64,000 nt of DNA from assembly GCF_006715305.1 (NCBI RefSeq), contig NZ_VFMY01000001.1, positions 2,294,001 to 2,358,000 on the forward strand, given 5' to 3'. The translations under genes were made by a program, and so were the position numbers. Shown piece by piece: positions 1-64,000 of the stretch. The stretch is from Arthrobacter sp. SLBN-100 (lineage in GTDB: Bacteria; Actinomycetota; Actinomycetes; Actinomycetales; Micrococcaceae). Positions within the stretch are counted from its first letter, which is position 1, and every line of letters starts with the position of its first letter. Below the pieces are notes generated by a model, which worked only from the letters and a program-made list of their open reading frames with translations, did not search any database and was not told the origin of the DNA.

Positions 1-1285
1 TCGTGGTTTCATCAACTGACACGCCGACTGTGTCCGGGTCGATGAGGCGCAGGTTGACGCCGCGGGCTTCGGCGGCGGTAATGACCTTGGCTGCCTTGCC
101 GGGCACGCGCACGGTGATGGTGTCGAAGAAGGTGTCGCTGACCAGTTCGCGGCCGGCGATCTTCAGCGTGGCGGCGAGGGCTCGGGCGTTGTTGTGGACG
201 GTTTCGGCGATCGCCTTCAGCCCGTCCGGGCCGTGGTAGACGGCGTAGAAGGACGAGACGATGGCGAGCAGGGCCTGTGCGGTGCAGATGTTGGAGGTGG
301 CCTTCTCGCGCCGGATGTGCTGCTCGCGGGTCTGGAGGGCCAGGCGGTAGGCGGGAACGCCGGCGTTGTCCTTCGAAACGCCTACGATGCGGCCGGGGAG
401 GGTGCGTTCCATGCCTTCGCGGACGGCCATGTAGGCGGCGTGGGGTCCGCCGAAGAACAGCGGCACGCCCAGGCGCTGGGTGGAGCCGACGGCGATGTCC
501 GCGCCCTGCTCTCCCGGCGGGGTGATGAGGGTGAGGGCCAGGAGGTCGGCGGCGACGGTGACCAGGGCGCCGCGGTCTTTGGCCTCGGCGATGACGGAGG
601 TCTGGTCCCAGACCCGGCCGGAGACGCCGGGCTGCTGGAGGACCACGCCGTTGATGTCGCCGTCGGGCAGTCCGTTGGTGAGGTCGGCGATTTCCACCTC
701 GAAGCCGAGGGCTTCGGCGCGGCCCAGCACGATGGCGATGGTCTGCGGAAGGAGGTCGGCGTCGAGGACGGTCTTGCCGTCCTTCGCGGTCTTGTTCTTG
801 TTGGCCCTGCGCATCAGGAGCACGGCTTCGGCGACGGCGGTGGCTTCGTCCAGGAGGGAGGCGTTGGCCACCGGGAGCGCGGTGAGGTCCTGGACCATGG
901 TCTGGAAGTTGAGCAGCGCCTCGAGCCGGCCCTGGGAAATCTCCGGCTGATAAGGGGTGTAGGCGGTGTACCAGGCGGGAGCTTCGAGGACGTTGCGGCG
1001 GATCACCGGCGGGGTCACGGTGTCGTAGTAGCCCTGGCCGATCATCTGCACGGCCATCTTGTTCTTGCCCGCCAGCTTGCGGAGCTCGGCTAGAACCTGG
1101 ACTTCGCTCAGGGCGCTCTCGAGGGTGAGGGGCTTGTCCTGGCGGATGGAATCGGGAACGGCGCTGTCGACCACGCCATCGAGGCTGTCGTAGCCGACGG
1201 CCTTGAGCATGGTGTCGATGTCGGACTGGCGGCGTGCGCCGATATGGCGGTCTGCGAAGGTGGTGGGGGACGATTGAACCGTCAT
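1..1285 (-). CDS. gcvP: Glycine dehydrogenase (decarboxylating), P-protein, 5' part
   Basis: This is the N-terminal part (about 428 codons) of the pyridoxal-phosphate P-protein of the glycine cleavage system. The protein decarboxylates glycine and passes the aminomethyl group to the lipoyl H-protein. The gene runs off the left window edge, so the PLP-lysine region is not visible. The start reads [19 protein letters not shown], the family's conserved beginning, and later segments such as [20 protein letters not shown] are typical GcvP. The ATG is preceded by GGAG about 8 bases upstream. The tandem glycine riboswitch directly upstream independently supports the call and suggests induction by glycine. 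Standalone gcvP with its own riboswitch is known in actinobacteria. Confidence 0.96.
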
Positions 1286-1347
1286 GAGAGGAACTCCATA
1301 ATTCAGGTGGCGCCTAAGCACCACGTTGATTCGGGTTCCTCCCCGCT

Positions 1348-1540
1348 CTGTATTGGACCTGAGAGTTTTGCGTTGCCCTGCCGTTTCGCAGGACGCCACT
1401 TGCACCGTCGGTGAGTCCGGTTGCCCGGACTGCTTTCCAGAGTTGCCTTGCCGCGGCGGTACGTGGGCCTGAGAGATTCCTGGGGAGGGTTTGCTCCTAC
1501 GGCGCCTGCTGAACGTACCGGCAGGACTCTCCCGCCGCAG
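1348..1540 (-). promoter_or_regulatory. Tandem glycine riboswitch upstream of gcvP
   Basis: Read on the minus strand, the leader contains two glycine aptamers in series. The first has the GGGAGAG start, a GCGCCGTAGGAGCAA block and the AATCTCTCAGGCCC end. The second has CACCGACGGTGCAA and closes with AAAACTCTCAGGTCC. These are the hallmark conserved blocks of the glycine riboswitch. The element ends about 60 bases before the gcvP start. In this class glycine binding normally turns expression on. The exact ends of the element are approximate. Confidence 0.93.
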
Positions 1541-1634
1541 ATCATTAGCATGTGCCACTGGTGGGTGACACGGCTCACACCCTACAGGTTGCGGGGGCGG
1601 GATGCAAAATCCGCGCGGTTTCAAGGCGCACGTA

Positions 1635-1657
1635 CGACGGCGGACACGCCGCCGTCG
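1635..1657. terminator. GC-rich hairpin between GntR gene end and gcvP leader
   Basis: The arms CGACGGCGG and CCGCCGTCG form a 9-bp stem with a 5-base loop, just downstream of the GntR stop on the minus strand. The stem core matches the dispersed palindrome found elsewhere in the window but lacks its outer arms, so it may be a shortened copy. It has no T-run. A role as a transcription end for the GntR operon is inferred from position. Confidence 0.45.
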
Positions 1658-1662
1658 CGGGC

Positions 1663-2331
1663 CTACTGTTCAGGCAGCCGCCCGGCAAGTCCCCGGAGGG
1701 AGGGTTCCCGGCCCAGCTCCACATGGGCAAACGCCAGCGCTGCCGCAAGTTCGGCTCTGCCGTCATAGATCGCCTTGCATAGGCTTAGATGCTCTGCGCA
1801 CTGAACCAGGGGGTCGCGGTGCCCGGTCAGGGTAAAGAGCCACTGCATCCTGCCCAGGAGCGGCTTCATGGAGTACTCCAGCAATGCGTTGCCGCCCATC
1901 GAGACGATCTCTGCATGCAGGGCCGTGTTGCTCAGCGGGATTTGCGCGTGGTCGTGGCGCAGGGTCGCTTCTTCGGCCCGGTCCATCATCTGCTGGAGGC
2001 GCGCCGAGGACTCCCCCCGCGCGGCGGCCTGGGCGGCGAGCCGCGCGGCGAGGACTTCGAGGCTGAGCCGGACATCAAAGAGTTCGTTGACGTCCCTCAG
2101 GGTGATCTGCTTGACGGTGGCCCCGCGCCGCGGAGAGGTGTCAATGAAGCCTTCGGCTTCCAGCAGCTGGAGGGCTTCGCGGACGGGTACCCGGGAAACG
2201 TCCAAGGCCTGGGACAGCTCGCGTTCCCTAAGCCGGGAGCCGGGCGCGAAGTCACCCGAGATGATCAGCTCGCGGATCCGTGCCCGGGTAGCGTCAGCCG
2301 AGGACGCGGGTGAGTCCGCATGGACAGTCAA
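1663..2331 (-). CDS. GntR-family regulator with FCD ligand domain
   Basis: A 222-residue transcription factor of the FadR/FCD subfamily. It has an N-terminal winged helix with the recognition-helix segment [20 protein letters not shown] at about 40-60, followed by a helical FCD ligand-binding domain. The start is a TTG with a strong GGGAGG five bases upstream, and no better ATG is available. It is the last gene of a minus-strand run: amidohydrolase, cyclodeaminase, then regulator. FCD-GntR proteins commonly bind palindromes centred on GTATAC. Two such sites (4919-4932 and 6547-6556) lie in the promoters of this cluster, so it probably represses the cluster until the substrate or an intermediate is present. 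The ligand is unknown. Confidence 0.9.
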
Positions 2332-2373
2332 TGATGCCTCCCGTTGATTCCGGCGCCCTGCTTCGATGCCGCC

Positions 2374-3360
2374 TCAGTTATTCAGCTCCACATGGGTGCC
2401 GATCCCCTGGTCAAGTGCAGCGTCATACAGGAGCCGCCCGATCGCAAGGTCCTGCAGGCCGATACCCACCGAGTTGAACAAGGTTATGTCCTCATCCCCC
2501 AGACGGCCTGCTTTTGTCCCAGCCGCCACGTCACCAAGTTCTGCTTCCACATCCTCGAAGCCCATGGCGCCTTCCGTTACCGGGATGATCAGCCCCCCGG
2601 ACTTGGCCCTTGCTGTAGCGAGGCTGTCCACGAAAACCCGCGCCCGGACCATGCCCGCTGAGTCAACTTCCCGGTGGTCCGGCCGCGGACGGGATCCGAC
2701 GGCGTTAACGTGCAGTCCGGGCTGGAACCACTCCCCTTTGACCAATGGCTCAACCGCTGGCGTGAGGGTGCACAGCACGTCCGAGCCCTCGACGACCTCC
2801 CGCACGCTGGCGGCCCGCGTAATGTTCAGCCCGTAACAGGAAATTTCGTCGCAGAAGGCAGCGACGGTCTCAGTGGAACGGGACCACACCACCACGTTTC
2901 TCATTGGCAGCACGGCCAGCATGGCTTCCACATGGGCCACCGCCAAGGCGCCTGCCCCCACCAGCCCCAAGGTGGTGCTGCGGGGCCTCGCAAGGAGCTT
3001 CGTTGCCACCGCGCTGGCTGCCGCGGTGCGGACCCGGGTGGGAACTTTACCGTCCAGGATGGCCAGGGTTTCACCGGTCAGCTGGGAGACGAGCATGATG
3101 GTGGACCGCTGGGTAGGCAGGCTGGCCGCACCGTTGGACGGGATGTCCGCCAGCAGTTTCACTGACGCCAACTCCTCCGCTTCGGACAGCGCCGCCATCG
3201 GCAGGAACCTCGCATCCGAGGACGGGAGGAGGAGCGAATCCGGGGCAGGCTGGACGGCAGTGCCTCGGCTGAGCCCGGCAAAGACGCGTTCGACGGCGGC
3301 AATGGTCCCGGGCATGTCGGCCAGGGCCTGGAGCTCGGACGCTTTAAGGATCAGGGTCAT
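2374..3360 (-). CDS. Ornithine cyclodeaminase / mu-crystallin family protein
   Basis: A 328-residue NAD(P)-binding protein of the OCD/mu-crystallin family. The family includes ornithine cyclodeaminases, alanine dehydrogenases and ketimine reductases. Visible features are TRVRTAAASAVATK near 105 (the family's conserved substrate-binding arginine region), the Rossmann loop GLVGAGALAVAHVEAM near 130, and a C-terminal GIGLQDLAIGRLLYDAA segment. The start is taken at MTLILKASEL because longer versions would run into the upstream gene. It lies 85 bp after the exported amidohydrolase and 42 bp before the GntR regulator, so it is probably co-transcribed. In this setting it may reduce or cyclise an amino or imino product released by the amidohydrolases. 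The true substrate cannot be read from sequence. Confidence 0.88.
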   Translation of the reverse strand: MTLILKASELQALADMPGTIAAVERVFAGLSRGTAVQPAPDSLLLPSSDARFLPMAALSEAEELASVKLLADIPSNGAASLPTQRSTIMLVSQLTGETLAILDGKVPTRVRTAAASAVATKLLARPRSTTLGLVGAGALAVAHVEAMLAVLPMRNVVVWSRSTETVAAFCDEISCYGLNITRAASVREVVEGSDVLCTLTPAVEPLVKGEWFQPGLHVNAVGSRPRPDHREVDSAGMVRARVFVDSLATARAKSGGLIIPVTEGAMGFEDVEAELGDVAAGTKAGRLGDEDITLFNSVGIGLQDLAIGRLLYDAALDQGIGTHVELNN

Positions 3361-3445
3361 AGGGAATGGCTTTCTGAATGGAAGGGCGCGTTGGCCTTGG
3401 CGGGCAGGGCGGGCCGGATAACCGGGCCCCTGGAGGTCAGGCTGG

Positions 3446-4780
3446 TCAGAGGTCATTCCGAACAAGGACTCCCTGCGCCACCACGGCCCGGATTCCTTCC
3501 AGGGCGGAGCCGCTGGCCAAGGGATCCGAGTCCACAATGATGGCGTCCGCGAAGGAACCGCGCATCAACCGGCCGGCGTTTTCACTCCAGCCGAGCAGCG
3601 CGGCGGCATTGACTGTCGCGGCCCTCAGGGCGTCCAGCGGCGAAAGCCCGGCCTCACTCAACAGACGCACTTCCGTGCCGATCGGTGTCACGTCTGATCC
3701 GAAGGAGTCCGTACCCGCAACGACGGTCACGCCGGCATCATGAGCAGCTTTCACGGCTGCTTTGATGATGGGGGTGTACTCCTTGCCGCGGGCGGCAAGG
3801 ATCGGGTTGGACGAGCCCGCCATGCTGGTGATGGCGTCCATGGTCGGCGTGAAATACGTCCCCTGGCTGGCCATCCGGGAGATGGTCTCTTCGCTGACAA
3901 AGACGCCGTGCTCGATGCTGCGCACACCGGCCCGGACCGCGCCGTCTATCCCTTGGGCACTGTAGGCATGGCACAGCACGCCCGCGTTGCTTGCGGCCTT
4001 GACCACGGCGGAGAGCTGATCGTAGTTGTAGACCAGCTCGCGGGGATCCTGCTCCGGCAGGCCCGCGCGGGGGTTGGCCCTCGTCTTAATCACCTGCGCG
4101 CCGCGCTTCAGGTTGATGCGGGTGAGGTAGGCGAGGTCGCCCGGTTCCGTGACTCCCCCCGTCAGGGAAGCCAGGGGTGCAAGATCCGGGTCGGCGAGGA
4201 GCGAGTCCCCCAGTTCGGGTGAAATGAACAGGCCGGCCGGGCTCATCCGCGGCGAAGCGCCGGCGGCCCAGGCAGGCAGGGCGGCCAAGGCGACGTCCTG
4301 GTAGAAGCTGCTCGAACCGCTCCTGACGCTGGTTGCTCCGCCCTGCAGGATGGCGCGCGCATCAGACAGCGCGTTCGCATGGACGTGCACATCGATGAGG
4401 CCGGGAACGACCCAGCGACCGGAGGCATCCACCATGAGGGCACGGCCGGCAAGTGCGGCGACTGCACGGCGTGTTTCCTCACGGGTACCCACCGCGCTGA
4501 CCTTTCCTCCTTCCAGCACCAGGACGCCGTCTTCGACGGCACCGCCTGTCTTGGGGTCCACGATGGTGCCGCCTTCGATGATCATTGGCGGCGACGCAGG
4601 ACGCGCATGGTAGCCGGTGCTTGTTGCGTTGCCCTCGGCTTTAGCAGCCGGGGCATTTCCCAACTGTGCGGCAAGGCTGGCCACTGAGATTCCGGCGAGC
4701 GCGGCTGCCCCCGCGAGAATGCCGCGGCGCGGAACTGCGGCGGAAGGGAGGGCAGCGGGGGTGTGGTCGTGCAGGCACAT
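3446..4780 (-). CDS. Tat-exported metal-dependent amidohydrolase
   Basis: A 444-residue amidohydrolase of the imidazolonepropionase/prolidase-like branch. The start MCLHDHTPAAL is chosen because GGAG lies 7 bases upstream. The N-terminus carries a twin-arginine signal (RR at 18-19 followed by a hydrophobic stretch rich in Ala/Gly), so the enzyme is likely exported. The metal-site motifs are in order: DVHVHAN (HxH) after a PGLIDVH strand, VIKTRANP with a candidate carboxylated lysine, CHAYSAQG, SIEHGVF and GTDSFG (final Asp). It is the first gene of an operon with the cyclodeaminase and the GntR regulator, and a GntR-type palindrome lies 139 bp upstream of its start. The substrate is probably a cyclic amide or dipeptide-like compound, but this is inference. 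Confidence 0.88.
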   Translation of the reverse strand: MCLHDHTPAALPSAAVPRRGILAGAAALAGISVASLAAQLGNAPAAKAEGNATSTGYHARPASPPMIIEGGTIVDPKTGGAVEDGVLVLEGGKVSAVGTREETRRAVAALAGRALMVDASGRWVVPGLIDVHVHANALSDARAILQGGATSVRSGSSSFYQDVALAALPAWAAGASPRMSPAGLFISPELGDSLLADPDLAPLASLTGGVTEPGDLAYLTRINLKRGAQVIKTRANPRAGLPEQDPRELVYNYDQLSAVVKAASNAGVLCHAYSAQGIDGAVRAGVRSIEHGVFVSEETISRMASQGTYFTPTMDAITSMAGSSNPILAARGKEYTPIIKAAVKAAHDAGVTVVAGTDSFGSDVTPIGTEVRLLSEAGLSPLDALRAATVNAAALLGWSENAGRLMRGSFADAIIVDSDPLASGSALEGIRAVVAQGVLVRNDL

Positions 4781-4918
4781 GGTTTTCTCCAAAGGAAAGG
4801 GCCCGGCAGCAGGAGCGCGGGGTCCGGTGGGATCGGTGACTGTCATGCTTTTGGTGAGGGTCGGGTGAGCTTCCCCCACTACGCGCTGGTGGCCCTCGTG
4901 TCCATCCACGGTAGCCCA

Positions 4919-4932
4919 TTTGGTATACCAAA
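4919..4932. promoter_or_regulatory. Probable GntR operator, perfect palindrome TTTGGTATACCAAA
   Basis: A perfect 14-bp palindrome upstream of the exported amidohydrolase operon. The same core TGGTATACCA recurs at 6547-6556 in the divergent promoter of the neighbouring genes. GTATAC-centred palindromes are typical targets of FCD-type GntR regulators, and one is encoded in this cluster. Binding has not been shown. Confidence 0.72.
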
Positions 4933-4970
4933 CCAATAGTAGACGGCAACGGCGTTACGAATAGAGTGCG

Positions 4971-6458
4971 TCATGAAACGGCTGCCGGGGTAACGATGTC
5001 CGCCTGCGGATAGGCAGGCGGAAACAGCTCGTCCGCTTCCCGGCGCCGGTGGTCCCGTTCTCCGTAGGCAGCCTTCATCTGGTCGAAGAGGCGCTGGCCC
5101 TCGGCCCGAAGCGCCGCGAGGTCGACGCCGGGCAGGGCGCCTTCCACCACTACCGGCCGCCCGGCCACGAAAGTGTCCGTCACTTGGCGCGCCGTACCGT
5201 TCAGCACCAGGGTGCGCAGCGGATCTTCAACGACCCCGTCCGCGAAATGGCCCAGCGAGACCACCGTGATGTCCGCCTGCATGCCGGGGGCAAGCCTTCC
5301 CAGGTCCGGCCGCCCAAGGGCCTTGGCCCCGCCAAGGGTGGCGGCGTCGAAGTAGTCAGTCAGGGCGCCGGCGCCGGGCCTTTCCTCGACCAGCCGGGTC
5401 AGGTGCATGCCCGCATCGATGCCGCGGACCAGGTCCGGCGGGAAGGAGTCGGTGCCCAGGCACAAGTTGACGCCCGCCTCGCGGAAGCGGTCGAACGAGA
5501 CAAGCTGCTTCTGGTAACGGAACGACGTCAGGGGGCAGTGGACAATGCTGACCCCATGGCGCGCCAGCAGGTCCAGCGGGCCTCCGGGCCCCGCCGCGGC
5601 AGGGTCCTTGGCGTCGATCACCACGCCGTGCGGGATGAGGAGCCGTGTACCGAAAAGGCCGGTGGATTCGAGGAGCTCCAGCACGCCGCGTCCGGCAGAG
5701 CGCTGCAGCAGCCCGTCTTCCAAGGGTGACTGGAGGCAGTGCAGCCGGACGAGCGCGTCGCGGTCGCGGGCAATCCGGGCAGTCTCCCGCATGAGGTTTT
5801 CGGACAACGTCTCAATGCGGCACGGCAGCAGGACGCCGGTGATGAGCGGGTCCGCGAGGTCGACAGCATAGTCCAGGAAGTCCTGTGCGTCCTGCAGTCC
5901 GGCAACCCCACGGGCTTCATCGAAGTGGACCTCGCGGCCGCCTGCGTCAGTGGTGACATGGACTCCCGAACGGTAGGCCGGCCCGAGGTAGCCCCGGAGT
6001 CCGATCCGCCGGCTGGTCCCTGCCATGTCCACGAGTTCATCGAGGCCTTCAGCCCAGGAACTGTGGATCTCCGAGGCGATCGGCATGTAGGTGGTAATGC
6101 CGTGCAGGGCCAGCTGCGCCAGCGCGAATTCCCGGACCTGAGCGCGCTCAGCCCGGCTGAACACGTCCCTGCGGCGGTTGGCGAAGTAGTCCTCGGACCA
6201 CAGATGGCCGGCCGCAACGTCGGGCGAAGGCCATGAGTCGAGGATCAGGTGGTCAATGTCGGCGAGGGCATCCAAGTCGATCAGGCCGGGCATGACAAGG
6301 CTCTTGCCGTAGTCGCGTTCCTCATCAACCGGGCCACTATAGCCCCGCCCCACAAAAACGATGACATCTCCTTCGAACACGACTTCGCCGTCCTCAACGA
6401 GGGTGTGCCGCTTTCCATCAAAACCCAGAACGTACCGGGCTGAGATTTTCGTGTACAT
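4971..6458 (-). CDS. Atz/Trz-type amidohydrolase with altered HxH site
   Basis: A 495-residue amidohydrolase of the chlorohydrolase/deaminase type, which hydrolyses C-N or C-Cl bonds on N-heterocycles. The start MYTKISARYV has an AAGGAGG four bases upstream. Later metal ligands are present: VRLHCLQ, LIPHGVV and GTDSFPPD. The usual HxH after the first strand is replaced at 61-70 by DLDALADIDH. The usual metal pair is therefore changed; this may be a subfamily with a different metal geometry. The C-terminus has the beta-sandwich return MQADITVVSLG. It is divergent from the DUF3100 gene and shares that gene's promoter region with its GntR palindrome. A catabolic role with the neighbouring amidohydrolases is likely, with substrate unknown. 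Confidence 0.86.
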   Translation of the reverse strand: MYTKISARYVLGFDGKRHTLVEDGEVVFEGDVIVFVGRGYSGPVDEERDYGKSLVMPGLIDLDALADIDHLILDSWPSPDVAAGHLWSEDYFANRRRDVFSRAERAQVREFALAQLALHGITTYMPIASEIHSSWAEGLDELVDMAGTSRRIGLRGYLGPAYRSGVHVTTDAGGREVHFDEARGVAGLQDAQDFLDYAVDLADPLITGVLLPCRIETLSENLMRETARIARDRDALVRLHCLQSPLEDGLLQRSAGRGVLELLESTGLFGTRLLIPHGVVIDAKDPAAAGPGGPLDLLARHGVSIVHCPLTSFRYQKQLVSFDRFREAGVNLCLGTDSFPPDLVRGIDAGMHLTRLVEERPGAGALTDYFDAATLGGAKALGRPDLGRLAPGMQADITVVSLGHFADGVVEDPLRTLVLNGTARQVTDTFVAGRPVVVEGALPGVDLAALRAEGQRLFDQMKAAYGERDHRRREADELFPPAYPQADIVTPAAVS

Positions 6459-6546
6459 CGTGCCTCCTTGCACCTGCCGCCGGGGATCACTCCGGCCGGC
6501 TACAAAATGTGACTTGCCTCTCACAAGGTATGAGTATACAGTCTTT

Positions 6547-6556
6547 TGGTATACCA
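6547..6556. promoter_or_regulatory. Probable GntR operator TGGTATACCA in a divergent promoter
   Basis: This is the second copy of the palindrome found at 4919-4932. It lies between the Atz-type amidohydrolase (minus) and the DUF3100 gene (plus). A GAGTATAC half-like sequence lies about 15 bp to its left. One regulator bound here could control both directions. Confidence 0.7.
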
Positions 6557-6623
6557 GAACGACATTCCCAAACTGCGGGATGTTCTTGTTCCTCTCCCTG
6601 TTCCCCCTCGAAAGGCCTGCGTC

Positions 6624-8081
6624 ATGCGCAATGAAGCGAAGACCACAGGCGGTACCGCGTCCGTCCTGGTGGACGCGGTACCGTCGCGTACTTTCCGTGC
6701 CCGACCCGTCCTGTGGTTTGCGATGATCGCGATCTCCACCGCCGTCTGTGCCGTGGCCATCATGATCGGAACCCACAAGTTCCACCTCGGCCCGGCCGCG
6801 ATCGTCCTGATGCCAATCCTGTGGACCGTGCTCATCGGCGGCTTTCTTGGAGTGCAGAGATGGAAACCAATCGGGGGGCGTGCCCGTGCAGTGTCCACCC
6901 ACCTCATGGACGTCTCCATCGTGTTCTTCCTGGCGGGCCTCGGCACGCAGATCGGCCCGTCCCTGACGAAGTTCACCGGCATCGGTCCTGCGATCCTGCT
7001 GCAGGAGGTGGGCCACGTGGTGGGCACGGTGATCCTGGCCCTGCCGGTCGCTGTTGCGCTTGGCCTGGGCCGCACTGCGGTCGGCGCCACCTGGTCGATT
7101 GACCGCGAGTCCTACCTTGCCTTCGCCATTCAGCGCTTTGGCGTCCGCTCCCCCGAGTACCGCGGCGTGTTCGCTGTGTGGGTTCTGGGCAGTGTGTTCG
7201 GCGCCGTGTTCATCTCGCTGCTGGCAGGCCTTCTGGGGGGACTGGACTTCTTTGACCCGCGGGCCCTCGCGCTGGGACTTGGCCTCGGGTCCGCCTCCAT
7301 GATGCTCGGCGGCGTGGGTGCCCTGTCCATCCTGTACCCGGAAATGGCGGGCGAGATCATGGCCCTCGCTGCCCTCTCCAACCTGGTGACCAACATCGTG
7401 GGCTTCTACGCCGGCGTTTTCATCGCGCTACCGATGTGCCAAAAGCTCTACAGGATGTGGTCCCGTATCTTCGGACGGGACGACCTGGGCCGCCGTGTCC
7501 GCCGCGGAGCTCTCCTTGGCGCCGCAGCCGGGACCCAAGCAGGCGGGTCCGTCCAGGCACACCGGGGCGGCGCGGTCACGGAGCCGGATGAGTTGTCCGG
7601 CACTGACACCGTGGACGTCCACGGCATCGAAGCGGACCCCGTTGTTGTCCGCTCCCCCAAGACGTGGCTCGCCGCGTTCGCCGCGACAGGAGCGGCCGGC
7701 GTCCTCCTGAACGCGCTCGGCACGGGATCAGTGCGGCCGCTGGATGTGGTCGGCGTGACAATCCTTCTGGCACTTACTGCCATCGCCCTGGTTCTCGCCA
7801 AGCTCGTCAGAGCAGTTCCGTCCAGCATCTGGGTCCTGGCCCTGGCAACGATTGCCTCCGCGACGTTCCTGCCCGTCGGCCCGTTCATTGCCTCCACTAC
7901 CCAGAACATCAACGTCCTCTTCGCAGGCCTGCCCATGATCGCCCTTATCGGCATGTCACTGGGCCGAGATGTGAAGGCGCTCCGCTCACTGAGCTGGAAG
8001 ATCATCATCGTCGCCCTGATGACCTTCACCGCGAGCTTCGTCGCCGCGGCAGTCATTGCGCAGCTCGCCTTCCATTTCTAG
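6624..8081 (+). CDS. DUF3100-type multi-pass membrane protein
   Basis: A 485-residue integral membrane protein with about ten hydrophobic segments. Its first segment begins near RPVLWFAMIAIS. A conserved-looking central block, GLGLGSASMMLGGVGALSILYPEMAGE, is followed by a hydrophilic loop of about 80 residues and a second membrane half. I recognise it as the DUF3100 family, an uncharacterised set of probable transporters. The start MRNEAKTTGG is preferred because a GAAAGG lies upstream and the earlier in-frame start sits in the operator. It is followed 105 bp later by a cytosine-deaminase-like gene in the same direction. Its place among amidohydrolases suggests uptake of their substrate, or export of a product. 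Confidence 0.8.
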   Translation: MRNEAKTTGGTASVLVDAVPSRTFRARPVLWFAMIAISTAVCAVAIMIGTHKFHLGPAAIVLMPILWTVLIGGFLGVQRWKPIGGRARAVSTHLMDVSIVFFLAGLGTQIGPSLTKFTGIGPAILLQEVGHVVGTVILALPVAVALGLGRTAVGATWSIDRESYLAFAIQRFGVRSPEYRGVFAVWVLGSVFGAVFISLLAGLLGGLDFFDPRALALGLGLGSASMMLGGVGALSILYPEMAGEIMALAALSNLVTNIVGFYAGVFIALPMCQKLYRMWSRIFGRDDLGRRVRRGALLGAAAGTQAGGSVQAHRGGAVTEPDELSGTDTVDVHGIEADPVVVRSPKTWLAAFAATGAAGVLLNALGTGSVRPLDVVGVTILLALTAIALVLAKLVRAVPSSIWVLALATIASATFLPVGPFIASTTQNINVLFAGLPMIALIGMSLGRDVKALRSLSWKIIIVALMTFTASFVAAAVIAQLAFHF

Positions 8082-8185
8082 CCTATGCTGCGGCAGGGAA
8101 GACGCCGGCGCGTAGGATCGGTGCCTTCCCTGCCGTCGTAACACCACAGACCGTTCACCGCACAGCACTGCAGAAGGAATCAGGC

Positions 8186-9418
8186 ATGCTCATCACCAAT
8201 GTCCGTTCGTGGGGCGGGGACGCCGTAGACCTGGAGATTAGCGGGGGACGGATCTCGGCCGTCCACGCGGCCGGGACCGGCGCCGTAACTGATGACGCTG
8301 ACGGCCAGAAACTGGACGGGCGCGGCCGAATTGCCCTCCCGGCATTCACGGATGTGCACGTCCACCTGGACTCGACCCGGATCGGGCTGCCGTTCCGGGG
8401 GCACACGGGCTCGCCGGGCGTGTGGAACATGATGCGCAATGACCGGGAAAACTGGCGCGGCACCCCCATCCCCTACCCTGATGTGGTGGCGGGGACGCTG
8501 GAACGGATGATCGCCCGGGGCACCACGCGCGTCCGTTCCTACGCCCAGATCGACGTGGACTGCAAGCTTGAGCGCTTCGAGGCAGTCATGGCCGCGAAGG
8601 AGCGCTTTGCCCGCGCGGCGGACGTGGAGATCATGGCTTTCCCCCAGGCCGGCATCCTGCTGGAGGAAGGCACTGTCCCGCTGCTCGAGGAGGCATTGCG
8701 GGCGGGGGCCACGACTATCGGCGGCATCGACCCCTGCCAGCTGGACCGCGATCCGGTGCGCCATTTGGACATCGTGTTCGGCCTGGCTGAGAAGTACGGG
8801 GTCGACGTCGATATCCACCTTCACGAGCCCGGGCAGCTTGGGGTCTTCAGCGCGGAACTTGTCTTCGAACGCACCCGCGCACTGGCCATGCAGGGACGCG
8901 TGTCGCTGTCCCACGCTTACGATCTGGCCAACGTCCACCCCGATGTGACAGCCCGGATCATGGAGCAGATGGCCGAACTGGACGTCGCCTGGGCAACGGT
9001 GGCCCCGGCAAGCGGCGGCACACAGTTCGACCTGGCCCAGATGACCGCGGCCGGGATCCGCGTGGGTCTTGGCGAGGACGGCCAACGGGACTACTGGAGC
9101 CCGTACGGTAATTGCGACATGCTGGACCGCACCTGGCAGTTGGCCTTCACCCACCGGCTGCGCAAGGACCGGCTGATCGAGCACTGCGCGGCGATCGCCA
9201 CCGTCGGAGGCGCCTCCATCGTGGACCGCACGGTTCAGCGCCTCACCAGTACGGATGACCGGCCCGGCCTCACTGTTGGAGACGCAGCAAATATCGTTAT
9301 GGTGGAGGGCGAAACCGTCACCAGCGCCGTCATGGACCGCGGCACGGACCGTACCGTCACCCACAACGGCAGGCTGGTTGCCGACGGGTTGGTTGTTCTT
9401 CCGGAACTGACCGCGTAA
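8186..9418 (+). CDS. Cytosine deaminase-like amidohydrolase
   Basis: A 410-residue amidohydrolase of the CodA/cytosine deaminase branch, whose members deaminate or open pyrimidine-like rings. Motifs in order are FTDVHVHLD (HxH), DIHLHEPG (His), LSHAYDL (His), and the signature GQRDYWSPYGNCDMLDR with its conserved Asp and DML segment, which is very characteristic of CodA-type enzymes. The start MLITNVRSWG has GAAGGA about 8 bases upstream. It is the second gene after the GntR-box promoter, behind the DUF3100 membrane protein, and ends 42 bp before a palindromic repeat facing the convergent MFS gene. Cytosine itself is not assured: the group also acts on isocytosine, creatinine-like and triazine-derived rings. 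Confidence 0.88.
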   Translation: MLITNVRSWGGDAVDLEISGGRISAVHAAGTGAVTDDADGQKLDGRGRIALPAFTDVHVHLDSTRIGLPFRGHTGSPGVWNMMRNDRENWRGTPIPYPDVVAGTLERMIARGTTRVRSYAQIDVDCKLERFEAVMAAKERFARAADVEIMAFPQAGILLEEGTVPLLEEALRAGATTIGGIDPCQLDRDPVRHLDIVFGLAEKYGVDVDIHLHEPGQLGVFSAELVFERTRALAMQGRVSLSHAYDLANVHPDVTARIMEQMAELDVAWATVAPASGGTQFDLAQMTAAGIRVGLGEDGQRDYWSPYGNCDMLDRTWQLAFTHRLRKDRLIEHCAAIATVGGASIVDRTVQRLTSTDDRPGLTVGDAANIVMVEGETVTSAVMDRGTDRTVTHNGRLVADGLVVLPELTA

Positions 9419-9459
9419 GTCACGGGCAGGTTTCGGTACTTTCCGGAGCAGACACCAAA

Positions 9460-9493
9460 GCGGACGACGGCGGAACCTCCCGCCGTCGTCCGC
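9460..9493. repeat. Dispersed palindrome, copy between convergent genes
   Basis: Arms GCGGACGACGGCGGaA and TCCCGCCGTCGTCCGC form a 16-bp stem with one mismatch (an A in place of one G) and a 2-bp loop. It sits midway between the stops of the cytosine-deaminase-like and MFS genes, where a two-way terminator is needed. On the minus strand it is preceded by TAGGG-AGCG, a flank shared with several other copies, and here that TAG is the MFS stop codon. Confidence 0.85.
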
Positions 9494-9512
9494 TTGCTCG
9501 CGGGTCGCTGCC

Positions 9513-10850
9513 CTACATTTTGGCGGGCTCAGCCACCTTCAGCGGCTCGATCTTGCCCATCACAAACAGGTAGTTGGCGGCGCCGACCAGGGCCACACCA
9601 CCGATGACGGCGAGCGGCGCCACGAAGGAGCCGGTCTGGTCCACCAGGACGCCGATCAGGATGGGGGTGAAGATGCCGGCAAGGTTGGAGGCGAAGTTCT
9701 GAAGGCCGCCAATGGAACCCACATGCCGTGAGCTCGGGGCAACGTCGGCCGGAAGGGACCAGATGCCCGTGGCCGCGACGGTCAGGCTGGAGTAGGCAAC
9801 CGAGAGCAGGGCCAACGCCATCCAGGCCTCGGGCACCAATGCCGCGAACATGATGACCGAACCGCCCGCCAGGCCGCCGGCGATGGCGGTCTTGCGAACC
9901 CGGGTCACCGAGACGCCGCGCTGGACGGCACGGTCGGCAACATAGCCGGCCAGCCAGCCGAATGCCACGGCGCAGATGCCGGGAATGGCGCCAAAGAAGC
10001 CCAGTTTGAGCAGGTCAAAGCCCCGCTCTTTCACCAGGTAGCTCGGGAAGAACGTGATGAAGAAGTAGATGGCGCTGTTGAGGCAGAAGAATCCGAACAT
10101 CATGCTGAGGACGGTGCGGTACTTGAAAAGCGACCGCCACGGCAGCTTCGCTGCGCTCTCGTCGTCACTGGCGGCACTCCGCGCACCGCCTTCCCGGATG
10201 TAGGCAACCTCGGCGGCGTCCGCCGTCGGGTGCTCTTCCGGGCTGCGGTAGACCTTCCACCAGACCGCGGCCCAGATGAGGCCCGCGACGCCGATGATGA
10301 TGAATACGGCGTGCCACGAGGTGAACGCAACGATCAGGGTAACGATCGGCAGGGCGATGACCGCTCCCACGCGGGAGCCCGAATCCCAGATGCTGGTGGC
10401 AAATGCGCGCTCCCGGACGGGGAACCACGTGGCCACTACCTTGGCGGCAGTACTCGGAGCGGGGCTCTCACCCACCCCGAGCAGGAACCGGGCAGCAAAG
10501 AGGGACCAGAAGTTCGTGGCAGCGGCGGTGACCATGGTGAAAACGGACCACCATACGGCGGCCAGGGAGAACGACCGGCGGGGGCCCACCTTGTCGACGT
10601 ACCAGCCGGCTGCCAACTGGCAGAAATCGTAGGCCCAGAAGAAAGCGGCGAAGATCAGGCCCTGCTGGGTGGCTGAGAGCTCGAAGTCCTTGCCCATGAA
10701 CGGCAGCGCCACGCTGAGGCTGGAACGGTCCAGGTAGTTGATGCTCAACCCGATGAAGGCGAGCCAGATGATCATCCAACGTTTACGGGTCATGGTGCGG
10801 GGGGCCTTGGGGGAATTTTTAGGGGCAAGCCTACTGCCTAGAGCAGTCAT
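9513..10850 (-). CDS. MFS transporter, sugar-acid (ACS) type
   Basis: A 445-residue major facilitator permease with twelve predicted membrane segments. An early segment GLSINYLDRSSLSVALPFM closely matches the anion:cation symporter (glucarate/galactonate/hexuronate) group. The cytoplasmic loop after helix 6 is the usual hydrophilic linker (EEHPTADAAEVAYIREG). The start has AAAGGAGA six bases upstream. It is divergent from the GntR regulator, and the operator region between them closely resembles the one before the sugar-acid enzymes. It most probably imports the aldonate or uronate broken down by the genes at 11948-15971. Confidence 0.9.
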   Translation of the reverse strand: MTALGSRLAPKNSPKAPRTMTRKRWMIIWLAFIGLSINYLDRSSLSVALPFMGKDFELSATQQGLIFAAFFWAYDFCQLAAGWYVDKVGPRRSFSLAAVWWSVFTMVTAAATNFWSLFAARFLLGVGESPAPSTAAKVVATWFPVRERAFATSIWDSGSRVGAVIALPIVTLIVAFTSWHAVFIIIGVAGLIWAAVWWKVYRSPEEHPTADAAEVAYIREGGARSAASDDESAAKLPWRSLFKYRTVLSMMFGFFCLNSAIYFFITFFPSYLVKERGFDLLKLGFFGAIPGICAVAFGWLAGYVADRAVQRGVSVTRVRKTAIAGGLAGGSVIMFAALVPEAWMALALLSVAYSSLTVAATGIWSLPADVAPSSRHVGSIGGLQNFASNLAGIFTPILIGVLVDQTGSFVAPLAVIGGVALVGAANYLFVMGKIEPLKVAEPAKM

Positions 10851-10928
10851 ACGGTCTCCTTTGACGTAAACACGGGCTTTGGGCGCAGTGGCACGGGGAC
10901 GGCCAGGCGACGGGTTTTAAGGGGGAAT

Positions 10929-10960
10929 GATCGTATAGGAATTATGACAATCATATATGG
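10929..10960. promoter_or_regulatory. Operator region for the sugar-acid GntR regulator, site 1
   Basis: The segment contains TCGTATAGGAATT and ATCATATA. The same 13-mer TCGTATAGGAATT and a TATATGATT recur at 11881-11912 upstream of the dehydratase gene. Both sites flank the regulator gene and lie in the two promoter regions it would be expected to control. The region is AT-rich compared with its surroundings. Confidence 0.65.
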
Positions 10961-11074
10961 AAAGTGATCCAGGACAAGTGCAGGGTCCGAAAAACTTCCC
11001 CACCGCGACGAAACGGGCCGGTGGCTTATGATTCCCACAGCGACTCCGGCCACCCATGCAAAGAGGTAAAACGC

Positions 11075-11800
11075 GTGCCCCCACGTCAACCGTCCGATAC
11101 GTCCCGCACGAAAGCGGCCGTTACCGACGTCTACTCCGCCATGCGGACGTCCATCCTCAATGGTGAGATCGAACCCGGAACGCGGATCAACATCGACGCG
11201 GTTTCCCGCAGCATGGGCGTGTCACAAACGCCCGTCCGGGAGGTGCTCCAGCGGCTGGAGGGTGACAACCTCGTGGTCTACACACCGGGCCGCGGCTACA
11301 GCACCACTCCCCTGCTCGGACTGGACGAACTGCGCTCCTTGTTTGAATTCAGGCTGCTGGTTGAGCCGTGGGCTGCCCGGGCGGCAGCAGTGGACCGGCT
11401 GGCCAACCCCGCCCGTGCACTGGAAAAGGAACTCACCGCCTTCCAGGAAGTGATGCGGGGCGGGCAGGATCTTCGGCAGGACCTCGTTGCTCACGACACC
11501 CGCTTTCATGACACCATCCTGGCGGCAGCCGGAAACCCGGTGGTCCGGCATGCGTTCGCCCAGACCCACTGCCACCTGCACACCTTCCGCCTGTACCCGG
11601 CCGACGTCGACGGGGCCATCACGGTAGCGGAGCATTCAGCAGTCAGGGAGGCAATTCTGGCCTGCCGGCCCGAAGCGGCGGAGGAGGCGATGGCGCAGCA
11701 CATCAGAAACTCCTTCACTCGCTTTGCCCAGGCCTTCGAGGGAACTGTTGATCTTGAGCCGCTCGAGGAGGGCGGACCGCCCAGGACCCGCATCGTGTGA
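11075..11800 (+). CDS. GntR-family regulator (FCD) of sugar-acid cluster
   Basis: A 241-residue FCD-type GntR protein. The winged-helix domain includes VSRSMGVSQTPVREVLQRLE at about 40-60. The helical FCD domain contains the HDTRFHDTIL and HSAVREAIL histidine segments that usually hold a metal and a carboxylate ligand. The GTG at 11075 (VPPRQPSDTSRTK) is preferred, with AGAGG upstream; a longer reading frame extends into the operator. It lies between the MFS gene and the catabolic operon, has matching AT-rich boxes on both sides and is followed by its own terminator. It probably responds to the transported sugar acid or its keto-deoxy derivative. Confidence 0.88.
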   Translation: MPPRQPSDTSRTKAAVTDVYSAMRTSILNGEIEPGTRINIDAVSRSMGVSQTPVREVLQRLEGDNLVVYTPGRGYSTTPLLGLDELRSLFEFRLLVEPWAARAAAVDRLANPARALEKELTAFQEVMRGGQDLRQDLVAHDTRFHDTILAAAGNPVVRHAFAQTHCHLHTFRLYPADVDGAITVAEHSAVREAILACRPEAAEEAMAQHIRNSFTRFAQAFEGTVDLEPLEEGGPPRTRIV

Positions 11801-11810
11801 CGTGAATGAG

Positions 11811-11838
11811 TGCCCCGGCTTCAGGCCGGGGCATTTTT
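11811..11838 (+). terminator. Rho-independent terminator after GntR gene
   Basis: TGCCCCGGC and GCCGGGGCA form a 9-bp GC-rich stem with a 5-base loop, directly followed by seven T residues. It begins 11 bp after the regulator's stop codon and is the clearest classical terminator in the window. Confidence 0.92.
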
Positions 11839-11880
11839 TTGCCCCACTTCTGCACCTGCCCCTTGATCTGCGTCACACTT

Positions 11881-11912
11881 CCTATATGATTATGAGGATT
11901 CGTATAGGAATT
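11881..11912. promoter_or_regulatory. Operator region for the sugar-acid GntR regulator, site 2
   Basis: It contains CCTATA and TATAGG as inverted arms 16 bp apart, overlapping TATATGATT and the 13-mer TCGTATAGGAATT that is also present at 10931-10943. It lies 36 bp before the start of the dehydratase operon, a position suited to repression. Confidence 0.68.
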
Positions 11913-11947
11913 GCCCTCACTCCTCAGATTGCAGAGAGAAGAACAGC

Positions 11948-13294
11948 ATGCCTTCCATTACTTCCATCCACACCCAGGACGTCCGCTTCCCCACGTCCCT
12001 GGAGCTCGATGGCTCCGACGCGGTCAACGTTGACCCGGACTACTCCGCCGCCTATGTGGTCATCCGCACCGACGCGGGCGATGAAGGACACGGCTTTGTG
12101 TTCAGCTGCGGACGCGGCAACGAAATCATCACCCATGCCATCGACTCCTACGCCGCCCTCCTGCGCGGCCGCGAGATCGATGAGCTCATTTACGACCTGG
12201 GCAACGCATCAAAGCGGCTCATCCACGATTCACAGCTGCGCTGGCTGGGCCCGGAGAAGGGCGTCACCCAGATGGCGGCGGGTGCGTTGGTCAGCGCTCT
12301 GTGGGACATCCGGGCCCGGCGTGAGAACAAACCCCTGTGGCTCCTGCTCAGCGAAATGCCCGCGGAGGAAATCGTCGACGTCGTCGACTTCACCCATATC
12401 CGCGACGCCCTCAACCCACAGCAGGCCCTGGACATCCTCCGGGCCGGCGAAGACGGCAAGGCCGCCCGGATCGCCGCGCTCAAAGCGGACGGCTACCCCG
12501 CCTACACCACCTCTCCCGGCTGGCTGGGCTACAGCGACGAAAAGCTGGTCAGGCTGAGCAAGGAAGCAGCAGCGGACGGCTTCGCCATGATCAAGCTCAA
12601 GGTGGGCGGCGACATCAATGACGACCGCCGCCGCATGGCCCTGGCCCGGCAGGCAGTGGGTGACCTGCCCATCGCGATTGATGCCAACCAGCGGTGGGAG
12701 GTCTCAGAAGCCATCGAATGGGTGAACCAGCTGGCCGAGTTCAACCCGTACTGGATTGAAGAGCCCACCAGCACGGACGACATCCTGGGCCACGCGGACA
12801 TCCGCAAGGGTGTTTCCCCGGTCCGGGTTGCCACCGGTGAGGCCGTTGCCAGCCGCATCGTGTTCAAGCAGCTTCTCCAGGCCGGCTCCATCGACGTTCT
12901 CCAGCTGGATTCCACCCGCGTCGGCGGCGTCAACGAGAACATCGCCATCCTGCTGCTCGCTGCCAAATTCGGCGTCCCGGTGTGCCCGCACGCCGGCGGG
13001 GTGGGACTCTGCGAGCTCGTCCAGCACTTCTCCTTCTTCGACTACGCGGCCATCACCGGCAGCCAGGACGGCCGGATGATCGAATACGTGGACCACCTGC
13101 ACGAGCACTTCGCCGAGCCCGTCCGCATCACCAACGGCCGCTACGCTGCCCCGCAGCTGCCCGGCACAGGCGCAGAAATGTTCAGCGCCTCACGGACCCG
13201 CTGGGAATTCCCGGGCGGGGCCGGCTGGGCGGAAGTAGGCAACCGCGCCGCCGTCACCGGCGCCCAGCTTGCCCAGTCGGGAGGCACCCGATGA
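11948..13294 (+). CDS. Enolase-superfamily dehydratase, L-fuconate/D-arabinonate type
   Basis: A 448-residue mandelate-racemase-like dehydratase that matches L-fuconate dehydratase over its length. Visible elements are MIKLKVGG (catalytic KxK region), [18 protein letters not shown] and RVATGEA (metal-ligand strands), [22 protein letters not shown] (catalytic His loop), and a C-terminal [12 protein letters not shown] typical of FucD. L-fuconate and D-arabinonate share stereochemistry, and enzymes of this type can act on both. The two downstream genes are of the 2-keto-3-deoxypentonate to 2-oxoglutarate type, so D-arabinonate (or a related pentonate) is the more likely in vivo substrate. It is first in a tightly packed three-gene operon. 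Confidence 0.88.
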
Positions 13295-14775
13295 CCACCG
13301 GCGTGGAAAAGCTGGCCGCCGTCGTCGAGGCCGCCCACGCCGCCTTCGGAAAAGCCCGCACGGCGGATCCCTTCACCCGGGCAGCGTGGCTGGACGCCGT
13401 GGCGGCAGGCCTGGACAAGGATGCCGACGCGCTGGTGGCCCTCGCGCAACAGGAAACGCACCTGGCCGAGGCGCGGCTCCGCGGCGAACTGACGCGCAGC
13501 ACCTTCCAGCTTCGACTCTTCGCCGACGAGATCCGGCGCGGCGAGCACTTCGACGCCACCATCGACCACGTGGATCCGGAATGGGGCATGGGGCCGCGGC
13601 CTGACCTGCGCCGGTACAACGTGCCGCTCGGCGCGGTGGGAGTCTTCGGCGCCTCCAACTTCCCGTTTGCCTTCAGCGTGATGGGCGGCGACAGCGCCTC
13701 GGCGCTGGCTGCCGGCTGCGCCGTGGTGCACAAGGCGCACGACGGGCACCTGCAGCTGGCGCTGCGCACCGCGGAGATCGTCATCGCGTCCCTCGACGCC
13801 GCCGGTGCGCCGTCCGGCCTGTTCTCGCTCGTTACCGGGCGGGCCGCCGCGGAGGCCCTCGTTGACCACCCCCTGGTCAAGGCCATCGGCTTCACCGGCT
13901 CGACGGCGGGCGGCCGCGCCCTGTTCAACCGCGCCGCCGCGCGGCCCGAGCCCATCCCCTTCTTTGGTGAGCTCGGCGGCATCAACGCCGTTTTCGCGAC
14001 TGAAAAGGCCTGGGCCGCCCGCGCCGAGGAGATCATTACCGGTTACGCCAACTCCTTCACCCTGGGGATGGGCCAGTTCTGCACCAAACCGGGGCTGCTG
14101 TTCATCCCGGCCGGGCACGCGGACGCGGTTCGGGCGGGGCTGGACCAGGCCCTGGCAGGCTTCACTGCTGCCCCGCTGCTCAGCGGGCGCCTGCACGAAG
14201 GGTACGCCGGTGCCGTGCGCGGGCTCAGCGGTATGGAGGGAGTGGAGGTACTGGTTGAGGGCGATTTCGCCGAGGCGCCGTCACCCACCGTGCTGCACAC
14301 CTCCGCGGCCGCGGTGCGCCGCGATCCTTCCATCCTGCGGCAGGAGATGTTCGGGCCCGCGAGCCTCATTGTGGAGTACGGGGACGAGTCGGAGCTTCCC
14401 GCTTTGGCCGGACTCCTGGAGGGCCAGCTCACCACTACCCTGCAGGCGGAAGCGGACGACGACGTCTCCGACTTGGCCGAACGGCTTACCGATATCAGTG
14501 GCCGGGTCCTGTGGAACGGCTGGCCCACGGGCGTTACCGTCAGCTACGCGCAGCACCACGGCGGACCGTACCCGGCAACGTCGTCGAACACCACGTCCGT
14601 GGGAACTGCCGCCATCCGGCGTTTCCTGCGGCCCGTCGCTTACCAGTCCTTCCCGGCGGACCGGCTGCCGGAACCCCTGCAGGACGCCAACCCGTGGGGT
14701 GTGCCGCAGCGTATCGACGGCGAGTGGCACCGGCCGGAGGCAGCGCCGGCTACGGCGGGCGGTGATGTGAAGTGA
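13291..14775 (+). CDS. NADP-type 2,5-dioxovalerate (ketoglutaric semialdehyde) dehydrogenase
   Basis: A 494-residue aldehyde dehydrogenase of the alpha-ketoglutaric semialdehyde dehydrogenase subgroup. It shows [18 protein letters not shown] (cofactor-binding start), [26 protein letters not shown] with the catalytic-region Glu, and [11 protein letters not shown] with the catalytic Cys. The start ATG overlaps the dehydratase stop by four bases, indicating translational coupling. It would oxidise 2,5-dioxopentanoate to 2-oxoglutarate as the last step of a Weimberg-like route. Enzymes of this subgroup also serve glucarate, hydroxyproline and xylonate pathways, so it does not fix the input sugar. 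Confidence 0.9.
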
Positions 14776-15971
14776 ACACGCTCAAGAACATCACGCCGGC
14801 GTCCGTGCTGCCGGAGGACGCGGATTCCGCGCTCCTGATCGGCCGGGTGTGGGACATCGAAACGTCAGGCCCGCGCGTCGTTGCGGTCCAGGGCGGAGAC
14901 GTCTACGACCTCCAGCCACTGGCCGGGACGGTCTCCGAGCTTCTCGAACGCCCGGACCTGGTGGCTGATGTCCGCACCGGGATGACCGCGCCGCGGTGGA
15001 CGACGTCGGAGATCGTTGAGGCGTCGCTGGCGCGGGATACAAACCGCCCGCATCTCCTGGCGCCGGTGGACCTGCAGGTGGTCAAGGCCTGCGGCGTGAC
15101 GTTTGTGGACAGCATGATCGAGCGCGTGATCGAGGAGCGCTGCGGCGGAGACGCCGGCCGGGCCGAGCAGACCCGCGAGCTGGTGGCGAAGGCACTGGGC
15201 GGCAGTCTCGGCTCGATCCGCCCGGGCTCCCGGGAAGCCGCCGAGGCCAAGAAGGTGCTGATGGCGGAGGGGCTGTGGTCGCAGTACCTCGAGGTGGGCA
15301 TCGGCCCGGACCCCGAGGTGTTCACGAAGGCTCCGATGCTTTCCTCCGTGGGGCTTGGCGCGCAGGTGGGAATCCCGTCGTTTTCCCACTGGAACAACCC
15401 GGAACCGGAGCTGGTACTGATCGCCACGTCGGAGGGCTCTGTTGTGGGCGCAACGCTCGGCAACGACGTGAACCTGCGCGATGTTGAAGGCCGGAGTGCC
15501 CTCCTGCTGGGCAAGGCCAAGGACAACAATGCCTCCAGTGCGCTGGGTCCGTTTATCCGGCTGTTCGACGGCACCTTCACCTTGGGCACGCTCCGCGAGG
15601 AGGAGATCCTGCTGCGGGTTGAAGGTGAGGACGGCTACTCGCTTGAGGGCCGGAATTCCGTGGCCCGGATCAGCCGGCCTTTCGAGGAGCTCGTGGCGGC
15701 AACGCGCGGGCGCCACCACCAGTATCCGGACGGCTTCGCCCTGTTCACCGGCACCCTCTTCGCCCCGACGCAGGACCGGGACGAGCCGGGACAGGGCTTC
15801 ACCCACAAGCTGGGCGACACCGTGACCATCCGCAGCCGGCACCTCGGTGCGCTCATCAACCAGGTGGGCCGCGCCGAGGAACTGCCGGAATGGTCCTTCG
15901 GGCTGCGGCAGCTGTTCGAGTACCTGCACCGCCAGCGCCAGCTTGCCGGCTCCGCTGCCGGGGGACGGTAG
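14772..15971 (+). CDS. FAH-family dehydratase/hydrolase (2-keto-3-deoxypentonate type)
   Basis: A 399-residue fumarylacetoacetate-hydrolase-fold protein. The FAH core occupies roughly 95-390, with KACGVTFVDSMIERVIEERC, the metal-site strand NPEPELVLI, GNDVNLRDVEGRS and KDNNASSALGPFI. Its length and context match 2-keto-3-deoxy-pentonate dehydratases, which produce 2,5-dioxopentanoate, the substrate of the preceding dehydrogenase. The GTG start overlaps the dehydrogenase stop (GTGA). The alternative is a hydrolase of a 2,4-diketo sugar acid, but those proteins are shorter (about 285 residues) and occur with an SDR rather than an aldehyde dehydrogenase. Confidence 0.82.
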   Translation: MNTLKNITPASVLPEDADSALLIGRVWDIETSGPRVVAVQGGDVYDLQPLAGTVSELLERPDLVADVRTGMTAPRWTTSEIVEASLARDTNRPHLLAPVDLQVVKACGVTFVDSMIERVIEERCGGDAGRAEQTRELVAKALGGSLGSIRPGSREAAEAKKVLMAEGLWSQYLEVGIGPDPEVFTKAPMLSSVGLGAQVGIPSFSHWNNPEPELVLIATSEGSVVGATLGNDVNLRDVEGRSALLLGKAKDNNASSALGPFIRLFDGTFTLGTLREEEILLRVEGEDGYSLEGRNSVARISRPFEELVAATRGRHHQYPDGFALFTGTLFAPTQDRDEPGQGFTHKLGDTVTIRSRHLGALINQVGRAEELPEWSFGLRQLFEYLHRQRQLAGSAAGGR

Positions 15972-15992
15972 GTTCCAGCCCCCTGAGGCACC

Positions 15993-16086
15993 ATCACCGC
16001 GGGCTTTGTGGTCTGGTGGCTGTTCCCGGAAATCCCGCTGGCCGCCGCGATGGCCCTGGGTGCGGTCCTGGCGCCGCCGGATGCGC
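15993..16086 (+). pseudogene. Fragment of a Na+/H+ antiporter gene
   Basis: In the gap after the FAH gene one frame reads FVVWWLFPEIPLAAAMALGA and continues into VLAPPDA. This matches the conserved membrane segment of CPA1/NhaP-type sodium/proton antiporters, where A-L-G-A-x-x-x-P-P-D-A is a signature. The reading frame then shifts into unrelated sequence and no start is visible. It is a short decayed remnant. The rest of the gap (16087-16212) shows nothing else I can name. Confidence 0.55.
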
Positions 16087-16212
16087 GGCATCCCCACCTT
16101 TCGCGCGATGGAGGTAGCGGCCACGCTGGACGAGGTGGACACTTCGGGCGAAGGCGGCGGGGAAAGGAATCGCGAGGCCGGGCGGGGTGTGCGGAACACC
16201 TCGAATAGGTAA

Positions 16213-16246
16213 GCGGGCGACGGCGGGACGTCCCGCCGTCGTCCGC
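16213..16246. repeat. Dispersed palindrome, copy between convergent genes
   Basis: This copy reads GCGGGCGACGGCGGGAC then GTCCCGCCGTCGTCCGC, a near-perfect 17-bp palindrome with no loop and one mismatch near the outer end. It separates the remains of the antiporter and the FAH operon from the convergent AHSA1 gene. Confidence 0.85.
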
Positions 16247-16258
16247 TCACCTCATGCC

Positions 16259-16666
16259 TCAGGAGACGCCGGCGAGGACCTCGTCGATCCGTGCCAGCAG
16301 GCCGGGCCAGCCGTTGCCCATGCCTTCTATGGCCTGCTTGCCCATGGGCGTGTCGAGGCGGAAGCCGGCGTGTTCGTGGTGAAGGATGGTGCCGTCGTCG
16401 ACGGACTCAAGCCGCCAGGTAATGGTGGTGTCCAGCATGCCTTCGGAGAAGAGGAAGGTGATGGACTTGCCGGGGTCCACGATGAGGACTTCGCACTGCT
16501 GCTGGCCCCAAGCGCCCATGTCCAGGGTGAAGCGGTGGCCGACGATGGGTGCGATGTCACCGGGCGCCCACCAGCGGGCGAGCAGTTCGGGCGTGGTCAG
16601 CGCGGCCCACACGGCGTCGGCGGGGTGCGGGAAGCGGCGTTCGAGCCGGATGGCGTTCTCGGTCAT
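16259..16666 (-). CDS. SRPBCC / AHSA1-domain protein
   Basis: A 135-residue START-like protein of the AHSA1 (Aha1 C-terminal-like) group. It shows the typical beginning RRFPHPADAVWAALTTPELLARWWAPG and a C-terminal helix GWPGLLARIDEVL. It overlaps the upstream ArsR gene by four bases (ATGA), a pairing very common in actinobacteria, where the SRPBCC protein is under control of the ArsR repressor. Its ligand and biochemical role are unknown. Confidence 0.9.
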   Translation of the reverse strand: MTENAIRLERRFPHPADAVWAALTTPELLARWWAPGDIAPIVGHRFTLDMGAWGQQQCEVLIVDPGKSITFLFSEGMLDTTITWRLESVDDGTILHHEHAGFRLDTPMGKQAIEGMGNGWPGLLARIDEVLAGVS

Positions 16667-16977
16667 GACGGTTTCTCCTCGTCCAGAAGTTCGGCCAGCG
16701 CGTCGAGGCGCCGGTTCCAGTAGTGCTCGAAGTGCTTCACCCAGCCGCCGATCTCGGCGAGCGCCGCAGGCTGGAGGTGGTACAGCCGGTTCCGGCCGTG
16801 CCGTTCTTCCCGAACCAGGCCGGCCTCGCGAAGGACGGCCAGGTGTTCGGACGCTGCTGAGCGGCTGAGCTCGAGCAAACCGGTGAGTTCGCCGGCCGTC
16901 CTTGGCCCCTGGCGGAGCTCGTCGAGGATGACGCGCCTTGCCGGGTTGGAGACAGCGCCGAACACATCAGGAAGCAC
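16663..16977 (-). CDS. ArsR-family transcriptional regulator
   Basis: A 104-residue winged-helix repressor. It begins VLPDVFGAVSNPARRVILDELR and has the recognition helix ELSRSAASEHLAVLREAGLV. No cysteine metal motif is visible, which fits the non-metal ArsR group paired with AHSA1 proteins. The GTG at 16977 is used because the protein start then matches the family. No Shine-Dalgarno is seen, so the message may be nearly leaderless. An inverted repeat directly upstream (16991-17006) is a likely autoregulatory site. Confidence 0.9.
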   Translation of the reverse strand: MLPDVFGAVSNPARRVILDELRQGPRTAGELTGLLELSRSAASEHLAVLREAGLVREERHGRNRLYHLQPAALAEIGGWVKHFEHYWNRRLDALAELLDEEKPS

Positions 16978-16990
16978 GGAATTAGTATAT

Positions 16991-17006
16991 GTCGGAAATC
17001 TCCGAC
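16991..17006. promoter_or_regulatory. Inverted repeat upstream of arsR-type gene
   Basis: GTCGGA-AATC-TCCGAC is a perfect 6-bp inverted repeat that extends with one mismatch to ATATGTCGGA/TCCGACGTAT. It lies 14 bp upstream of the ArsR start, overlapping the expected promoter, the usual site of ArsR self-repression. Confidence 0.6.
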
Positions 17007-17080
17007 GTATTGGCGCTGGGACAAGCAGATGTCCGCCCCCTGCCGAGACAGGCATCACCGGCCGGGATTAGGCTGGGCGG

Positions 17081-17440
17081 ATGTTGACCATCGGCAGCAC
17101 CGTCCTCGGCGTCAACGACGTCGCCCGCGCCACCGCCTTCTGGCACGCCGCCCTCGGCTACGTCCCGCGGGAGCCGGGCGATGAATCGTGGGTGATTCTC
17201 GTGCCGGCGGCGGGACCGGGCGCACAGCTTGCACTCATGCTGAGCGAGACCCCGGCTCAGGAACACCCGCGCACCCACCTCGATTTGTATGCCGACGATC
17301 AGGGCGCGGAGGTGGAGCGGCTGATCTCACTTGGCGCCCGACGCGTCGATTGGGATTTGTACCCGGAGAACCCCGACTTCGTGGTCCTCGCCGATCCCGA
17401 TGGGAACCGGTTCTGCGTCATCGACAATAGTCCGCGGTAG
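17081..17440 (+). CDS. VOC/glyoxalase-fold protein
   Basis: A 119-residue single-repeat vicinal-oxygen-chelate protein. Both beta-alpha-beta-beta-beta units are recognisable: TVLGVNDVARATAFWHAALGY at the start, HLDLYADD in the middle and VLADPDGNRFCVID at the end. Such small proteins include glyoxalases, antibiotic-binding proteins and many of unknown role. No neighbour gives a specific hint. It is divergent from the ArsR gene. Confidence 0.85.
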   Translation: MLTIGSTVLGVNDVARATAFWHAALGYVPREPGDESWVILVPAAGPGAQLALMLSETPAQEHPRTHLDLYADDQGAEVERLISLGARRVDWDLYPENPDFVVLADPDGNRFCVIDNSPR

Positions 17441-17562
17441 CACCGCCGTCGAACCCTCCGGCAGTCCGTCTGCCGTTCGGGAACATTCGCGCCCTTAACA
17501 CCGTTGGCATCCCTACGACCCGAGCCGCCTTTCATTACGGCGGCACGTACGAAGGGAACCAT

Positions 17563-17847
17563 ATGGTCAGGGCTATCTGGAACGGAAAAGTCATCGCCGA
17601 ATCCACGGACACCGTGGTGCTGGAGGGCAACCATTACTTCCCGCGCGACGCCGTCAACGCCGGCTACCTGCGGGACAGCGACCTCTATTCCATCTGTCCA
17701 TGGAAGGGCAAGGCCAGCTACCACACGCTCGAGGTGGACGGGAAGCTGAACGTGGACGCGGCCTGGTTCTACCCGGCGCCCAAGGCGCGGGCCAAGCAGA
17801 TCGAGGACCGCATCGCATTCTGGCGCGGCGTGACCATCGAGGCGTAG
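17563..17847 (+). CDS. DUF427-domain protein
   Basis: A 94-residue protein with the DUF427 signature. It starts MVRAIWNGKVIAES, has the central YFPRDAVNAGYL and a CPWKGKASYHTL motif with the conserved Cys and Trp, and ends with a DRIAFWRGV helix. The family is widespread and of unknown biochemical function. It stands alone, with a palindromic repeat 12 bp after its stop. Confidence 0.92.
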   Translation: MVRAIWNGKVIAESTDTVVLEGNHYFPRDAVNAGYLRDSDLYSICPWKGKASYHTLEVDGKLNVDAAWFYPAPKARAKQIEDRIAFWRGVTIEA

Positions 17848-17859
17848 AAGGCGGATACG

Positions 17860-17893
17860 GCGGACGACGGCGGGACGTCCCGCCGTCGTCCGC
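17860..17893. repeat. Dispersed palindrome, perfect 34-bp copy
   Basis: The perfect palindrome GCGGACGACGGCGGGAC / GTCCCGCCGTCGTCCGC has 17-bp arms and no loop, between the convergent DUF427 and GPP34 genes. It is preceded by AGGCGGATACG, also seen before the degenerate copy at 19284. Confidence 0.9.
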
Positions 17894-17981
17894 TCTTCTC
17901 AACCTATCCGCAACTCCAACTCCACCGGGACGGGGCGTCGCACTGCGTCATGAGCGATGCCCGGAATGCCCGGATGCGAAA

Positions 17982-18788
17982 TCACAAGGTGGCCGCTTCT
18001 TCCTCCGCCAGCCTGATCATGCGAAGCTCATCCTCCACGGCACGGGCCGGCCAATAGTCCTTCGCCAGCTCATCCGCCCGGATCCTATCCGCCTCCGGGA
18101 AGAGCTTCGAGAGCAGTCCGGCTGCCTGAAGCAGGGCGATCAGCGCTATGGTTCTGGCCGCGGGTGCCTTCGAAACGGGCTTGGTCCCAGGCGCGTCGCC
18201 ACCAGGCTCCGCGGACCCGGTCATGCTGCCATCCGCCGTCCCCGCACCAGAGGCCCCGGCATCGGTCACCGTGGTGCCCGGCACTTCGAGTTTGGAGGGG
18301 GAACCACTGAGTGCGGCCTCAAGCTCTTTCAGGAGCGCCGCCTCCGGAGCATGGTCCTTCTCCGGGTACCGCACGGCCCGGAACAGGCCCAGGTGCTTTT
18401 CACCGACATGTTCCACAATGCCCAGCGACGCCATCCCCTCATAGACACGCTGCGTTTCGGCGCGGCCCTCCAGCATGGAGACCCACCGCCGGGGACTGTG
18501 CGGCCGTGACTTGCCGCGGATGAGCTCCAGCTCGTGCTGGAGCTCGGTTTCGGGAGTAGTGCCGGTTGCCCGGACGTTCTTCCCCTGCAGCTCAATGGCA
18601 CCGAGCAGGTCCAGCTCGGCCAATATTGCCCCGGCTAGCGTTGTCCTGAGTGCAAACAGCGGCACTTCAGGTTTGCCGTTTTGGTCATTTGTGGCCAACA
18701 GCAGGAAAGCCTGGGGAAGGCTCAGTTCCACCGCTTTAGGTGTTTCAGCATCCATAGGATCATCGTGGCCCAGTTGGGCAGCCACCAC
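17982..18788 (-). CDS. GPP34 (Golgi phosphoprotein 3-like) family protein
   Basis: A 268-residue protein with the GPP34 fold. The beginning LSLPQAFLLLATNDQNGKP is typical, followed by LRTTLAGAILAELDLLGAIEL and a mid-protein helical region. The last third has an Ala/Gly/Pro-rich linker (about 150-195) and a C-terminal RTIALIALLQAAGLLSKLFP helical segment. In eukaryotes GPP34 proteins bind phosphatidylinositol-4-phosphate; bacterial members are common in actinobacteria with unknown role. The GTG at 18788 is chosen because CTGACG and TAAATT, 16 bp apart, would place a transcript start on it (leaderless). An ATG at 18755 is the alternative. Confidence 0.85.
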   Translation of the reverse strand: MVAAQLGHDDPMDAETPKAVELSLPQAFLLLATNDQNGKPEVPLFALRTTLAGAILAELDLLGAIELQGKNVRATGTTPETELQHELELIRGKSRPHSPRRWVSMLEGRAETQRVYEGMASLGIVEHVGEKHLGLFRAVRYPEKDHAPEAALLKELEAALSGSPSKLEVPGTTVTDAGASGAGTADGSMTGSAEPGGDAPGTKPVSKAPAARTIALIALLQAAGLLSKLFPEADRIRADELAKDYWPARAVEDELRMIRLAEEEAATL

Positions 18789-18888
18789 AATGAGAATTTA
18801 CAAGCGTTGGCCTAACCGTCAGGCGCGCCCGGAATTCAGCAGGCATAAGCTGTTACCAGCAGGTCCCTTCCATCACCGGGAGCTCATC

Positions 18889-19212
18889 ATGGACACTGAA
18901 ACGGCCGCTGTGATCGGCCACGATGTCACCACAATCACCTGCGTGTGCGGCAACACTGTCAGCCAGGACGGATTGATTCAGGCCAACTCGCAAGGCCTAC
19001 CCGTCTACGCAGGACGAGATACCCCCGTCCCCGAAGGGTTGGCGGCATGGCCCGCGGACGAGGACCTCTACACCTTGTGCCCCAAATGCGGCCGCGTGTA
19101 CCGCGACACCGTAATCGAAGAGACAGGGACGGCGCCCGTTGCCTTCCGGGTGGACGTCACCGCGGGCCCCGTCGCCGAGGCCATCCGGGCCCACTGGGAC
19201 CTCAGCACCTGA
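18889..19212 (+). CDS. Small protein with Cys pairs (possible zinc ribbon)
   Basis: A 107-residue protein of unknown function. It has a TCVCGNTV pair near the N-terminus and an LCPKCGRVYRD pair around 65, spaced as in a zinc-ribbon or rubredoxin-like metal site. The rest is acidic with no membrane segment. The ATG is preceded by GGGAG. I do not recognise a named family. It lies between GPP34 (divergent) and the flavodoxin gene. Confidence 0.7.
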   Translation: MDTETAAVIGHDVTTITCVCGNTVSQDGLIQANSQGLPVYAGRDTPVPEGLAAWPADEDLYTLCPKCGRVYRDTVIEETGTAPVAFRVDVTAGPVAEAIRAHWDLST

Positions 19213-19283
19213 GCCAGGAAGTCCTTCCCACCCTCCATGCTCAATCCTCCTCAGGCAGCACGGCTTTAACCATCGAGGCTTAA

Positions 19284-19318
19284 AGGCGGATACAGCAGAC
19301 GACGGGGGACGTTCGGCC
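19284..19318. repeat. Degenerate half-copy of dispersed palindrome
   Basis: AGGCGGATACAGCAGACGACGGGGGACGTTC corresponds to the left flank and left arm of the copy at 17850-17880 with several changes. The right arm is lost. It marks a decayed member of the repeat family. Confidence 0.55.
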
Positions 19319-19385
19319 CTACGGCTGCATCCCGGGAGTTGGCAGAGTGGCGTGAAACAGGCCCAACACCATGAGGAGGCCAATC

Positions 19386-19910
19386 ATGGCCAATGTCTAT
19401 ATCCCCTACGGGACCAGCGAGGGCCAAACGGCCAAGATCGCCGAGTTCATCGCGGAAGTGGTCCAAGCACATGGCCATGACGTCACAATGGCAGACATCA
19501 GGGAAGCCGGAGATGCTATCCCGGACGGGTACGACGCGATCCTGGTCGGGGCGTCGGTCCATATGGGCAAGCACGAAAACTACGTCCGGGACTTTGTCCG
19601 GAAGAACAGGGCGATGCTGGAAAGCGTCCCGTGTGCGCTCTTCTCTGTCAGTCTGGCCGCCCACGGTGACACCGAGAACGCAGAGAATTACGTGGAGAAA
19701 TTCGAGGAAGAGACCGGCTGGCGGCCGGCCCAGGTGGGACTCTTCAGCGGGGCACTGCTCTACACCCAGTACGGGTTCATCAAGCGCCTCGTCATGAAGA
19801 AGATCACCAGCGACAAGGGCTCCCTGGACACCGACACGTCACGGGATTACGTGTACACCGAGTGGGACGGCGTCAAGCGGTTCACGGAGGACTTCCTCGA
19901 TCGGTTGTAG
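19386..19910 (+). CDS. Flavodoxin-domain protein (HemG-like)
   Basis: A 174-residue flavodoxin-fold protein. The FMN phosphate loop is PYGTSEGQTAKIAEFIA near the N-terminus and the second FMN contact region is AILVGASVHMGKHENYVRDF, the pattern of menaquinone-type protoporphyrinogen oxidase (HemG) and related flavodoxins. A strong AGGAGG precedes the ATG. There is no heme gene next to it, so a haem role is not assured; a stress-type flavodoxin is also possible. It has a palindromic repeat 44 bp downstream. Confidence 0.87.
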   Translation: MANVYIPYGTSEGQTAKIAEFIAEVVQAHGHDVTMADIREAGDAIPDGYDAILVGASVHMGKHENYVRDFVRKNRAMLESVPCALFSVSLAAHGDTENAENYVEKFEEETGWRPAQVGLFSGALLYTQYGFIKRLVMKKITSDKGSLDTDTSRDYVYTEWDGVKRFTEDFLDRL

Positions 19911-19953
19911 CTTTCGTCGGCGCACGCTCACCCCGAGCGGCGGCTCATCGAAA

Positions 19954-19986
19954 CGGACGACGGCGGGAGGATCCCGCCGTCGTCCG
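19954..19986. repeat. Dispersed palindrome, copy between convergent genes
   Basis: CGGACGACGGCGGGAgGATCCCGCCGTCGTCCG has 15-bp arms. To its right is TGGTGCCGCTCCCCTAC, an extended flank seen again at 45170 and 53553. It separates the flavodoxin gene from the convergent arabinofuranosidase gene. Confidence 0.88.
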
Positions 19987-20025
19987 CTCTGTCTGGTGCC
20001 GCTCCCCTACGCCGCGGCAGAAGCG

Positions 20026-21564
20026 TCAGTTTTTGGCGACATCGAGCTCAATGACAGCCCAGGACAGCGCCGGGAGCGTTGCCCGGAGTTCAGAGCCGCT
20101 CGCCTTCGCATCTTCCAACGGCTTGAGCCCCACCTGGTCCGGACGACTTTGGGTGTTGATGATGAAACGGTCCCCGCCCTCGGGGATTTCCAAAACCTCC
20201 GCGCGGAGTACCTGACGGGCATCAAACCCGCGCAGTGAAACTTCAATGTCTGCCGCTTCCTCGAGGCCGCGGTTCGCGAAGAAGAGCGCCACACGGCCCG
20301 TTTCCTCGTTCCACGTCGCACTGACATCCACGAGGTCCGTGTCCCCGAAGCGGGCGTTTTCGTATTTGTCGGAGTCGACGGACAAGCGCAGGATCTGGCC
20401 CTTGGCCAGCTCCGCCATACGCGCGAACGGGTGGAAGATGGTCTGGCGCCATGCCGGGCCGTTTTCCTCGCTGAGGATGGGGGCGATGACGTTGACCAGC
20501 TGCGCCTGGTTGGCGATCTTGACGCGGTCGCCGTGGCGGAGCAACGAGTTCAGCAGGGTTCCCACCACCACGGCGTCCGTCACGTTGTACTTGTCCTCGA
20601 TGAGCCGGGGGTGCTCGCGCCAGCCCGCCTTGGCGACGTTGCGCAGCTGGTCCTCGGTGTCCCGGCCGCGCTGGTACCAGACGTTCCACTCGTCGAAGGA
20701 AAGGTTGATGTGCTTCTTGTGCTTTCCCTTGGCCCGGACGGCATCGGCAGTCGCGATGACTGATTCAATGAAGTAGTCAGTGTCCACTGCGCTGGCCAGG
20801 AAACTGCCGGCGTCCCCTTCGTACTCCTGGTAGTAGGCGTGGAGGGAGACGTAGTCCACCTCCTCGTAAGCGTGCGTCAGGACCGTTTGCTCCCACGCAC
20901 CGAAAGTCGGCATGCGTGAGTTGGAACTTCCGCAGGCCACCAGCTCGATATCCGGGTCCACGAAGCGCATGGCCTTGGCCGCTTCCTGAGCAAGGCGGCC
21001 GTATTCCTCGGCGGTCTTGTGGCCGATCTGCCATGGCCCGTCCATCTCGTTGCCCAGGCACCAGAGCTTGATATTGAACGGATCCTTGTGGCCGTTCTTG
21101 GCGCGGAGATCGGACCAGTAGCTGCCGCCGGGGTGGTTGGCATATTCGACAATCTCGCGGGCCGCGTCCACTCCCCCGGTGCCCAGGTTGATGGCCTCCA
21201 TGATTTCCGTGCCGGCCGCTCGGGACCAGTCCACGAATTCATGCAGGCCGAACGCATTGGACTCCACGGTGTGCCAGGCGCCGTCCAGCCGGCGTGGACG
21301 GCTCTCCTGCGGGCCGATCCCGTCTTCCCAGTTGTAGCCGGAGACAAAGTTGCCGCCGGGATACCGGATAACGGTGGCGCCCAGTTCCTTGACCAGCTTG
21401 AGGACGTCAAGCCGGAAGCCGTTTTCATCTGCTTCAGGGTGGCCCGGTTCGTAGATGCCGGTATAGACGCAGCGGCCCATGTGCTCCACGAAGGAGCCAA
21501 ACAGGCGGCGGGGTACTTCGCCGATAGTAAAGTCGCGGTCGAGGGTGATCCGTGCGCGGGACAT
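20026..21564 (-). CDS. Alpha-L-arabinofuranosidase, GH51
   Basis: A 512-residue glycoside hydrolase family 51 enzyme that removes terminal L-arabinofuranose from arabinan, arabinoxylan or their oligosaccharides. Visible are the N-terminal RRLFGSFVEHMGRCVYTGIYEP, the acid/base region IKLWCLGNEMDGPW (Glu) and the nucleophile region INLSFDEWNVWYQ (Glu). There is no signal peptide, so it works in the cytoplasm on imported oligomers. The ATG has AAGGAGA upstream. It is the last gene of the ABC importer operon at 21635-24801, which supplies its substrate. Confidence 0.95.
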   Translation of the reverse strand: MSRARITLDRDFTIGEVPRRLFGSFVEHMGRCVYTGIYEPGHPEADENGFRLDVLKLVKELGATVIRYPGGNFVSGYNWEDGIGPQESRPRRLDGAWHTVESNAFGLHEFVDWSRAAGTEIMEAINLGTGGVDAAREIVEYANHPGGSYWSDLRAKNGHKDPFNIKLWCLGNEMDGPWQIGHKTAEEYGRLAQEAAKAMRFVDPDIELVACGSSNSRMPTFGAWEQTVLTHAYEEVDYVSLHAYYQEYEGDAGSFLASAVDTDYFIESVIATADAVRAKGKHKKHINLSFDEWNVWYQRGRDTEDQLRNVAKAGWREHPRLIEDKYNVTDAVVVGTLLNSLLRHGDRVKIANQAQLVNVIAPILSEENGPAWRQTIFHPFARMAELAKGQILRLSVDSDKYENARFGDTDLVDVSATWNEETGRVALFFANRGLEEAADIEVSLRGFDARQVLRAEVLEIPEGGDRFIINTQSRPDQVGLKPLEDAKASGSELRATLPALSWAVIELDVAKN

Positions 21565-21634
21565 ATGCAGCGTCTCCTTGTTTCTGATTAAGGTCTGTTT
21601 TTTGAGGGTTGGCTGGGAGGCGGAAAGCGCCGAT

Positions 21635-22531
21635 TCAGGTTCCGGCGAGGCCCGTCGTCGCAACGCCCTTGATGATCTGGCGCTGGAAGAAGAGGAACAC
21701 GAGGATGAGCGGCAGCGCCGCGAGCAAGGCGGACGCCATGTTCTGCGCGTACTGGATGCCGTAGGCGCTCTTAATGGTCTGCAGGCCCACCGGCAGGGTG
21801 AGGAGCGCGCCGTCGTTGGTGGCAATGAACGGCCACAGGAAGTTGTTCCAGGCGCCGATGAACACAAAGATGGCGACGGCGGCCAGGATGGGCCGGGACA
21901 GCGGCAGGATGATTTGGGTGAAGATCCGCATGCGGCTGGCGCCATCCATCACCGCGGCTTCTTCAAGTTCGCGGGGAATCTGGTCGAAGAACTTTTTGAG
22001 CACGAACACCATGGCCGGATGGATGACCTGCGGCAGGATGATCGCCCAGGAGGTATCAATCATGTGCAGGGCGAGCATTTGGTAGAAAAGCGGGATGATC
22101 AGGACCGGCGGAGGGATGATGATCGAGGCAATGATCACCGTCATCAGCACCTTCTTGCCCTTGAAGTCGATCCGGGACAGGGCATAGGCCACCAACGCAG
22201 AGATCACCAGGGTGATAGCCGTGATGGCCGCCGAGGTATACAGCGAGTTCCACGTCCAGAGGGGGATGTTGCCGTCCTGGAAAACCTTCACGAACGCTTC
22301 GGGAGTAAAGCCCGACGGCGGCAGCCAGCTGATCTTCGGCGCTGCGGCATCCGTCTCGGTCTTGAAGGCCGTGGCGGTTGCCCAGGCGAAGGGGATCAGC
22401 CACAGCACTGCGATCAGGCCGGCGACTACGACGGCGGCGATCTTGCCTGCGGTCATCTTCTTGCGGGGCTGGCGGAGTTCTTGGCTGGCGCTTGTGCTTG
22501 ACTCGGGGCGGTCGAGGGTCTGAATTGCCAT
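21635..22531 (-). CDS. Carbohydrate ABC transporter permease, MalG type
   Basis: A 298-residue inner-membrane permease with six membrane segments. The coupling-helix EAA motif is ELEEAAVMDGASRMRIFTQIILPLSRP near 190. It pairs with the MalF-type permease gene, whose stop lies 2 bp upstream of this start. It takes part in importing arabinose-containing oligosaccharides, judged by the GH51 gene that follows. Confidence 0.95.
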   Translation of the reverse strand: MAIQTLDRPESSTSASQELRQPRKKMTAGKIAAVVVAGLIAVLWLIPFAWATATAFKTETDAAAPKISWLPPSGFTPEAFVKVFQDGNIPLWTWNSLYTSAAITAITLVISALVAYALSRIDFKGKKVLMTVIIASIIIPPPVLIIPLFYQMLALHMIDTSWAIILPQVIHPAMVFVLKKFFDQIPRELEEAAVMDGASRMRIFTQIILPLSRPILAAVAIFVFIGAWNNFLWPFIATNDGALLTLPVGLQTIKSAYGIQYAQNMASALLAALPLILVFLFFQRQIIKGVATTGLAGT

Positions 22532-22533
22532 GG

Positions 22534-23436
22534 TTATGCACTCCTGCGGCGGGTGATGGCGAACTGCATGACCGAGACGAGCACGATCAGTCCGAAGAAG
22601 ATGTAGGAGATGGCTGCGGAGTAGCCCAGCCGGTAGCCGGTGAACCCGGTTTCAAAGATGTACTGCACCACGGGGCGGGTTGATCCTCCGGGGCCGCCAG
22701 CGGTCATCTGGTACACCTGGTCGAAGATCTTGAGCGAGGCCAGGATCTGGAGGAGCACGATCATCACGGTGGTGGGGGTCAGTTGCGGCAGGGTGATGGA
22801 GAAGAACTGCCGCCAGGCTCCGGCGCCGTCGAGGGATGCTGCCTCATAGTGCTGATGCGGGATGTTCTGCATTGCGGCCAGGTACAGCAGGAAGTTGAAA
22901 CCGACCGTCCACCACAGCGTGGCAATCACGATTGCCCACATGGCCACGTTGGGATCGTTGAGCCAGGCGACCTTGGGGATGCCGACCTTGGCCAGGGAAT
23001 CGTTGATCAGGCCAAGCTGCGGGTTGTACATCCAGGTGAAGAACAGCGAAACCACAGTGGACGCAAGCAGGTACGGCGCAAAGTAGGAGAGCCGCCACAG
23101 CCATTGTGCAGGCAATCCGACGTTGAGCAGTGCGGCCATCACCAGGGCGACCAGTACCAGCGGGACAGTGCTGATGACCGTGAAGTAGAGGGTGTTGCCG
23201 AGCGAGCGCCACATGCCGGCGTCGGCCAAGGCCTCGGCGTAATTCGCGAAGCCGATCAAGCTGTCATTGGCTCCGGTAAGGGACTTGCCGGTAAAGCTCA
23301 TGTAGACGCCGTAAAGAAGGGGCCACACAAGGAAAACGAGGAAGAAAACCAGGAAGGGCGCGGCGAACCCCCAACCGCTGAGGTTGCTCCTGGTCAGGCT
23401 CCCGGGGCGCCGCCGGGCTGCTAGTGAAGAACTCAT
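22534..23436 (-). CDS. Carbohydrate ABC transporter permease, MalF type
   Basis: A 300-residue permease with six membrane segments. The EAA loop is HYEAASLDGAGAWRQFFSITLPQLTP near 200. It follows the binding-protein gene by 27 bp and precedes the partner permease by 2 bp. No ATPase gene is present in the operon. In actinobacteria such importers usually share one MsiK-type ATPase encoded elsewhere. Confidence 0.95.
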   Translation of the reverse strand: MSSSLAARRRPGSLTRSNLSGWGFAAPFLVFFLVFLVWPLLYGVYMSFTGKSLTGANDSLIGFANYAEALADAGMWRSLGNTLYFTVISTVPLVLVALVMAALLNVGLPAQWLWRLSYFAPYLLASTVVSLFFTWMYNPQLGLINDSLAKVGIPKVAWLNDPNVAMWAIVIATLWWTVGFNFLLYLAAMQNIPHQHYEAASLDGAGAWRQFFSITLPQLTPTTVMIVLLQILASLKIFDQVYQMTAGGPGGSTRPVVQYIFETGFTGYRLGYSAAISYIFFGLIVLVSVMQFAITRRRSA

Positions 23437-23463
23437 GAAGGACTCCTTTGTCGCTCGGTGCGG

Positions 23464-24801
23464 TTAGACAGGGTTGGGACGGGAAAGAAGGTGGTTGGTG
23501 CGCTCTTCGAAGGCGTCCCATCCTGCGGCTGCCTTGTCGCGGCCCAGGAAGACGTTCTGTACGTTCTCCGCAAAGTAGGTCTGCCAGTCAGAGCCCGAGC
23601 CGCTGAACCAGGATTCGGGATCGTAGGCAATGACATCCGCTGCATCCGCATAATGCACCTGCGGCGTGAGGTCCTTGTACGCCTGCGACTTGACCACGGG
23701 CTGGTACGCAGGAATGTGGCCTGCTTCCGCCCAGGAGAGCGATCCCTTCAGGACGTCGCTGACAAACTTGTAGACGTCGCGGCGCTTCTCTTCGTCTACG
23801 TTCAGTTGCCGTGGGAGGACGAAGGAATGTGAGTCTGCGTAGGAAGCCGGTGTGCCGTAGAGCGTGGGAATGGTTGCGGCGTCCACTGGAAGACCTGCTT
23901 TCTTGAGCGTCGGAAGTTCCCAGACGCCGCTAAAGAGCATGCCTGAGTCGCCGCGGGCGAATTCCGCAATGCCGGTGCTGATGTCGCCGCTCTTGGCCGC
24001 GATGGTGTCATCGAAGAGTGATGCCATGAATTCCAGCGACTCGATGGCTGCTTCCCGGTCAACCTTCATCCGCTGGCCCGGTGTCAGGGTGATGTCCGCG
24101 CCGTGCTGTTTGTAGAGCGTGTAGAAGAGCCGCCACATCTGGGATCCACTGCCAAGGTAGCCAAAGGACAATCCATGGGCTTGGGTGACCTTCTGCATTT
24201 CCCTGGCCATGGCCATGAAGTCCTGCGGGGAAGTCACTTCCTGCAGTTGTCCACTGCTGCCCAGGACACCGGCTTTGCTCGCGATGTCCGTGTTGTAGAA
24301 CATGATGAACGGGTGTGAATCCAGGGCGATGGAGAAAACCTGGCCGTTCTGCTGGCTCTTTTCCCAGATTCGGGGAGCGAAGTCAGCACCAGTCACTCCG
24401 TGCTCTGCCAGCAGTGAGAGGTCCCACGGGTCGATCAGGCCGCCCGGCGCGTAGCCCGGAACCCGGCTGGCATGCATGATCGCCAGCTCCGGCGGACGTC
24501 CGCCTGCCGAGGCCATGGCCAGTTTGGTGTAGTACGGCGGCCCCCAGGCCAGCACCGTGGGATGCACCCTGAACTGGGGGTTGGCCTGGTTGGCGCTGTT
24601 GATCATCGCCTGCATCTTGATACCGTCGCCACCGGACAGCAAATGCCAGAACCCGATGTCCCGGACGGTGGAAGCCGCCGCGTTTCCACCGCAGCCGGTC
24701 AGTGCGCCTGCTGCCAGAAGGCTGCCCAAGGCCGCCGTTCCTGTCAGTAGCTGCCTCCGGGAGAACTGTTTCCCGGGAGAAAATTCAAACTGCTTCACCA
24801 A
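23464..24801 (-). CDS. Sugar-binding lipoprotein of ABC importer
   Basis: A 445-residue extracellular solute-binding protein (family 1). The N-terminus has FSRRQLLTGTAALGSLLAAG and then LTGCGG, a combined Tat-like twin arginine and a lipobox with the modified Cys near 37. Mid-protein segments such as EFARGDSGMLFSGVWELP are typical of the maltose-binding class. It is the first gene of the arabinoside importer operon, with a LacI-type palindrome about 110 bp upstream. Confidence 0.94.
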   Translation of the reverse strand: MVKQFEFSPGKQFSRRQLLTGTAALGSLLAAGALTGCGGNAAASTVRDIGFWHLLSGGDGIKMQAMINSANQANPQFRVHPTVLAWGPPYYTKLAMASAGGRPPELAIMHASRVPGYAPGGLIDPWDLSLLAEHGVTGADFAPRIWEKSQQNGQVFSIALDSHPFIMFYNTDIASKAGVLGSSGQLQEVTSPQDFMAMAREMQKVTQAHGLSFGYLGSGSQMWRLFYTLYKQHGADITLTPGQRMKVDREAAIESLEFMASLFDDTIAAKSGDISTGIAEFARGDSGMLFSGVWELPTLKKAGLPVDAATIPTLYGTPASYADSHSFVLPRQLNVDEEKRRDVYKFVSDVLKGSLSWAEAGHIPAYQPVVKSQAYKDLTPQVHYADAADVIAYDPESWFSGSGSDWQTYFAENVQNVFLGRDKAAAGWDAFEERTNHLLSRPNPV

Positions 24802-24910
24802 TCACTCCTTTGGATGGGTCCGCTGAAAGGTCACTTCTTGTTGCTAAAACTCCGGTTCCGGCGCGCTCCGTTCTTGGGCCGACTGCCCTCCGGGGTGACG
24901 CAGGTCTCAC

Positions 24911-24926
24911 ATTACATCGATGTAAT
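24911..24926. promoter_or_regulatory. LacI-type operator, perfect palindrome ATTACATCGATGTAAT
   Basis: A perfect 16-bp palindrome centred on CG, the usual form for LacI-family sites, between the regulator's stop codon and the start of the importer/GH51 operon. The adjacent LacI protein is the obvious binder, presumably released by arabinose or an arabino-oligosaccharide. Confidence 0.85.
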
Positions 24927-24980
24927 AGTCGCGGCAAGAGAAAGCTGTTAGCGCAAACAATGTGACCGGGCGCTCTCTCT

Positions 24981-25982
24981 TCAGCCGCGGCTGCTGTCCC
25001 GCTCCACAATCCTGTAAGCGATGGAAACCACGCGCTGTTCCTGGCCCCGGTCCGCCATCCGCTCCGTCAGGAGACGCAAGGCTTCGGTGGCAATGGCACG
25101 TTTGTCGAAGGAGACGGTGGTCAGGGAGGGAACGGCATAGCGGCCGTCGGCAATGTCATCGAAGCCCGCCACGCTAACGTCCTCCGGAATCCGCAGCCCC
25201 CTCTTCGACAGCACGCTCAGGGCGCCGATTGCCATGGAATCCGTGAAGCAGAACAAGGCCTCGGGAACCGGGTGTGAGTCCAGATAGTCAGTGAGCGCGT
25301 CGGCAGCAGTCTGCGGGGTCCATTTTTCGCAGGGAATCAGCAGCGACTCGTCCCGGTCAACGCCGAGGATCGCCAACGCCTCTTCATAGCCTTGCGTTCT
25401 CTGAATTGCCGCGGCCGATCCCCTGCCCTGGGTGGTTCCCAAGACGGCGATCCGGCGGCGCCCGGACTGTGCCAGGGCCAAGGTCATGTCCCGCGCGGCC
25501 CCGAAGCTGTCCACGAACACGCGGTCTGCGAGCTTTTGCGTCACCTCACCGAGCAGGACCACGGGTGGAAGGGCAACGCCCACCTGGACGGCGCTCTCAT
25601 CCAGCACGACAGGGTTAAGGATCAGTCCGTCGATCAGGTTGGAGCGGGCGCGCACCATGAGTTCGTGCTCGCGCTGGGGATCGGAGCCGGTCTCCTCGAT
25701 CTGCACGATCCAGCCCTGCTCGTGCGCCACTTCGACGATATTGTGGGCAATTTCTGCCGAGTACGGCGTGCCAAGGTCAGGCAAGGCCAGCGCAATCACA
25801 CCGGATCTCCCATTACGCAGTCCGCGGGCGGAGAGGTTGGGGACGTAATCCAGTTCGAGAATGGCCTGCTCCACCTTGGACCTGGTGGCACCACTCACCG
25901 GAATGATTCCGTTCATCACGTTCGAGACAGTCTTGGGCGAAACGCCGGCGCGGCGGGCGACATCTTTGACCGTTGGGCGCAA
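24981..25982 (-). CDS. LacI-family regulator of arabinoside operon
   Basis: A 333-residue repressor. The N-terminal helix-turn-helix reads TVKDVARRAGVSPKTVSNVM and is followed by a hinge and a periplasmic-binding-protein-like sugar domain. It lies just upstream of, and in the same direction as, the ABC importer and GH51 genes. The palindrome at 24911-24926 lies between them. Self-regulation is not evident from the sequence upstream of its own start. Confidence 0.93.
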   Translation of the reverse strand: MRPTVKDVARRAGVSPKTVSNVMNGIIPVSGATRSKVEQAILELDYVPNLSARGLRNGRSGVIALALPDLGTPYSAEIAHNIVEVAHEQGWIVQIEETGSDPQREHELMVRARSNLIDGLILNPVVLDESAVQVGVALPPVVLLGEVTQKLADRVFVDSFGAARDMTLALAQSGRRRIAVLGTTQGRGSAAAIQRTQGYEEALAILGVDRDESLLIPCEKWTPQTAADALTDYLDSHPVPEALFCFTDSMAIGALSVLSKRGLRIPEDVSVAGFDDIADGRYAVPSLTTVSFDKRAIATEALRLLTERMADRGQEQRVVSIAYRIVERDSSRG

Positions 25983-26149
25983 TGCTCCCCTTCCAAAACC
26001 TTTTGAGCCAAGTCCGGCAGTGAGTAACTGCCGCCGCGGTTGGCCTGCTGACGATGTTACCTCCAGTCTGGACAGGCGGGGCTACCAGCAGGGCATGCCC
26101 GGGGGTAACGTGGCGATCAGGCTGATGCGCATTCAGGGAGGAATCGGGC

Positions 26150-27496
26150 ATGGAAGTCGTCACGATCGAAACGCCCCAGCTTGGCGACCGCACCTATCTG
26201 GTCCACGACGGCGCGGTGGGCGTGGTCATCGATCCCCAGCGGGACACCGACCGGTTGGAAAAGGCCATTGCAGGTGCGGGGGTGAGAATCACCCATGTGG
26301 CCGAGACCCACATCCACAACGACTATGTGACGGGCGGGCTGCAGCTCGCGAGCGACCACAACGCCGCCTACCTGATCAGTGCCGCGGACGATGTGCCCTA
26401 CACCCGCCAACCGATCTCCGACGGAGACACGGTGCAGGTGGGAAGGATGACCCTCAAAGCGGTGGCCACGCCGGGACATACCCACCACCACCTCTCCTAC
26501 ATCGTCACGGACGGCGAGCGCCAGGCGGTGTTCTCGGGAGGGAGCCTGCTCTACGGCTCCGTGGGCCGCACCGACCTGGTCAGCAGGGAAGACACCGTGC
26601 CGCTCACCCACCACCAGTACGCCTCGGTACGGCGCCTGACGGAGGAGGCGGGCCAGGACGCCGGGCTCTACCCGACCCATGGCTTCGGTTCCTTCTGTTC
26701 CTCAGGCCCGGCCAGCGGGGCGAAATCCTCCACCATCGGCGAGCAGCTGAAGGAAAACCATGCCCTGACGGACCCCGACGAGGACCATTTTGTCCGCGAG
26801 CTCATCCACAACCTCACGGCTTATCCCTCGTATTACGCCCATATGGCCCCGATCAACCTGGCAGGCCCCACGGCGCCGGACCTGGAACTGCCCGACTCCC
26901 TGGACCAGGACGAGCTGGCATCCCGGCTGCAGCGGGGAGAGTGGGTGGTGGACCTCAGGAACCGCATTGCCTTTGCCAGCAGCCACCTGAGCGGCAGCGT
27001 CAGCTTCGAATACGGCGACGGCACCAAGTTCACCGCATTCCTGGGCTGGGTCCTGCCCTGGGATGAACAGCTGACCCTCGTGGGTGAACACCAGGATGTG
27101 GAGAACGCCATCCGGGACCTGTCCCGCATCGGCATCGACAACCCGGACGCGGCCATCGGCAGCGGACCGGCGGAACTCGCGCCCCGGGCAGCGACTTCCT
27201 CCTACGAGAGCGTTGGCTGGCAGGAAGTGCTGCGGAAGCCCAAGGACGATTGCATCCTCGACGTCCGCCGCACCGACGAGTTCGAAAAGTCCCATATCCG
27301 GGAGGCAGCGAACATCCCGGTCCATGAGCTGCTGCGCCGCATGGACGAGGTGCCCGCCGGGCGGCTGTGGGTGCACTGCGGTTCCGGGTACCGCTCGGCG
27401 GTGGCGGCGAGCCTGCTGCAGCGCGCAGGCCGCGACGTGGTGCACATCGATGGCGAGTTCCGCGAAGCGAAGAAGGCCGGCCTCACCCTGGAGTGA
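26150..27496 (+). CDS. Metallo-beta-lactamase fold hydrolase fused to rhodanese domains
   Basis: A 448-residue protein of the persulfide dioxygenase-rhodanese type. The N-terminal metallo-hydrolase has THIHNDYVTGG and GHTHHHLSY metal motifs and a GSLLYGSVGRTDL segment. Two rhodanese-like domains follow. The first (about 260-340) lacks a catalytic cysteine and looks structural. The second ends with HCGSGYRSAVAASLLQ, a normal active-site loop with Cys. Such proteins oxidise glutathione, mycothiol or other persulfides, or detoxify sulfide. A thiol partner gene is not nearby. Confidence 0.88.
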   Translation: MEVVTIETPQLGDRTYLVHDGAVGVVIDPQRDTDRLEKAIAGAGVRITHVAETHIHNDYVTGGLQLASDHNAAYLISAADDVPYTRQPISDGDTVQVGRMTLKAVATPGHTHHHLSYIVTDGERQAVFSGGSLLYGSVGRTDLVSREDTVPLTHHQYASVRRLTEEAGQDAGLYPTHGFGSFCSSGPASGAKSSTIGEQLKENHALTDPDEDHFVRELIHNLTAYPSYYAHMAPINLAGPTAPDLELPDSLDQDELASRLQRGEWVVDLRNRIAFASSHLSGSVSFEYGDGTKFTAFLGWVLPWDEQLTLVGEHQDVENAIRDLSRIGIDNPDAAIGSGPAELAPRAATSSYESVGWQEVLRKPKDDCILDVRRTDEFEKSHIREAANIPVHELLRRMDEVPAGRLWVHCGSGYRSAVAASLLQRAGRDVVHIDGEFREAKKAGLTLE

Positions 27497-27519
27497 ACCG
27501 GTACCCGCCGCATCGGAGG

Positions 27520-27537
27520 TTCCCGCCGTCGTCCGCC
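27520..27537. repeat. Half-copy of dispersed palindrome
   Basis: TTCCCGCCGTCGTCCGCC matches the right arm only; the left side (CCCGCCGCATCGGAGG) is degraded. It lies between convergent genes, like most full copies. Confidence 0.6.
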
Positions 27538-27583
27538 TTCTGTTTGTCAGGCTTCGCTTCCTCAGCTGATCCCGGTGGCACTT

Positions 27584-28057
27584 CTAGAACTGGCCGGTGG
27601 GGCCGCTGTCCTTCACTTCGCCACGCCAGCCGCCGGTTTCGGTACCGCGTGATTCGACGAAGTCCTTGAACTTCCGCATGTCGGCCTTTACCTGCATCTC
27701 GTCGATCTTCAGTGCCGCGCCGGCCTTTTCGGTGACGGTTTCCGGCGCCCACTCGAAGTGGACCTTGACCTTGGTGTGGTTGGCATCCAGTGGCGTAAAC
27801 CTGATGATGCCGGCATGGGACTTGCCGTCGGTGCTGCGCCAGGCGATCCGGTCGTCAGGCTCCTGGTCAACGATTTCAGTGTCGAATTCGCGGTGGACTC
27901 CACCCACGTTGGTCACCCAGTGGTTGGTGGTGTCTGTCAGCTGGGTGACCGATTCCACACCGGACATGAACTGCGGAAAAGATTCGAACTGGGTCCACTG
28001 GTTGTACGCGGTCCGCACCGGGACGGCGACATCGAGGGTCTCTTCAACGTGTTCCAT
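27584..28057 (-). CDS. SRPBCC (polyketide cyclase/dehydrase-like) family protein
   Basis: A 157-residue START-like domain protein. It begins EETLDVAVPVRTAYNQWTQFESFPQFMSGVESV, the hallmark of the cyclase/dehydrase lipid-transport subgroup common in actinobacteria, with a helix at the C-terminus. The ATG has a strong GAGGAGG upstream. The role is unknown; homologues are often stress-linked. Confidence 0.9.
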   Translation of the reverse strand: MEHVEETLDVAVPVRTAYNQWTQFESFPQFMSGVESVTQLTDTTNHWVTNVGGVHREFDTEIVDQEPDDRIAWRSTDGKSHAGIIRFTPLDANHTKVKVHFEWAPETVTEKAGAALKIDEMQVKADMRKFKDFVESRGTETGGWRGEVKDSGPTGQF

Positions 28058-28262
28058 CTGCTTCCTCCTCAGGACGGACGGCCGCAACGGCGGACCGGCA
28101 GCACGGATCCTGCCAGTCAGGCAGCCGCCACATTTGCACAGTAAGTCCGGCGGCTACCTGTGTCCAGACCTTCCGAAATTCCCGGGACGTCGGCGTCCCC
28201 GCTGGCCCGGGTGAAAGGCAATCGGGGCCGATAGTGAGGTGCGCACATCGGCCGGATGTAGG

Positions 28263-28296
28263 GCGCACGACGGCGGGAGGGTCCCGCCGTCGTCCG
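28263..28296. repeat. Dispersed palindrome, copy in a divergent region
   Basis: GCGCACGACGGCGGGA-GG-TCCCGCCGTCGTCCGC is near-perfect, with one mismatch in the outer arm. This copy is unusual because its neighbours (SRPBCC and GNAT genes) point away from it, so it cannot simply be a 3' terminator. It lies about 57 bp upstream of the GNAT start. Confidence 0.82.
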
Positions 28297-28353
28297 CTCC
28301 CTTTGGTACCTGCTGATGTGGAGTCGGCGGCGTCGGGAGGTACATTTGAGCCG

Positions 28354-28827
28354 ATGATTTCCATTGACCGGGACGACCCTGCAAGCGGCGACGTCCACCA
28401 GCTCCTCGGCGAACACTTGGCGGACATGTACGCCACCTCGCCGGCCGAAAGCGTCCACGCGCTGCACCACTCCGCCCTGGCCGCGCCGTCCATCACGTTC
28501 TGGACGGTCCGCGAGCACGGCGATTTGCTGGGGTGCGGCGCACTTAAGCTCCTGGAGTGCCCGGCCGGCACGCCCAAGCAGGGGGAGATCAAGTCCATGC
28601 GCACCAGGGCGAGCGCACGGGGACGGGGGGTGGCCACCCTGATGCTCCGCCATATCCTCGACGACGCCCGGGCCCGGAACCTCGAGCGCATCTATCTTGA
28701 AACAGGCACCGAGGACTACTTCGCTCCGGCCAGGCGTCTCTATGCCCGGAACGGCTTCGTGGAGTGCCCGCCTTTCGCCCACTATGTCCTGGACCCCAAC
28801 AGCGTCTTCATGGAGCTCACCCTCTAA
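28354..28827 (+). CDS. GNAT-family N-acetyltransferase
   Basis: A 157-residue acetyltransferase of the ElaA/PhnO-like GNAT group. The acetyl-CoA loop is MRTRASARGRGVATLMLRHIL near 90-110, and the C-terminal LYARNGFVECPPF is typical. The ATG is placed at MISIDRDDP with GGGAGG about 13 bases upstream. The substrate is unknown. Confidence 0.9.
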   Translation: MISIDRDDPASGDVHQLLGEHLADMYATSPAESVHALHHSALAAPSITFWTVREHGDLLGCGALKLLECPAGTPKQGEIKSMRTRASARGRGVATLMLRHILDDARARNLERIYLETGTEDYFAPARRLYARNGFVECPPFAHYVLDPNSVFMELTL

Positions 28828-28997
28828 AGGAGCCCCGGCCGCTGCCCGCGCCACGTGGATTGACGCGAAAACATGGAATTTCCCGCCGCCGGAGCCGACG
28901 TGCCCGCCAACGGGCCGATGACATTGCCCAACACCGTCGTAGGCTACTAAGGAGGCCGGACAATGAGGGCGGCCCCTGGGGCCGAAGGGAACGACGC

Positions 28998-30611
28998 GTG
29001 GACAGTGGTGCCGGTTACTGGTTCTTGAGTGGTGCCGAGCGGGAGCATGCGGCCACCAGCGTGCATGCGGAAGGTGCCGGATCGCAGGCCTGGTCTGAGG
29101 GCAATCTGGTCCGGCCCGTAATTCATGGGGCCACCTACTTCGCCCGGCTGCATGAGGAGCTGTCGGCGCTTCAAGAGGGAGACCGTGTATGGTTCACCGA
29201 CTGGCGTGGTGATGGCGACGAACGGCTTACGGCGGACGGGCCGACAATCGGCGAGTTGCTGGTGCGGCTGGCCCGTGCCGGAGTGGAAGTGCGCGGTCTG
29301 ATCTGGAGATCCCACGGCGAGCGACTGTCTGCCCCCATGAGCAACCGGTCCAACGAGCTCCTCAGCCGCGAGATCAACGACGCCGGCGGCGAGGTGCTGC
29401 TGGATCAGCGGGTGCGCCTCTTCGGCTGCCATCACCAGAAATTGTTCGTCATCCGCAGCCGTAACGACCCTTCGCGGGACGTGGCGTTCGTGGGCGGGAT
29501 TGACCTTTCCCACAGCCGCCGGGACGATGCTGACCACCTGGGAGATCCGCAGGCGGTGGACATGGATCCGCGGTACGGGAAACAACCTCCGTGGCACGAC
29601 GCCGCCCTCGAACTTCGTGGCCCGGTGGTGGCAGATGTACTGGAGTTGTTCGCGGAAAGGTGGAACGACCCCCATCCCCTGGACCGGCGCACGCCTTACC
29701 GGATGCTGCTGCAACGCCTGGCCGACATGCCCCGGCACCCCGAACCCCTGCCGGAGACTGCGCCGCCCCCGCCGCCGGCCGGCCCCCATGCCGTGCAGCT
29801 GCTGCGCACCTACGGCGTGAAGCATCCGCCGTTCCCCTTCGCCCCCGGCGGCGAGCGGAGCGTTGCCCAGGCCTACACAAAAGCCTTCTCACTAGCCCGT
29901 TCGCTGATTTACATCGAGGACCAGTACCTGTGGTCGGCAGAGGTCGCCGCCGGAATCGCGGCGGCCCTCGAACAGAACCCCGGGTTGCACGTGATCGCCG
30001 TGGTACCCCGCTACCCGGACTCTGACGGTCCGCTCGGAGGGCCACCCAAGCGGCTGGGGCAACTGCGTGCCATCGAAACAATAAGCCGCGTTGCACCGGA
30101 CAGGTTCGGGGTCTTCAATCTGGAGAACAGAGCAGGGACTCCGATCTATGTCCATGCCAAGATCTGCATCATCGACGACACCTGGTTCACGTGTGGGTCG
30201 GACAACTTCAACCGTCGGTCCTGGACCACGGACAGCGAGCTTACCTGCGCGGTAGTCGACACCACTGCCGGTGAGCAGGAAGCGTCCGGCGCAGACACTG
30301 GTCCGGGCGCCTCCCGTCCGTTAGCCCACAGGGTCCGGCTCCAGCTCTGGGCCGAACACCTGGGCCTCGACCAGAGTGACCCTCGGCTCCACGATCCGGC
30401 CGACGGCCTCGGCCTGTGGAATGCCGCCGCCGACGCCCTGGACGATTGGCACAAAACCAGCCGCCGCCCGCCCCGTCCCGAGGGACAGGTGCGGCACCAC
30501 ACCACAGAACGGGTAACGCGCCTTCAGCGTCTCTGGGCGGCTCCTGCAAACCGCTTTCTGGTGGACCCGGACGGCCGCCCCCGCAAATTGCGCGGCACAA
30601 CCCGGTTCTAG
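28998..30611 (+). CDS. Phospholipase D-superfamily protein
   Basis: A 537-residue protein with two HKD-type half sites. The first is CHHQKLFVIRSRNDPSRDVAFVGG (about 140-165). The second is YVHAKICIIDDTWFTCGSDN (about 390-410), which has the complete HxKxxxxD pattern and downstream N-R-R-S. The GTG start (VDSGAGYWFLSG) has GAAGGGA upstream. Members of the superfamily cleave or transfer phosphatidyl groups. The first motif is longer than usual before its acidic residue. There is no signal peptide. It stands alone between two palindromic repeats. Confidence 0.9.
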   Translation: MDSGAGYWFLSGAEREHAATSVHAEGAGSQAWSEGNLVRPVIHGATYFARLHEELSALQEGDRVWFTDWRGDGDERLTADGPTIGELLVRLARAGVEVRGLIWRSHGERLSAPMSNRSNELLSREINDAGGEVLLDQRVRLFGCHHQKLFVIRSRNDPSRDVAFVGGIDLSHSRRDDADHLGDPQAVDMDPRYGKQPPWHDAALELRGPVVADVLELFAERWNDPHPLDRRTPYRMLLQRLADMPRHPEPLPETAPPPPPAGPHAVQLLRTYGVKHPPFPFAPGGERSVAQAYTKAFSLARSLIYIEDQYLWSAEVAAGIAAALEQNPGLHVIAVVPRYPDSDGPLGGPPKRLGQLRAIETISRVAPDRFGVFNLENRAGTPIYVHAKICIIDDTWFTCGSDNFNRRSWTTDSELTCAVVDTTAGEQEASGADTGPGASRPLAHRVRLQLWAEHLGLDQSDPRLHDPADGLGLWNAAADALDDWHKTSRRPPRPEGQVRHHTTERVTRLQRLWAAPANRFLVDPDGRPRKLRGTTRF

Positions 30612-30629
30612 GCACCTTTCAAAGCAGGA

Positions 30630-30664
30630 GCGGACGACGGCGGGAGGCTCCCGCCGTCGTCCGC
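30630..30664. repeat. Dispersed palindrome after PLD gene
   Basis: GCGGACGACGGCGGGA-GGC-TCCCGCCGTCGTCCGC has perfect 16-bp arms and a 3-base loop, 18 bp after the PLD stop. The next gene is in the same direction, so here it sits as a single-gene end point. The rest of the gap to 30882 shows no gene. Confidence 0.88.
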
Positions 30665-30882
30665 TTCCGGCGTGTCAGGGGTCGTCATGGGCGAGGCTGC
30701 TGGAGAGATCACGGCGGGCGGCTCGTGGAGAAAGGACTTTGGACTCTGTCAGGGAAAGAAGAAGCGAGCGATTCTGTTCTCTGGACCAGGCCGGATCCTT
30801 AACGCCCAGGAAGTCGCCGGCGGCTAGGAGCAGGATCAGATGGAACAGCTTATTCCTTGGCTGACACTGAGAGGACACTTAC

Positions 30883-31203
30883 ATGAGGTCACCGGAGAAG
30901 AAGCTCACCATAGCCCTTGAGGATGTCGGCGGCACGTCCTGGTGGGCGAGCATTCTCACCACCCTGGCGTCCCAGTACGGAAGCACCCAGCAGCGGTTCG
31001 TGGGCCAAGTCGACGGAAAGACCCGCTACAAGAGCCCGACATTTCCCGCAGCACGATCGGTCAACCAGGTTTATCCCCAGGAGGAATGGGCTCCGGGAAT
31101 GACTGCGGCACTGGCGGAATTGAAGCGGGATCTAACGAGGGACGGCTGGGTACAAGTCTCTGAAGGCGGCGACTCCAAATTACCGGTCTACGAGCGCAAA
31201 TGA
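30883..31203 (+). CDS. Hypothetical protein
   Basis: A 106-residue soluble protein of no family known to me. It contains GGTSWWASILTTLASQYGS and YPQEEWAPGMTAALAELKRDLTRDGW, suggesting a small alpha/beta fold. GAGAGG precedes the ATG. It lies alone between the PLD gene and a membrane protein gene. Confidence 0.6.
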   Translation: MRSPEKKLTIALEDVGGTSWWASILTTLASQYGSTQQRFVGQVDGKTRYKSPTFPAARSVNQVYPQEEWAPGMTAALAELKRDLTRDGWVQVSEGGDSKLPVYERK

Positions 31204-31336
31204 TCCTTCATCTGATCTTTCCACCGGTGATCAGGCTCCTGTCCGCCGAGCAGAGGGACAGATAAAACACGGCGCGGCCTCAGCCATTCCCCAGCAGGGG
31301 TTCCCTGCCAGTGCGACGATCGGAAGGTCCCAAATC

Positions 31337-31870
31337 ATGAATTTTCCGCTTTCCAGCAGAATATTTTCGCGGGTACTCGCCGCCCTGCTGATCTTCAATG
31401 CCGTGTCATCCTTCGGTGGCGCCGTCATGGCCATCTTCTTCAACGGAGCGGGCGTACCGCTGGAGCTCCTTGCCGGTTCATGGTTTCAGTCCTTCCTGGT
31501 CCTAGGCCTCATCCTGGGAATCATCCTCGGCGGCACGCACACGTTTGCGGCGATCGCAGTGCCCAGACGGCGTCCCTGGGCTCTACTGGCGTCGGGGGTT
31601 GCTGGCTTCGCAATGCTGATCTGGAATTTCACCGAGCTGGCCATCATCGGATACTCCTGGCTGCAAAGCGTGTACTTCGGGTTCGGCATTTTGGAGCTGG
31701 TCCTGGTTCTTGCTCTGCTTGGAATCGCCCCCGCAATAGTTTCGCCCTGGCGCGGCTCGCCGGAGCAACCTGCAGATCCACCCGTGCAGAGCCCCCGTGA
31801 AGCCGAACTGAGCCTGAACATACACCCAAAACCCACCCTCCACGGGTTCAGGTCCGTCCACTATCCCTGA
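31337..31870 (+). CDS. Four-helix membrane protein, unknown function
   Basis: A 177-residue protein with four hydrophobic segments: about 10-33, 48-72, 80-103 and 110-135. A hydrophilic tail of about 40 residues follows. The ATG has GGAAGG upstream. It ends 8 bp before the hydrolase-SRPBCC fusion gene, so the two are probably one transcript. No family name recognised. Confidence 0.72.
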   Translation: MNFPLSSRIFSRVLAALLIFNAVSSFGGAVMAIFFNGAGVPLELLAGSWFQSFLVLGLILGIILGGTHTFAAIAVPRRRPWALLASGVAGFAMLIWNFTELAIIGYSWLQSVYFGFGILELVLVLALLGIAPAIVSPWRGSPEQPADPPVQSPREAELSLNIHPKPTLHGFRSVHYP

Positions 31871-31878
31871 GGTGCGGA

Positions 31879-33516
31879 ATGAAGAACCAAGTCTCCAAGC
31901 TTTCGGTCTTTACCTCCCCCGCCGGCGAACTGGAGGTACTGCGGGCATATGACCGGGTGCTCCAACACTGGAGCGTTCCCTACACCGAACAGGTGGTGCC
32001 AACGTCCTTCGGGCAAACCCACGTGATTGTGAGCGGCCCTCCAGAAGCACCCCCGATTGTATTTCTCCACCCTCTGCTGGCAACGTCCACCATCTGGGGG
32101 CCGAATGTCGAGGAGCTCAGCCGGGATTTCAGAACCTATGCCGTCGATATCGTCGGGGAACCAAACAGGAGCGTCCCGTCCCGACCCATGACCAAGAGCA
32201 GCGACATCACCCAATGGTTCTCCGAAGTGCTGGATGGGCTGGGCCTCGCCGAAGCGCACCTCGTGGGGGCTTCCTTCGGCGGTTTCCTGAGCGCAGGCTT
32301 GGCCATGGAGATGCCGGAACGCATCCGCCGGCTGGTCCTGATTGACCCGGCCGCGACGTTCCATGCCATTGTCCCCTTCTACATCCACCTCTTCATTCCC
32401 AAATTCCTGTCCTTACTTTTCCCCCGGCTCCCCTCAACCAGACAGCACATCCGAAGGGGCATGAACTGGCTCAGGAACGGTCTGCCTCCCGATCCGCTCT
32501 GGGAAGACCTGTTCTTCGCGACCATGGTTCACGGGGGCATGACAAACCATATTTTTCCCAGGGTCTACCCCCGGCGACGCCTCGCGACCATTTCGATGCC
32601 GACGCTGCTCCTCATCGGCGCGAAGGAGCGGCTGTACCGTCCAAGTACCGTATTCCGGCGTGCAAGTAAGTGGGTCCCGGACATACAAACGCAGATCATC
32701 CCCAACGCCTACCACTTCGCCGCTCTTTCCCAGCCCGGCATCGTGAACAGCCACCTGCAAGAGTTCCTGGCTGACGCCGGTTCGGCCGGCCCACTCGGTC
32801 CTCACTCCCCCGTCCAAGGCAAGAAACAGCCCCAGCGCAGCGCCGAAAGCCAGAAGGCACACCATTGGGCCAAAACCATTCGCCAGGCGACGGAGACCGC
32901 CAAGGCTGTCCCCCTCTTCATCACCGCTCCGCTCTTCCGGCACTGGCACCTCCGCTGGGGCGCCACGGATCAAGAGGTCACGGGACCAATGCCCGGCGAC
33001 GAACTGGTCCCGGTATCGCACTTCACCGCCACGCGGGCGATAACTATAGACGCGGATCCTGAGATGGTCTGGCCCTGGCTGATGCAGGTCGGCTTCAAAA
33101 GGGCAGGATTCTATGCATACGACCTGCTCGACTCCCTTGGAGAGCCGAGCGCCGAAACCATCCTGCCGCAGTGGCAGGACCCCCACATTGGAGACGTTGC
33201 AGCCCCGATGACCAGCGAGGCCACTCCCTCGACCTCTTTCACAGTAGCCTCGCTTCACAGGCCTGATTCCATCGTCTGGTCAAAGCCCGATTCCACGTGG
33301 GCCTGGCACCTGACCAAACTCCCCACCGGCGGGACCCGGCTCGTGACGCGACTCAAGCAGCGTTACCGCCCCGGCCCCTCCCTGATCCTCACCGTGCCCC
33401 TCCTGGAGTTCGGGGACTTCCCGATGATGAGGAAAATGCTCCTGGGCATCAAAGCCCGGGCTGAGGCAACGGCATCTGCATCTGCATCTGCATCGACGCA
33501 AGGTAGGGCCCCATAG
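31879..33516 (+). CDS. Alpha/beta-hydrolase fused to SRPBCC domain
   Basis: A 545-residue two-domain protein. Residues about 40-300 form an alpha/beta hydrolase with nucleophile elbow LVGASFGGFL and a late His in NAYHFAALS. After a linker, residues about 375-520 form an SRPBCC-like domain (ATRAITIDADPEMVWPWLMQVG, AGFYAYDLLDSLG). Both domain types are common alone, but their fusion is unusual. The C-terminal tail encodes an Ala-Ser run from a GCATCT hexamer repeat (33472-33494), a site prone to slippage. It is probably co-transcribed with the upstream membrane protein. A lipid-like or hydrophobic ester substrate is a guess. Confidence 0.78.
   Translation: MKNQVSKLSVFTSPAGELEVLRAYDRVLQHWSVPYTEQVVPTSFGQTHVIVSGPPEAPPIVFLHPLLATSTIWGPNVEELSRDFRTYAVDIVGEPNRSVPSRPMTKSSDITQWFSEVLDGLGLAEAHLVGASFGGFLSAGLAMEMPERIRRLVLIDPAATFHAIVPFYIHLFIPKFLSLLFPRLPSTRQHIRRGMNWLRNGLPPDPLWEDLFFATMVHGGMTNHIFPRVYPRRRLATISMPTLLLIGAKERLYRPSTVFRRASKWVPDIQTQIIPNAYHFAALSQPGIVNSHLQEFLADAGSAGPLGPHSPVQGKKQPQRSAESQKAHHWAKTIRQATETAKAVPLFITAPLFRHWHLRWGATDQEVTGPMPGDELVPVSHFTATRAITIDADPEMVWPWLMQVGFKRAGFYAYDLLDSLGEPSAETILPQWQDPHIGDVAAPMTSEATPSTSFTVASLHRPDSIVWSKPDSTWAWHLTKLPTGGTRLVTRLKQRYRPGPSLILTVPLLEFGDFPMMRKMLLGIKARAEATASASASASTQGRAP
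33472..33494 (+). repeat. GCATCT hexamer repeat within a coding end
   Basis: Three exact GCATCT units plus a partial fourth lie near the 3' end of the fusion gene and encode alternating Ala-Ser. Gain or loss of units would keep the reading frame. Confidence 0.85.
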
Positions 33517-33619
33517 TTCCCCAAGCGTTCGCCAGCGCACATCCCCAACGATGACAGAACTGACGTCACAAAACGCGACTGCATCCGGATCCGGACAGGC
33601 AACGCCCTACCCTTAACAG

Positions 33620-34195
33620 GTGACTTTGACTAAGATCCGCACCGCGGCCGCGAGCTCCCTCGCCGCCGCCGGTCTCCTGTTTTCCCTCGCCGCATGTTCC
33701 GCGCCGGCCACCACCCAGCCAGCTGCCTCTGAGCCCGCTTCCACGGCAGCAACTTCTTCCACAGCATCGGCTTCATCCGCCGCCGCCTCCGGGCCCTGCG
33801 ACGGCGTGAAGGTCATCGTCGACTCGGGCGCCCTGAAGCAGGAGGCCGCTGACACGTCCGTGTGCGTCCCCGTGGACGAGCCCACCGTCGCTGCCGATTT
33901 GCTCAAGGATGCCAACATCAAGACCGAGGGCACCACGCAGTACCCCACCGAGCTGGTCTGCCGCGTGAACGGTGTCCCCGCTGCTGACCTCGACATCGTC
34001 CACAAGGGCGGCACATACCGGGAAGAATGCAAGGGCATGACCGCTGCCTTCGCCTACTGGTCCCTCTGGGTTAAGCCGGCCTCCGGTGATTGGGCTTACG
34101 CCCAGGAAGGCCACGCCACCCTGAAGGTGAGCCCCGGAGAGAGCCTGGAACTGCTGTACACGGTCGACGGCGAACCGGCCACCCCCGCGGCATGA
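33620..34195 (+). CDS. Lipoprotein with DUF4430-like (transcobalamin-type) domain
   Basis: A 191-residue surface lipoprotein. A signal peptide ends at LFSLAACSAP (lipobox Cys near 26). An Ala/Ser/Thr-rich linker follows to about 58. The domain after it ends with AFAYWSLWVKPASGDWAYAQEG and VSPGESLELLYT, resembling the DUF4430 / transcobalamin C-terminal fold. The GTG start is used. It overlaps the ECF transporter gene by four bases (ATGA), so the two are translationally coupled. Such lipoproteins probably capture a vitamin-like ligand for the transporter; cobalamin or a corrinoid is a reasonable but unproven guess. Confidence 0.75.
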   Translation: MTLTKIRTAAASSLAAAGLLFSLAACSAPATTQPAASEPASTAATSSTASASSAAASGPCDGVKVIVDSGALKQEAADTSVCVPVDEPTVAADLLKDANIKTEGTTQYPTELVCRVNGVPAADLDIVHKGGTYREECKGMTAAFAYWSLWVKPASGDWAYAQEGHATLKVSPGESLELLYTVDGEPATPAA

Positions 34196-37080
34196 CCTTC
34201 CGACCCGCGCCGTTACGCGCTGCGGCGGCTCTCGCCGTCGTCTTCATCGTGGCGCGGGTCATCTACCGCATCCTTTTCAACGGGGCGGGCATCGGCGAAC
34301 CGGTTCTGCTCGACCTGCCGGCGATCCGGCTGCCAGCCCCGTACGCCCATGTGGCCCTCCTCGGCCCGGTCACTGGGCCCGGGCTGTGGGCGGCGGTCCT
34401 GTCCGCCCTGCCGATTGCCGGGATGTTCCTCGGCTTCGGCCTGCTCAATGCCTGGGTGGACGTGGCCCGCGGCTTTGTGCACCTGGCCCGCCGCGGCCCC
34501 CTGCAGGGCATAGGCCGGATGCTCGTGGTGGCCTGGGCGGCGCTCCCTGCACTTTCCGACGCCGTGACCTCCGTCCGCCTGGCGTTCCGGTTGCGGGGCG
34601 AACGCTTCGGCCCCCGCGCCCTGGTGCCCGTGCTCGAGCGCACCCTGGAACATGCCAGCCGAGTTGCCGCGGCCCTGGAGCTGCGCGGCTTCGGGAGCCG
34701 GGCGCAGCGCTCTTCCAAGAACGACGACGGCGGCCCGCTCCAGGTGCGGGACGCCCAGTTCCGCATCGGTGACGCGCAGGTGAGCGTCAACAGGTTCACG
34801 CCGTCGAGCGGGTCCATCACGGTGATCACCGGACCCACGGGTTCCGGCAAGTCCACCATCCTGAGGGGCATCGCCGGGCTCCTCTCCCAAGTCGACGGCG
34901 GAGACATTTCCGGCACGGTGCGCGTCGCCGGAATGGACCGTGCCAGCACGCCCCCGCGCGATACCGCCCGCCGCGTCGGCGTCGTCCTGCAGAATCCCCG
35001 CGCGGCCTTCGCCACCACCCGGGTCCGAGATGAAATCTCACTCGCACTTGAGCTGCGCGGCGTGGCATTCGGCACAGCCAAGGACCGCGTGGAGGAGGTC
35101 GCCGAGCGGATTGGCGTGGCCGCGCTGCTGGACCGGAATCTCAGCACCCTCTCGGCGGGCGAGGCAACCCTCGTGGCCATCGCGGCCGCAGTGGTGGAGC
35201 AACCGGCCCTGCTCCTGGCTGACGAGCCTCTGGCCGACCTCGACACCAAGGCACGCGGCCGCGTCATCGCCGTGCTCCACGACCTTGCCCGCGACTCCGG
35301 CGTCTGCGTCATCGTGGCGGAGCACCGGGCGGAAGCGCTGATAACCGTTGCCGACTCGTGGTGGACCATCGACGACGGCACATTGATCTCAACTACAGGG
35401 GTCCCGGGTGCCGCGCCAGGGCCCTCTTTGCCCACCCAGGCCATCCCAGCACCTGCATACCCGACTGACCTCGCCCCTGTGCTGACGGCCACAAACCTCG
35501 CCGTGCATCGCAAAGGCACCTCGCTGGTGCGCGATGCATCCCTGACCCTGCACCGCGGTGAAGTGGTGGCCCTGGTGGGGCCGAACGGGGCCGGGAAGTC
35601 GTCCCTCCTGGTGGCGCTGGCCCTAGGTGAAGGCACGCGCGGTGCGGGCAGCGGCGGTCAGGGCGGTGGCGGTGTAAAAACGCTCGACAGCGGTCGGGTC
35701 GCCCTGGTGCCGGACGCCTCGGACGACCTCTTCACCAGGGATACGGTCGCAGGAGAGCTTCGCGCGGCTGAGCGTCGCCTTGCGCGCCGAAAGAACGGCG
35801 GACAGCCCGCGCCCGGCTTTGCGGCGTCGCGCCTGGCCCGCCTGCGGGGCGGCGTCACCATCCCCATCGGGCACGAGCATCCCCGGGACCTCTCCGCCGG
35901 AGAGCGCAGGATCCTTGCCATCGCGCTGCAGACCATGGACGATCCCCAGGTCCTCCTGATCGATGAGCCCACTCGCGGACTCGATCCGGCGGCACGTACA
36001 GCAGTCGCCTCAGCTTTGCGGGCTGCGGCAGACTCCGGCGCGGCGGTCCTCATCGCCACCCACGACCACGACTTTGCCCACGGCCTGGGCGCCCGGATCC
36101 TCCCAATGCGTGACGGCGTCACGCCCGCTTCTCTTCCGGCGGAAGAACTTCACGCGCCCCTTCCGCTCCCCCGGCAGGCAGGCGCCGGACCCAGGGCAAC
36201 GCTCGTCGAGGAGCAATCAGACTCCCGAGTCGCGGAACGAAAACGCCGCATCCGGCTGCCGCGCGGCGTCGAACTCGCAGTTCTCGCCGCCGCAAATCTT
36301 CTGGCCCTGGCAGCATTCTGCTGGCCGCTGCTCGCCGCGGCCCTTCCGCAGGATGCCGCGGCGGCCCTCCCCTACGCAGCCCTGGCCATCGCGCCGCTCG
36401 CCGCGGTCGCCGTCGTCGTATCCCTCGATGGCTCTGTCCGCTCCGCCCACACGGTGGCACTGCTCGGCGTCCTGGCAGCCGTCGGTTCCGCAGTCCGGGT
36501 GGCGAGCACCGGCGTCGGGGGCGTCGAGGCAGTCTTTATTCTGTTGATCCTGGCCGGCCGGGCCTTCGGTCCCCGTTTCGGCCTGCTCCTCGGCACCGCC
36601 ACCATCGCCCTCTCCAGCGCCTTGTGGGGCGGGATCGGGCCGTGGACACCGTTCCAGATCTTCGCCTGTGCGTGGGTGGGCGCGGGGGCCGGCCTGCTCC
36701 CCCGCAGCGTCCGGGGCAAGGCGGAACTGTGGATGCTGTGCGGCTACGGCGCCGTGGCGTCCTACCTGTTCGGCCTGCTGACGAACCTGTGGTTCTGGCC
36801 CTTCGCCGTCGGCGCCGGCACCGGCATCTCGTACGAGCCGGGCGCGCCGCTGGCCACCAACCTGGGCAGCTTCCTGCTCTACTCGCTGGTGACGTCGACG
36901 GCGGGCTGGGACACCCTGCGTGCGGTGACCACCATCATCGGGATCGCTGTGGTGGGGCGCGCGATCCTCGCGGCGCTCCGGCGGGTGAAGCCGGTCTACG
37001 GCGCGGGTGGAGGCGCTGGCAGAAACGCCGCGCAGGCTTCATCCGACCAAGCCAGGGACCGGCTACAAATTGGAGTTTGA
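34192..37080 (+). CDS. All-in-one ECF transporter (T-A-A-S fusion)
   Basis: A 962-residue single chain that joins every part of an energy-coupling-factor vitamin importer. Residues 1-170 are EcfT-like: membrane segments and a coupling helix ending in AAALELRGFGSR. The first ATPase has Walker A GPTGSGKST near 214, signature LSAGE near 320, then LLLADEP. The second ATPase has GPNGAGKSS near 463, LSAGERR near 567 and VLLIDEP. From about 687 to the end is a six-segment S-component-like domain (AFCWPLLAAALP onward). ECF parts are normally three or four separate proteins, so this fusion is notable. The ATG overlaps the stop of the DUF4430-like lipoprotein gene. The substrate is not known. Confidence 0.88.
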   Translation: MTFRPAPLRAAAALAVVFIVARVIYRILFNGAGIGEPVLLDLPAIRLPAPYAHVALLGPVTGPGLWAAVLSALPIAGMFLGFGLLNAWVDVARGFVHLARRGPLQGIGRMLVVAWAALPALSDAVTSVRLAFRLRGERFGPRALVPVLERTLEHASRVAAALELRGFGSRAQRSSKNDDGGPLQVRDAQFRIGDAQVSVNRFTPSSGSITVITGPTGSGKSTILRGIAGLLSQVDGGDISGTVRVAGMDRASTPPRDTARRVGVVLQNPRAAFATTRVRDEISLALELRGVAFGTAKDRVEEVAERIGVAALLDRNLSTLSAGEATLVAIAAAVVEQPALLLADEPLADLDTKARGRVIAVLHDLARDSGVCVIVAEHRAEALITVADSWWTIDDGTLISTTGVPGAAPGPSLPTQAIPAPAYPTDLAPVLTATNLAVHRKGTSLVRDASLTLHRGEVVALVGPNGAGKSSLLVALALGEGTRGAGSGGQGGGGVKTLDSGRVALVPDASDDLFTRDTVAGELRAAERRLARRKNGGQPAPGFAASRLARLRGGVTIPIGHEHPRDLSAGERRILAIALQTMDDPQVLLIDEPTRGLDPAARTAVASALRAAADSGAAVLIATHDHDFAHGLGARILPMRDGVTPASLPAEELHAPLPLPRQAGAGPRATLVEEQSDSRVAERKRRIRLPRGVELAVLAAANLLALAAFCWPLLAAALPQDAAAALPYAALAIAPLAAVAVVVSLDGSVRSAHTVALLGVLAAVGSAVRVASTGVGGVEAVFILLILAGRAFGPRFGLLLGTATIALSSALWGGIGPWTPFQIFACAWVGAGAGLLPRSVRGKAELWMLCGYGAVASYLFGLLTNLWFWPFAVGAGTGISYEPGAPLATNLGSFLLYSLVTSTAGWDTLRAVTTIIGIAVVGRAILAALRRVKPVYGAGGGAGRNAAQASSDQARDRLQIGV

Positions 37081-37254
37081 GGACACCCGAAACCCGACAC
37101 CATGGTCCCTGTCGGGGAGTCACCTAAGCCGCGTCGCACGCAATGGGCTGAATGGACGTCGCCTTGAAGGTCATAGTGGGAGGATCCCTAGGATTCGCTA
37201 TTTCCCGTGGATAGTCTGGGACAGGACGCCACCCTACGGAGGGTCAGTGAGAAC

Positions 37255-38079
37255 GTGAAAGAAGGAGTTGCTGCGGTAATCGGCCGGAACAATGTCACCA
37301 TATCGGGCCGGGATGATGGGCCTGTGATGATGTTTGCCCACGGTTTTGGCTGCGATCAGGCTATGTGGCTGAAGCTGCTTCCCTTTTTCGCTGATGATTA
37401 CCGGCTGGTGCTTTTTGATCATGTTGGTGCAGGAGACTCCGACATCAGCGCCTATGACTGGGAGAAGTACGGGTCCCTCAACGGGTACGCGTCGGACCTG
37501 CTGGAGATTTGCGCCGCCCTTGACCTTGAGGACGTCATCCTGGTGGGCCACAGTGTCAGCACAATGATCGCCGTGATCGCCGCAGTGCAGGACCCCAGCC
37601 GCTTCTCCCACCTGGTCCTGCTTGCTCCTTCACCCCGTCACACCGATGACCCGTACGACGGCTACGTGGGCGGGTTTTCGCGCGAAGACATCGAGGGCCT
37701 GCTGGCATCCCTGGACAGCAACTATTTCGCCTGGGCCGCGACCCTGGCGCCCATGGTCATGGGCAACCCGCAGGAGCCGGCATTAGCGGAGGACCTGCGC
37801 GTCAGCTTCTGCCGGACAAATCCGACCATCGCACGGCACTTCGCCGGGGTAACCTTCTTCTCCGACACCCGCCCTGAACTGAAAAAGTTGCGCACCAGCT
37901 GCCTGATTCTGCAGTGCTCCGACGATCGGCTTGCCCCGCCGGAAGTGGGCGACTACCTGCACAAGAATCTGGATCACAGCACCCTGGTGCAGCTGCAGGC
38001 CACCGGGCACTGCCCCCACGTCAGCGCCCCTGAGGAGACGGCCCGGGTGATTCTGCACTACCTCAACACCCGCTCGTGA
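37255..38079 (+). CDS. RsbQ-like alpha/beta-hydrolase
   Basis: A 274-residue alpha/beta hydrolase of the RsbQ/KAI2 group. The start is placed at the GTG before KEGVAAVIGRNN, 11 bases after GGAGGG; it matches the 269-residue length of RsbQ. The catalytic triad is visible: GHSVSTM (Ser), CSDDRLAPPE (Asp) and TGHCPHVSAPE (His). FAHGFGCDQAMWL near the N-terminus is typical. In Bacillus RsbQ feeds a signal to the phosphatase RsbP, but no PAS-phosphatase gene is adjacent here, so the partner is elsewhere or absent. Confidence 0.9.
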   Translation: MKEGVAAVIGRNNVTISGRDDGPVMMFAHGFGCDQAMWLKLLPFFADDYRLVLFDHVGAGDSDISAYDWEKYGSLNGYASDLLEICAALDLEDVILVGHSVSTMIAVIAAVQDPSRFSHLVLLAPSPRHTDDPYDGYVGGFSREDIEGLLASLDSNYFAWAATLAPMVMGNPQEPALAEDLRVSFCRTNPTIARHFAGVTFFSDTRPELKKLRTSCLILQCSDDRLAPPEVGDYLHKNLDHSTLVQLQATGHCPHVSAPEETARVILHYLNTRS

Positions 38080-38194
38080 CGGGCGCCGCCGGCCCCTTCC
38101 CCGCCCGGTTTTGAAGCCTTCTTTCATCAAGCGCCTCCGCGGGTGCCTGGCTAACAGGATTGCCCCGTTATCAGTTGATCTGCAGGACTTGGGT

Positions 38195-39427
38195 TCAGGC
38201 GAGTCTGTTTACCTCGTAAGTGTGGCCGGCCGCGCGGAGTCGCTGTATGAGCACGTTGCCGAGTGCAGTGGCCGGTGTCAGCGATCCTTTCGCGGTCGGC
38301 AGCCGGTCACCGTCGAGGGCAAGAGCGAGTGCAGTCTCCCCTGCCATCACGGCGGTGGCGGCATAACCGGGATCACCGGGGCCAGCAGCAATCGCCTGGT
38401 AACAGTGCCCGTCCTCGGTGCGGGCGGTCACCTTCGAACGGAACCAGCCCGCGCGCTGCGTGCCGGTGCTCGGGCCCGCACCTGGTGCCGGAAGACAGCG
38501 GTCGAGCACCCGCCGGGTCGGCGGGAACGCCATCGCTCCCGTGAATGCCCGGAGCCCTAGTGCCATTGCCCTGGCGGTGACCGCTCCTGCCGGTCCGGGG
38601 GCCACCCCCATCACCTCACCGTACTGAAGGGACCGGCCGTAGGCCCAGCCCTGCAATGCGTTGCTGCGGCGCACTATCCGAGTGTTGAACGGAGCCATGA
38701 TGAAAGGCGCGGTCCAGGTGCCGTCATCGGAACGGCGCACAGGACCGGCGTCAAGAGGCTGTTGTATCGTCGGCTCCCGTGTCCGGTCAGGGCTCAGAGC
38801 ATAGGGGTCCGCGGCTAATGACCGCAGGGCGGTGCTCGATCGCATCGCGTCGAGCTGCCCGCGCATCGATTCGAGCGTGCCTCCGCTGATGCCACCCTTG
38901 GCCGTAGCAACGAGTTGAACCTCGACCAAACCGCCAGCGCCATCGGCTTCTGCCGCCTGATGCAACAGCAGTACAGCGAGATCGGACGGCACCGAGTCGT
39001 AGCCGCAGGAGTGCACGATCCTGGCCCCGCTCGTCCTGGCCAGAACGTCGTAGCGATCAATCGCCTCCCGGACGAAGGACACCTCACCCGCGAGGTCGGC
39101 ATAGTGGGTATTGGCCCGTGCGCAGGCCTCGACGACTGGTAGTCCGTGTTTCGCGTATGGACCGACGGTTGTGAAGAGCACGCGTGTGCCCGCGGCCAGG
39201 GCGGCGATCGAGTCCGCGTCCTCCGAGTCGGCTTCGATGAGGGCCCATCCGTGCGCCGCGACCGGCAACTGCGACCGAACCGCCCCGAGCCTGGACCTCG
39301 ACCGGCCCGCGAGTCCAACTCGCATACCGGCCGGTACATGCTCCGCGACGTAGCCCGCGATCAGTCGGCCAACGAAACCCGTCGCTCCGTAGAGAACGAG
39401 GTCATGTTCCCGAGATGAGTTGTCCAT
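38195..39427 (-). CDS. Saccharopine-dehydrogenase-like oxidoreductase
   Basis: A 410-residue NAD(P)-binding protein. It starts with LVLYGATGFVGRLIAGYVAEH (Rossmann loop GATGFVG) and later has TTVGPYAKHGLPVVEACA and HSCGYDSVPSDLAVLLLH, the pattern of the trans-acting enoyl reductase / saccharopine dehydrogenase family found in mycobacteria and relatives. GAAAGG lies upstream of the ATG. The family mostly acts on lipid or polyketide intermediates, but no such genes are adjacent. Confidence 0.9.
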   Translation of the reverse strand: MDNSSREHDLVLYGATGFVGRLIAGYVAEHVPAGMRVGLAGRSRSRLGAVRSQLPVAAHGWALIEADSEDADSIAALAAGTRVLFTTVGPYAKHGLPVVEACARANTHYADLAGEVSFVREAIDRYDVLARTSGARIVHSCGYDSVPSDLAVLLLHQAAEADGAGGLVEVQLVATAKGGISGGTLESMRGQLDAMRSSTALRSLAADPYALSPDRTREPTIQQPLDAGPVRRSDDGTWTAPFIMAPFNTRIVRRSNALQGWAYGRSLQYGEVMGVAPGPAGAVTARAMALGLRAFTGAMAFPPTRRVLDRCLPAPGAGPSTGTQRAGWFRSKVTARTEDGHCYQAIAAGPGDPGYAATAVMAGETALALALDGDRLPTAKGSLTPATALGNVLIQRLRAAGHTYEVNRLA

Positions 39428-39847
39428 AACTGCAGCCTTTCACAGCGGCAACTCCACGCCGACACACGGCTCCTTGCCTTGGCCCCTCGGAACAACCGGA
39501 ACTGATCTTACGTTCGAACGCGAGGTCCGGTATACCCGCCCACAGCCGGGGCCAATCCTCGTAGGTATCCCACCGCTGCTGCTGCCAGGTGCTACCCAGG
39601 CGGCTCCCTACTCCAGCCGTGGATCCGCCGCTTTGGCGGCACCGGAGTTCCGGTAACGCGGCAGTAATGGTCAAGACGATGTACTGGAACTGAAGCGTAA
39701 CTGAAGTCAGTTTGCAGCAAGACCCACGAACGTCACGCTTCACCCGAGGTATGGACATGTAACGGGATTCGGCCTGCGACTGGAAGGCACGTATGGTTCC
39801 CGCCCAATACTGCTGAGAAGGCGCACATTGGCCGTTTGGAGGACAGA
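39428..39847. other. Intergenic gap with no recognisable gene
   Basis: This 420-bp divergent region lies between the saccharopine-dehydrogenase-like and NTF2-like genes. No open frame looks like a real protein, and I see no strong hairpin or repeat. It must hold the promoters of both genes. A GGTATACC near 39529 resembles the GntR core but is not part of a longer palindrome. Confidence 0.5.
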
Positions 39848-40216
39848 ATGAAAATTACAGATCCGGGCGCTCTGCACCCTGCATGGGCAGAATGCTTCAA
39901 CCGCCAGGACTTGGACGGGATGGCTGGCTTCATGGACACAAATGCCGTATTCGCCCCTCAGCCCGGGTTGGCCCTCAGCGGTGAGGACAACCTCGTAGCC
40001 CAGCGCCAGTTCCTCGCCATGGGACTGCCGATCGACTTGACCGTCCGCCACGTACTACGGGAAGGAGATATAGCGCTAGCGATCGTTGACTGGACAATCA
40101 AGGGCACGGCCGCCGATGGCAATGAAGTGGACCTGAAAGGCACCGCTGCTGATGTTCTTCGTCTGAACGACCAAGGGTGGAAGCTCATCATAGACAACCC
40201 CTTCGGCACCGCCTGA
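39848..40216 (+). CDS. NTF2-like / SnoaL-type protein
   Basis: A 122-residue single-domain protein of the nuclear-transport-factor-2-like fold (SnoaL/DUF4440 type). The start HPAWAECFNRQDLDGMAGFMDTNAVF is typical, followed by strands ALAIVDWTIKG and AADVLRLNDQGWKLIIDNPF. The ATG has GGAGGACAGA directly before it. It may be an isomerase or a simple ligand binder; context does not tell. Confidence 0.87.
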   Translation: MKITDPGALHPAWAECFNRQDLDGMAGFMDTNAVFAPQPGLALSGEDNLVAQRQFLAMGLPIDLTVRHVLREGDIALAIVDWTIKGTAADGNEVDLKGTAADVLRLNDQGWKLIIDNPFGTA

Positions 40217-40390
40217 GCGGGGCAACTTCGTTTTCGAGTGGAAACCAGCATGACGCCGCCAGCCCCAGAGATCCCTGTACGTCGGCAATGCGGACCAGGT
40301 GCGGCATAGGCCTCTACGTCCATAGATGGACGAACAACTGGCCGGATGATGCAACTGAGCACAAGCAAACACTGATGGAGGCAGAAATTT

Positions 40391-41359
40391 ATGACCACAC
40401 AGGAAACCGGACCCAAGAGTGTTGTGGGCCCTGTATTGGTCCGTCCGCTGGGGGAAGCGGACCTTGATCGTGCTGACGAGATCCTCAGGGAAGCGTTTGG
40501 GACGTTCCTCGGAGTCCCCGATCTGTTCGGAACCGCTGACTATGTCAGGACTCGCTTTGCCGCCGATCCGCATGCCGCCTTCGCCGCGATGGTGGACGGC
40601 GAGCTCGTCGGATCGAACTTCGCCACCAGCTGGGGCAGCGTCGGGTTCTTCGGCCCGTTGACCGTGCGTCCCGATCTGTGGGACCAGGGCGTCGGTAAAA
40701 GCCTGATGGAACCGATCATGGGATGCTTCGAGTCTTGGGGGAATAACCACCTCGGCCTGTTCACCTTCTCACACAGTCCTAAACACCTCGAGCTCTACCG
40801 CCGGTACGGTTTCTGGCCCCGATTCTTGACCGCCGTCATGCGTAAACAGGTCGCGCCCAGTGGCTCCATGCCCATCCACGTGACCTACGCCGACATGTCC
40901 GCCGCCGAACAGGCCGAATACATCAGTGCCTGTCGCACCCTAACCGACTCTGTGTACGTGGGTCTGGACCTGGAACGCGAAATTACGGCTGTTCATGCCC
41001 AAGGACTTGGCGACACCGTGCTGCTCCAGGGTGAGTCGGGGCTGGACGGCCTGGCCGTGTGTCATTGCGGTCCGGGATCGGAGGCCGGGTCGGATGTTTG
41101 CTTCGTTAAGTTCGGCGCTGTTCGCCCTGGCAGGCAGGCCGGTGACAGATTCGAGCGGTTACTCGACGCCTGCGAGCAACTGGCCTCCGAGCGCGGAATG
41201 AGGCAGCTCGAGGCAGGGATGAACCTGGGCCGCCCAGATGCCTATCAGCGCATGGTCGCCCGCGGTTTCCGTACCGGGTTGCAGGGCGTGACCATGCACC
41301 GGCCCAACGAGCCCGGCTACAGCCACTCTGACGCTTATGTGATCGACGACTGGCGCTGA
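40391..41359 (+). CDS. GNAT acetyltransferase, tandem-domain type
   Basis: A 322-residue protein with two GNAT-like halves. The first half (20-160) has LTVRPDLWDQGVGKSLMEPIM and LYRRYGFWPRFL, both normal for acetyl-CoA binding. The second half (180-320) has FVKFGAVRPGRQAGDRFERLLDAC and a degenerate loop. GGAGG precedes the ATG. Ends 22 bp before the convergent metH stop. Substrate unknown. Confidence 0.86.
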   Translation: MTTQETGPKSVVGPVLVRPLGEADLDRADEILREAFGTFLGVPDLFGTADYVRTRFAADPHAAFAAMVDGELVGSNFATSWGSVGFFGPLTVRPDLWDQGVGKSLMEPIMGCFESWGNNHLGLFTFSHSPKHLELYRRYGFWPRFLTAVMRKQVAPSGSMPIHVTYADMSAAEQAEYISACRTLTDSVYVGLDLEREITAVHAQGLGDTVLLQGESGLDGLAVCHCGPGSEAGSDVCFVKFGAVRPGRQAGDRFERLLDACEQLASERGMRQLEAGMNLGRPDAYQRMVARGFRTGLQGVTMHRPNEPGYSHSDAYVIDDWR

Positions 41360-41381
41360 CAAACCAGGGACCGGCACCCAC

Positions 41382-44300
41382 TCACACCTTGAAGTACTTC
41401 GCCTCCGGGTGGTGGAACACGAACGCGTCGGTGGACTGCTCGGGGTGCAGCATCAGCTCGTCGCTCAGGATCACGCCCATCCGCTCGGGTTTCAGCAGCT
41501 CCGTCACCTTGCGGCGGTCCTTCATGTCCGGGCACGCGGGGTAGCCGAGCGAGAACCGTGCGCCGCGGTAGTCGAGCTTGAAATATCCTGCAGTGTCCTT
41601 CGGTTCCTCGGCCGCGAAACCCAGCTCCTTGCGGATCCGCGCGTGCCAGAACTCGGCCAGCGCCTCGGTGAGCTGCATGACCAGGCCGTTGAGCTCGTAG
41701 TAGTCGCGGTACTGGTTGGCGGCGAACATCTTTGACGTGAACTCTTCGATCTTCGAGCCGGCGGTGACCAGCTGCACCGGCAGCACGTCCACCTGCCCGG
41801 ATTCGCGCGACTTCACAAAGTCGGCCAGGCACAGGTGCCGGTCGCGCCGCTGGCGCGGGAAGTCGAAGCGCAGCCGGTCGGTGCCGATCGGACCGCCTGA
41901 ACCGCCGTCAGGGGCGAGAAGACCCGCGGTGCCCAGGACGCCGTCGGGATCCGTATCATGGTGCAGCACCACCACCTGCTCCCCCTCGGAGACCACCGGG
42001 AAGTAGCCGTAAGCGACGGACGCGTCCAGCATTCCCTCGCCGAGGATGCGGTCCAGCCAGTAGCGCAGGCGCGGCCGGCCCTCGCGTTCCACCAGTTCCT
42101 CGTAGGAGGCGCCCTCCTCGCCGCGGCCGGGCTTGAGCCCCCACTGACCCATGAACGTGGCGCGCTCATCGAGGAACGCCGAGTAGTCGTGGAGCGAGAC
42201 GCCGCGCACAATGCGGGTGCCCCAGAACGGCGGGGCGGGCACGGGGTTGTCGGCGGCGACGTCGGACCGGCCGGGCATGGCTTCCGGCTCGGTCACCGTG
42301 AACTTTGCGCCTCCCTTATGGATGCGCTTCTTCAGCGGCGGCAGGCCGACGTCGTCCGGCGACTCGCCGCGGGCCACGCGCACCAGCGGTTCCATCAGGG
42401 CGAGGCCCTCGAACGCGTCCTTGGCGTACCGGACCACGCCGTCAAACTGCTCGGCCAGGTCCTGCTCCACGTAAGCGCGGGTCAGGGCGGCGCCGCCCAG
42501 GATCACCGGCCACTTCTTCGCCAGGCCGCGGGACTGCAGCTCCGCGAGGTTTTCCTTCATCACCACCGTGGACTTCACCAGCAGCCCGGACATGCCGATC
42601 ACGTCCGCGTTGTGCTCCTCGGCCGCGGCCATGATCTCGGCAATGCCCTGCTTGATGCCGATGTTGATGACTTTGTAGCCGTTGTTGGTGAGGATGATGT
42701 CCACCAGGTTCTTGCCGATGTCATGCACGTCGCCGCGCACGGTGGCGATCACCATGGTGCCCTTGCCCGAAGAATCCGACTTCTCCATGTGCGGCTCGAG
42801 GAGGGCGACGGCGTTCTTCATCACCTCGGCGGACTGCAGCACGAACGGCAGCTGCATCTCGCCGGCGCCGAAGCGTTCACCCACCACCTTCATGCCTTCG
42901 AGCAGGTGGTCGTTGATGATGCCGAGCGGGCTCATGCCCTCGGAGCGTGCCAGGTCGAGGTCCTCTTCCAGGCCCTTGCCTTCGCCGTCGATGATGCGCC
43001 GTTCCAGGCGCTGGCCGGTAGGCAGCGCAGCGAGTTCCGCGGCGCGCTGGTCCTTGAGCGCTGCAGTGTCGACGCCGGCGAACAGGTCCAGCATGATAGC
43101 CAGGGGGTCGTAGGTGGTGTTGCCGTCGGCGTCGTATTCGCGGCGGTCGTAGACGAGGTCCAGGGCCACTTTGCGCTGATCCTCCGGCAGTGAGGCGAGC
43201 GGGACGATCTTGGCGGCGTCGATGATGCCGCTGGTCAGGCCGGCCTGCACGGCTTCGTGCAGGAACACCGAGTTCAGGACCATGCGTGCTGCCGGGTTCA
43301 GTCCGAAGGACACGTTCGAAACGCCGAGTGTGGTGTTGATGCCGGGGTACTTGGTGGTGATCTGGCGGATGGCCTCGATGGTTTCGATGCCGTCCCGGCG
43401 GGTCTCTTCCTGGCCGGTGGCGACGGGGAAGGTCAGGGCGTCGACGATGATGTCCTCGACGCGCATCCCCCAGTCGCCCACCAGGGCGTCGACGAGGCGG
43501 GAGGCGATGGCCACCTTGCCCTCGGTGGTGCGTGCCTGGCCTTGCTCGTCGATGGTCAGGGCGATGACGGCGGTGCCGTGCTCCTTCACGAGCGGCATGA
43601 TGCGCGCGAAGCGGCTGTCCGGGCCGTCGCCGTCCTCATAGTTAACGGAGTTGACCACCGGGCGTCCGCCGATGAGTTCCAGCCCGGCCCGCAGCACGGG
43701 CGGTTCGGTGGAGTCGATGACGAGCGGGAGGGTGGAGGCCGACGCGAAACGCGAGACGACCTCCTTGATGTCGGCCACGCCGTCGCGCCCCACGTAGTCG
43801 ATGCAGACGTCCAGCAGGTGCGCGCCGACGCGGACCTGCTCGCGAGCAATATCCACGCAGTCGTCCCAGCGCTCTTCGAGCATCGCCTGACGGAACGCCT
43901 TCGAACCGTTCGCGTTGGTGCGCTCACCGATGGCGAGGTAGGCGGATTCCTGGTCAAAGTTCACGTGATGGTAGAGGGAGGCGATGCCGGCTTCGCGTTC
44001 GGTGGGGACGCGGGCGGGCTGTGTCTTGCCGTCCGCCGTGGCGGGCACGGCTTTGGTGCGGAAGGGCGCAAGACGTTCGACGACGGCGGCCATGTGCTCC
44101 GGCGTCGTACCGCAGCAGCCGCCCACCAGGCCGAGGCCGAATTCGCGCACGAACTGCTCGTGGGCGGTGGCGAGTTCGGTGGGTGAGAGCGGGTAGTGCG
44201 CGCCGTTGGCGCCGAGGACGGGCAAGCCGGCGTTGGGCATACAGGCGATGGCGACGGAGGACTGCTTGGAGAGGTGGCGCAGGTGCTCGCTCATCTCGTC

Positions 44301-45032
44301 CGGGCCGGTGGCACAGTTCAGGCCGATGGCGTCGACGCCGAGAGGCTCGAGTGCGGTGAGCGCCGCGCCGATTTCGGATCCCATGAGCATGGTTCCGGTG
44401 GTCTCGACGGTTACTTCAACGAAGATGGGGAGCCGGATGCCGCGGGACACGATGGCCTGCTTGCAGCCGTTGACCGCCGCCTTGGTCTGCAGGAGGTCCT
44501 GGCTGGTTTCGATGAGGAAGGCATCCGCTCCGCCGTCGATGAGGCCCTCGGCCTGCAGCGCGAAGGTCTGCTTGAGGTAGTCGTAGCTAGTATGGCCGAG
44601 GCTGGGAAGCTTCGTACCGGGGCCCATGGAGCCCAAGACCCAGCGCATGCGACCGTCTGTTGCTTCAGCCGCTTCTGCTCGCTCGCGGGCGATCGCTGCC
44701 CCTTTTCGGGCGAGCTCTTCGATCCGGTCGTCGATGCCGTAGTCGGAGAGGTTGGACCAGTTGGCGCCGAAGGTGTTGGTTTCCACTGCGTCAATGCCCG
44801 TGGCGAAGTACGCGTCATGGATATCGGCGAGGACGTCCGGGCGGGTGTCGTTGAGGATCTCGTTGCACCCTTCGAGGCCCTGGAAGTCTGTTTCCAGGGA
44901 CAGGTCCCGGCCCTGCAGCATGGTGCCCATGGCGCCGTCGGCAATGACGACCCGGTGGTTCACGGCGTCCAGAAGCTCCTGCGAACGGGCAGGGCGGGGC
45001 ACGGACTCAATATCAAGCGCAAAACGAGGCAT
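41382..45032 (-). CDS. metH: Cobalamin-dependent methionine synthase
   Basis: A 1216-residue methionine synthase that moves a methyl group from methyltetrahydrofolate through cobalamin to homocysteine. The homocysteine domain (1-330) has GLNCATGPDEM and GGCCGTTPEH with the zinc cysteines. The pterin domain follows from about 350 (AIGERTNANGSKAFR). The B12 domain carries DVHDIGKNLVDIIL near 765 with the axial His. The activation domain ends the protein. No Shine-Dalgarno is present; TAACCT lies 6 bases before the ATG, which suggests a leaderless message. No cobalamin riboswitch is seen. A broken copy of its 5' end lies at 53750-54124. Confidence 0.97.
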   Translation of the reverse strand: MPRFALDIESVPRPARSQELLDAVNHRVVIADGAMGTMLQGRDLSLETDFQGLEGCNEILNDTRPDVLADIHDAYFATGIDAVETNTFGANWSNLSDYGIDDRIEELARKGAAIARERAEAAEATDGRMRWVLGSMGPGTKLPSLGHTSYDYLKQTFALQAEGLIDGGADAFLIETSQDLLQTKAAVNGCKQAIVSRGIRLPIFVEVTVETTGTMLMGSEIGAALTALEPLGVDAIGLNCATGPDEMSEHLRHLSKQSSVAIACMPNAGLPVLGANGAHYPLSPTELATAHEQFVREFGLGLVGGCCGTTPEHMAAVVERLAPFRTKAVPATADGKTQPARVPTEREAGIASLYHHVNFDQESAYLAIGERTNANGSKAFRQAMLEERWDDCVDIAREQVRVGAHLLDVCIDYVGRDGVADIKEVVSRFASASTLPLVIDSTEPPVLRAGLELIGGRPVVNSVNYEDGDGPDSRFARIMPLVKEHGTAVIALTIDEQGQARTTEGKVAIASRLVDALVGDWGMRVEDIIVDALTFPVATGQEETRRDGIETIEAIRQITTKYPGINTTLGVSNVSFGLNPAARMVLNSVFLHEAVQAGLTSGIIDAAKIVPLASLPEDQRKVALDLVYDRREYDADGNTTYDPLAIMLDLFAGVDTAALKDQRAAELAALPTGQRLERRIIDGEGKGLEEDLDLARSEGMSPLGIINDHLLEGMKVVGERFGAGEMQLPFVLQSAEVMKNAVALLEPHMEKSDSSGKGTMVIATVRGDVHDIGKNLVDIILTNNGYKVINIGIKQGIAEIMAAAEEHNADVIGMSGLLVKSTVVMKENLAELQSRGLAKKWPVILGGAALTRAYVEQDLAEQFDGVVRYAKDAFEGLALMEPLVRVARGESPDDVGLPPLKKRIHKGGAKFTVTEPEAMPGRSDVAADNPVPAPPFWGTRIVRGVSLHDYSAFLDERATFMGQWGLKPGRGEEGASYEELVEREGRPRLRYWLDRILGEGMLDASVAYGYFPVVSEGEQVVVLHHDTDPDGVLGTAGLLAPDGGSGGPIGTDRLRFDFPRQRRDRHLCLADFVKSRESGQVDVLPVQLVTAGSKIEEFTSKMFAANQYRDYYELNGLVMQLTEALAEFWHARIRKELGFAAEEPKDTAGYFKLDYRGARFSLGYPACPDMKDRRKVTELLKPERMGVILSDELMLHPEQSTDAFVFHHPEAKYFKV

Positions 45033-45127
45033 CTAAACAGGTTACGGGCGACACGCCGAAACATTGCTTCGTATGTCCATGTGCTACGACGGGGGGCGGG
45101 CTTCCTAGAGCGTTTGTGCGGCCGGCG

Positions 45128-45161
45128 GTGGACGACGGCGGGACCTCCCGCCGTCGTCCAC
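45128..45161. repeat. Dispersed palindrome upstream of metH
   Basis: GTGGACGACGGCGGGA-CC-TCCCGCCGTCGTCCAC has perfect 16-bp arms. The outer pair has changed on both sides (GC to GT, and GC to AC), a compensating change that keeps the pairing. It is followed by TTTGGCACCGCTCCCCTAC. It lies downstream of the SDR gene and upstream of metH. Confidence 0.88.
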
Positions 45162-45290
45162 ATGCCTTTGGCACCGCTCCCCTACAGTGCCGACAGCGGC
45201 CTTCATCAGCAGGCCAAGCCTTTCGGCCGCGAGCTGTGGTATCCGCAGTTGGCCGCGGTGTCGTTGATGGTAGGTCCGAAACCTCGGCGT
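45162..45290. other. Remnant sequence shared with 53544-53745
   Basis: After the palindrome, the stretch with GCTCCCCTAC-GTGCCGAC and then CATCAGCAGGCCAAGCCTTTCGGCCGCGA resembles the sequence after the palindrome at 53511-53543, with roughly 100 bp missing here. It probably is the end of a lost gene. No intact frame is visible. Confidence 0.55.
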
Positions 45291-46019
45291 TCACATCTTC
45301 ACTGGTAACCGGGGTCGAATGGACAGGGACTCAATCATCGCTTCCTCAGTGGCATTAACGGCCAGCCGTACCGCGGCTGCAACCGAGGACGGGCGCAAGT
45401 ACGTCTCAGGGTGGTGCTCCGCTCCCTCAAACGAAGCGATGCTACGCGCCATGGCAGTGTCAACGTAGCCAGGGTGGATGGATGTGACTCGCACACCGTT
45501 GACCCGTTCTTCCTCCCGCAGTACGTCCGCATAAGCCCGCAGCGCATGTTTCGTCGCACAATAGATGCTGTTTTTTTGCGAGGTGAACAGGCCCGCACCT
45601 GAATTGAGGAAGACGACGGTACCCGAGCTTCGCCGCAATGCCGGGAGCAATAGGCGTGTGAGTTCCGCGACGGCGAACAGATTGAGTTCAAAGCTCTCCC
45701 GCCACTCCGGTCGGGTCACACTGTCCGCCTTGCCTCGCAGGCTCATGCCCGCGGAGTGAACGAGGACATCAACACCCCGTTCTGACATCGCGAGCGCGGT
45801 CGCGTCGATGTCGCCCGTCACGTCCAGGACGATACTTTCGGCTTGCTCAAAGCGATTGGCGATATCCTCCAACTTGTGGCCAGCCCGGCCAATTAGGACA
45901 AGCTTATGAGTTACGGATAATTCCTCTGCGATGGCCAAGCCGATTCCGCTTGAGGCACCGGTAATAACGGCAATTGGGCGAGACTGCCCCGGGACGGCGG
46001 CTCCATTCTGCTCATCCAC
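45291..46019 (-). CDS. Short-chain dehydrogenase/reductase
   Basis: A 242-residue classical SDR. It has the cofactor loop TGASSGIGLAIAEEL, the NAG-equivalent HSAGMSL, the catalytic Ser in FLNSGAGLFTS and YCATKHALRAYADVL (Tyr and Lys). The GTG start overlaps the stop of the ABC ATPase gene, so it is the last member of the five-gene amine/amino-acid operon. It probably oxidises or reduces a carbonyl formed by the FAD oxidase, but the substrate is unknown. Confidence 0.88.
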   Translation of the reverse strand: MDEQNGAAVPGQSRPIAVITGASSGIGLAIAEELSVTHKLVLIGRAGHKLEDIANRFEQAESIVLDVTGDIDATALAMSERGVDVLVHSAGMSLRGKADSVTRPEWRESFELNLFAVAELTRLLLPALRRSSGTVVFLNSGAGLFTSQKNSIYCATKHALRAYADVLREEERVNGVRVTSIHPGYVDTAMARSIASFEGAEHHPETYLRPSSVAAAVRLAVNATEEAMIESLSIRPRLPVKM

Positions 46020-46771
46020 TAAAGAACCTGTTCCAGGAATGCCCGAAGCCTCGGCGACTCGGGAGCATCAAATAGTTTCTGCGGGCTTCCCTGTTCCACG
46101 ATGCGGCCGCGGTCCATGAAAACGACCTGGTCGGCCACTTCACGCGCGAACCCCATCTCGTGCGTGACAGCTACCATGGTCATTCCGGTCGCGGACAAGT
46201 CCGCCATGAGGTGCAGAATGCCCTTGACGAGTTCAGGATCAAGGGCGGATGTCGCCTCGTCGAACAGCATAATTTCCGGTTCCATAGCAATGGCTCTGGC
46301 GATGGCGACACGCTGTTTCTGGCCCCCAGAGAGCGAGTCGGGGCGGAATTTGGCCTTGTCTGCCAAGCCCACAAGATTCAACGATGCGCGCGCCTTCTCG
46401 TCAGCGTCGGCTTTCCCAAGTTTCTGGACGTCTCGTAATGGCATCGTGAGGTTATCGAGAACCGTCTTGTGCGGGAACAGATTGAAGTGCTGAAAAACCA
46501 TTCCAATGCGACGTCGCAGGTCGTCGTCCCTAAGGGCCGAAGTGTCCTGATCGCCCAGAAGAATCTGCCCCCAATAGGGACGCTCCAGTCGGTTGATGCA
46601 TCGGAGGAGAGTCGATTTGCCTGATCCGGACGGACCGATGATGCAGGTTGTCCGTCCCTTGGGAATCTCAAGATTGATTCCGTGCAGCACCTCGTGGTCG
46701 CCAAACTTGACCTTGACGTCGGACATCTCCACACCGATGGGGTGAGCTGCCAGTTCGAGTGTGGCGTTCAT
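46019..46771 (-). CDS. Polar amino-acid ABC transporter ATPase (GlnQ type)
   Basis: A 250-residue ATPase. It shows Walker A GPSGSGKSTLLRCINRLE, signature LSGGQKQRVAIARAIAMEP, Walker B IMLFDEATSALDPE and the switch MVAVTHEMGFAREVADQVVFMD. These match the polar amino-acid (PAAT) family. It overlaps the permease gene by four bases. It works with the permease at 46768 and the lipoprotein at 47654. Confidence 0.95.
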   Translation of the reverse strand: MNATLELAAHPIGVEMSDVKVKFGDHEVLHGINLEIPKGRTTCIIGPSGSGKSTLLRCINRLERPYWGQILLGDQDTSALRDDDLRRRIGMVFQHFNLFPHKTVLDNLTMPLRDVQKLGKADADEKARASLNLVGLADKAKFRPDSLSGGQKQRVAIARAIAMEPEIMLFDEATSALDPELVKGILHLMADLSATGMTMVAVTHEMGFAREVADQVVFMDRGRIVEQGSPQKLFDAPESPRLRAFLEQVL

Positions 46772-47556
46772 TTTGATTCCTTTGCAGTGGTGGTCAACAC
46801 GAGATCGGCGTACTTATCGAAGGTGTCCGCGTCTTCAACGGGTACTGAGACCTTTTTGCCGTCCTTCAGCCGCCGGTCAATACGTCCGACCAAGAAAGTC
46901 AATGGGATGGTGATGATCAGATACATGATGCCGGAGGTGACAAGGGGCGACAGATTTCCCGTTGTGATCGCCTCGTCCTGCCCCACCCGGAAGAGTTCCC
47001 GCTGGTTGGTAAGCAGGCCCAGAAAGTAGACCAGAGAGGAATCTTTGATGTTGGAAATGAACTGGTTAACCAAGGCTGGCAACACCCGCCGAATTCCCTG
47101 AGGAACAACTACCTTGAGCATGGCGCTGCTGTGACTCATACCAAGGGCACGGGATGCCTCAAATTGTCCACGTTCCACACTCTCGATACCCGAGCGGAAG
47201 ATCTCGCCGATGTAGGCCGCAGAGATTAAACCCAGCGCCAGGATGCCGAGCGGGTAAGGGTTCGGACCCCACAACTCCAGCCCGAGCGGCGAGAGCCCCT
47301 GGCCAATGACGAGGATTGTAAGAACTGCGGGCAGGCCTCTAAACACATTGATAAATGTTCGGGCTGGCCATTTGAGCCATATCTTGTTGGACATACTCAT
47401 GAGTGCGAGGGCCATGCCGAGGATCACCCCGAGAACCGATGCACAGAGGGCAAGCAACAGTGTGTTCCATACTGCGTACTGAAGCATGGTTGGGAGGACG
47501 CCTATAAGGGACTCCCAGTCAAAAAATGTGCGGAAGATGCGGTCGAGGATTTCCAT
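46768..47556 (-). CDS. Polar amino-acid ABC transporter permease
   Basis: A 262-residue permease of the HisM/GlnP type. The EAA region is ASRALGMSHSSAMLKVVVPQGIRRVLP near 150. The start has GAAGGA upstream. A 15-bp hairpin lies between this gene and the binding-protein gene (47571-47603). Confidence 0.94.
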   Translation of the reverse strand: MEILDRIFRTFFDWESLIGVLPTMLQYAVWNTLLLALCASVLGVILGMALALMSMSNKIWLKWPARTFINVFRGLPAVLTILVIGQGLSPLGLELWGPNPYPLGILALGLISAAYIGEIFRSGIESVERGQFEASRALGMSHSSAMLKVVVPQGIRRVLPALVNQFISNIKDSSLVYFLGLLTNQRELFRVGQDEAITTGNLSPLVTSGIMYLIITIPLTFLVGRIDRRLKDGKKVSVPVEDADTFDKYADLVLTTTAKESK

Positions 47557-47570
47557 GATGATTCCTTCTC

Positions 47571-47603
47571 ATCGTGGTGGGGCAGGGACTGCCCCACCAC
47601 GAT
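47571..47603. terminator. Strong intercistronic hairpin in ABC operon
   Basis: ATCGTGGTGGGGCAG-GGA-CTGCCCCACCACGAT has perfect 15-bp arms and a 3-base loop, between the binding-protein gene (upstream) and the permease gene on the minus strand. No T-run follows. Such hairpins usually protect the 3' end of the upstream message or partly stop transcription, giving more binding protein than permease. Confidence 0.8.
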
Positions 47604-47653
47604 TCTGGAGATATTCGGAGGGTCAGTGCAGCCTCTGGAAAGGCACCTTGCGG

Positions 47654-48475
47654 CTAGCTGAACATTTCGGGGACGGGCTGGTCCGGGAACCACTTTTGGT
47701 AAAGCTTCTGCCAAGTTCCATCCGCGACCAGCTTCTTCAGGCCGTCGTTGAACATCTCCGCCATCGGCATGTTTCCCTTACGGATCGCAGCCGCCACAGG
47801 CAGGTCAAGGATTGGTTCTTTGGACAAGATGACGATCCCTTCTTCGGGGTTCTTGGCTATGTAATCCTGGACCGGGGGAAGATCACCGAAGTAGCCATCG
47901 ATTGTTCCTGTAGCAAGGGCCTGCATTGCGGTGTTGAAGTCAGGGAAGGCTACTGCGTCAGCGTTGGGATACTCCTTGACGGTGTATCCCTCGTAAATCG
48001 ACCCTTTGAGAAAGCCAATGCGCTTTTCCGCCAAACCGGCAGGATCCGTGATTCCGGATTTGGTGGTGGTGGTGATCGATGCGTAACCGATGTAATACGG
48101 TTCGCTGAAATCCACGTTCTTGAGGCGAGCGGGCGTTCGGGAGATGGAGTTTACGGCAATGTCGGCTTGGCCGTTCTGAACGGTGGCAAGAATTGCACTG
48201 AAGTCCATCGTTACGTATTCGGTCTCGTAGCCGTTGGCTTGGGCAATGGCGTCGAGCACGTCAACGTCAAAGCCCTGCTGCTTACCCTCAGCGGTGAATG
48301 AACTGGGCTTGGAGTCGCCCGTGGTTGCTACGCGGATATGCCCGGGCGTCTGCGTCGAGTCTGGATAACTGACCGACGAAGACTTGGCCTCTCCGCCGGA
48401 AGAACAACCCGTGACAACAACGGAGGTCACTGCCAAGAAGACTGCAAGGCGTGAAATGGCGCCAAATTTTCTCAT
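47654..48475 (-). CDS. Amino-acid/amine-binding lipoprotein of ABC importer
   Basis: A 273-residue family-3 solute-binding protein. The signal peptide ends in a VVVTGCSSGG lipobox (Cys near 24). The typical segments are VATTGDSKPSSFTAEGKQQGFDVDVLDAIA, VTMDFSAILATVQNGQADIAV and VDFSEPYYIGYA. It starts directly after the FAD oxidase stop, so the oxidase is translated from the same message. The ligand is probably the amine or N-methyl amino acid that the oxidase acts on. Confidence 0.93.
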   Translation of the reverse strand: MRKFGAISRLAVFLAVTSVVVTGCSSGGEAKSSSVSYPDSTQTPGHIRVATTGDSKPSSFTAEGKQQGFDVDVLDAIAQANGYETEYVTMDFSAILATVQNGQADIAVNSISRTPARLKNVDFSEPYYIGYASITTTTKSGITDPAGLAEKRIGFLKGSIYEGYTVKEYPNADAVAFPDFNTAMQALATGTIDGYFGDLPPVQDYIAKNPEEGIVILSKEPILDLPVAAAIRKGNMPMAEMFNDGLKKLVADGTWQKLYQKWFPDQPVPEMFS

Positions 48476-49663
48476 TTAACTTGCCTTTCGAAGCTGCGAA
48501 GCGGAATCAAATCGGTTTGGATCAACAAAGTCGGCGTTCATGAAGGGTTCTTCACCCAAGGACATCTGCGCGAGGAGTTCTCCGATTCCGGTGGCGTGCT
48601 TGAAGCCATGCCCGCTGCAGCCGCCACCGATGAGGAGGCGGGGATCATTTCCTGGCCGTCCGATCAGGAATTGATCGTCCGGCGTAACGGCGATCATGCA
48701 TGGCCTCGACATGGAGGGGACCGGATCGAGCCCGGGGAACAACTGCTCAATGCTGCGGGACAAAACGGTCCAGTCTCGGGCGGGGTTGATACCTCGGTCG
48801 CATTCATCCGGATCCGTGGGGTCGAAAGCTCCCTTGTCGATACCGAGCCCGATTTTGACCGGTTCCCCAAACGCGCGGCCGTGACCCCAGAGGCTGACTC
48901 CGTTTTCGATGCGCCGCATGAAAGCCGGAAATTGATCGATTTCAAATGAAGGGTCTGACTCCCCCAGCCTGGACTCAAACCATTGCATTGGCGTGCGCAG
49001 TGGCGTCACGGGCAGACCCGGCACCAGCTTTCCCAGCCACGGGCCGGCTGTGACGATGACCTGTCGGGCAGCAAAGATCCTCCCGGCGGTGGTGACGACG
49101 ACGCCACCATCAACAAGTTCTACTCCAGTTACCTTGGAGTCGAAGAAGGTCTGGGCTCCAGCTGCGATGGCCGCTTCATTGGCCGAACGCACTGCTGCGT
49201 CGGGTCTCAGCATGCCTGCCGCGGCATCCCAGATACCTACTTCGTCGTCTGCGACCGTGGCGTAGGCAGGGTACTTGGCTCGAACTTCTTCCGCCGAGAA
49301 CTGTTCCAGCTCGACGCCAAACTTCTCCCCTGCAGCGATTGCTCCGCTGACCATGTCGCTTTCGGGCTTTCCGACCGTGAGCAGCCCTGTCTCGAAAAGC
49401 AGCTCCTCGCTGGAGCGGTCTTCAAGTTCGCGCCACAGATCACGTGAGCGTCGGGCCAGCGGTACGAGGTCAGGGTGCTCTTGGCACGCGATCCTGAATA
49501 GCCGTGAGTAGCCATGGGAGGATCCAAAGGCATGATTGATCCCGTACCTTTCGATGCCAATGCAGCGAACCCCTCTTTCAGCCAGTCGCCAGAGGGTCGA
49601 GGACCCCCACGCTCCTAGCCCGATGACGATCACATCCGCATCGAAATCTTTCATTGAACGCAT
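48476..49663 (-). CDS. Monomeric sarcosine oxidase/DAO-type FAD oxidase
   Basis: A 395-residue flavoprotein of the DAO family, closest in pattern to monomeric sarcosine oxidase and N-methyltryptophan oxidase (SolA). FAD-binding VIVIGLGAWGSSTLWRLAERG is near the N-terminus, IGIERYGINHAFGSSHGYSRLFR follows, and RPCMIAVTPDDQFLIGRPG contains the Cys that holds FAD covalently in this group. GGCSGHGFKHATGIGELL ends the FAD domain. The ATG at 49663 has AAGGAGA upstream. As first gene of an operon with an ABC importer and an SDR, it probably oxidises an imported secondary amine or amino acid, releasing H2O2. Confidence 0.9.
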   Translation of the reverse strand: MRSMKDFDADVIVIGLGAWGSSTLWRLAERGVRCIGIERYGINHAFGSSHGYSRLFRIACQEHPDLVPLARRSRDLWRELEDRSSEELLFETGLLTVGKPESDMVSGAIAAGEKFGVELEQFSAEEVRAKYPAYATVADDEVGIWDAAAGMLRPDAAVRSANEAAIAAGAQTFFDSKVTGVELVDGGVVVTTAGRIFAARQVIVTAGPWLGKLVPGLPVTPLRTPMQWFESRLGESDPSFEIDQFPAFMRRIENGVSLWGHGRAFGEPVKIGLGIDKGAFDPTDPDECDRGINPARDWTVLSRSIEQLFPGLDPVPSMSRPCMIAVTPDDQFLIGRPGNDPRLLIGGGCSGHGFKHATGIGELLAQMSLGEEPFMNADFVDPNRFDSASQLRKAS

Positions 49664-49715
49664 CGCTCTCCTTGTAATAGCTACTTGCGTAAGAACAGGA
49701 TGCCTGTGCCACATT

Positions 49716-49729
49716 TTCAAAATATTGAA
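49716..49729. promoter_or_regulatory. Probable XRE-cupin operator TTCAAAATATTGAA
   Basis: The inverted repeat TTCAA-AATA-TTGAA lies upstream of the oxidase/ABC operon. A near-identical inverse copy (TTCAATATTTTGAT) lies at 50468-50481 just after the regulator gene. The surrounding DNA is AT-rich, as expected of a promoter. Confidence 0.62.
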
Positions 49730-49848
49730 TATCCGTTTCCAGAGAGTTAACTTTCATCGGCTTGGCTCCGCCCGGGTGTCCACTTGGGATCAGCAATGGA
49801 CACCATTACGATGCTGACTACCAACGCCCCTCGGGAGGGAGTGAACCG

Positions 49849-50427
49849 GTGATACTTTCTCCAAGAGAAATCGGGATGCGTCTCAAGCAAGTGCGCCTAG
49901 ATCGTGGTCTGACGATAAGTGAGGTCGCCGAGGGCTCTGGGCTGTCGGCCGGCTTCATCTCGCTCGTCGAGAATGGCAAGTCCGACATCACCATCGGCCG
50001 ACTCAACAAACTGCTTGAGTTCAATTCCATCCGCGTGACCGACTTCCTGGAACCAGAGTCCGGCCTGCCGGAGCGAGGCGAAGAGTCGCTTATTACCGGG
50101 GAATTCGGCAAAGATCGAACATTTGTCTCAGCAGCCGAAGGTGTCTCGTACCGTCACCTGCCTCGACTTCAAGACGGTCGGTTCATTCCCATCGAAGTCA
50201 CCCTGGAACCTCTGGCGAAGATTTCTGATCATTCATCACACGCTGGCGACGAGTTCATTTACGTACTGCAGGGACGGTTCCACCTGACTGTTGGTTCTCG
50301 AGATATCAACCTGAAACCAGGGGAAAGCATCTATTTCGACGGGCTCACCCCTCACCGTTTCGAAAACCGGAGCCCACGGACTACCAAAGTCCTGGCGATC
50401 ATGAGTGACCCCAGGTATTCGGCCTGA
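49849..50427 (+). CDS. XRE-family regulator with C-terminal cupin
   Basis: A 192-residue transcription factor. The N-terminal XRE helix-turn-helix is IGMRLKQVRLDRGLTISEVA-EGSGLSAGFISLVENGKSDIT (about 7-48), and the C-terminal cupin_2 domain has SSHAGDEFIYVLQGRFHLTV and PGESIYFDGLTPHRF. The GTG start at 49849 follows a GGGAGGGAG. This architecture is common for regulators of amine, polyamine and amino-acid catabolic operons. It is divergent from the oxidase/importer operon and probably represses it. Confidence 0.9.
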   Translation: MILSPREIGMRLKQVRLDRGLTISEVAEGSGLSAGFISLVENGKSDITIGRLNKLLEFNSIRVTDFLEPESGLPERGEESLITGEFGKDRTFVSAAEGVSYRHLPRLQDGRFIPIEVTLEPLAKISDHSSHAGDEFIYVLQGRFHLTVGSRDINLKPGESIYFDGLTPHRFENRSPRTTKVLAIMSDPRYSA

Positions 50428-50467
50428 GAGGCGGAACCCAACCCGACGAGGCATCCAGCGGACCCCC

Positions 50468-50481
50468 TTCAATATTTTGAT
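50468..50481. promoter_or_regulatory. Second copy of the TTCAATATTTTGA motif
   Basis: This matches the reverse complement of the site at 49716-49729 with one base changed. It lies 41 bp after the XRE-cupin stop. As it is downstream of the regulator it may be an auxiliary operator, or chance. Confidence 0.45.
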
Positions 50482-50571
50482 CCATACCGGCCTAACCCTC
50501 AGCCCGCACCGACCATCATCGGATCGGGGCTCGAACTGGAGAGGCCGCCCTAGCAGTAAGCCTGACGATAG

Positions 50572-51759
50572 TTACCTCGGGCCAAAAAGTCGCTTCAGAA
50601 CGGCCAGCCACCTAGGTGCCTCAGGACGTTTCTCCAAACCGCTCTGCATGGAATGCACATCTGAATCACCAGCGGCAGGCCTAAACGCGGTCGTCGTAGA
50701 GGCCTGCCGACCGGTCATCACAGGTGTGGTCTTCGGTTTGGCGCTAGGACCGTCAGACGAATCAACAAACGTTGATCGCAAGACCAGCTCGATAGCTCTC
50801 GCGCCTCTTAGAAGCTGCATGAACTCTCGTTCCCCCAGCACCGTGATCTGTTGACCACCAGCAATGTAGTCGAGGGCCTTGCGTTCCTTGTTGGATGAGC
50901 CCAGGTCTCCAACAGTTGCCGAATGCCTGGAGTCTGACCGCCCGATGACGACGTAGCTTGTCTTTTTGGTGACACCCTGACGGTTGGTAGCCCCACAGTC
51001 CGCGACCGCAGCCATGGCCTCAAGCCTTGAGAAACTCTGCAGCTCGCCGGTGAAACAGAAGGTGTGACCAAAGAAGGGATGCTGTGGGTCGGCAGCGGAA
51101 TTAGGCTGCGGCAGATCAGCCAGGCGAAGGCTCCGTTCGGTGGTGTAGTTGATTTGCCCGCCGACCGGCGTTCGCGCCTTGCTCGAATCCTGCCGCTTGG
51201 TCTTTTTGGTGCCGAGGGGTCTGGTCCACATGTCAGCAATGGTTTGCAACTGTCCCATGCGCGCAATGGCAAGCACAACGCTGGCGCAGGCGATCGCGTC
51301 CGCGCCGGCCTCGTGATGTTCAAAGGGCGGAAGTTTCAAATGCTCACTGACGTCATTCAACCTGTGGCGTGGGAGGTCCAGATGCCCTTGGGCTAGTTCC
51401 AGTGCGCAATAGAACTCGTGCTGCGGCAAGTCAATTCCAGTCGCAGCCGTTGCCGCTCTCATGACGCTCGCATCGAACTTCGCGTTGTATGCCACGAAAT
51501 GCCCGCCATTGGCGAATCGGAAGATGCTGGCCAGTGAGGTTTTCCAATCGCGGGCTGTCACAACATCTTGTGCGCGGATGCCGTGAATGCCGACATTCCG
51601 AGGCTCAAAGTGATCGATACCGCTGGGCGGCTTGATCAACCATGACGCCCGTTCGACTATCTCTCCATTTACCACCCTGGCCAGACCTACCGCACAGACC
51701 GAACCGCGCTGACTATTCGCTGTCTCAAAGTCGATGGCGGTGAAGCTCATCTCATGCAC
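50572..51759 (-). CDS. DEDD exonuclease with BRCT domain
   Basis: A 395-residue protein. Residues 5-170 are a DnaQ-type 3'-5' exonuclease: FTAIDFETAN (ExoI Asp/Glu), HFVAYNAKFDASVM (ExoII) and HHEAGADAIACASV (ExoIII His/Asp). After a basic linker, residues about 225-315 form a BRCT domain (GHTFCFTGELQSFSRLEAMAAVADCG). This resembles epsilon-like proteins used in DNA repair and sometimes in mobile elements. The GTG at 51759 is used, with AGGGGA five bases upstream; an ATG nine bases later is possible. It lies in an accessory region and is less GC-biased than core genes. Confidence 0.88.
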   Translation of the reverse strand: MHEMSFTAIDFETANSQRGSVCAVGLARVVNGEIVERASWLIKPPSGIDHFEPRNVGIHGIRAQDVVTARDWKTSLASIFRFANGGHFVAYNAKFDASVMRAATAATGIDLPQHEFYCALELAQGHLDLPRHRLNDVSEHLKLPPFEHHEAGADAIACASVVLAIARMGQLQTIADMWTRPLGTKKTKRQDSSKARTPVGGQINYTTERSLRLADLPQPNSAADPQHPFFGHTFCFTGELQSFSRLEAMAAVADCGATNRQGVTKKTSYVVIGRSDSRHSATVGDLGSSNKERKALDYIAGGQQITVLGEREFMQLLRGARAIELVLRSTFVDSSDGPSAKPKTTPVMTGRQASTTTAFRPAAGDSDVHSMQSGLEKRPEAPRWLAVLKRLFGPR

Positions 51760-51873
51760 TGATTTCCCCTAAATTGATTTCGAAATTTTTTTGACGAGTC
51801 GCCGACCCGCCCTCGGTGTGGACCGGGTGGTTTAGCGAGTTCAGCATGCTCACGCAAAACTCCGCGCCGTCCC

Positions 51874-53394
51874 CTAGATAGAGCTGGCGAGCTGTGCCGT
51901 CTTGCGCAGGTCCCTGGATGCGGCGAACTCTTCGGCTGGTGCGTTCTCCTGGTATTCGACGAGCTCCACGTGATGTTCCACTAAGGCGTGCTTTACCGCT
52001 GCCGGGGTGGCGTAGAAGTATTCACGGCGTAGGTTCACCAAGTTCACGCGCTGGGCGGCAAATTTCTGGTGAAGCATGGTTTCAACGCCTACCGCGTCCT
52101 TGGAGAAGAACAGCGCGTGCACATCGAAGAGGAATGGCACGGATGCGTCACCCAGTTCCCGCACACGGTCCATGGGGTTGAGCCGGCGCGTCATGCCGAT
52201 CTTGACGACCCCGTCACCAAATGCCCCGAGGTTGGAGATGACATACACATAGCCGGCGCGGGTATTGAGCGCGTTATCTTCGGCGTCCGCTAGCTTTGCC
52301 TCAGCCTCGTCCAGCTGTTCCTGAACTCGTTGTACTCCTTCAAGGTCTCCGGCGGACTGGAGCTGGATAAGCACGTTGGCGTAGTGATCCACTTCCTTCT
52401 TCTGCTTGGCCTTCAGCGCTTCCCATTCGCGCTGGGCCTTGACTGCCTCGCGGGCTTCGGCGCGGGCTTCGGCCTCTAGCTGCTTCTGGATGGCAACGGC
52501 TTCCAGGTGCCGGGCAGCGAGTTCGAGCTCCTTCTCGCGTAATCCGTGGAAGGCGCTGGTGATTTGAAGACCGATCATGGTTCCGCGTTTGGCGATCTGC
52601 TCTCGGGCCTTCTCGAGCCGGGCCGCGGCCGTATGCAGGCTCCCAGCCTTCACCGTTTTCACGCAGTTCTCGGCTTCGGCATTGTAGGCGCGCAGCAGGA
52701 GCGCGGAAAGGTCGCGGACGAACTTGGAACCTTCCCTCGTGGAACCATTGAACGTGAATCCGGAGACAGTGGTGACCGCGGTTTTATCACGCAGCTTCTC
52801 CTTGATTCTGGCGCGAACTGCGGTCAGCTCGTCGGCGAGTTTGACCGACGTCTCGGCAGGATGCTCGTAGTCGTAGAACCCGATGTTGTGGCGGTCGGCG
52901 ACCTGTCGGACGTCAAGGACCTCACCTCGGACCGCGGCCAGTTCGGCGTTGGCCGCCGCCAACTCTCGTTCAGCGGATGCAATTTGGCGTGCCAGATCGG
53001 CAACATGGCGTTCCTTGGACAAAGTGTCCAGGGCCCCGAGTCTCTGCAGGTCGGCGAGCATCTGTGCGTTCGCGATATAGACCTCTTCCGCATACTGCTT
53101 CAGGCCCTTGGCCGGCACAGGCGGGGCGCCCAAACTGGTTCGATAAGTGTTCTCAGCACTTACCCCGAACCCTTCAGCAGGGGCGCCGAAGGATTTCTTG
53201 TACTGCTTCAGTACGTCCAGCAAGACCCACAGCACGCCTCCTGCGAGGAGGAGGCTAGCGGGGAATGCTTCGGACGGAAGGAAGGCAATGAGCACCAAAC
53301 AGGCGCACGCGAAGGCGATGTGCCTAGCAAAGCCCGCAGGCTTCTTCTTCGATTTCTCCGGTTCCGGCGCAGGGCCGGACGACAGGTCGGACAT
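51874..53394 (-). CDS. DUF4041 protein with C-terminal GIY-YIG (T5orf172) domain
   Basis: A 506-residue protein. Two hydrophobic segments lie near 25-65. A long charged helical or coiled-coil region follows (about 120-400), with VSGFTFNGSTREGSKFVRDLSALLLRAYNAEA in the DUF4041 part. The C-terminus reads AGYVYVISNLGAFGDGVVKIGMTRRLNPMDRVRELGDASVPFLFDVHA, a GIY-YIG nuclease-like T5orf172 domain with Y-V-Y-V-I and K-I-G-M-T-R. GGGGGAACC precedes the ATG. Such proteins occur in phages and accessory islands; a membrane-linked nuclease role in defence or competition is possible but unproven. Confidence 0.85.
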   Translation of the reverse strand: MSDLSSGPAPEPEKSKKKPAGFARHIAFACACLVLIAFLPSEAFPASLLLAGGVLWVLLDVLKQYKKSFGAPAEGFGVSAENTYRTSLGAPPVPAKGLKQYAEEVYIANAQMLADLQRLGALDTLSKERHVADLARQIASAERELAAANAELAAVRGEVLDVRQVADRHNIGFYDYEHPAETSVKLADELTAVRARIKEKLRDKTAVTTVSGFTFNGSTREGSKFVRDLSALLLRAYNAEAENCVKTVKAGSLHTAAARLEKAREQIAKRGTMIGLQITSAFHGLREKELELAARHLEAVAIQKQLEAEARAEAREAVKAQREWEALKAKQKKEVDHYANVLIQLQSAGDLEGVQRVQEQLDEAEAKLADAEDNALNTRAGYVYVISNLGAFGDGVVKIGMTRRLNPMDRVRELGDASVPFLFDVHALFFSKDAVGVETMLHQKFAAQRVNLVNLRREYFYATPAAVKHALVEHHVELVEYQENAPAEEFAASRDLRKTAQLASSI

Positions 53395-53510
53395 GGTTCC
53401 CCCAATAGTCGAGCAATTATTCTCGAACCGTAGCAGCCCGGACCGACAGAAAGGCCTAGGTGACGGAACACTGACTCCAGCCGGAACTGCACCGAGGAGC
53501 CGCAAACGCG

Positions 53511-53543
53511 CGGCAACGACTGCCGGACCTCCCGCCGTCGCCT
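53511..53543. repeat. Degenerate dispersed palindrome
   Basis: CGGCAACGACTGCCGGACCTCCCGCCGTCGCCTG keeps the right arm nearly intact, while the left arm has several changes. It is followed by TGCTGCCGCTCCCCTACGGTGCCGAC, the same flank as the copies at 19954 and 45128. Confidence 0.65.
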
Positions 53544-53749
53544 GTTTTAGTTTGCTGCCGCTCCCCTACGGTGCCGACCGGCCGCCGTCTGACGCTGGGA
53601 AAGCGCGGATGACGTTGGTGCCATGGTGCTGAGCATGAAGGTAATGGACGCGGCGAGCTGCATGGCAGTGGCGGGTGTGGGGACGGAGGCCTGCATCAGC
53701 GGGCCGAGGCGTTCGGCCGCGAAGTGGCATCCCCAGTTGACCATGGGGC
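53544..53749. other. Remnant sequence between palindrome and metH fragment
   Basis: Related to 45162-45260 but about 100 bp longer. On the minus strand one open frame (MVNWGCHFAAERLGPLMQAS onward) runs without a start or a recognised domain. It looks like the end of a lost gene that became joined to the metH fragment. Confidence 0.5.
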
Positions 53750-54124
53750 GCCGGATGCCGCGGGTCACGTTGGCCTGCTTGCAGCCGTTGACGGCGGCTT
53801 TGGTCTGCAGGAGGTCCTAGCTGGTTTCGATGAGGAATGCGTCCGCGCCCCCGTCGATGAGGCCCTCGGCCTGCAGGGCGAAGGTCTGCTTGAGGTAGTC
53901 GTAGGTGGTGTGGCCGAGGCTGGGGAACTTGGTGCCCGGCCCTGTCGAGCCCAGGACCCAGCGCACACGTCCGTCTATTTTTTCTGCCGCTTCGGCTCGC
54001 GGCCCTGCAGCATGGTGCCCATCGCGCCGTCGGCAATGACAACCCGGTGGTTCACGGCATCCAGGAGCTCCTGCGCGCGGGCAGGGCGGGGAACGGACTC
54101 AATATCAAGCGCAAAACGAGGCAT
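53750..54124 (-). pseudogene. metH: 5' fragment of metH (second, broken copy)
   Basis: The DNA from 54124 downward repeats the first 600 bp of metH (44432-45032) with about 226 bp missing. The start MPRFALDIESVPRPAR is the same. After GTMLQGR the reading frame shifts at the deletion. Further on, an in-frame comparison shows the metH codon CAG of ETSQDLLQ changed to TAG. The fragment ends near 53750 where sequence unrelated to metH begins. The upstream region, including TAACCT before the start, is also similar. It lies in the same orientation as intact metH, 8.7 kb away. Confidence 0.9.
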
Positions 54125-54772
54125 CAAACAAGGTTACGCCGCGCGACCTACTACATTGCTTAGTGTTTCTGTCTGCTATGTAGGGGGTGGGTTGCGAGGG
54201 ATGTTCCGCTTCGCAGTTCAAGTCCCGGCTTAGCGGAGAGTTGTATTAAAGTTCGTTAGCAGCGCGGACGACGGCAGGAGGTCGTCTGCGTTCAGCAGGT
54301 GCAAAATGGCCGAAAGGGAGCTTCTCCCGGCTCAGATGTCTGGGCATTTGAAGGACCTTAGGTCGTACACTCGGCGGGAAACTGCTGCCAGCAGGAAATT
54401 TCCCTACGTTGAGTGATTGCCGACGGTGTAAAAGAGTCCACTACGGACGGCCTCGCATGTGTGCGGACAGGACATTCGATGCAGTCCAGAACCGCACCCG
54501 GTAGCTGGGGTTGCGATGCCGACCCGACTCTGAACAATGCAGCGGCGCTATGGTGGCGCTCGGCCAGCTGGATCAGTTTGTCTATGAGCGTGGGGGGTCC
54601 GCACACCGGCACCTGGCGGCAAACTGCTCAGCTTGGAAGCAGGCGCACGCGAACACGTCGATAGGGATGAAACCGTGAAATCCGTCTGTATAGGACAGCG
54701 GCCTCTTCCGAGACCGAAGCATTCCGCGTTTTACTAGCAAAAAGTTCTTCCGAGGCATATAAGCTCAAGCTC
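54125..54772. other. Gap with metH leader remnant and decayed repeat
   Basis: The first 80 bp resemble the DNA upstream of intact metH. A shortened palindrome lies at 54264-54290. The rest has short frames on both strands but nothing that looks like a real protein. It includes the promoter of the AlbA_2 gene, with TATAAG at about 54759. Confidence 0.55.
54264..54290. repeat. Shortened copy of dispersed palindrome
   Basis: CGCGGACGACGGCAGGAGGTCGTCTGCG keeps the outer arms (CGCGGACGAC / GTCGTCTGCG, one mismatch) but has lost most of the inner right arm. Confidence 0.6.
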
Positions 54773-56158
54773 GTGGAGATACGGAAAATTAGCGAAGCGG
54801 AAGCTCTTGCACTTATAACGCGCGAGGAATCCCTTTTATGGGATCAGAAAAGCGCACGGAGCAACGGAGCCGTTGTAGAGAAGATTGCTGTGGCGTTCGC
54901 AAACGCTGATGGCGGCGAATTCATCCTCGGAGTCGAGGATGCGAAAGCTGGCGGGACGATAGAGCGCTGGCAGGGATTTGCGTCCATCGAAGACACAAAT
55001 CATGTACACCAGTCCCTTGCAGGCGGCGTTCAACCACCTGTTCCCTTCTCCTACGAGAACCTTCAAATCCAGGGGCGTGAAGCACAGGGCATCGCTTGTC
55101 TAATCCGAGTCGAGAAAAGCGTGGACGTTCACTACACGTCTGGAAACAAATGCTTAATTCGACGGGCTGCCAGTTCAAGAGAACTTGTCGGTCAGGCAGT
55201 GACAGATCTTCAGCTTTCCAAAGGCACAAAGAGCTACGAAGACCAGTTGCTGGCTGACTACGATGTTGCAGAGTTTGCGGATGAAGTGGAGTTGGAATTT
55301 TTTCTCAAGTCCTACAGCCCCAGTACGGGCCCCCAAGAACTTGTTCGCAAGGAGAGATTGGCGGACCGTTCGACTGGCCAATGCAAGGTGGCCGCGGCAG
55401 TATTATTTGCCGAGCACCCTACCGGGCTGGTACCCAAGCGCTGTGCCGTCAAGATCTCCCGGTACAACACCACGGGAGAACCTAGACGAGAACACCTCGC
55501 CTTCGAGCCGATCACTGTCAACGGGCCCGCTCGAAAGCTGATAGAGGAGACGCTCGTAGAGACGACGAGAATCATCGAGTCGGTCTCCGTACTCCAACCC
55601 GATGGCTCGATGGAACCGATGAAGTACCCACCTGAAGCGCTGAAAGAAATCATCGTGAACGCGATCATTCACCGTGACTACAACATTTCCGATGATGTTC
55701 GGGTTTCGATCTTTGACAACCGGGTTGAGGTATTGAGTCCCGGAGGCCTGCCGGGACAAATGACGTTAGAGCTGTTGTTTAAGGAACGCGCTTCCCGGAA
55801 CCCAAAGATACTAAGGCTCTTGAACCGTTACGATGATCCCCCTAACAAGGACTTCGGTGAGGGACTGCGCACCGCTCGTGAAAAAATGACCGAGGCCAGG
55901 CTAAAAGAGCCTAGATTCTCGGTCGAAGGCAACTACTTCGTGGCGGTTCTGCCCCACGACAAGTTAGCCCGTCCCGAAGAACTGGTGATGGAGTATCTTG
56001 AATCCCACGCGGAGATTACCAACAAGGTGGCAAGAGACCTTACGGGTATTCAGTCAGAAAACTCGATGAAAGACGTGTTCTATTCCCTGCGAGACGTCAA
56101 TAAAATTGAACGTGTCCCTGATAAGGCGGGAAGATCAGCCGCCTGGAGAAAGGTCTGA
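54773..56158 (+). CDS. AlbA_2 / HATPase_c_4 ATP-binding regulator-like protein
   Basis: A 461-residue protein. The N-terminal AlbA_2 (Schlafen AAA_4) domain shows VEKIAVAFANADGGEFILGVED near 35-57. The GHKL-type HATPase_c_4 domain has LKEIIVNAIIHRDYNISDDV, FDNRVEVLSPGGLPGQM and FGEGLRTAREKM, and the C-terminus looks like a winged helix. Many members are annotated as transcription regulators or found in defence islands. The GTG at 54773 follows TATAAG by about 10 bases with no Shine-Dalgarno, so the message may be almost leaderless. Base use is lower in GC than in neighbours, a sign of transfer. Confidence 0.87.
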   Translation: MEIRKISEAEALALITREESLLWDQKSARSNGAVVEKIAVAFANADGGEFILGVEDAKAGGTIERWQGFASIEDTNHVHQSLAGGVQPPVPFSYENLQIQGREAQGIACLIRVEKSVDVHYTSGNKCLIRRAASSRELVGQAVTDLQLSKGTKSYEDQLLADYDVAEFADEVELEFFLKSYSPSTGPQELVRKERLADRSTGQCKVAAAVLFAEHPTGLVPKRCAVKISRYNTTGEPRREHLAFEPITVNGPARKLIEETLVETTRIIESVSVLQPDGSMEPMKYPPEALKEIIVNAIIHRDYNISDDVRVSIFDNRVEVLSPGGLPGQMTLELLFKERASRNPKILRLLNRYDDPPNKDFGEGLRTAREKMTEARLKEPRFSVEGNYFVAVLPHDKLARPEELVMEYLESHAEITNKVARDLTGIQSENSMKDVFYSLRDVNKIERVPDKAGRSAAWRKV

Positions 56159-56167
56159 CTCTCGCTC

Positions 56168-56197
56168 TCCGTGGCCGCTGCCAACTGCGACCACGGA
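56168..56197. terminator. Hairpin between convergent genes
   Basis: TCCGTGG and CCACGGA form a 7-bp stem around a 16-base loop, 10 bp after the AlbA_2 gene. It has no T-run and the role is inferred from position. The remaining gap to 56309 shows nothing else. Confidence 0.35.
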
Positions 56198-56309
56198 ACG
56201 ACGGCGCTGCGGTCTTCACTTGCGTGGGATGAATAAGGCAATCAGCATCGAGAAGGAAACCTCGTCCTTAGTTCAAGGCTGAAAGTCTGGAGCGGCCGAT
56301 CGCGCTAGT

Positions 56310-57116
56310 TCAATTATCACCATGCTTGCCTATGACGATATTCGTGGAAGACGTCCAGGGAGAAATTGGGGTTCCGGTGACGCCAAGGGAACTGTCACCC
56401 GATGACGAAAAAAAGTTGATACCCCTTGAACTGGCGGAGCGGCGCTGATCGGATAGTTGCTTCTCCAGCTCGGCGATTTTTGCTTTTGCATCCTGGTCTC
56501 CCGCGGCCTGCTTAGCCTTTTGGAGCTCAATCTCACTGGTAAGCGTGTCAATGGACGCCCTGGATGTTCCCAGCTCGTCAAAGGCGCGTCGAAGTGCGTC
56601 CTCATAATCTTCGGGCAGCATCTCCCGCCAATCAGAGTTCGCATCCTTGATGTTGTGTGAAAGAAGTTGAAGCTGGGTCATCAAGCCCTTTAGCCAGATA
56701 AGTTCCTCCACGTTAGCGCTAGCGTCCTCCTGACATCTCTTCAACCTCGCATCCACGCCCGTCGCTACCACTTCAAGGGCTTGCTGGAGGGAGTCAACGC
56801 GGCGTAGAGCAGGCCGGGCTAGTTGCTCGTATTCCTTCCGCGCCTGCATCTGGTTGAAGTGAGCGCTGACGATGAATGAACCGATGCTAGACAAAACAAA
56901 GGTAATAGCACTGAAAAGAGTCGTTTCCAATCCGGTCAAGTCCCTAGTGAGAGCTTGCTGGATCGTCTGCCAAAGGGCCACGGCCGAAAGGACAACCAGA
57001 AGGATCCCGACCCACGAATTGGGGCTTAGGTTGCTTCCTCGCGAGGATTTCTTCTTGGAAACGCCGGTCACAGTTTTCCGGGTATCCGATTTTTCAGGCG
57101 TATCAATTTGTGTCAC
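56310..57116 (-). CDS. Membrane protein with cytoplasmic coiled coil, unknown
   Basis: A 268-residue protein with a short basic head, two hydrophobic segments (about 35-52 and 65-85) and a long charged helical region (about 95-225) that includes IELQKAKQAAGDQDAKAKIAELEKQL, a clear coiled coil. A Ser/Gly-rich tail ends it. I know no named family. It faces the AlbA_2/HATPase gene, and both have lower GC than the core genes. A membrane-anchored effector or sensor in an accessory island is possible, but there is no direct evidence. Confidence 0.7.
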   Translation of the reverse strand: MTQIDTPEKSDTRKTVTGVSKKKSSRGSNLSPNSWVGILLVVLSAVALWQTIQQALTRDLTGLETTLFSAITFVLSSIGSFIVSAHFNQMQARKEYEQLARPALRRVDSLQQALEVVATGVDARLKRCQEDASANVEELIWLKGLMTQLQLLSHNIKDANSDWREMLPEDYEDALRRAFDELGTSRASIDTLTSEIELQKAKQAAGDQDAKAKIAELEKQLSDQRRSASSRGINFFSSSGDSSLGVTGTPISPWTSSTNIVIGKHGDN

Positions 57117-57153
57117 TGCTTTAGACTAACGCCCCGCCTGGACGGTGGAGAGT

Positions 57154-57852
57154 TTAAACCTCCGCCGCAGGCGCCGCGAACTGGGCGTCATACAACCGCG
57201 CGTGCGCCCCGCCCGCAGAGAGCAGCGAAGCATGCGTCCCCTGCTCCACGATCTGCCCGGCCTCAATCACCAGGATGAGGTCGGCGTCGCGGATGGTGGA
57301 CAGGCGATGAGCAATCACAAAAGAAGTCCGGTCGGACCGCAAGGCACTCATCGCCTTCTGCACCAGCACCTCAGTCCGGGTATCCACTGAAGACTTCGCC
57401 TCGTCCAGAATCAAAACCGACGGCCGGGCCAGGAACGCCCGGGCAATCGTCAGCAGCTGCTTCTCCCCCGCGGACACGTTGGCGCCCTCGTCATCCAGCA
57501 CAGCGTCGTGCCCATCCGGCAGCGACCGCACGAACCGGTCCACGTACGTCGCCCGCGCAGCTTCCGAAATTTCAGATTCAGTAGCCGAAGGCCGGCCATA
57601 TGCAATGTTGTCCCGGATGGTCCCGCCGAACAGCCACATATCCTGCAGCACCATCCCCAGCCGCGAGCGCAGCTCGCGCCGCGGCACCGAGGTGACGTCC
57701 ACGCCGTCGAGCGTTATCCGCCCCGCGTCCAGCTCATAGAACCGCATCATCAGGTTCACCAGCGTGGTCTTGCCCGCCCCGATAGGCCCCACAATCGCCA
57801 CTGTCTGCCCCGGCTCCGCAACCAGTGAAAGCCCACTAATCAGCGGCTTGTC
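57154..57852 (-). pseudogene. 3' fragment of an ABC exporter gene (second copy)
   Basis: These 699 bp match 62563-63261, the ATPase end of the intact ABC exporter, with equal length and roughly 90% or higher identity by eye. The fragment begins abruptly at the GGCTTGTC junction with no start codon. It retains Walker A as GPIGAGKTT (Thr to Ile), Walker B as [10 protein letters not shown] (Thr to Lys) and signature VSAGEKQ. Without a membrane domain it cannot be a transporter. It lies in the same direction as the intact gene with the vanillate genes between them. Confidence 0.88.
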
Positions 57853-57961
57853 GCCCCCGGCGCCTCTCCTCGTCCGGCTTCACCGGCACGCCTCTTTGAG
57901 ACGGGACGCACGGTACGTTCAGCGCAAGCGGCTACTTAGCAGCGGGCGTAGCCGACACGAA

Positions 57962-57999
57962 GCTGGGTGCTGTCCCGAGGCCCAGGGCCAGCACCCAGC
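57962..57999. terminator. Hairpin after the vanillate transporter gene
   Basis: GCTGGGTGCTG and CAGCACCCAGC form a perfect 11-bp stem around a 16-base loop, 6 bp after the stop of the MFS gene on the minus strand. There is no T-run. It probably ends or stabilises the van operon message. Confidence 0.6.
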
Positions 58000-58005
58000 G
58001 TAGTT

Positions 58006-59352
58006 TTATCGCGTGGTCGTCGTAGACTCAGAGCTTTCGCTAGCAGGGGAACCAGTTTCCCTGTAGGGGCGCAGCCGACGCAGGGCGACGGCCGCGAGGA
58101 GGACCACCACAGCCACGCCGATGTAGAGCTGCGGGGGCTTCCACCCACTGTCGAGCAGTGCGCCGACGGTGATGGGAGCGAGGATCGCGCCGGCCCGGCC
58201 GACGCCGATACCCCACCCCACGCCTGTGGTGCGGACGCCGGGCTCGTAGGTCATGGGAGCCACAGTGTATAGGCCGGCAATACAGCCATTGACGAGCATC
58301 CCAACGACGACGCCGGAGCCGAACGCCAGCAGGGGCACTGAGGTGGTGGTGATGAAGAGGACGAGGGTCGCCGCGGAGAGCACCGTGAAGGCCATCAGGG
58401 TCAACCGCTCGTCCCACCGGGTGGTGAGGGCACCGTAGAGCAGCGAGCCGAAGGTGCCGCCCATGGTGAGCATGAGCCCGCCGATGATGCCCTGTTGTTC
58501 GGTCATCCCTGATTCCACGAGCAGGCGGGGAGTCCACGAGTTGGCGAAGTAGAAGCCGAACATGATGACGAAGAAGGAGATCCATAGCAGGATGCTGGCC
58601 GTACGGTAGCGGGGGCTCAGGAGCGTGGCCACACTGCCCTGCTGCCTGCCTGTGCTGATGGGGGCTGGGTCGAGTTCAACGTTACCTTCAAGGCGCATGC
58701 GCCGGGCGATGCGCTGGAGCTTTTCGACGGCGTTCTGCGGGCGCCGGGTGCGCAGGTAGTCTACGGATTCGGGTATCAGGGCGACGACGAGGGCTATCGC
58801 CACGAGGGTCAGCAGGCCACCGGTGAGGAACACGGATCGCCACCCGAAGGCGGGGATGAGTTGGGTCGCGCCCATGCCGCCAAGCGTGGCGCCCACGCCG
58901 TAGCCGGCGGTGAAGATGCTCACGGCCATACCGCGGCGGCGGGCGCTGGCGTACTCGCTCGTGATCACGGTCGCGGAGGCAAGAATGCCGCCCACGCCCA
59001 GGCCCGTGACGATCCGCCACAGGCCGAGCTCGAAGGCGGAATTCGCCGTCGTCGACAAAAACAGGCCAAGGGCGTTGATAGCCAGCGCGACGATGAGGAT
59101 CTTGCGCCGGCCGTAGCGGTCGGCGAATGGCCCCAGGACGAGTGAGCCCACGGCCATGCCGATGAGGCCCGCGCTGAGGAGCCAGCCGAGTTGGGTGCCG
59201 GAGAGCCCGAATTCTTTAGTCACGGACGTAGCTGTGAAGGCCATGGCCAGCACGTCGTAGCCGTCGAGGGCGTTGAGGAAGGTGGTCACTGCGATGATGA
59301 GCCACTGGTATGACGACATTTTAGATGCGTCGATCTGGTGTCGGATGTCCAT
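58006..59352 (-). CDS. vanK: Aromatic-acid MFS transporter (VanK/PcaK type)
   Basis: A 448-residue permease of the aromatic acid:H+ symporter (AAHS) family. The first segment contains IIAVTTFLNALDGYDVLAMAFTA with the conserved DGYD, and GPFADRYGRRK follows in the loop between helices 2 and 3. It lies 14 bp after the reductase gene in the order oxygenase, reductase, transporter, as in the vanABK operon of Corynebacterium glutamicum. It most likely imports vanillate or related methoxybenzoates. Confidence 0.88.
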   Translation of the reverse strand: MDIRHQIDASKMSSYQWLIIAVTTFLNALDGYDVLAMAFTATSVTKEFGLSGTQLGWLLSAGLIGMAVGSLVLGPFADRYGRRKILIVALAINALGLFLSTTANSAFELGLWRIVTGLGVGGILASATVITSEYASARRRGMAVSIFTAGYGVGATLGGMGATQLIPAFGWRSVFLTGGLLTLVAIALVVALIPESVDYLRTRRPQNAVEKLQRIARRMRLEGNVELDPAPISTGRQQGSVATLLSPRYRTASILLWISFFVIMFGFYFANSWTPRLLVESGMTEQQGIIGGLMLTMGGTFGSLLYGALTTRWDERLTLMAFTVLSAATLVLFITTTSVPLLAFGSGVVVGMLVNGCIAGLYTVAPMTYEPGVRTTGVGWGIGVGRAGAILAPITVGALLDSGWKPPQLYIGVAVVVLLAAVALRRLRPYRETGSPASESSESTTTTR

Positions 59353-59366
59353 GGTACTGATGCCTC

Positions 59367-60368
59367 TCAGGGGACGTCGATGGTGAGGACGGCGGGGCGG
59401 GGTGCCGGGACTGTGCCCGGCTCGGTGGCGACCACGCGGGAGACGCAGCAGCACATCTTCGTGTTGGGTTCCTTTTGCCGGTCGGAGTAGAAGACGTCGC
59501 GGTGGTCGATTCGCCCGGCGAGCTCAAGGACCTTGACCTGGCACAGTCCGCACTCACCCTTGCGGCAATCGAACATCATGTCTACGCCTTCGCGTTGGAG
59601 TGCCTCGAGCACGGACTCGTCCGAGCCGACAGAGGCCTCCACCCCGAGCCGCGGTATTCGGACGGTGAAGGGTTCAGGCTGGTACCAGCCGCTGTTGCCG
59701 AAGGTCTCGTAGCGCAGGCTCGTGGGGTCGAGCTCCCGCTCTATCCAGGCGCGGCGTACGGCGTCCATGAGCCGGATGGGCCCGCACATGTAAAGCTCGG
59801 CGTTCTCGGGGACTGAACCCACGAGGGCTTGGACGTCCAGGGAGGTGCCTTCCGCATCGACGTGCGCCTCGAAACGGTCCCCGTGCACGGCGGCGAGGTC
59901 GTCGAGGTAGGCCATCGCCTCCCGGGAACGAGCTACGTAAATTAGGCGATAGTCGGCTCCGAGGCGCCGCAGCAGCGCGGCCATCCCGGCGATAGCGGTG
60001 ATGCCGATGCCGCCGGCCAGCAGGACGTATGAGGGTGCCCCGATACGCAGCGGAAAGTTCTGCAGCGGCTGGGTGATCGCCAGGACCTGCCCGGGCTTGA
60101 GCGAGTGCATGAACACGGAGCCTCCCCGGGAGGTTGGCGTCCGAAAGACGCTGAGGGCGAGGTGCGTGCCGTCCTCAGCAGCGTCGACCACGGAGTAGGA
60201 GCGGACGTGCTCTTCGCCTTCGATGGTGGTGCAGACGTCCACGTGCTCGCCCGGCCGCACCGCGCAGGGGCGTTCCGGGCGCAGGATGATGCGGCGGATG
60301 TTCTCGGCGACGTCGGACACGGAGTCGACGACCGCCTGCTGCCAGACAATGTGGTGGGAATCGGCCAC
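59367..60368 (-). CDS. vanB: Vanillate O-demethylase reductase-type subunit
   Basis: A 333-residue iron-sulfur flavoprotein of the phthalate-dioxygenase-reductase type. It has a flavin domain with the HVRSYSVVDAAEDGTHLALSVF signature, an NAD domain (LLAGGIGITAIAGMAALLRRL, MCGPIRLMDAVRRAW) and a C-terminal plant-type [2Fe-2S] domain (DCRKGECGLCQ with a further Cys in MCCCVSR). It passes electrons to the Rieske oxygenase encoded just upstream. Confidence 0.92.
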   Translation of the reverse strand: MADSHHIVWQQAVVDSVSDVAENIRRIILRPERPCAVRPGEHVDVCTTIEGEEHVRSYSVVDAAEDGTHLALSVFRTPTSRGGSVFMHSLKPGQVLAITQPLQNFPLRIGAPSYVLLAGGIGITAIAGMAALLRRLGADYRLIYVARSREAMAYLDDLAAVHGDRFEAHVDAEGTSLDVQALVGSVPENAELYMCGPIRLMDAVRRAWIERELDPTSLRYETFGNSGWYQPEPFTVRIPRLGVEASVGSDESVLEALQREGVDMMFDCRKGECGLCQVKVLELAGRIDHRDVFYSDRQKEPNTKMCCCVSRVVATEPGTVPAPRPAVLTIDVP

Positions 60369-60385
60369 GGTGGGTCTCCTCCTGC

Positions 60386-61489
60386 TCAGACGGCCGGCAG
60401 GGCGGCGAGGCGGCCCTCTGCTTCGAGCGCGCGCTCAAGGAGCCGGCGCACCCACATCCCGCCCATGTCGATGTTGAGGTTGTAGAACTCGTAGTCCGGG
60501 TTGGCGTCGATGGCTTCCTGCTGTGCCAGGAGCATAGCCTCGTCCTCGCCGAAGACCCCGTGCACGCCGTTGCGCAGTTCCGTGGTGATGAGCTGGCTCT
60601 CAAGCCGGTAGTTGCGCATAAACGCCCAGAAGTAGTGGCAGGAGCGCTCCGTCTCGGGGGTGATCGTGTTCATCACGTAGCCGTTCACCCCGCGCGAGCG
60701 ATCTCCCTCGGGCGCCCCGGTCCCGGCCTCGGCGACGCCAACGTCGATGCAGATCGTGGACGGGAAGGAGTAGTGGATGATCTGCCAGCGGTCCACTTTG
60801 CCCTCGAAACCCGGGAACTTGTCCCGCATGTTCTTCAACCAAAACGGCGGGGCGTCGATGTTGCGCATCCAGCGGGTCACGGTCACTGAGGTCTCGTCGT
60901 GGGTTACCTCGAACTCGGACTCGGACAGCTCCTCTTGCCCGATCGAGGAGCTGTGCACGAACTCCTCGTGGGTGAGGTCCATGAGGTTGTCCAGGACCAG
61001 CTGGTAGTTGCACGGGGCATGGATGGTCTCCCCGTCTCCCGCCCACTCTGGACTGTCCATCTCGTGCATGTCCGGCACGAGGCCCGGGTCGGCCATCGTG
61101 GGGTCGCCGAGCCACACCCATACGTAGCGGTAGCGTTCGACCACTGGGAAGGAGGGCACGGTGGCGGAGGGGTTGAGCCTCTCCTGGGCCGGCATCGAAG
61201 TGCAGCGGCCGGCGGCGTTGTAACGCAGACCGTGGTACGGGCACTGAATCTCGTCGCGACCCACGAGCTTGCCCTGGGACAGCGGGGCGAGACGGTGCCA
61301 GCAGGCATCGGCCAGCGCGACAGCGCCACCATCCTTGGTGCGGTAGAGGGCCAGGGGCCGGCCCGCGACGGTGCGGGAGAGAATCCCCTTGGAGGTGATT
61401 TCGTGGTCCCATCCCACCGCATACCAGACGTTGAGCGGGTGGGACAGGAGTTTTGCAGTGGTACTGGTCTTCGTAGCGGAGACGGTCAT
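60386..61489 (-). CDS. vanA: Vanillate O-demethylase oxygenase-type subunit
   Basis: A 367-residue Rieske non-haem iron oxygenase. The Rieske site is CWHRLAPLSQGKLVGRDEIQ followed by CPYHGLRYN (CxH and CxxH). The mononuclear iron site is NLMDLTHEEFVHSSS with two His, and the C-terminal Asp is in the helix near 345. The order and size fit VanA, which removes the methyl group from vanillate giving protocatechuate and formaldehyde. A divergent PadR gene and an operator are upstream. Related substrates such as dicamba-like or syringate-type compounds cannot be excluded. Confidence 0.9.
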   Translation of the reverse strand: MTVSATKTSTTAKLLSHPLNVWYAVGWDHEITSKGILSRTVAGRPLALYRTKDGGAVALADACWHRLAPLSQGKLVGRDEIQCPYHGLRYNAAGRCTSMPAQERLNPSATVPSFPVVERYRYVWVWLGDPTMADPGLVPDMHEMDSPEWAGDGETIHAPCNYQLVLDNLMDLTHEEFVHSSSIGQEELSESEFEVTHDETSVTVTRWMRNIDAPPFWLKNMRDKFPGFEGKVDRWQIIHYSFPSTICIDVGVAEAGTGAPEGDRSRGVNGYVMNTITPETERSCHYFWAFMRNYRLESQLITTELRNGVHGVFGEDEAMLLAQQEAIDANPDYEFYNLNIDMGGMWVRRLLERALEAEGRLAALPAV

Positions 61490-61527
61490 GAAGCGGTCCT
61501 TCGTCGTTGAGCGGGCCGGAGGGCTAC

Positions 61528-61547
61528 ATAACTATAAAGATAGTTAT
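61528..61547. promoter_or_regulatory. PadR/VanR operator, palindrome ATAACTAT-AAAG-ATAGTTAT
   Basis: A perfect 8-bp inverted repeat with a 4-base spacer between vanA and the divergent PadR-type gene, in an AT-rich promoter region. A CTATCTATCTACATAG follows about 20 bp to the right and may be a second site. The known VanR site of C. glutamicum is a similar 4-base-spaced inverted repeat. Confidence 0.8.
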
Positions 61548-61653
61548 TTAGTGGCGTGCACCACAGGCTATCTATCTACATAGTGAGTTGCAACTTCTTT
61601 CGCCACTGAAGCTAGGCTAAGAAACAAAGTTCCCCCGCCTGAAGGACCTGACC

Positions 61654-62256
61654 GTGACCCTACGCTCTGCCCTGCTGGCACTGCTGTCCTCGGGTCCGCT
61701 GACGGGCTACGACCTCGTCAAGCAGTTCAGGTCCTCCGTGGGCCACGTCTGGCACGCCCCCGACTCGCAGATTTACCCAGAGTTACGGAAGATGCACTCA
61801 GAGGGCCTGCTCTCCAGTCAGCCCGTTCCGTGGGGAACCCGCGGAGCCACCAAGACGCAGTATGCCCTCACACCCGCAGGAGAGGCAGCCCTGCGGCAGT
61901 GGCAAAGTCAGCCGTTAACCTACGTGCAGGACCGAAACCCCGCCCGCCTCAAGGCTGCATACTTCGAGTGGGCACCCTCGGGTGCGGCGGCCGCGCAGCT
62001 GCAGGCCCACATCGCACACTACGAGGAACAACGCCTCCAAACCCTTCAAATGATCGAGACTCTCGAAGGGCGCACTCATGCCACACTTGCCCGTCGTCTT
62101 ACCCGGCACCCCGAAGAGGAACGGGAGCAGATCGTCCGTTTCAAAATATTTGCCTACGAAGGGCAGCTTGCCGAGGCCGAACAGGAAATCGCTTGGGCAA
62201 AGCGTGGTCTTCAGCTGCTCGAGGAACTCGAGAATTCAGGGACTGAACCCGTCTAA
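61654..62256 (+). CDS. vanR: PadR-family regulator (VanR type)
   Basis: A 200-residue PadR repressor. The winged helix spans SGPLTGYDLVKQFRSSVGHVW and the wing YALTPAGEAALRQWQ, with a C-terminal dimerisation helix pair (Vir_act_alpha_C type). The GTG start has GAAGGA upstream. It is divergent from vanA with the operator between. In C. glutamicum VanR is also PadR-like and is released by vanillate. Confidence 0.9.
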   Translation: MTLRSALLALLSSGPLTGYDLVKQFRSSVGHVWHAPDSQIYPELRKMHSEGLLSSQPVPWGTRGATKTQYALTPAGEAALRQWQSQPLTYVQDRNPARLKAAYFEWAPSGAAAAQLQAHIAHYEEQRLQTLQMIETLEGRTHATLARRLTRHPEEEREQIVRFKIFAYEGQLAEAEQEIAWAKRGLQLLEELENSGTEPV

Positions 62257-62323
62257 GGAACCCTCAACTGCCCGAACGGATGCAGCTTGCTGGCACCAAG
62301 CTTTCACTCCCTCTCGACCTCGT

Positions 62324-62515
62324 TCAGCTCCAGGGTATCGGAACTGAAATCGTCGCGTAGTTTCTCGTCAGCGCCGGCGATAACTCCTGTTGCGCTGCCC
62401 ATCGGTGCCAGTCCATACACAGTGATGCTACGTCCCACTCGCGATCAAATGCCGCAGATCGCTCGTCGCTGCCATGAACAACAAAGTCCTCCGGCAGCGC
62501 CTCTTCCGTGATGCT
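62324..62515 (-). other. Possible small coding remnant
   Basis: A 63-codon open stretch reads SITEEALPEDFVVHGSDERS and continues into ASLCMDWHRWAAQQELSPAL before a stop. It looks protein-like (acidic and aromatic residues, no low complexity) but has no start and no family known to me. It may be the leftover end of a gene brought with the vanillate block. The rest of the gap 62257-62562 shows nothing else. Confidence 0.3.
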
Positions 62516-62562
62516 TCACGACCGGAACAGAGCGCCGGTGGTGCCAGTGTGCCGATTCCTGC

Positions 62563-64000
62563 TTACATCTCCGCCACAGGAGCCGCGAACTGCGCCTCAT
62601 ACAGCCGCGCGTAGGCCCCGCCGGCGGCCAGCAGCGACGCGTGCGTGCCCTGCTCCACGATCTGGCCGGCCTCCATCACCAGGATGAGGTCGGCGTCCCG
62701 GATCGTGGACAGGCGGTGGGCGATCACAAAAGAAGTACGGTCCGACCGCAAAGCACTCATCGCCTTCTGCACCAGCACCTCCGTCCGGGTATCCACGGAA
62801 GACGTCGCCTCATCCAGGATCAGCACGGAAGGCCGGGCCAGGAACGCCCGCGCAATCGTCAGCAGCTGCTTCTCCCCCGCGGACACGTTGGCGCCCTCGT
62901 CATCCAGCACAGTGTCGTACCCGTCCGGCAGTGACCGCACGAACCGGTCCACGTACGTCGCCCGCGCCGCCTCCAGAATCTCGGATTCAGTAGCCGACGG
63001 CCGCCCGTACGCAATGTTGTCCCGGATGGTCCCGCCGAACAGCCACGTATCCTGCAGCACCATCCCCAGACGCGAGCGCAGCTCGCGCCGCGGCACTGAG
63101 GTGACGTCCACGCCGTCGAGCGTTATCCGCCCCGCGTCCAGCTCGTAGAACCGCATCATCAGGTTCACCAGCGTGGTCTTCCCCGCCCCGGTGGGCCCCA
63201 CAATCGCCACCGTCTGCCCCGGCTCCGCCACCAGGGAAAGCCCGCTAATCAGCGGCTTGTCCGACGAATACGAGAAGGACACATCCTCGAACACCAGTCG
63301 CCCCCCGCCAAAAACAGGAGAAGCAGAAGGAGCAGGCTCCGCAGACTCTTCGTCCTCATCCAACAGCGAGAACACCCGCTCTGCTGACGCCACCCCGGAC
63401 TGCAGCACGTTGGCCATGGACCCCAGCTGCGCCAGCGGCATGGTGAACTGCCGCGCGTACTGGATGAACGCCTGCACGTCGCCCAGCTGCATCGCCCCGG
63501 ACGCCACCTGCAGCCCGCCCACCACCGCGATCCCCACGTACACCAGGTTCCCGATGAACGTCATGGCCGGCATGATCAGCCCTGAAATGAACTGCGCTCC
63601 AAAACTGGCGGAATACAGCTCCGCGTTCTTCTGCCGGAACCGCTCCCCCACCTCCTGCTGCCGGCCGAACACCTTCACCAGCGCATGCCCGGTGTACGTC
63701 TCCTCGATCTGCCCGTTCAGCTCCCCCGTATGCTTCCACTGCGCCACGAACAGCTTCTGCGAGCGCTTGGCAATCAGCGCCGTGATCCCCAGCGTCAGCG
63801 GAATGGTCACCAGCGCGATCAGCGCCAGCGTGGGCGATAGGATCACCATCATCACCAGCACGCCCACCACCGTCAGCACCGACGTGACCGCCTGGCTGAT
63901 GGTCTGCTGCAGGCTCTGGGAGATGTTGTCCACGTCGTTGGTCACCCGGCTGAGCAGCTCACCGCGCTGGATCGAGTCGAAATACCGCAGCGGCAGCCGG
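62563..64000 (-). CDS. ABC-type multidrug/lipid exporter, half-transporter (3' part)
   Basis: The C-terminal 478 residues of an exporter-type ABC protein; the start lies beyond the right window edge. The membrane part includes [20 protein letters not shown] and [15 protein letters not shown]. The ATPase has Walker [15 protein letters not shown], signature [16 protein letters not shown], Walker [17 protein letters not shown] and [14 protein letters not shown]. Such proteins often work in pairs. The last 699 bp occur again at 57154-57852 as a truncated copy. Confidence 0.93.

Follow-up and report, generated by a model that had tools for sequence, protein, structure and literature searches.

The window, a 64,000-nucleotide stretch of the 4.94-Mb genome of Arthrobacter sp. 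SLBN-100, contains a six-gene locus arranged as two divergent groups (Table 1). The leftward group runs in the order AHatz, AHtat, OCD, GntR1, and the rightward group consists of DUF3100-B followed by AHcod. A sequence-only reading of the same DNA had named these six genes and their families; we confirmed the positions, and Pfam agrees with the assignments, with AHtat, AHatz and AHcod all matching Amidohydro_1/3. The two copies of the palindrome TGGTATACCA that it had placed in both promoter regions are likewise present. One of them starts 77 nt before DUF3100-B and ends ~90 nt before the divergent AHatz gene.

Table 1 Features of the locus in window coordinates. The starts of AHtat and AHatz were set at the first ATG.
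Feature	Position	Strand	Description
GntR1	1663..2331	-	FadR-type (FCD) regulator, TTG start; proposed repressor; Pfam GntR 68 bits, FCD 57.9 bits
OCD	2374..3360	-	OCD/mu-crystallin-family NAD(P) enzyme, reductase-like; Pfam OCD_Mu_crystall 223 bits
AHtat	3446..4780	-	Twin-arginine-signal amidohydrolase, dipeptidase/carboxypeptidase-like; one-clade accessory
TGGTATACCA	4921..4930	.	Between AHatz and AHtat; proposed operator of AHtat-OCD-GntR1
AHatz	4971..6458	-	PRK06151-family amidohydrolase-fold protein without HxH, with HxxQ for HxxE
TGGTATACCA	6547..6556	.	Proposed operator for both divergent transcripts, AHatz and DUF3100-AHcod
DUF3100-B	6624..8081	+	Predicted elevator-type secondary transporter; Pfam DUF3100 283 bits (cut-off 27)
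AHcod	8186..9418	+	CodA/AtzC-like amidohydrolase, active-site motifs intact

The sequence-only reading had staked its case on these families being neighbours in other genomes as well. DUF3100 is present in 43 of 295 genomes of the family, and the 50 stretches around these genes were assigned to types A and B by best tblastn match; type B, to which the gene in the window belongs, occurs in 24 genomes. AHatz (E 1e-60 or better) is encoded in all 24 DUF3100-B genomes versus 9 of 271 others (Fisher 3e-28, kinship ignored). Of these 24 genomes, 21 have AHatz no more than 9.5 kb from DUF3100-B, and in that range 18 have AHcod, 15 a relative of GntR1 (at least 33% identity), 13 OCD and 4 AHtat; the three DUF3100-B genes that have no AHatz nearby come from genomes that encode it elsewhere. 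Ten named loci, which overlap the other locus set by two genomes, hold AHatz and AHcod in every case and GntR1 and OCD in nine. Across the phylum, AHatz was found in 2 of 396 genomes, including that of the window itself, which is too sparse for an analysis of context. Near DUF3100-B, a block with genes for GntR, MFS, dihydropyrimidinase-like (as judged by eye) and Asp/Glu-racemase-like proteins recurs in two loci (L008:12900-20030 and L105:12640-17760).

On one side of the locus, two adjacent glycine riboswitch aptamers (1338-1544, minus strand; Rfam RF00504, 40.9 and 64 bits) sit upstream of a gene that looks gcvP-like by eye. On the other, positions 9513-14775 encode an MFS transporter, a second GntR regulator, an MR/MLE-family dehydratase-like protein and an aldehyde dehydrogenase, and resemble a separate sugar-acid pathway. 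We considered this block as a part of the cassette and rejected it: it is kept in one of the ten named loci (L010; the L006 and L012 stretches end soon after AHcod). No exact TGGTATACCA occurs within it.

A second DUF3100 gene, of type A, lies ~13 kb upstream of the cluster (L013:4436-10560, corresponding to G000:C1:2276436-2282560), placed in its operon behind genes for RpiR, a hydroxyisobutyrate-dehydrogenase-like protein, an aldehyde dehydrogenase and an M20 peptidase. Counted with no identity limit and with distant aldehyde dehydrogenases included, the 30 DUF3100-A stretches contain the M20 peptidase in 30, RpiR in 24, aldehyde dehydrogenase in 16 and the hydroxyisobutyrate-dehydrogenase-like gene in 11. 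Membership of this operon in the same regulon was rejected, given the frequent presence of RpiR and the absence of the exact palindrome from the loci that have type A only (see below). Since the type A operon lies immediately next to the B unit in L003, L004, L012, L060 and L061, a metabolic link between the two is possible.

TGGTATACCA occurs twice in the window against 0.02 copies expected, and these two are the only exact copies in the genome; the pattern read backwards has three occurrences genome-wide. With loci taken as independent and kinship ignored, exact copies are found in 24 of 43 B/AHatz-type loci (36 sites) versus 0 of 27 A-only loci, and the best of 29 control palindromes of the same composition reached 2 of 43. 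These exact sites mostly carry T on the left flank and A on the right (0.85). Allowing up to one mismatch, a site is present in 41 of 43 B/AHatz-type loci versus 5 of 27 DUF3100-A loci, where the controls average 5.8 and reach at most 22 of 43, some of them being close to the true site. In 27 of 32 loci, such a site is no farther than 300 nt from the start of DUF3100-B. The set of 43 omits L083 and L086, whose genomes are already represented by L005 and L011, along with seven distant loci of AHatz (L113, L114, L115, L117, L120, L122 and L123), of which two have a site with up to one mismatch; L116, L118 and L119 (~41% identity) were retained because further cassette genes are present. The palindrome is also kept before OCD in L006 and L008, both of which have no AHtat. 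FadR-type GntR proteins bind palindromes of this kind, and the co-location and conservation of the site make GntR1 its putative binder. In two relatives of the ABC type described below (L050:13851-17081 and L107:36-2165), a further TGGTATACCA lies between an MFS gene and a gene for a GlcD-like FAD oxidase, both of which may therefore belong to the same regulon.

Neighbourhood, co-occurrence and the conserved palindrome together give good support to one co-regulated unit, and both points on which the sequence-only reading had chosen to be judged, neighbours in other genomes and a palindrome conserved in related promoters, went its way. That the six genes are unrelated neighbours, as the variation of gene order, OCD, GntR and AHtat among genomes might suggest, is very improbable on the same three lines of evidence, which contradict it for AHatz, AHcod and DUF3100-B and do so least for AHtat. 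The proposal of one catabolic route is partly supported, with AHtat as an accessory and OCD and GntR as variable members: OCD and GntR are each missing from the vicinity in roughly half of the genomes, and 20 of 24 have no AHtat there, so the pathway as drawn for the window is not fixed.

The structure model of DUF3100-B (pLDDT 79.7) contains short helix pairs at residues 151-171 and 400-426. Its predicted fold is AspT/CitS-like, and the fold matches and modelled helix pairs fit the elevator architecture, in which repeats are inverted and helices are broken or reentrant. We predict from this model that DUF3100 is an elevator-type transporter. The likeness to AspT, CitS and other CPA/AT elevator transporters is one of predicted fold, with no sequence relationship detected: a search of the DUF3100 profile against PDB sequences returned no transporter (the best match, a globin at E 0.0045, was taken as chance), and hhalign comparison of DUF3100 with three AspT-locus proteins gave one weak value above the reversed controls (A2 versus AspT2, E 0.003, probability 10%). 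DUF3100, or PF11299, was not mentioned in the full-text literature that our search could reach, which takes in a minority of the subscription journals. In place of a single gene, plasmids of Bartonella, E. coli and Nitratireductor encode DUF3100 as two adjacent ones (L053:7935-9193, L054:7881-9155 and L055:7953-9256).

Elsewhere, the AHatz/AHcod core adjoins SBP5/Dpp/Opp genes (for example in L050, L107, L108, L110 and L112). On a midpoint-rooted, 61-row tree of AHatz, in which L128, L127, L103 and L110 form long branches and from which L013, L014, L083, L086 and L135 were left out, the DUF3100 label requires at least nine changes on well-supported branches, and L102 (DUF3100) and L112 (ABC) are sisters with support of 100/100. 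None of 13 proteobacterial plasmid stretches, five of which (L045-L049) were picked where both hit lists met at one place, has a DUF3100 match. AHcod adjoins AHatz in 11 of the 13 (in L128 by tblastn only), and the ten stretches with annotated pairs all contain ABC genes, together with a flavin reductase in seven and an Asp/Glu racemase in six. This exchange of genes, which is indirect evidence, and the predicted fold suggest that DUF3100-B imports what the ABC system of its relatives imports, in line with the import step proposed earlier. DUF3100-B could instead export a product or exchange substrate for product in the manner of AspT, the exchanger that is its best fold match, and exchangers do occur among secondary transporters of this fold. 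We consider this unlikely, since the systems that replace DUF3100-B in relatives are SBP-dependent ABC importers; a few genomes have both systems near AHatz (three tree rows).

AHcod retains the full set of active-site motifs. HxH, HxxE, His and Asp are intact in 33 of 33 rows of at least 350 residues (one 94-residue fragment was left out), and these motifs, along with a pocket Gln and Trp, are shared with AtzC, CodA and 6nbo, to which AHcod aligns with E values of 3e-38, 7e-24 and 6e-71, respectively. It differs from these relatives in that their THVD is replaced by SYAQ, SFAQ or TFAQ in 27 of 33 rows. The nearest NCBIfam model is PRK05985, with a score below its cut-off (369 versus 408). Judging by these motifs, AHcod would hydrolyze the imported compound, the probable target being a C-N bond in a ring or exocyclic to it. 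An enzyme of this type points to a small N-heterocycle, cyclic amide or amidine as substrate, and a peptide-like or N-acyl compound would also be compatible with the Dpp-type importer of the relatives. The ring or cyclic-amide substrate proposed by the sequence-only reading is among the weaker, inferred parts of that account. Creatinine, hydantoins, pterins, triazines and hydroimidazolones were weighed as substrates, and none of them gained support from these data.

AHatz has a predicted amidohydrolase fold and belongs to the NCBIfam chlorohydrolase family PRK06151 (660 bits, cut-off 416). None of 36 AHatz rows, two genomes being counted twice, has HxH where the first barrel strand ends; the rows read DLDAL in 35 cases and DLNAL in one. 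DAL or NAL also occurs in 119 of 120 database relatives, the remaining one lacking its N-terminus. The HxxE of the fifth strand is HxxQ in 36 of 36 rows and in 119 of 120 database relatives, the exception being truncated. AHatz is devoid of the canonical metal and acid/base residues, a property beyond the view of the sequence-only reading. The 8-oxoguanine/isocytosine deaminases and TrzN, the closest known systems and of the cog0402 type, by contrast, have HxH and a catalytic Glu. Several sources name members of the family '8-oxoguanine deaminase', 'N-ethylammeline chlorohydrolase' or 'chlorohydrolase', and such names are probably misleading because the family lacks the residues of the enzymes so named. 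A sister of AHatz with 29% identity (L128:14903-16339) keeps HxH and has HxxQ, and may represent a stage on the way to losing the active site.

Two accounts of the role of AHatz compete. AHatz and AHcod may catalyse consecutive hydrolytic steps as ordinary enzymes, like AtzB and AtzC, with AHatz metal-dependent through substituted ligands such as Asp63, His240, His277 and Asp337. The invariant replacements, which turn the second His of HxH into Leu, count against this, as do the Asn found for Asp63 in one row and the role of TrzN Glu241, homologous to the Gln position of AHatz, which PMC4356373 describes as the proton donor; we hold this account possible, at somewhat under even odds. A little less probable is that AHatz is a non-catalytic pseudoenzyme that complexes with, stabilizes or regulates AHcod. 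The loss of HxH and Glu fits such a partner, as does the arrangement on the proteobacterial stretches, where all 10 annotated pairs of AHcod and AHatz genes overlap, by 1-16 nt, although overlap within operons is also common among successive enzymes. Moreover, the Micrococcaceae genes are divergent or apart, and the seven distant loci encode AHatz without a nearby AHcod.

The label 'cyclodeaminase' given earlier to the OCD protein suits it poorly. Its nearest solved relatives are delta1-pyrroline-2-carboxylate reductase (E 7.5e-57) and alanine dehydrogenase (1.8e-50), with ornithine cyclodeaminase behind them (6.8e-24); the alignments with the ketimine reductases delta1-pyrroline-2-carboxylate reductase and mu-crystallin (2.5e-45) span almost the whole length. 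Assignment as an ornithine cyclodeaminase was rejected because the reductases are closer and the scores lie below the listed cyclodeaminase-model cut-offs (for example, 167 versus 408 for PRK08291); indeed, the protein scores below all listed NCBIfam cut-offs of the ketimine-reductase/cyclodeaminase group.

AHtat combines a twin-arginine motif with a hydrophobic N-terminal stretch (PRRGILAGAAALAG in the window), as do 10 of 10 fetched rows inspected by eye, and is predicted to be exported; PRRGILAG is found in the window and in all ten rows, two of which come from one genome. Its PDB matches are 9kov and the arginine carboxypeptidase Cc2672, and it resembles the Cc2672-type Xaa-Arg/Xaa-Pro peptidases (E 3e-30) and ochratoxinase (3.5e-19); with the NCBIfam Xaa-Pro dipeptidase model it scores 178 bits, below the cut-off of 500. 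The extracellular first step that the earlier account envisaged may apply in the seven of ten named loci with AHtat and is not general, AHtat lying near DUF3100-B in four of 24 genomes.

Taken together, these results favour, with a probability of roughly 70%, a substrate-inducible import-and-hydrolysis catabolic cassette for a small nitrogenous compound. GntR1 would act as a FadR-type repressor binding TGGTATACCA at both promoter regions. DUF3100-B, with its predicted elevator fold, would import the compound for which relatives use a Dpp/Opp-type ABC system, and AHcod would hydrolyze it at a C-N bond, with AHatz presumably acting beside it through a rewired site or as a non-catalytic partner. 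The OCD-family enzyme may then reduce an imine or ketimine, or oxidize an amino acid, formed in this way, and in one clade AHtat, once exported, may release the compound from an extracellular amide or peptide as a first step. The gene grouping, the shared palindrome, the conservation, the domains and the motif loss can be read from sequence, and both folds are predictions. We tentatively go further and suggest that AHatz lost HxH and Glu while remaining under strong selection, that it is paired with the intact CodA-like protein and acts as its partner subunit or with a new active site, and that the importer of the pathway represents a new elevator family repeatedly swapped with dipeptide-type ABC systems.

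GntR control, amidohydrolases and secondary importers are known kinds of part. The gene combination, the DUF3100 fold and an AHatz family without HxH were not found in a literature search whose scope took in few of the subscription journals. For the DUF3100 family, the locus provides a predicted fold and two sets of partners, an M20 peptidase for type A and AHcod/AHatz for type B. Because type B has, in addition to this fold and these partners, a dedicated proposed operator, the substrate of DUF3100-B is open to induction and knockout tests.
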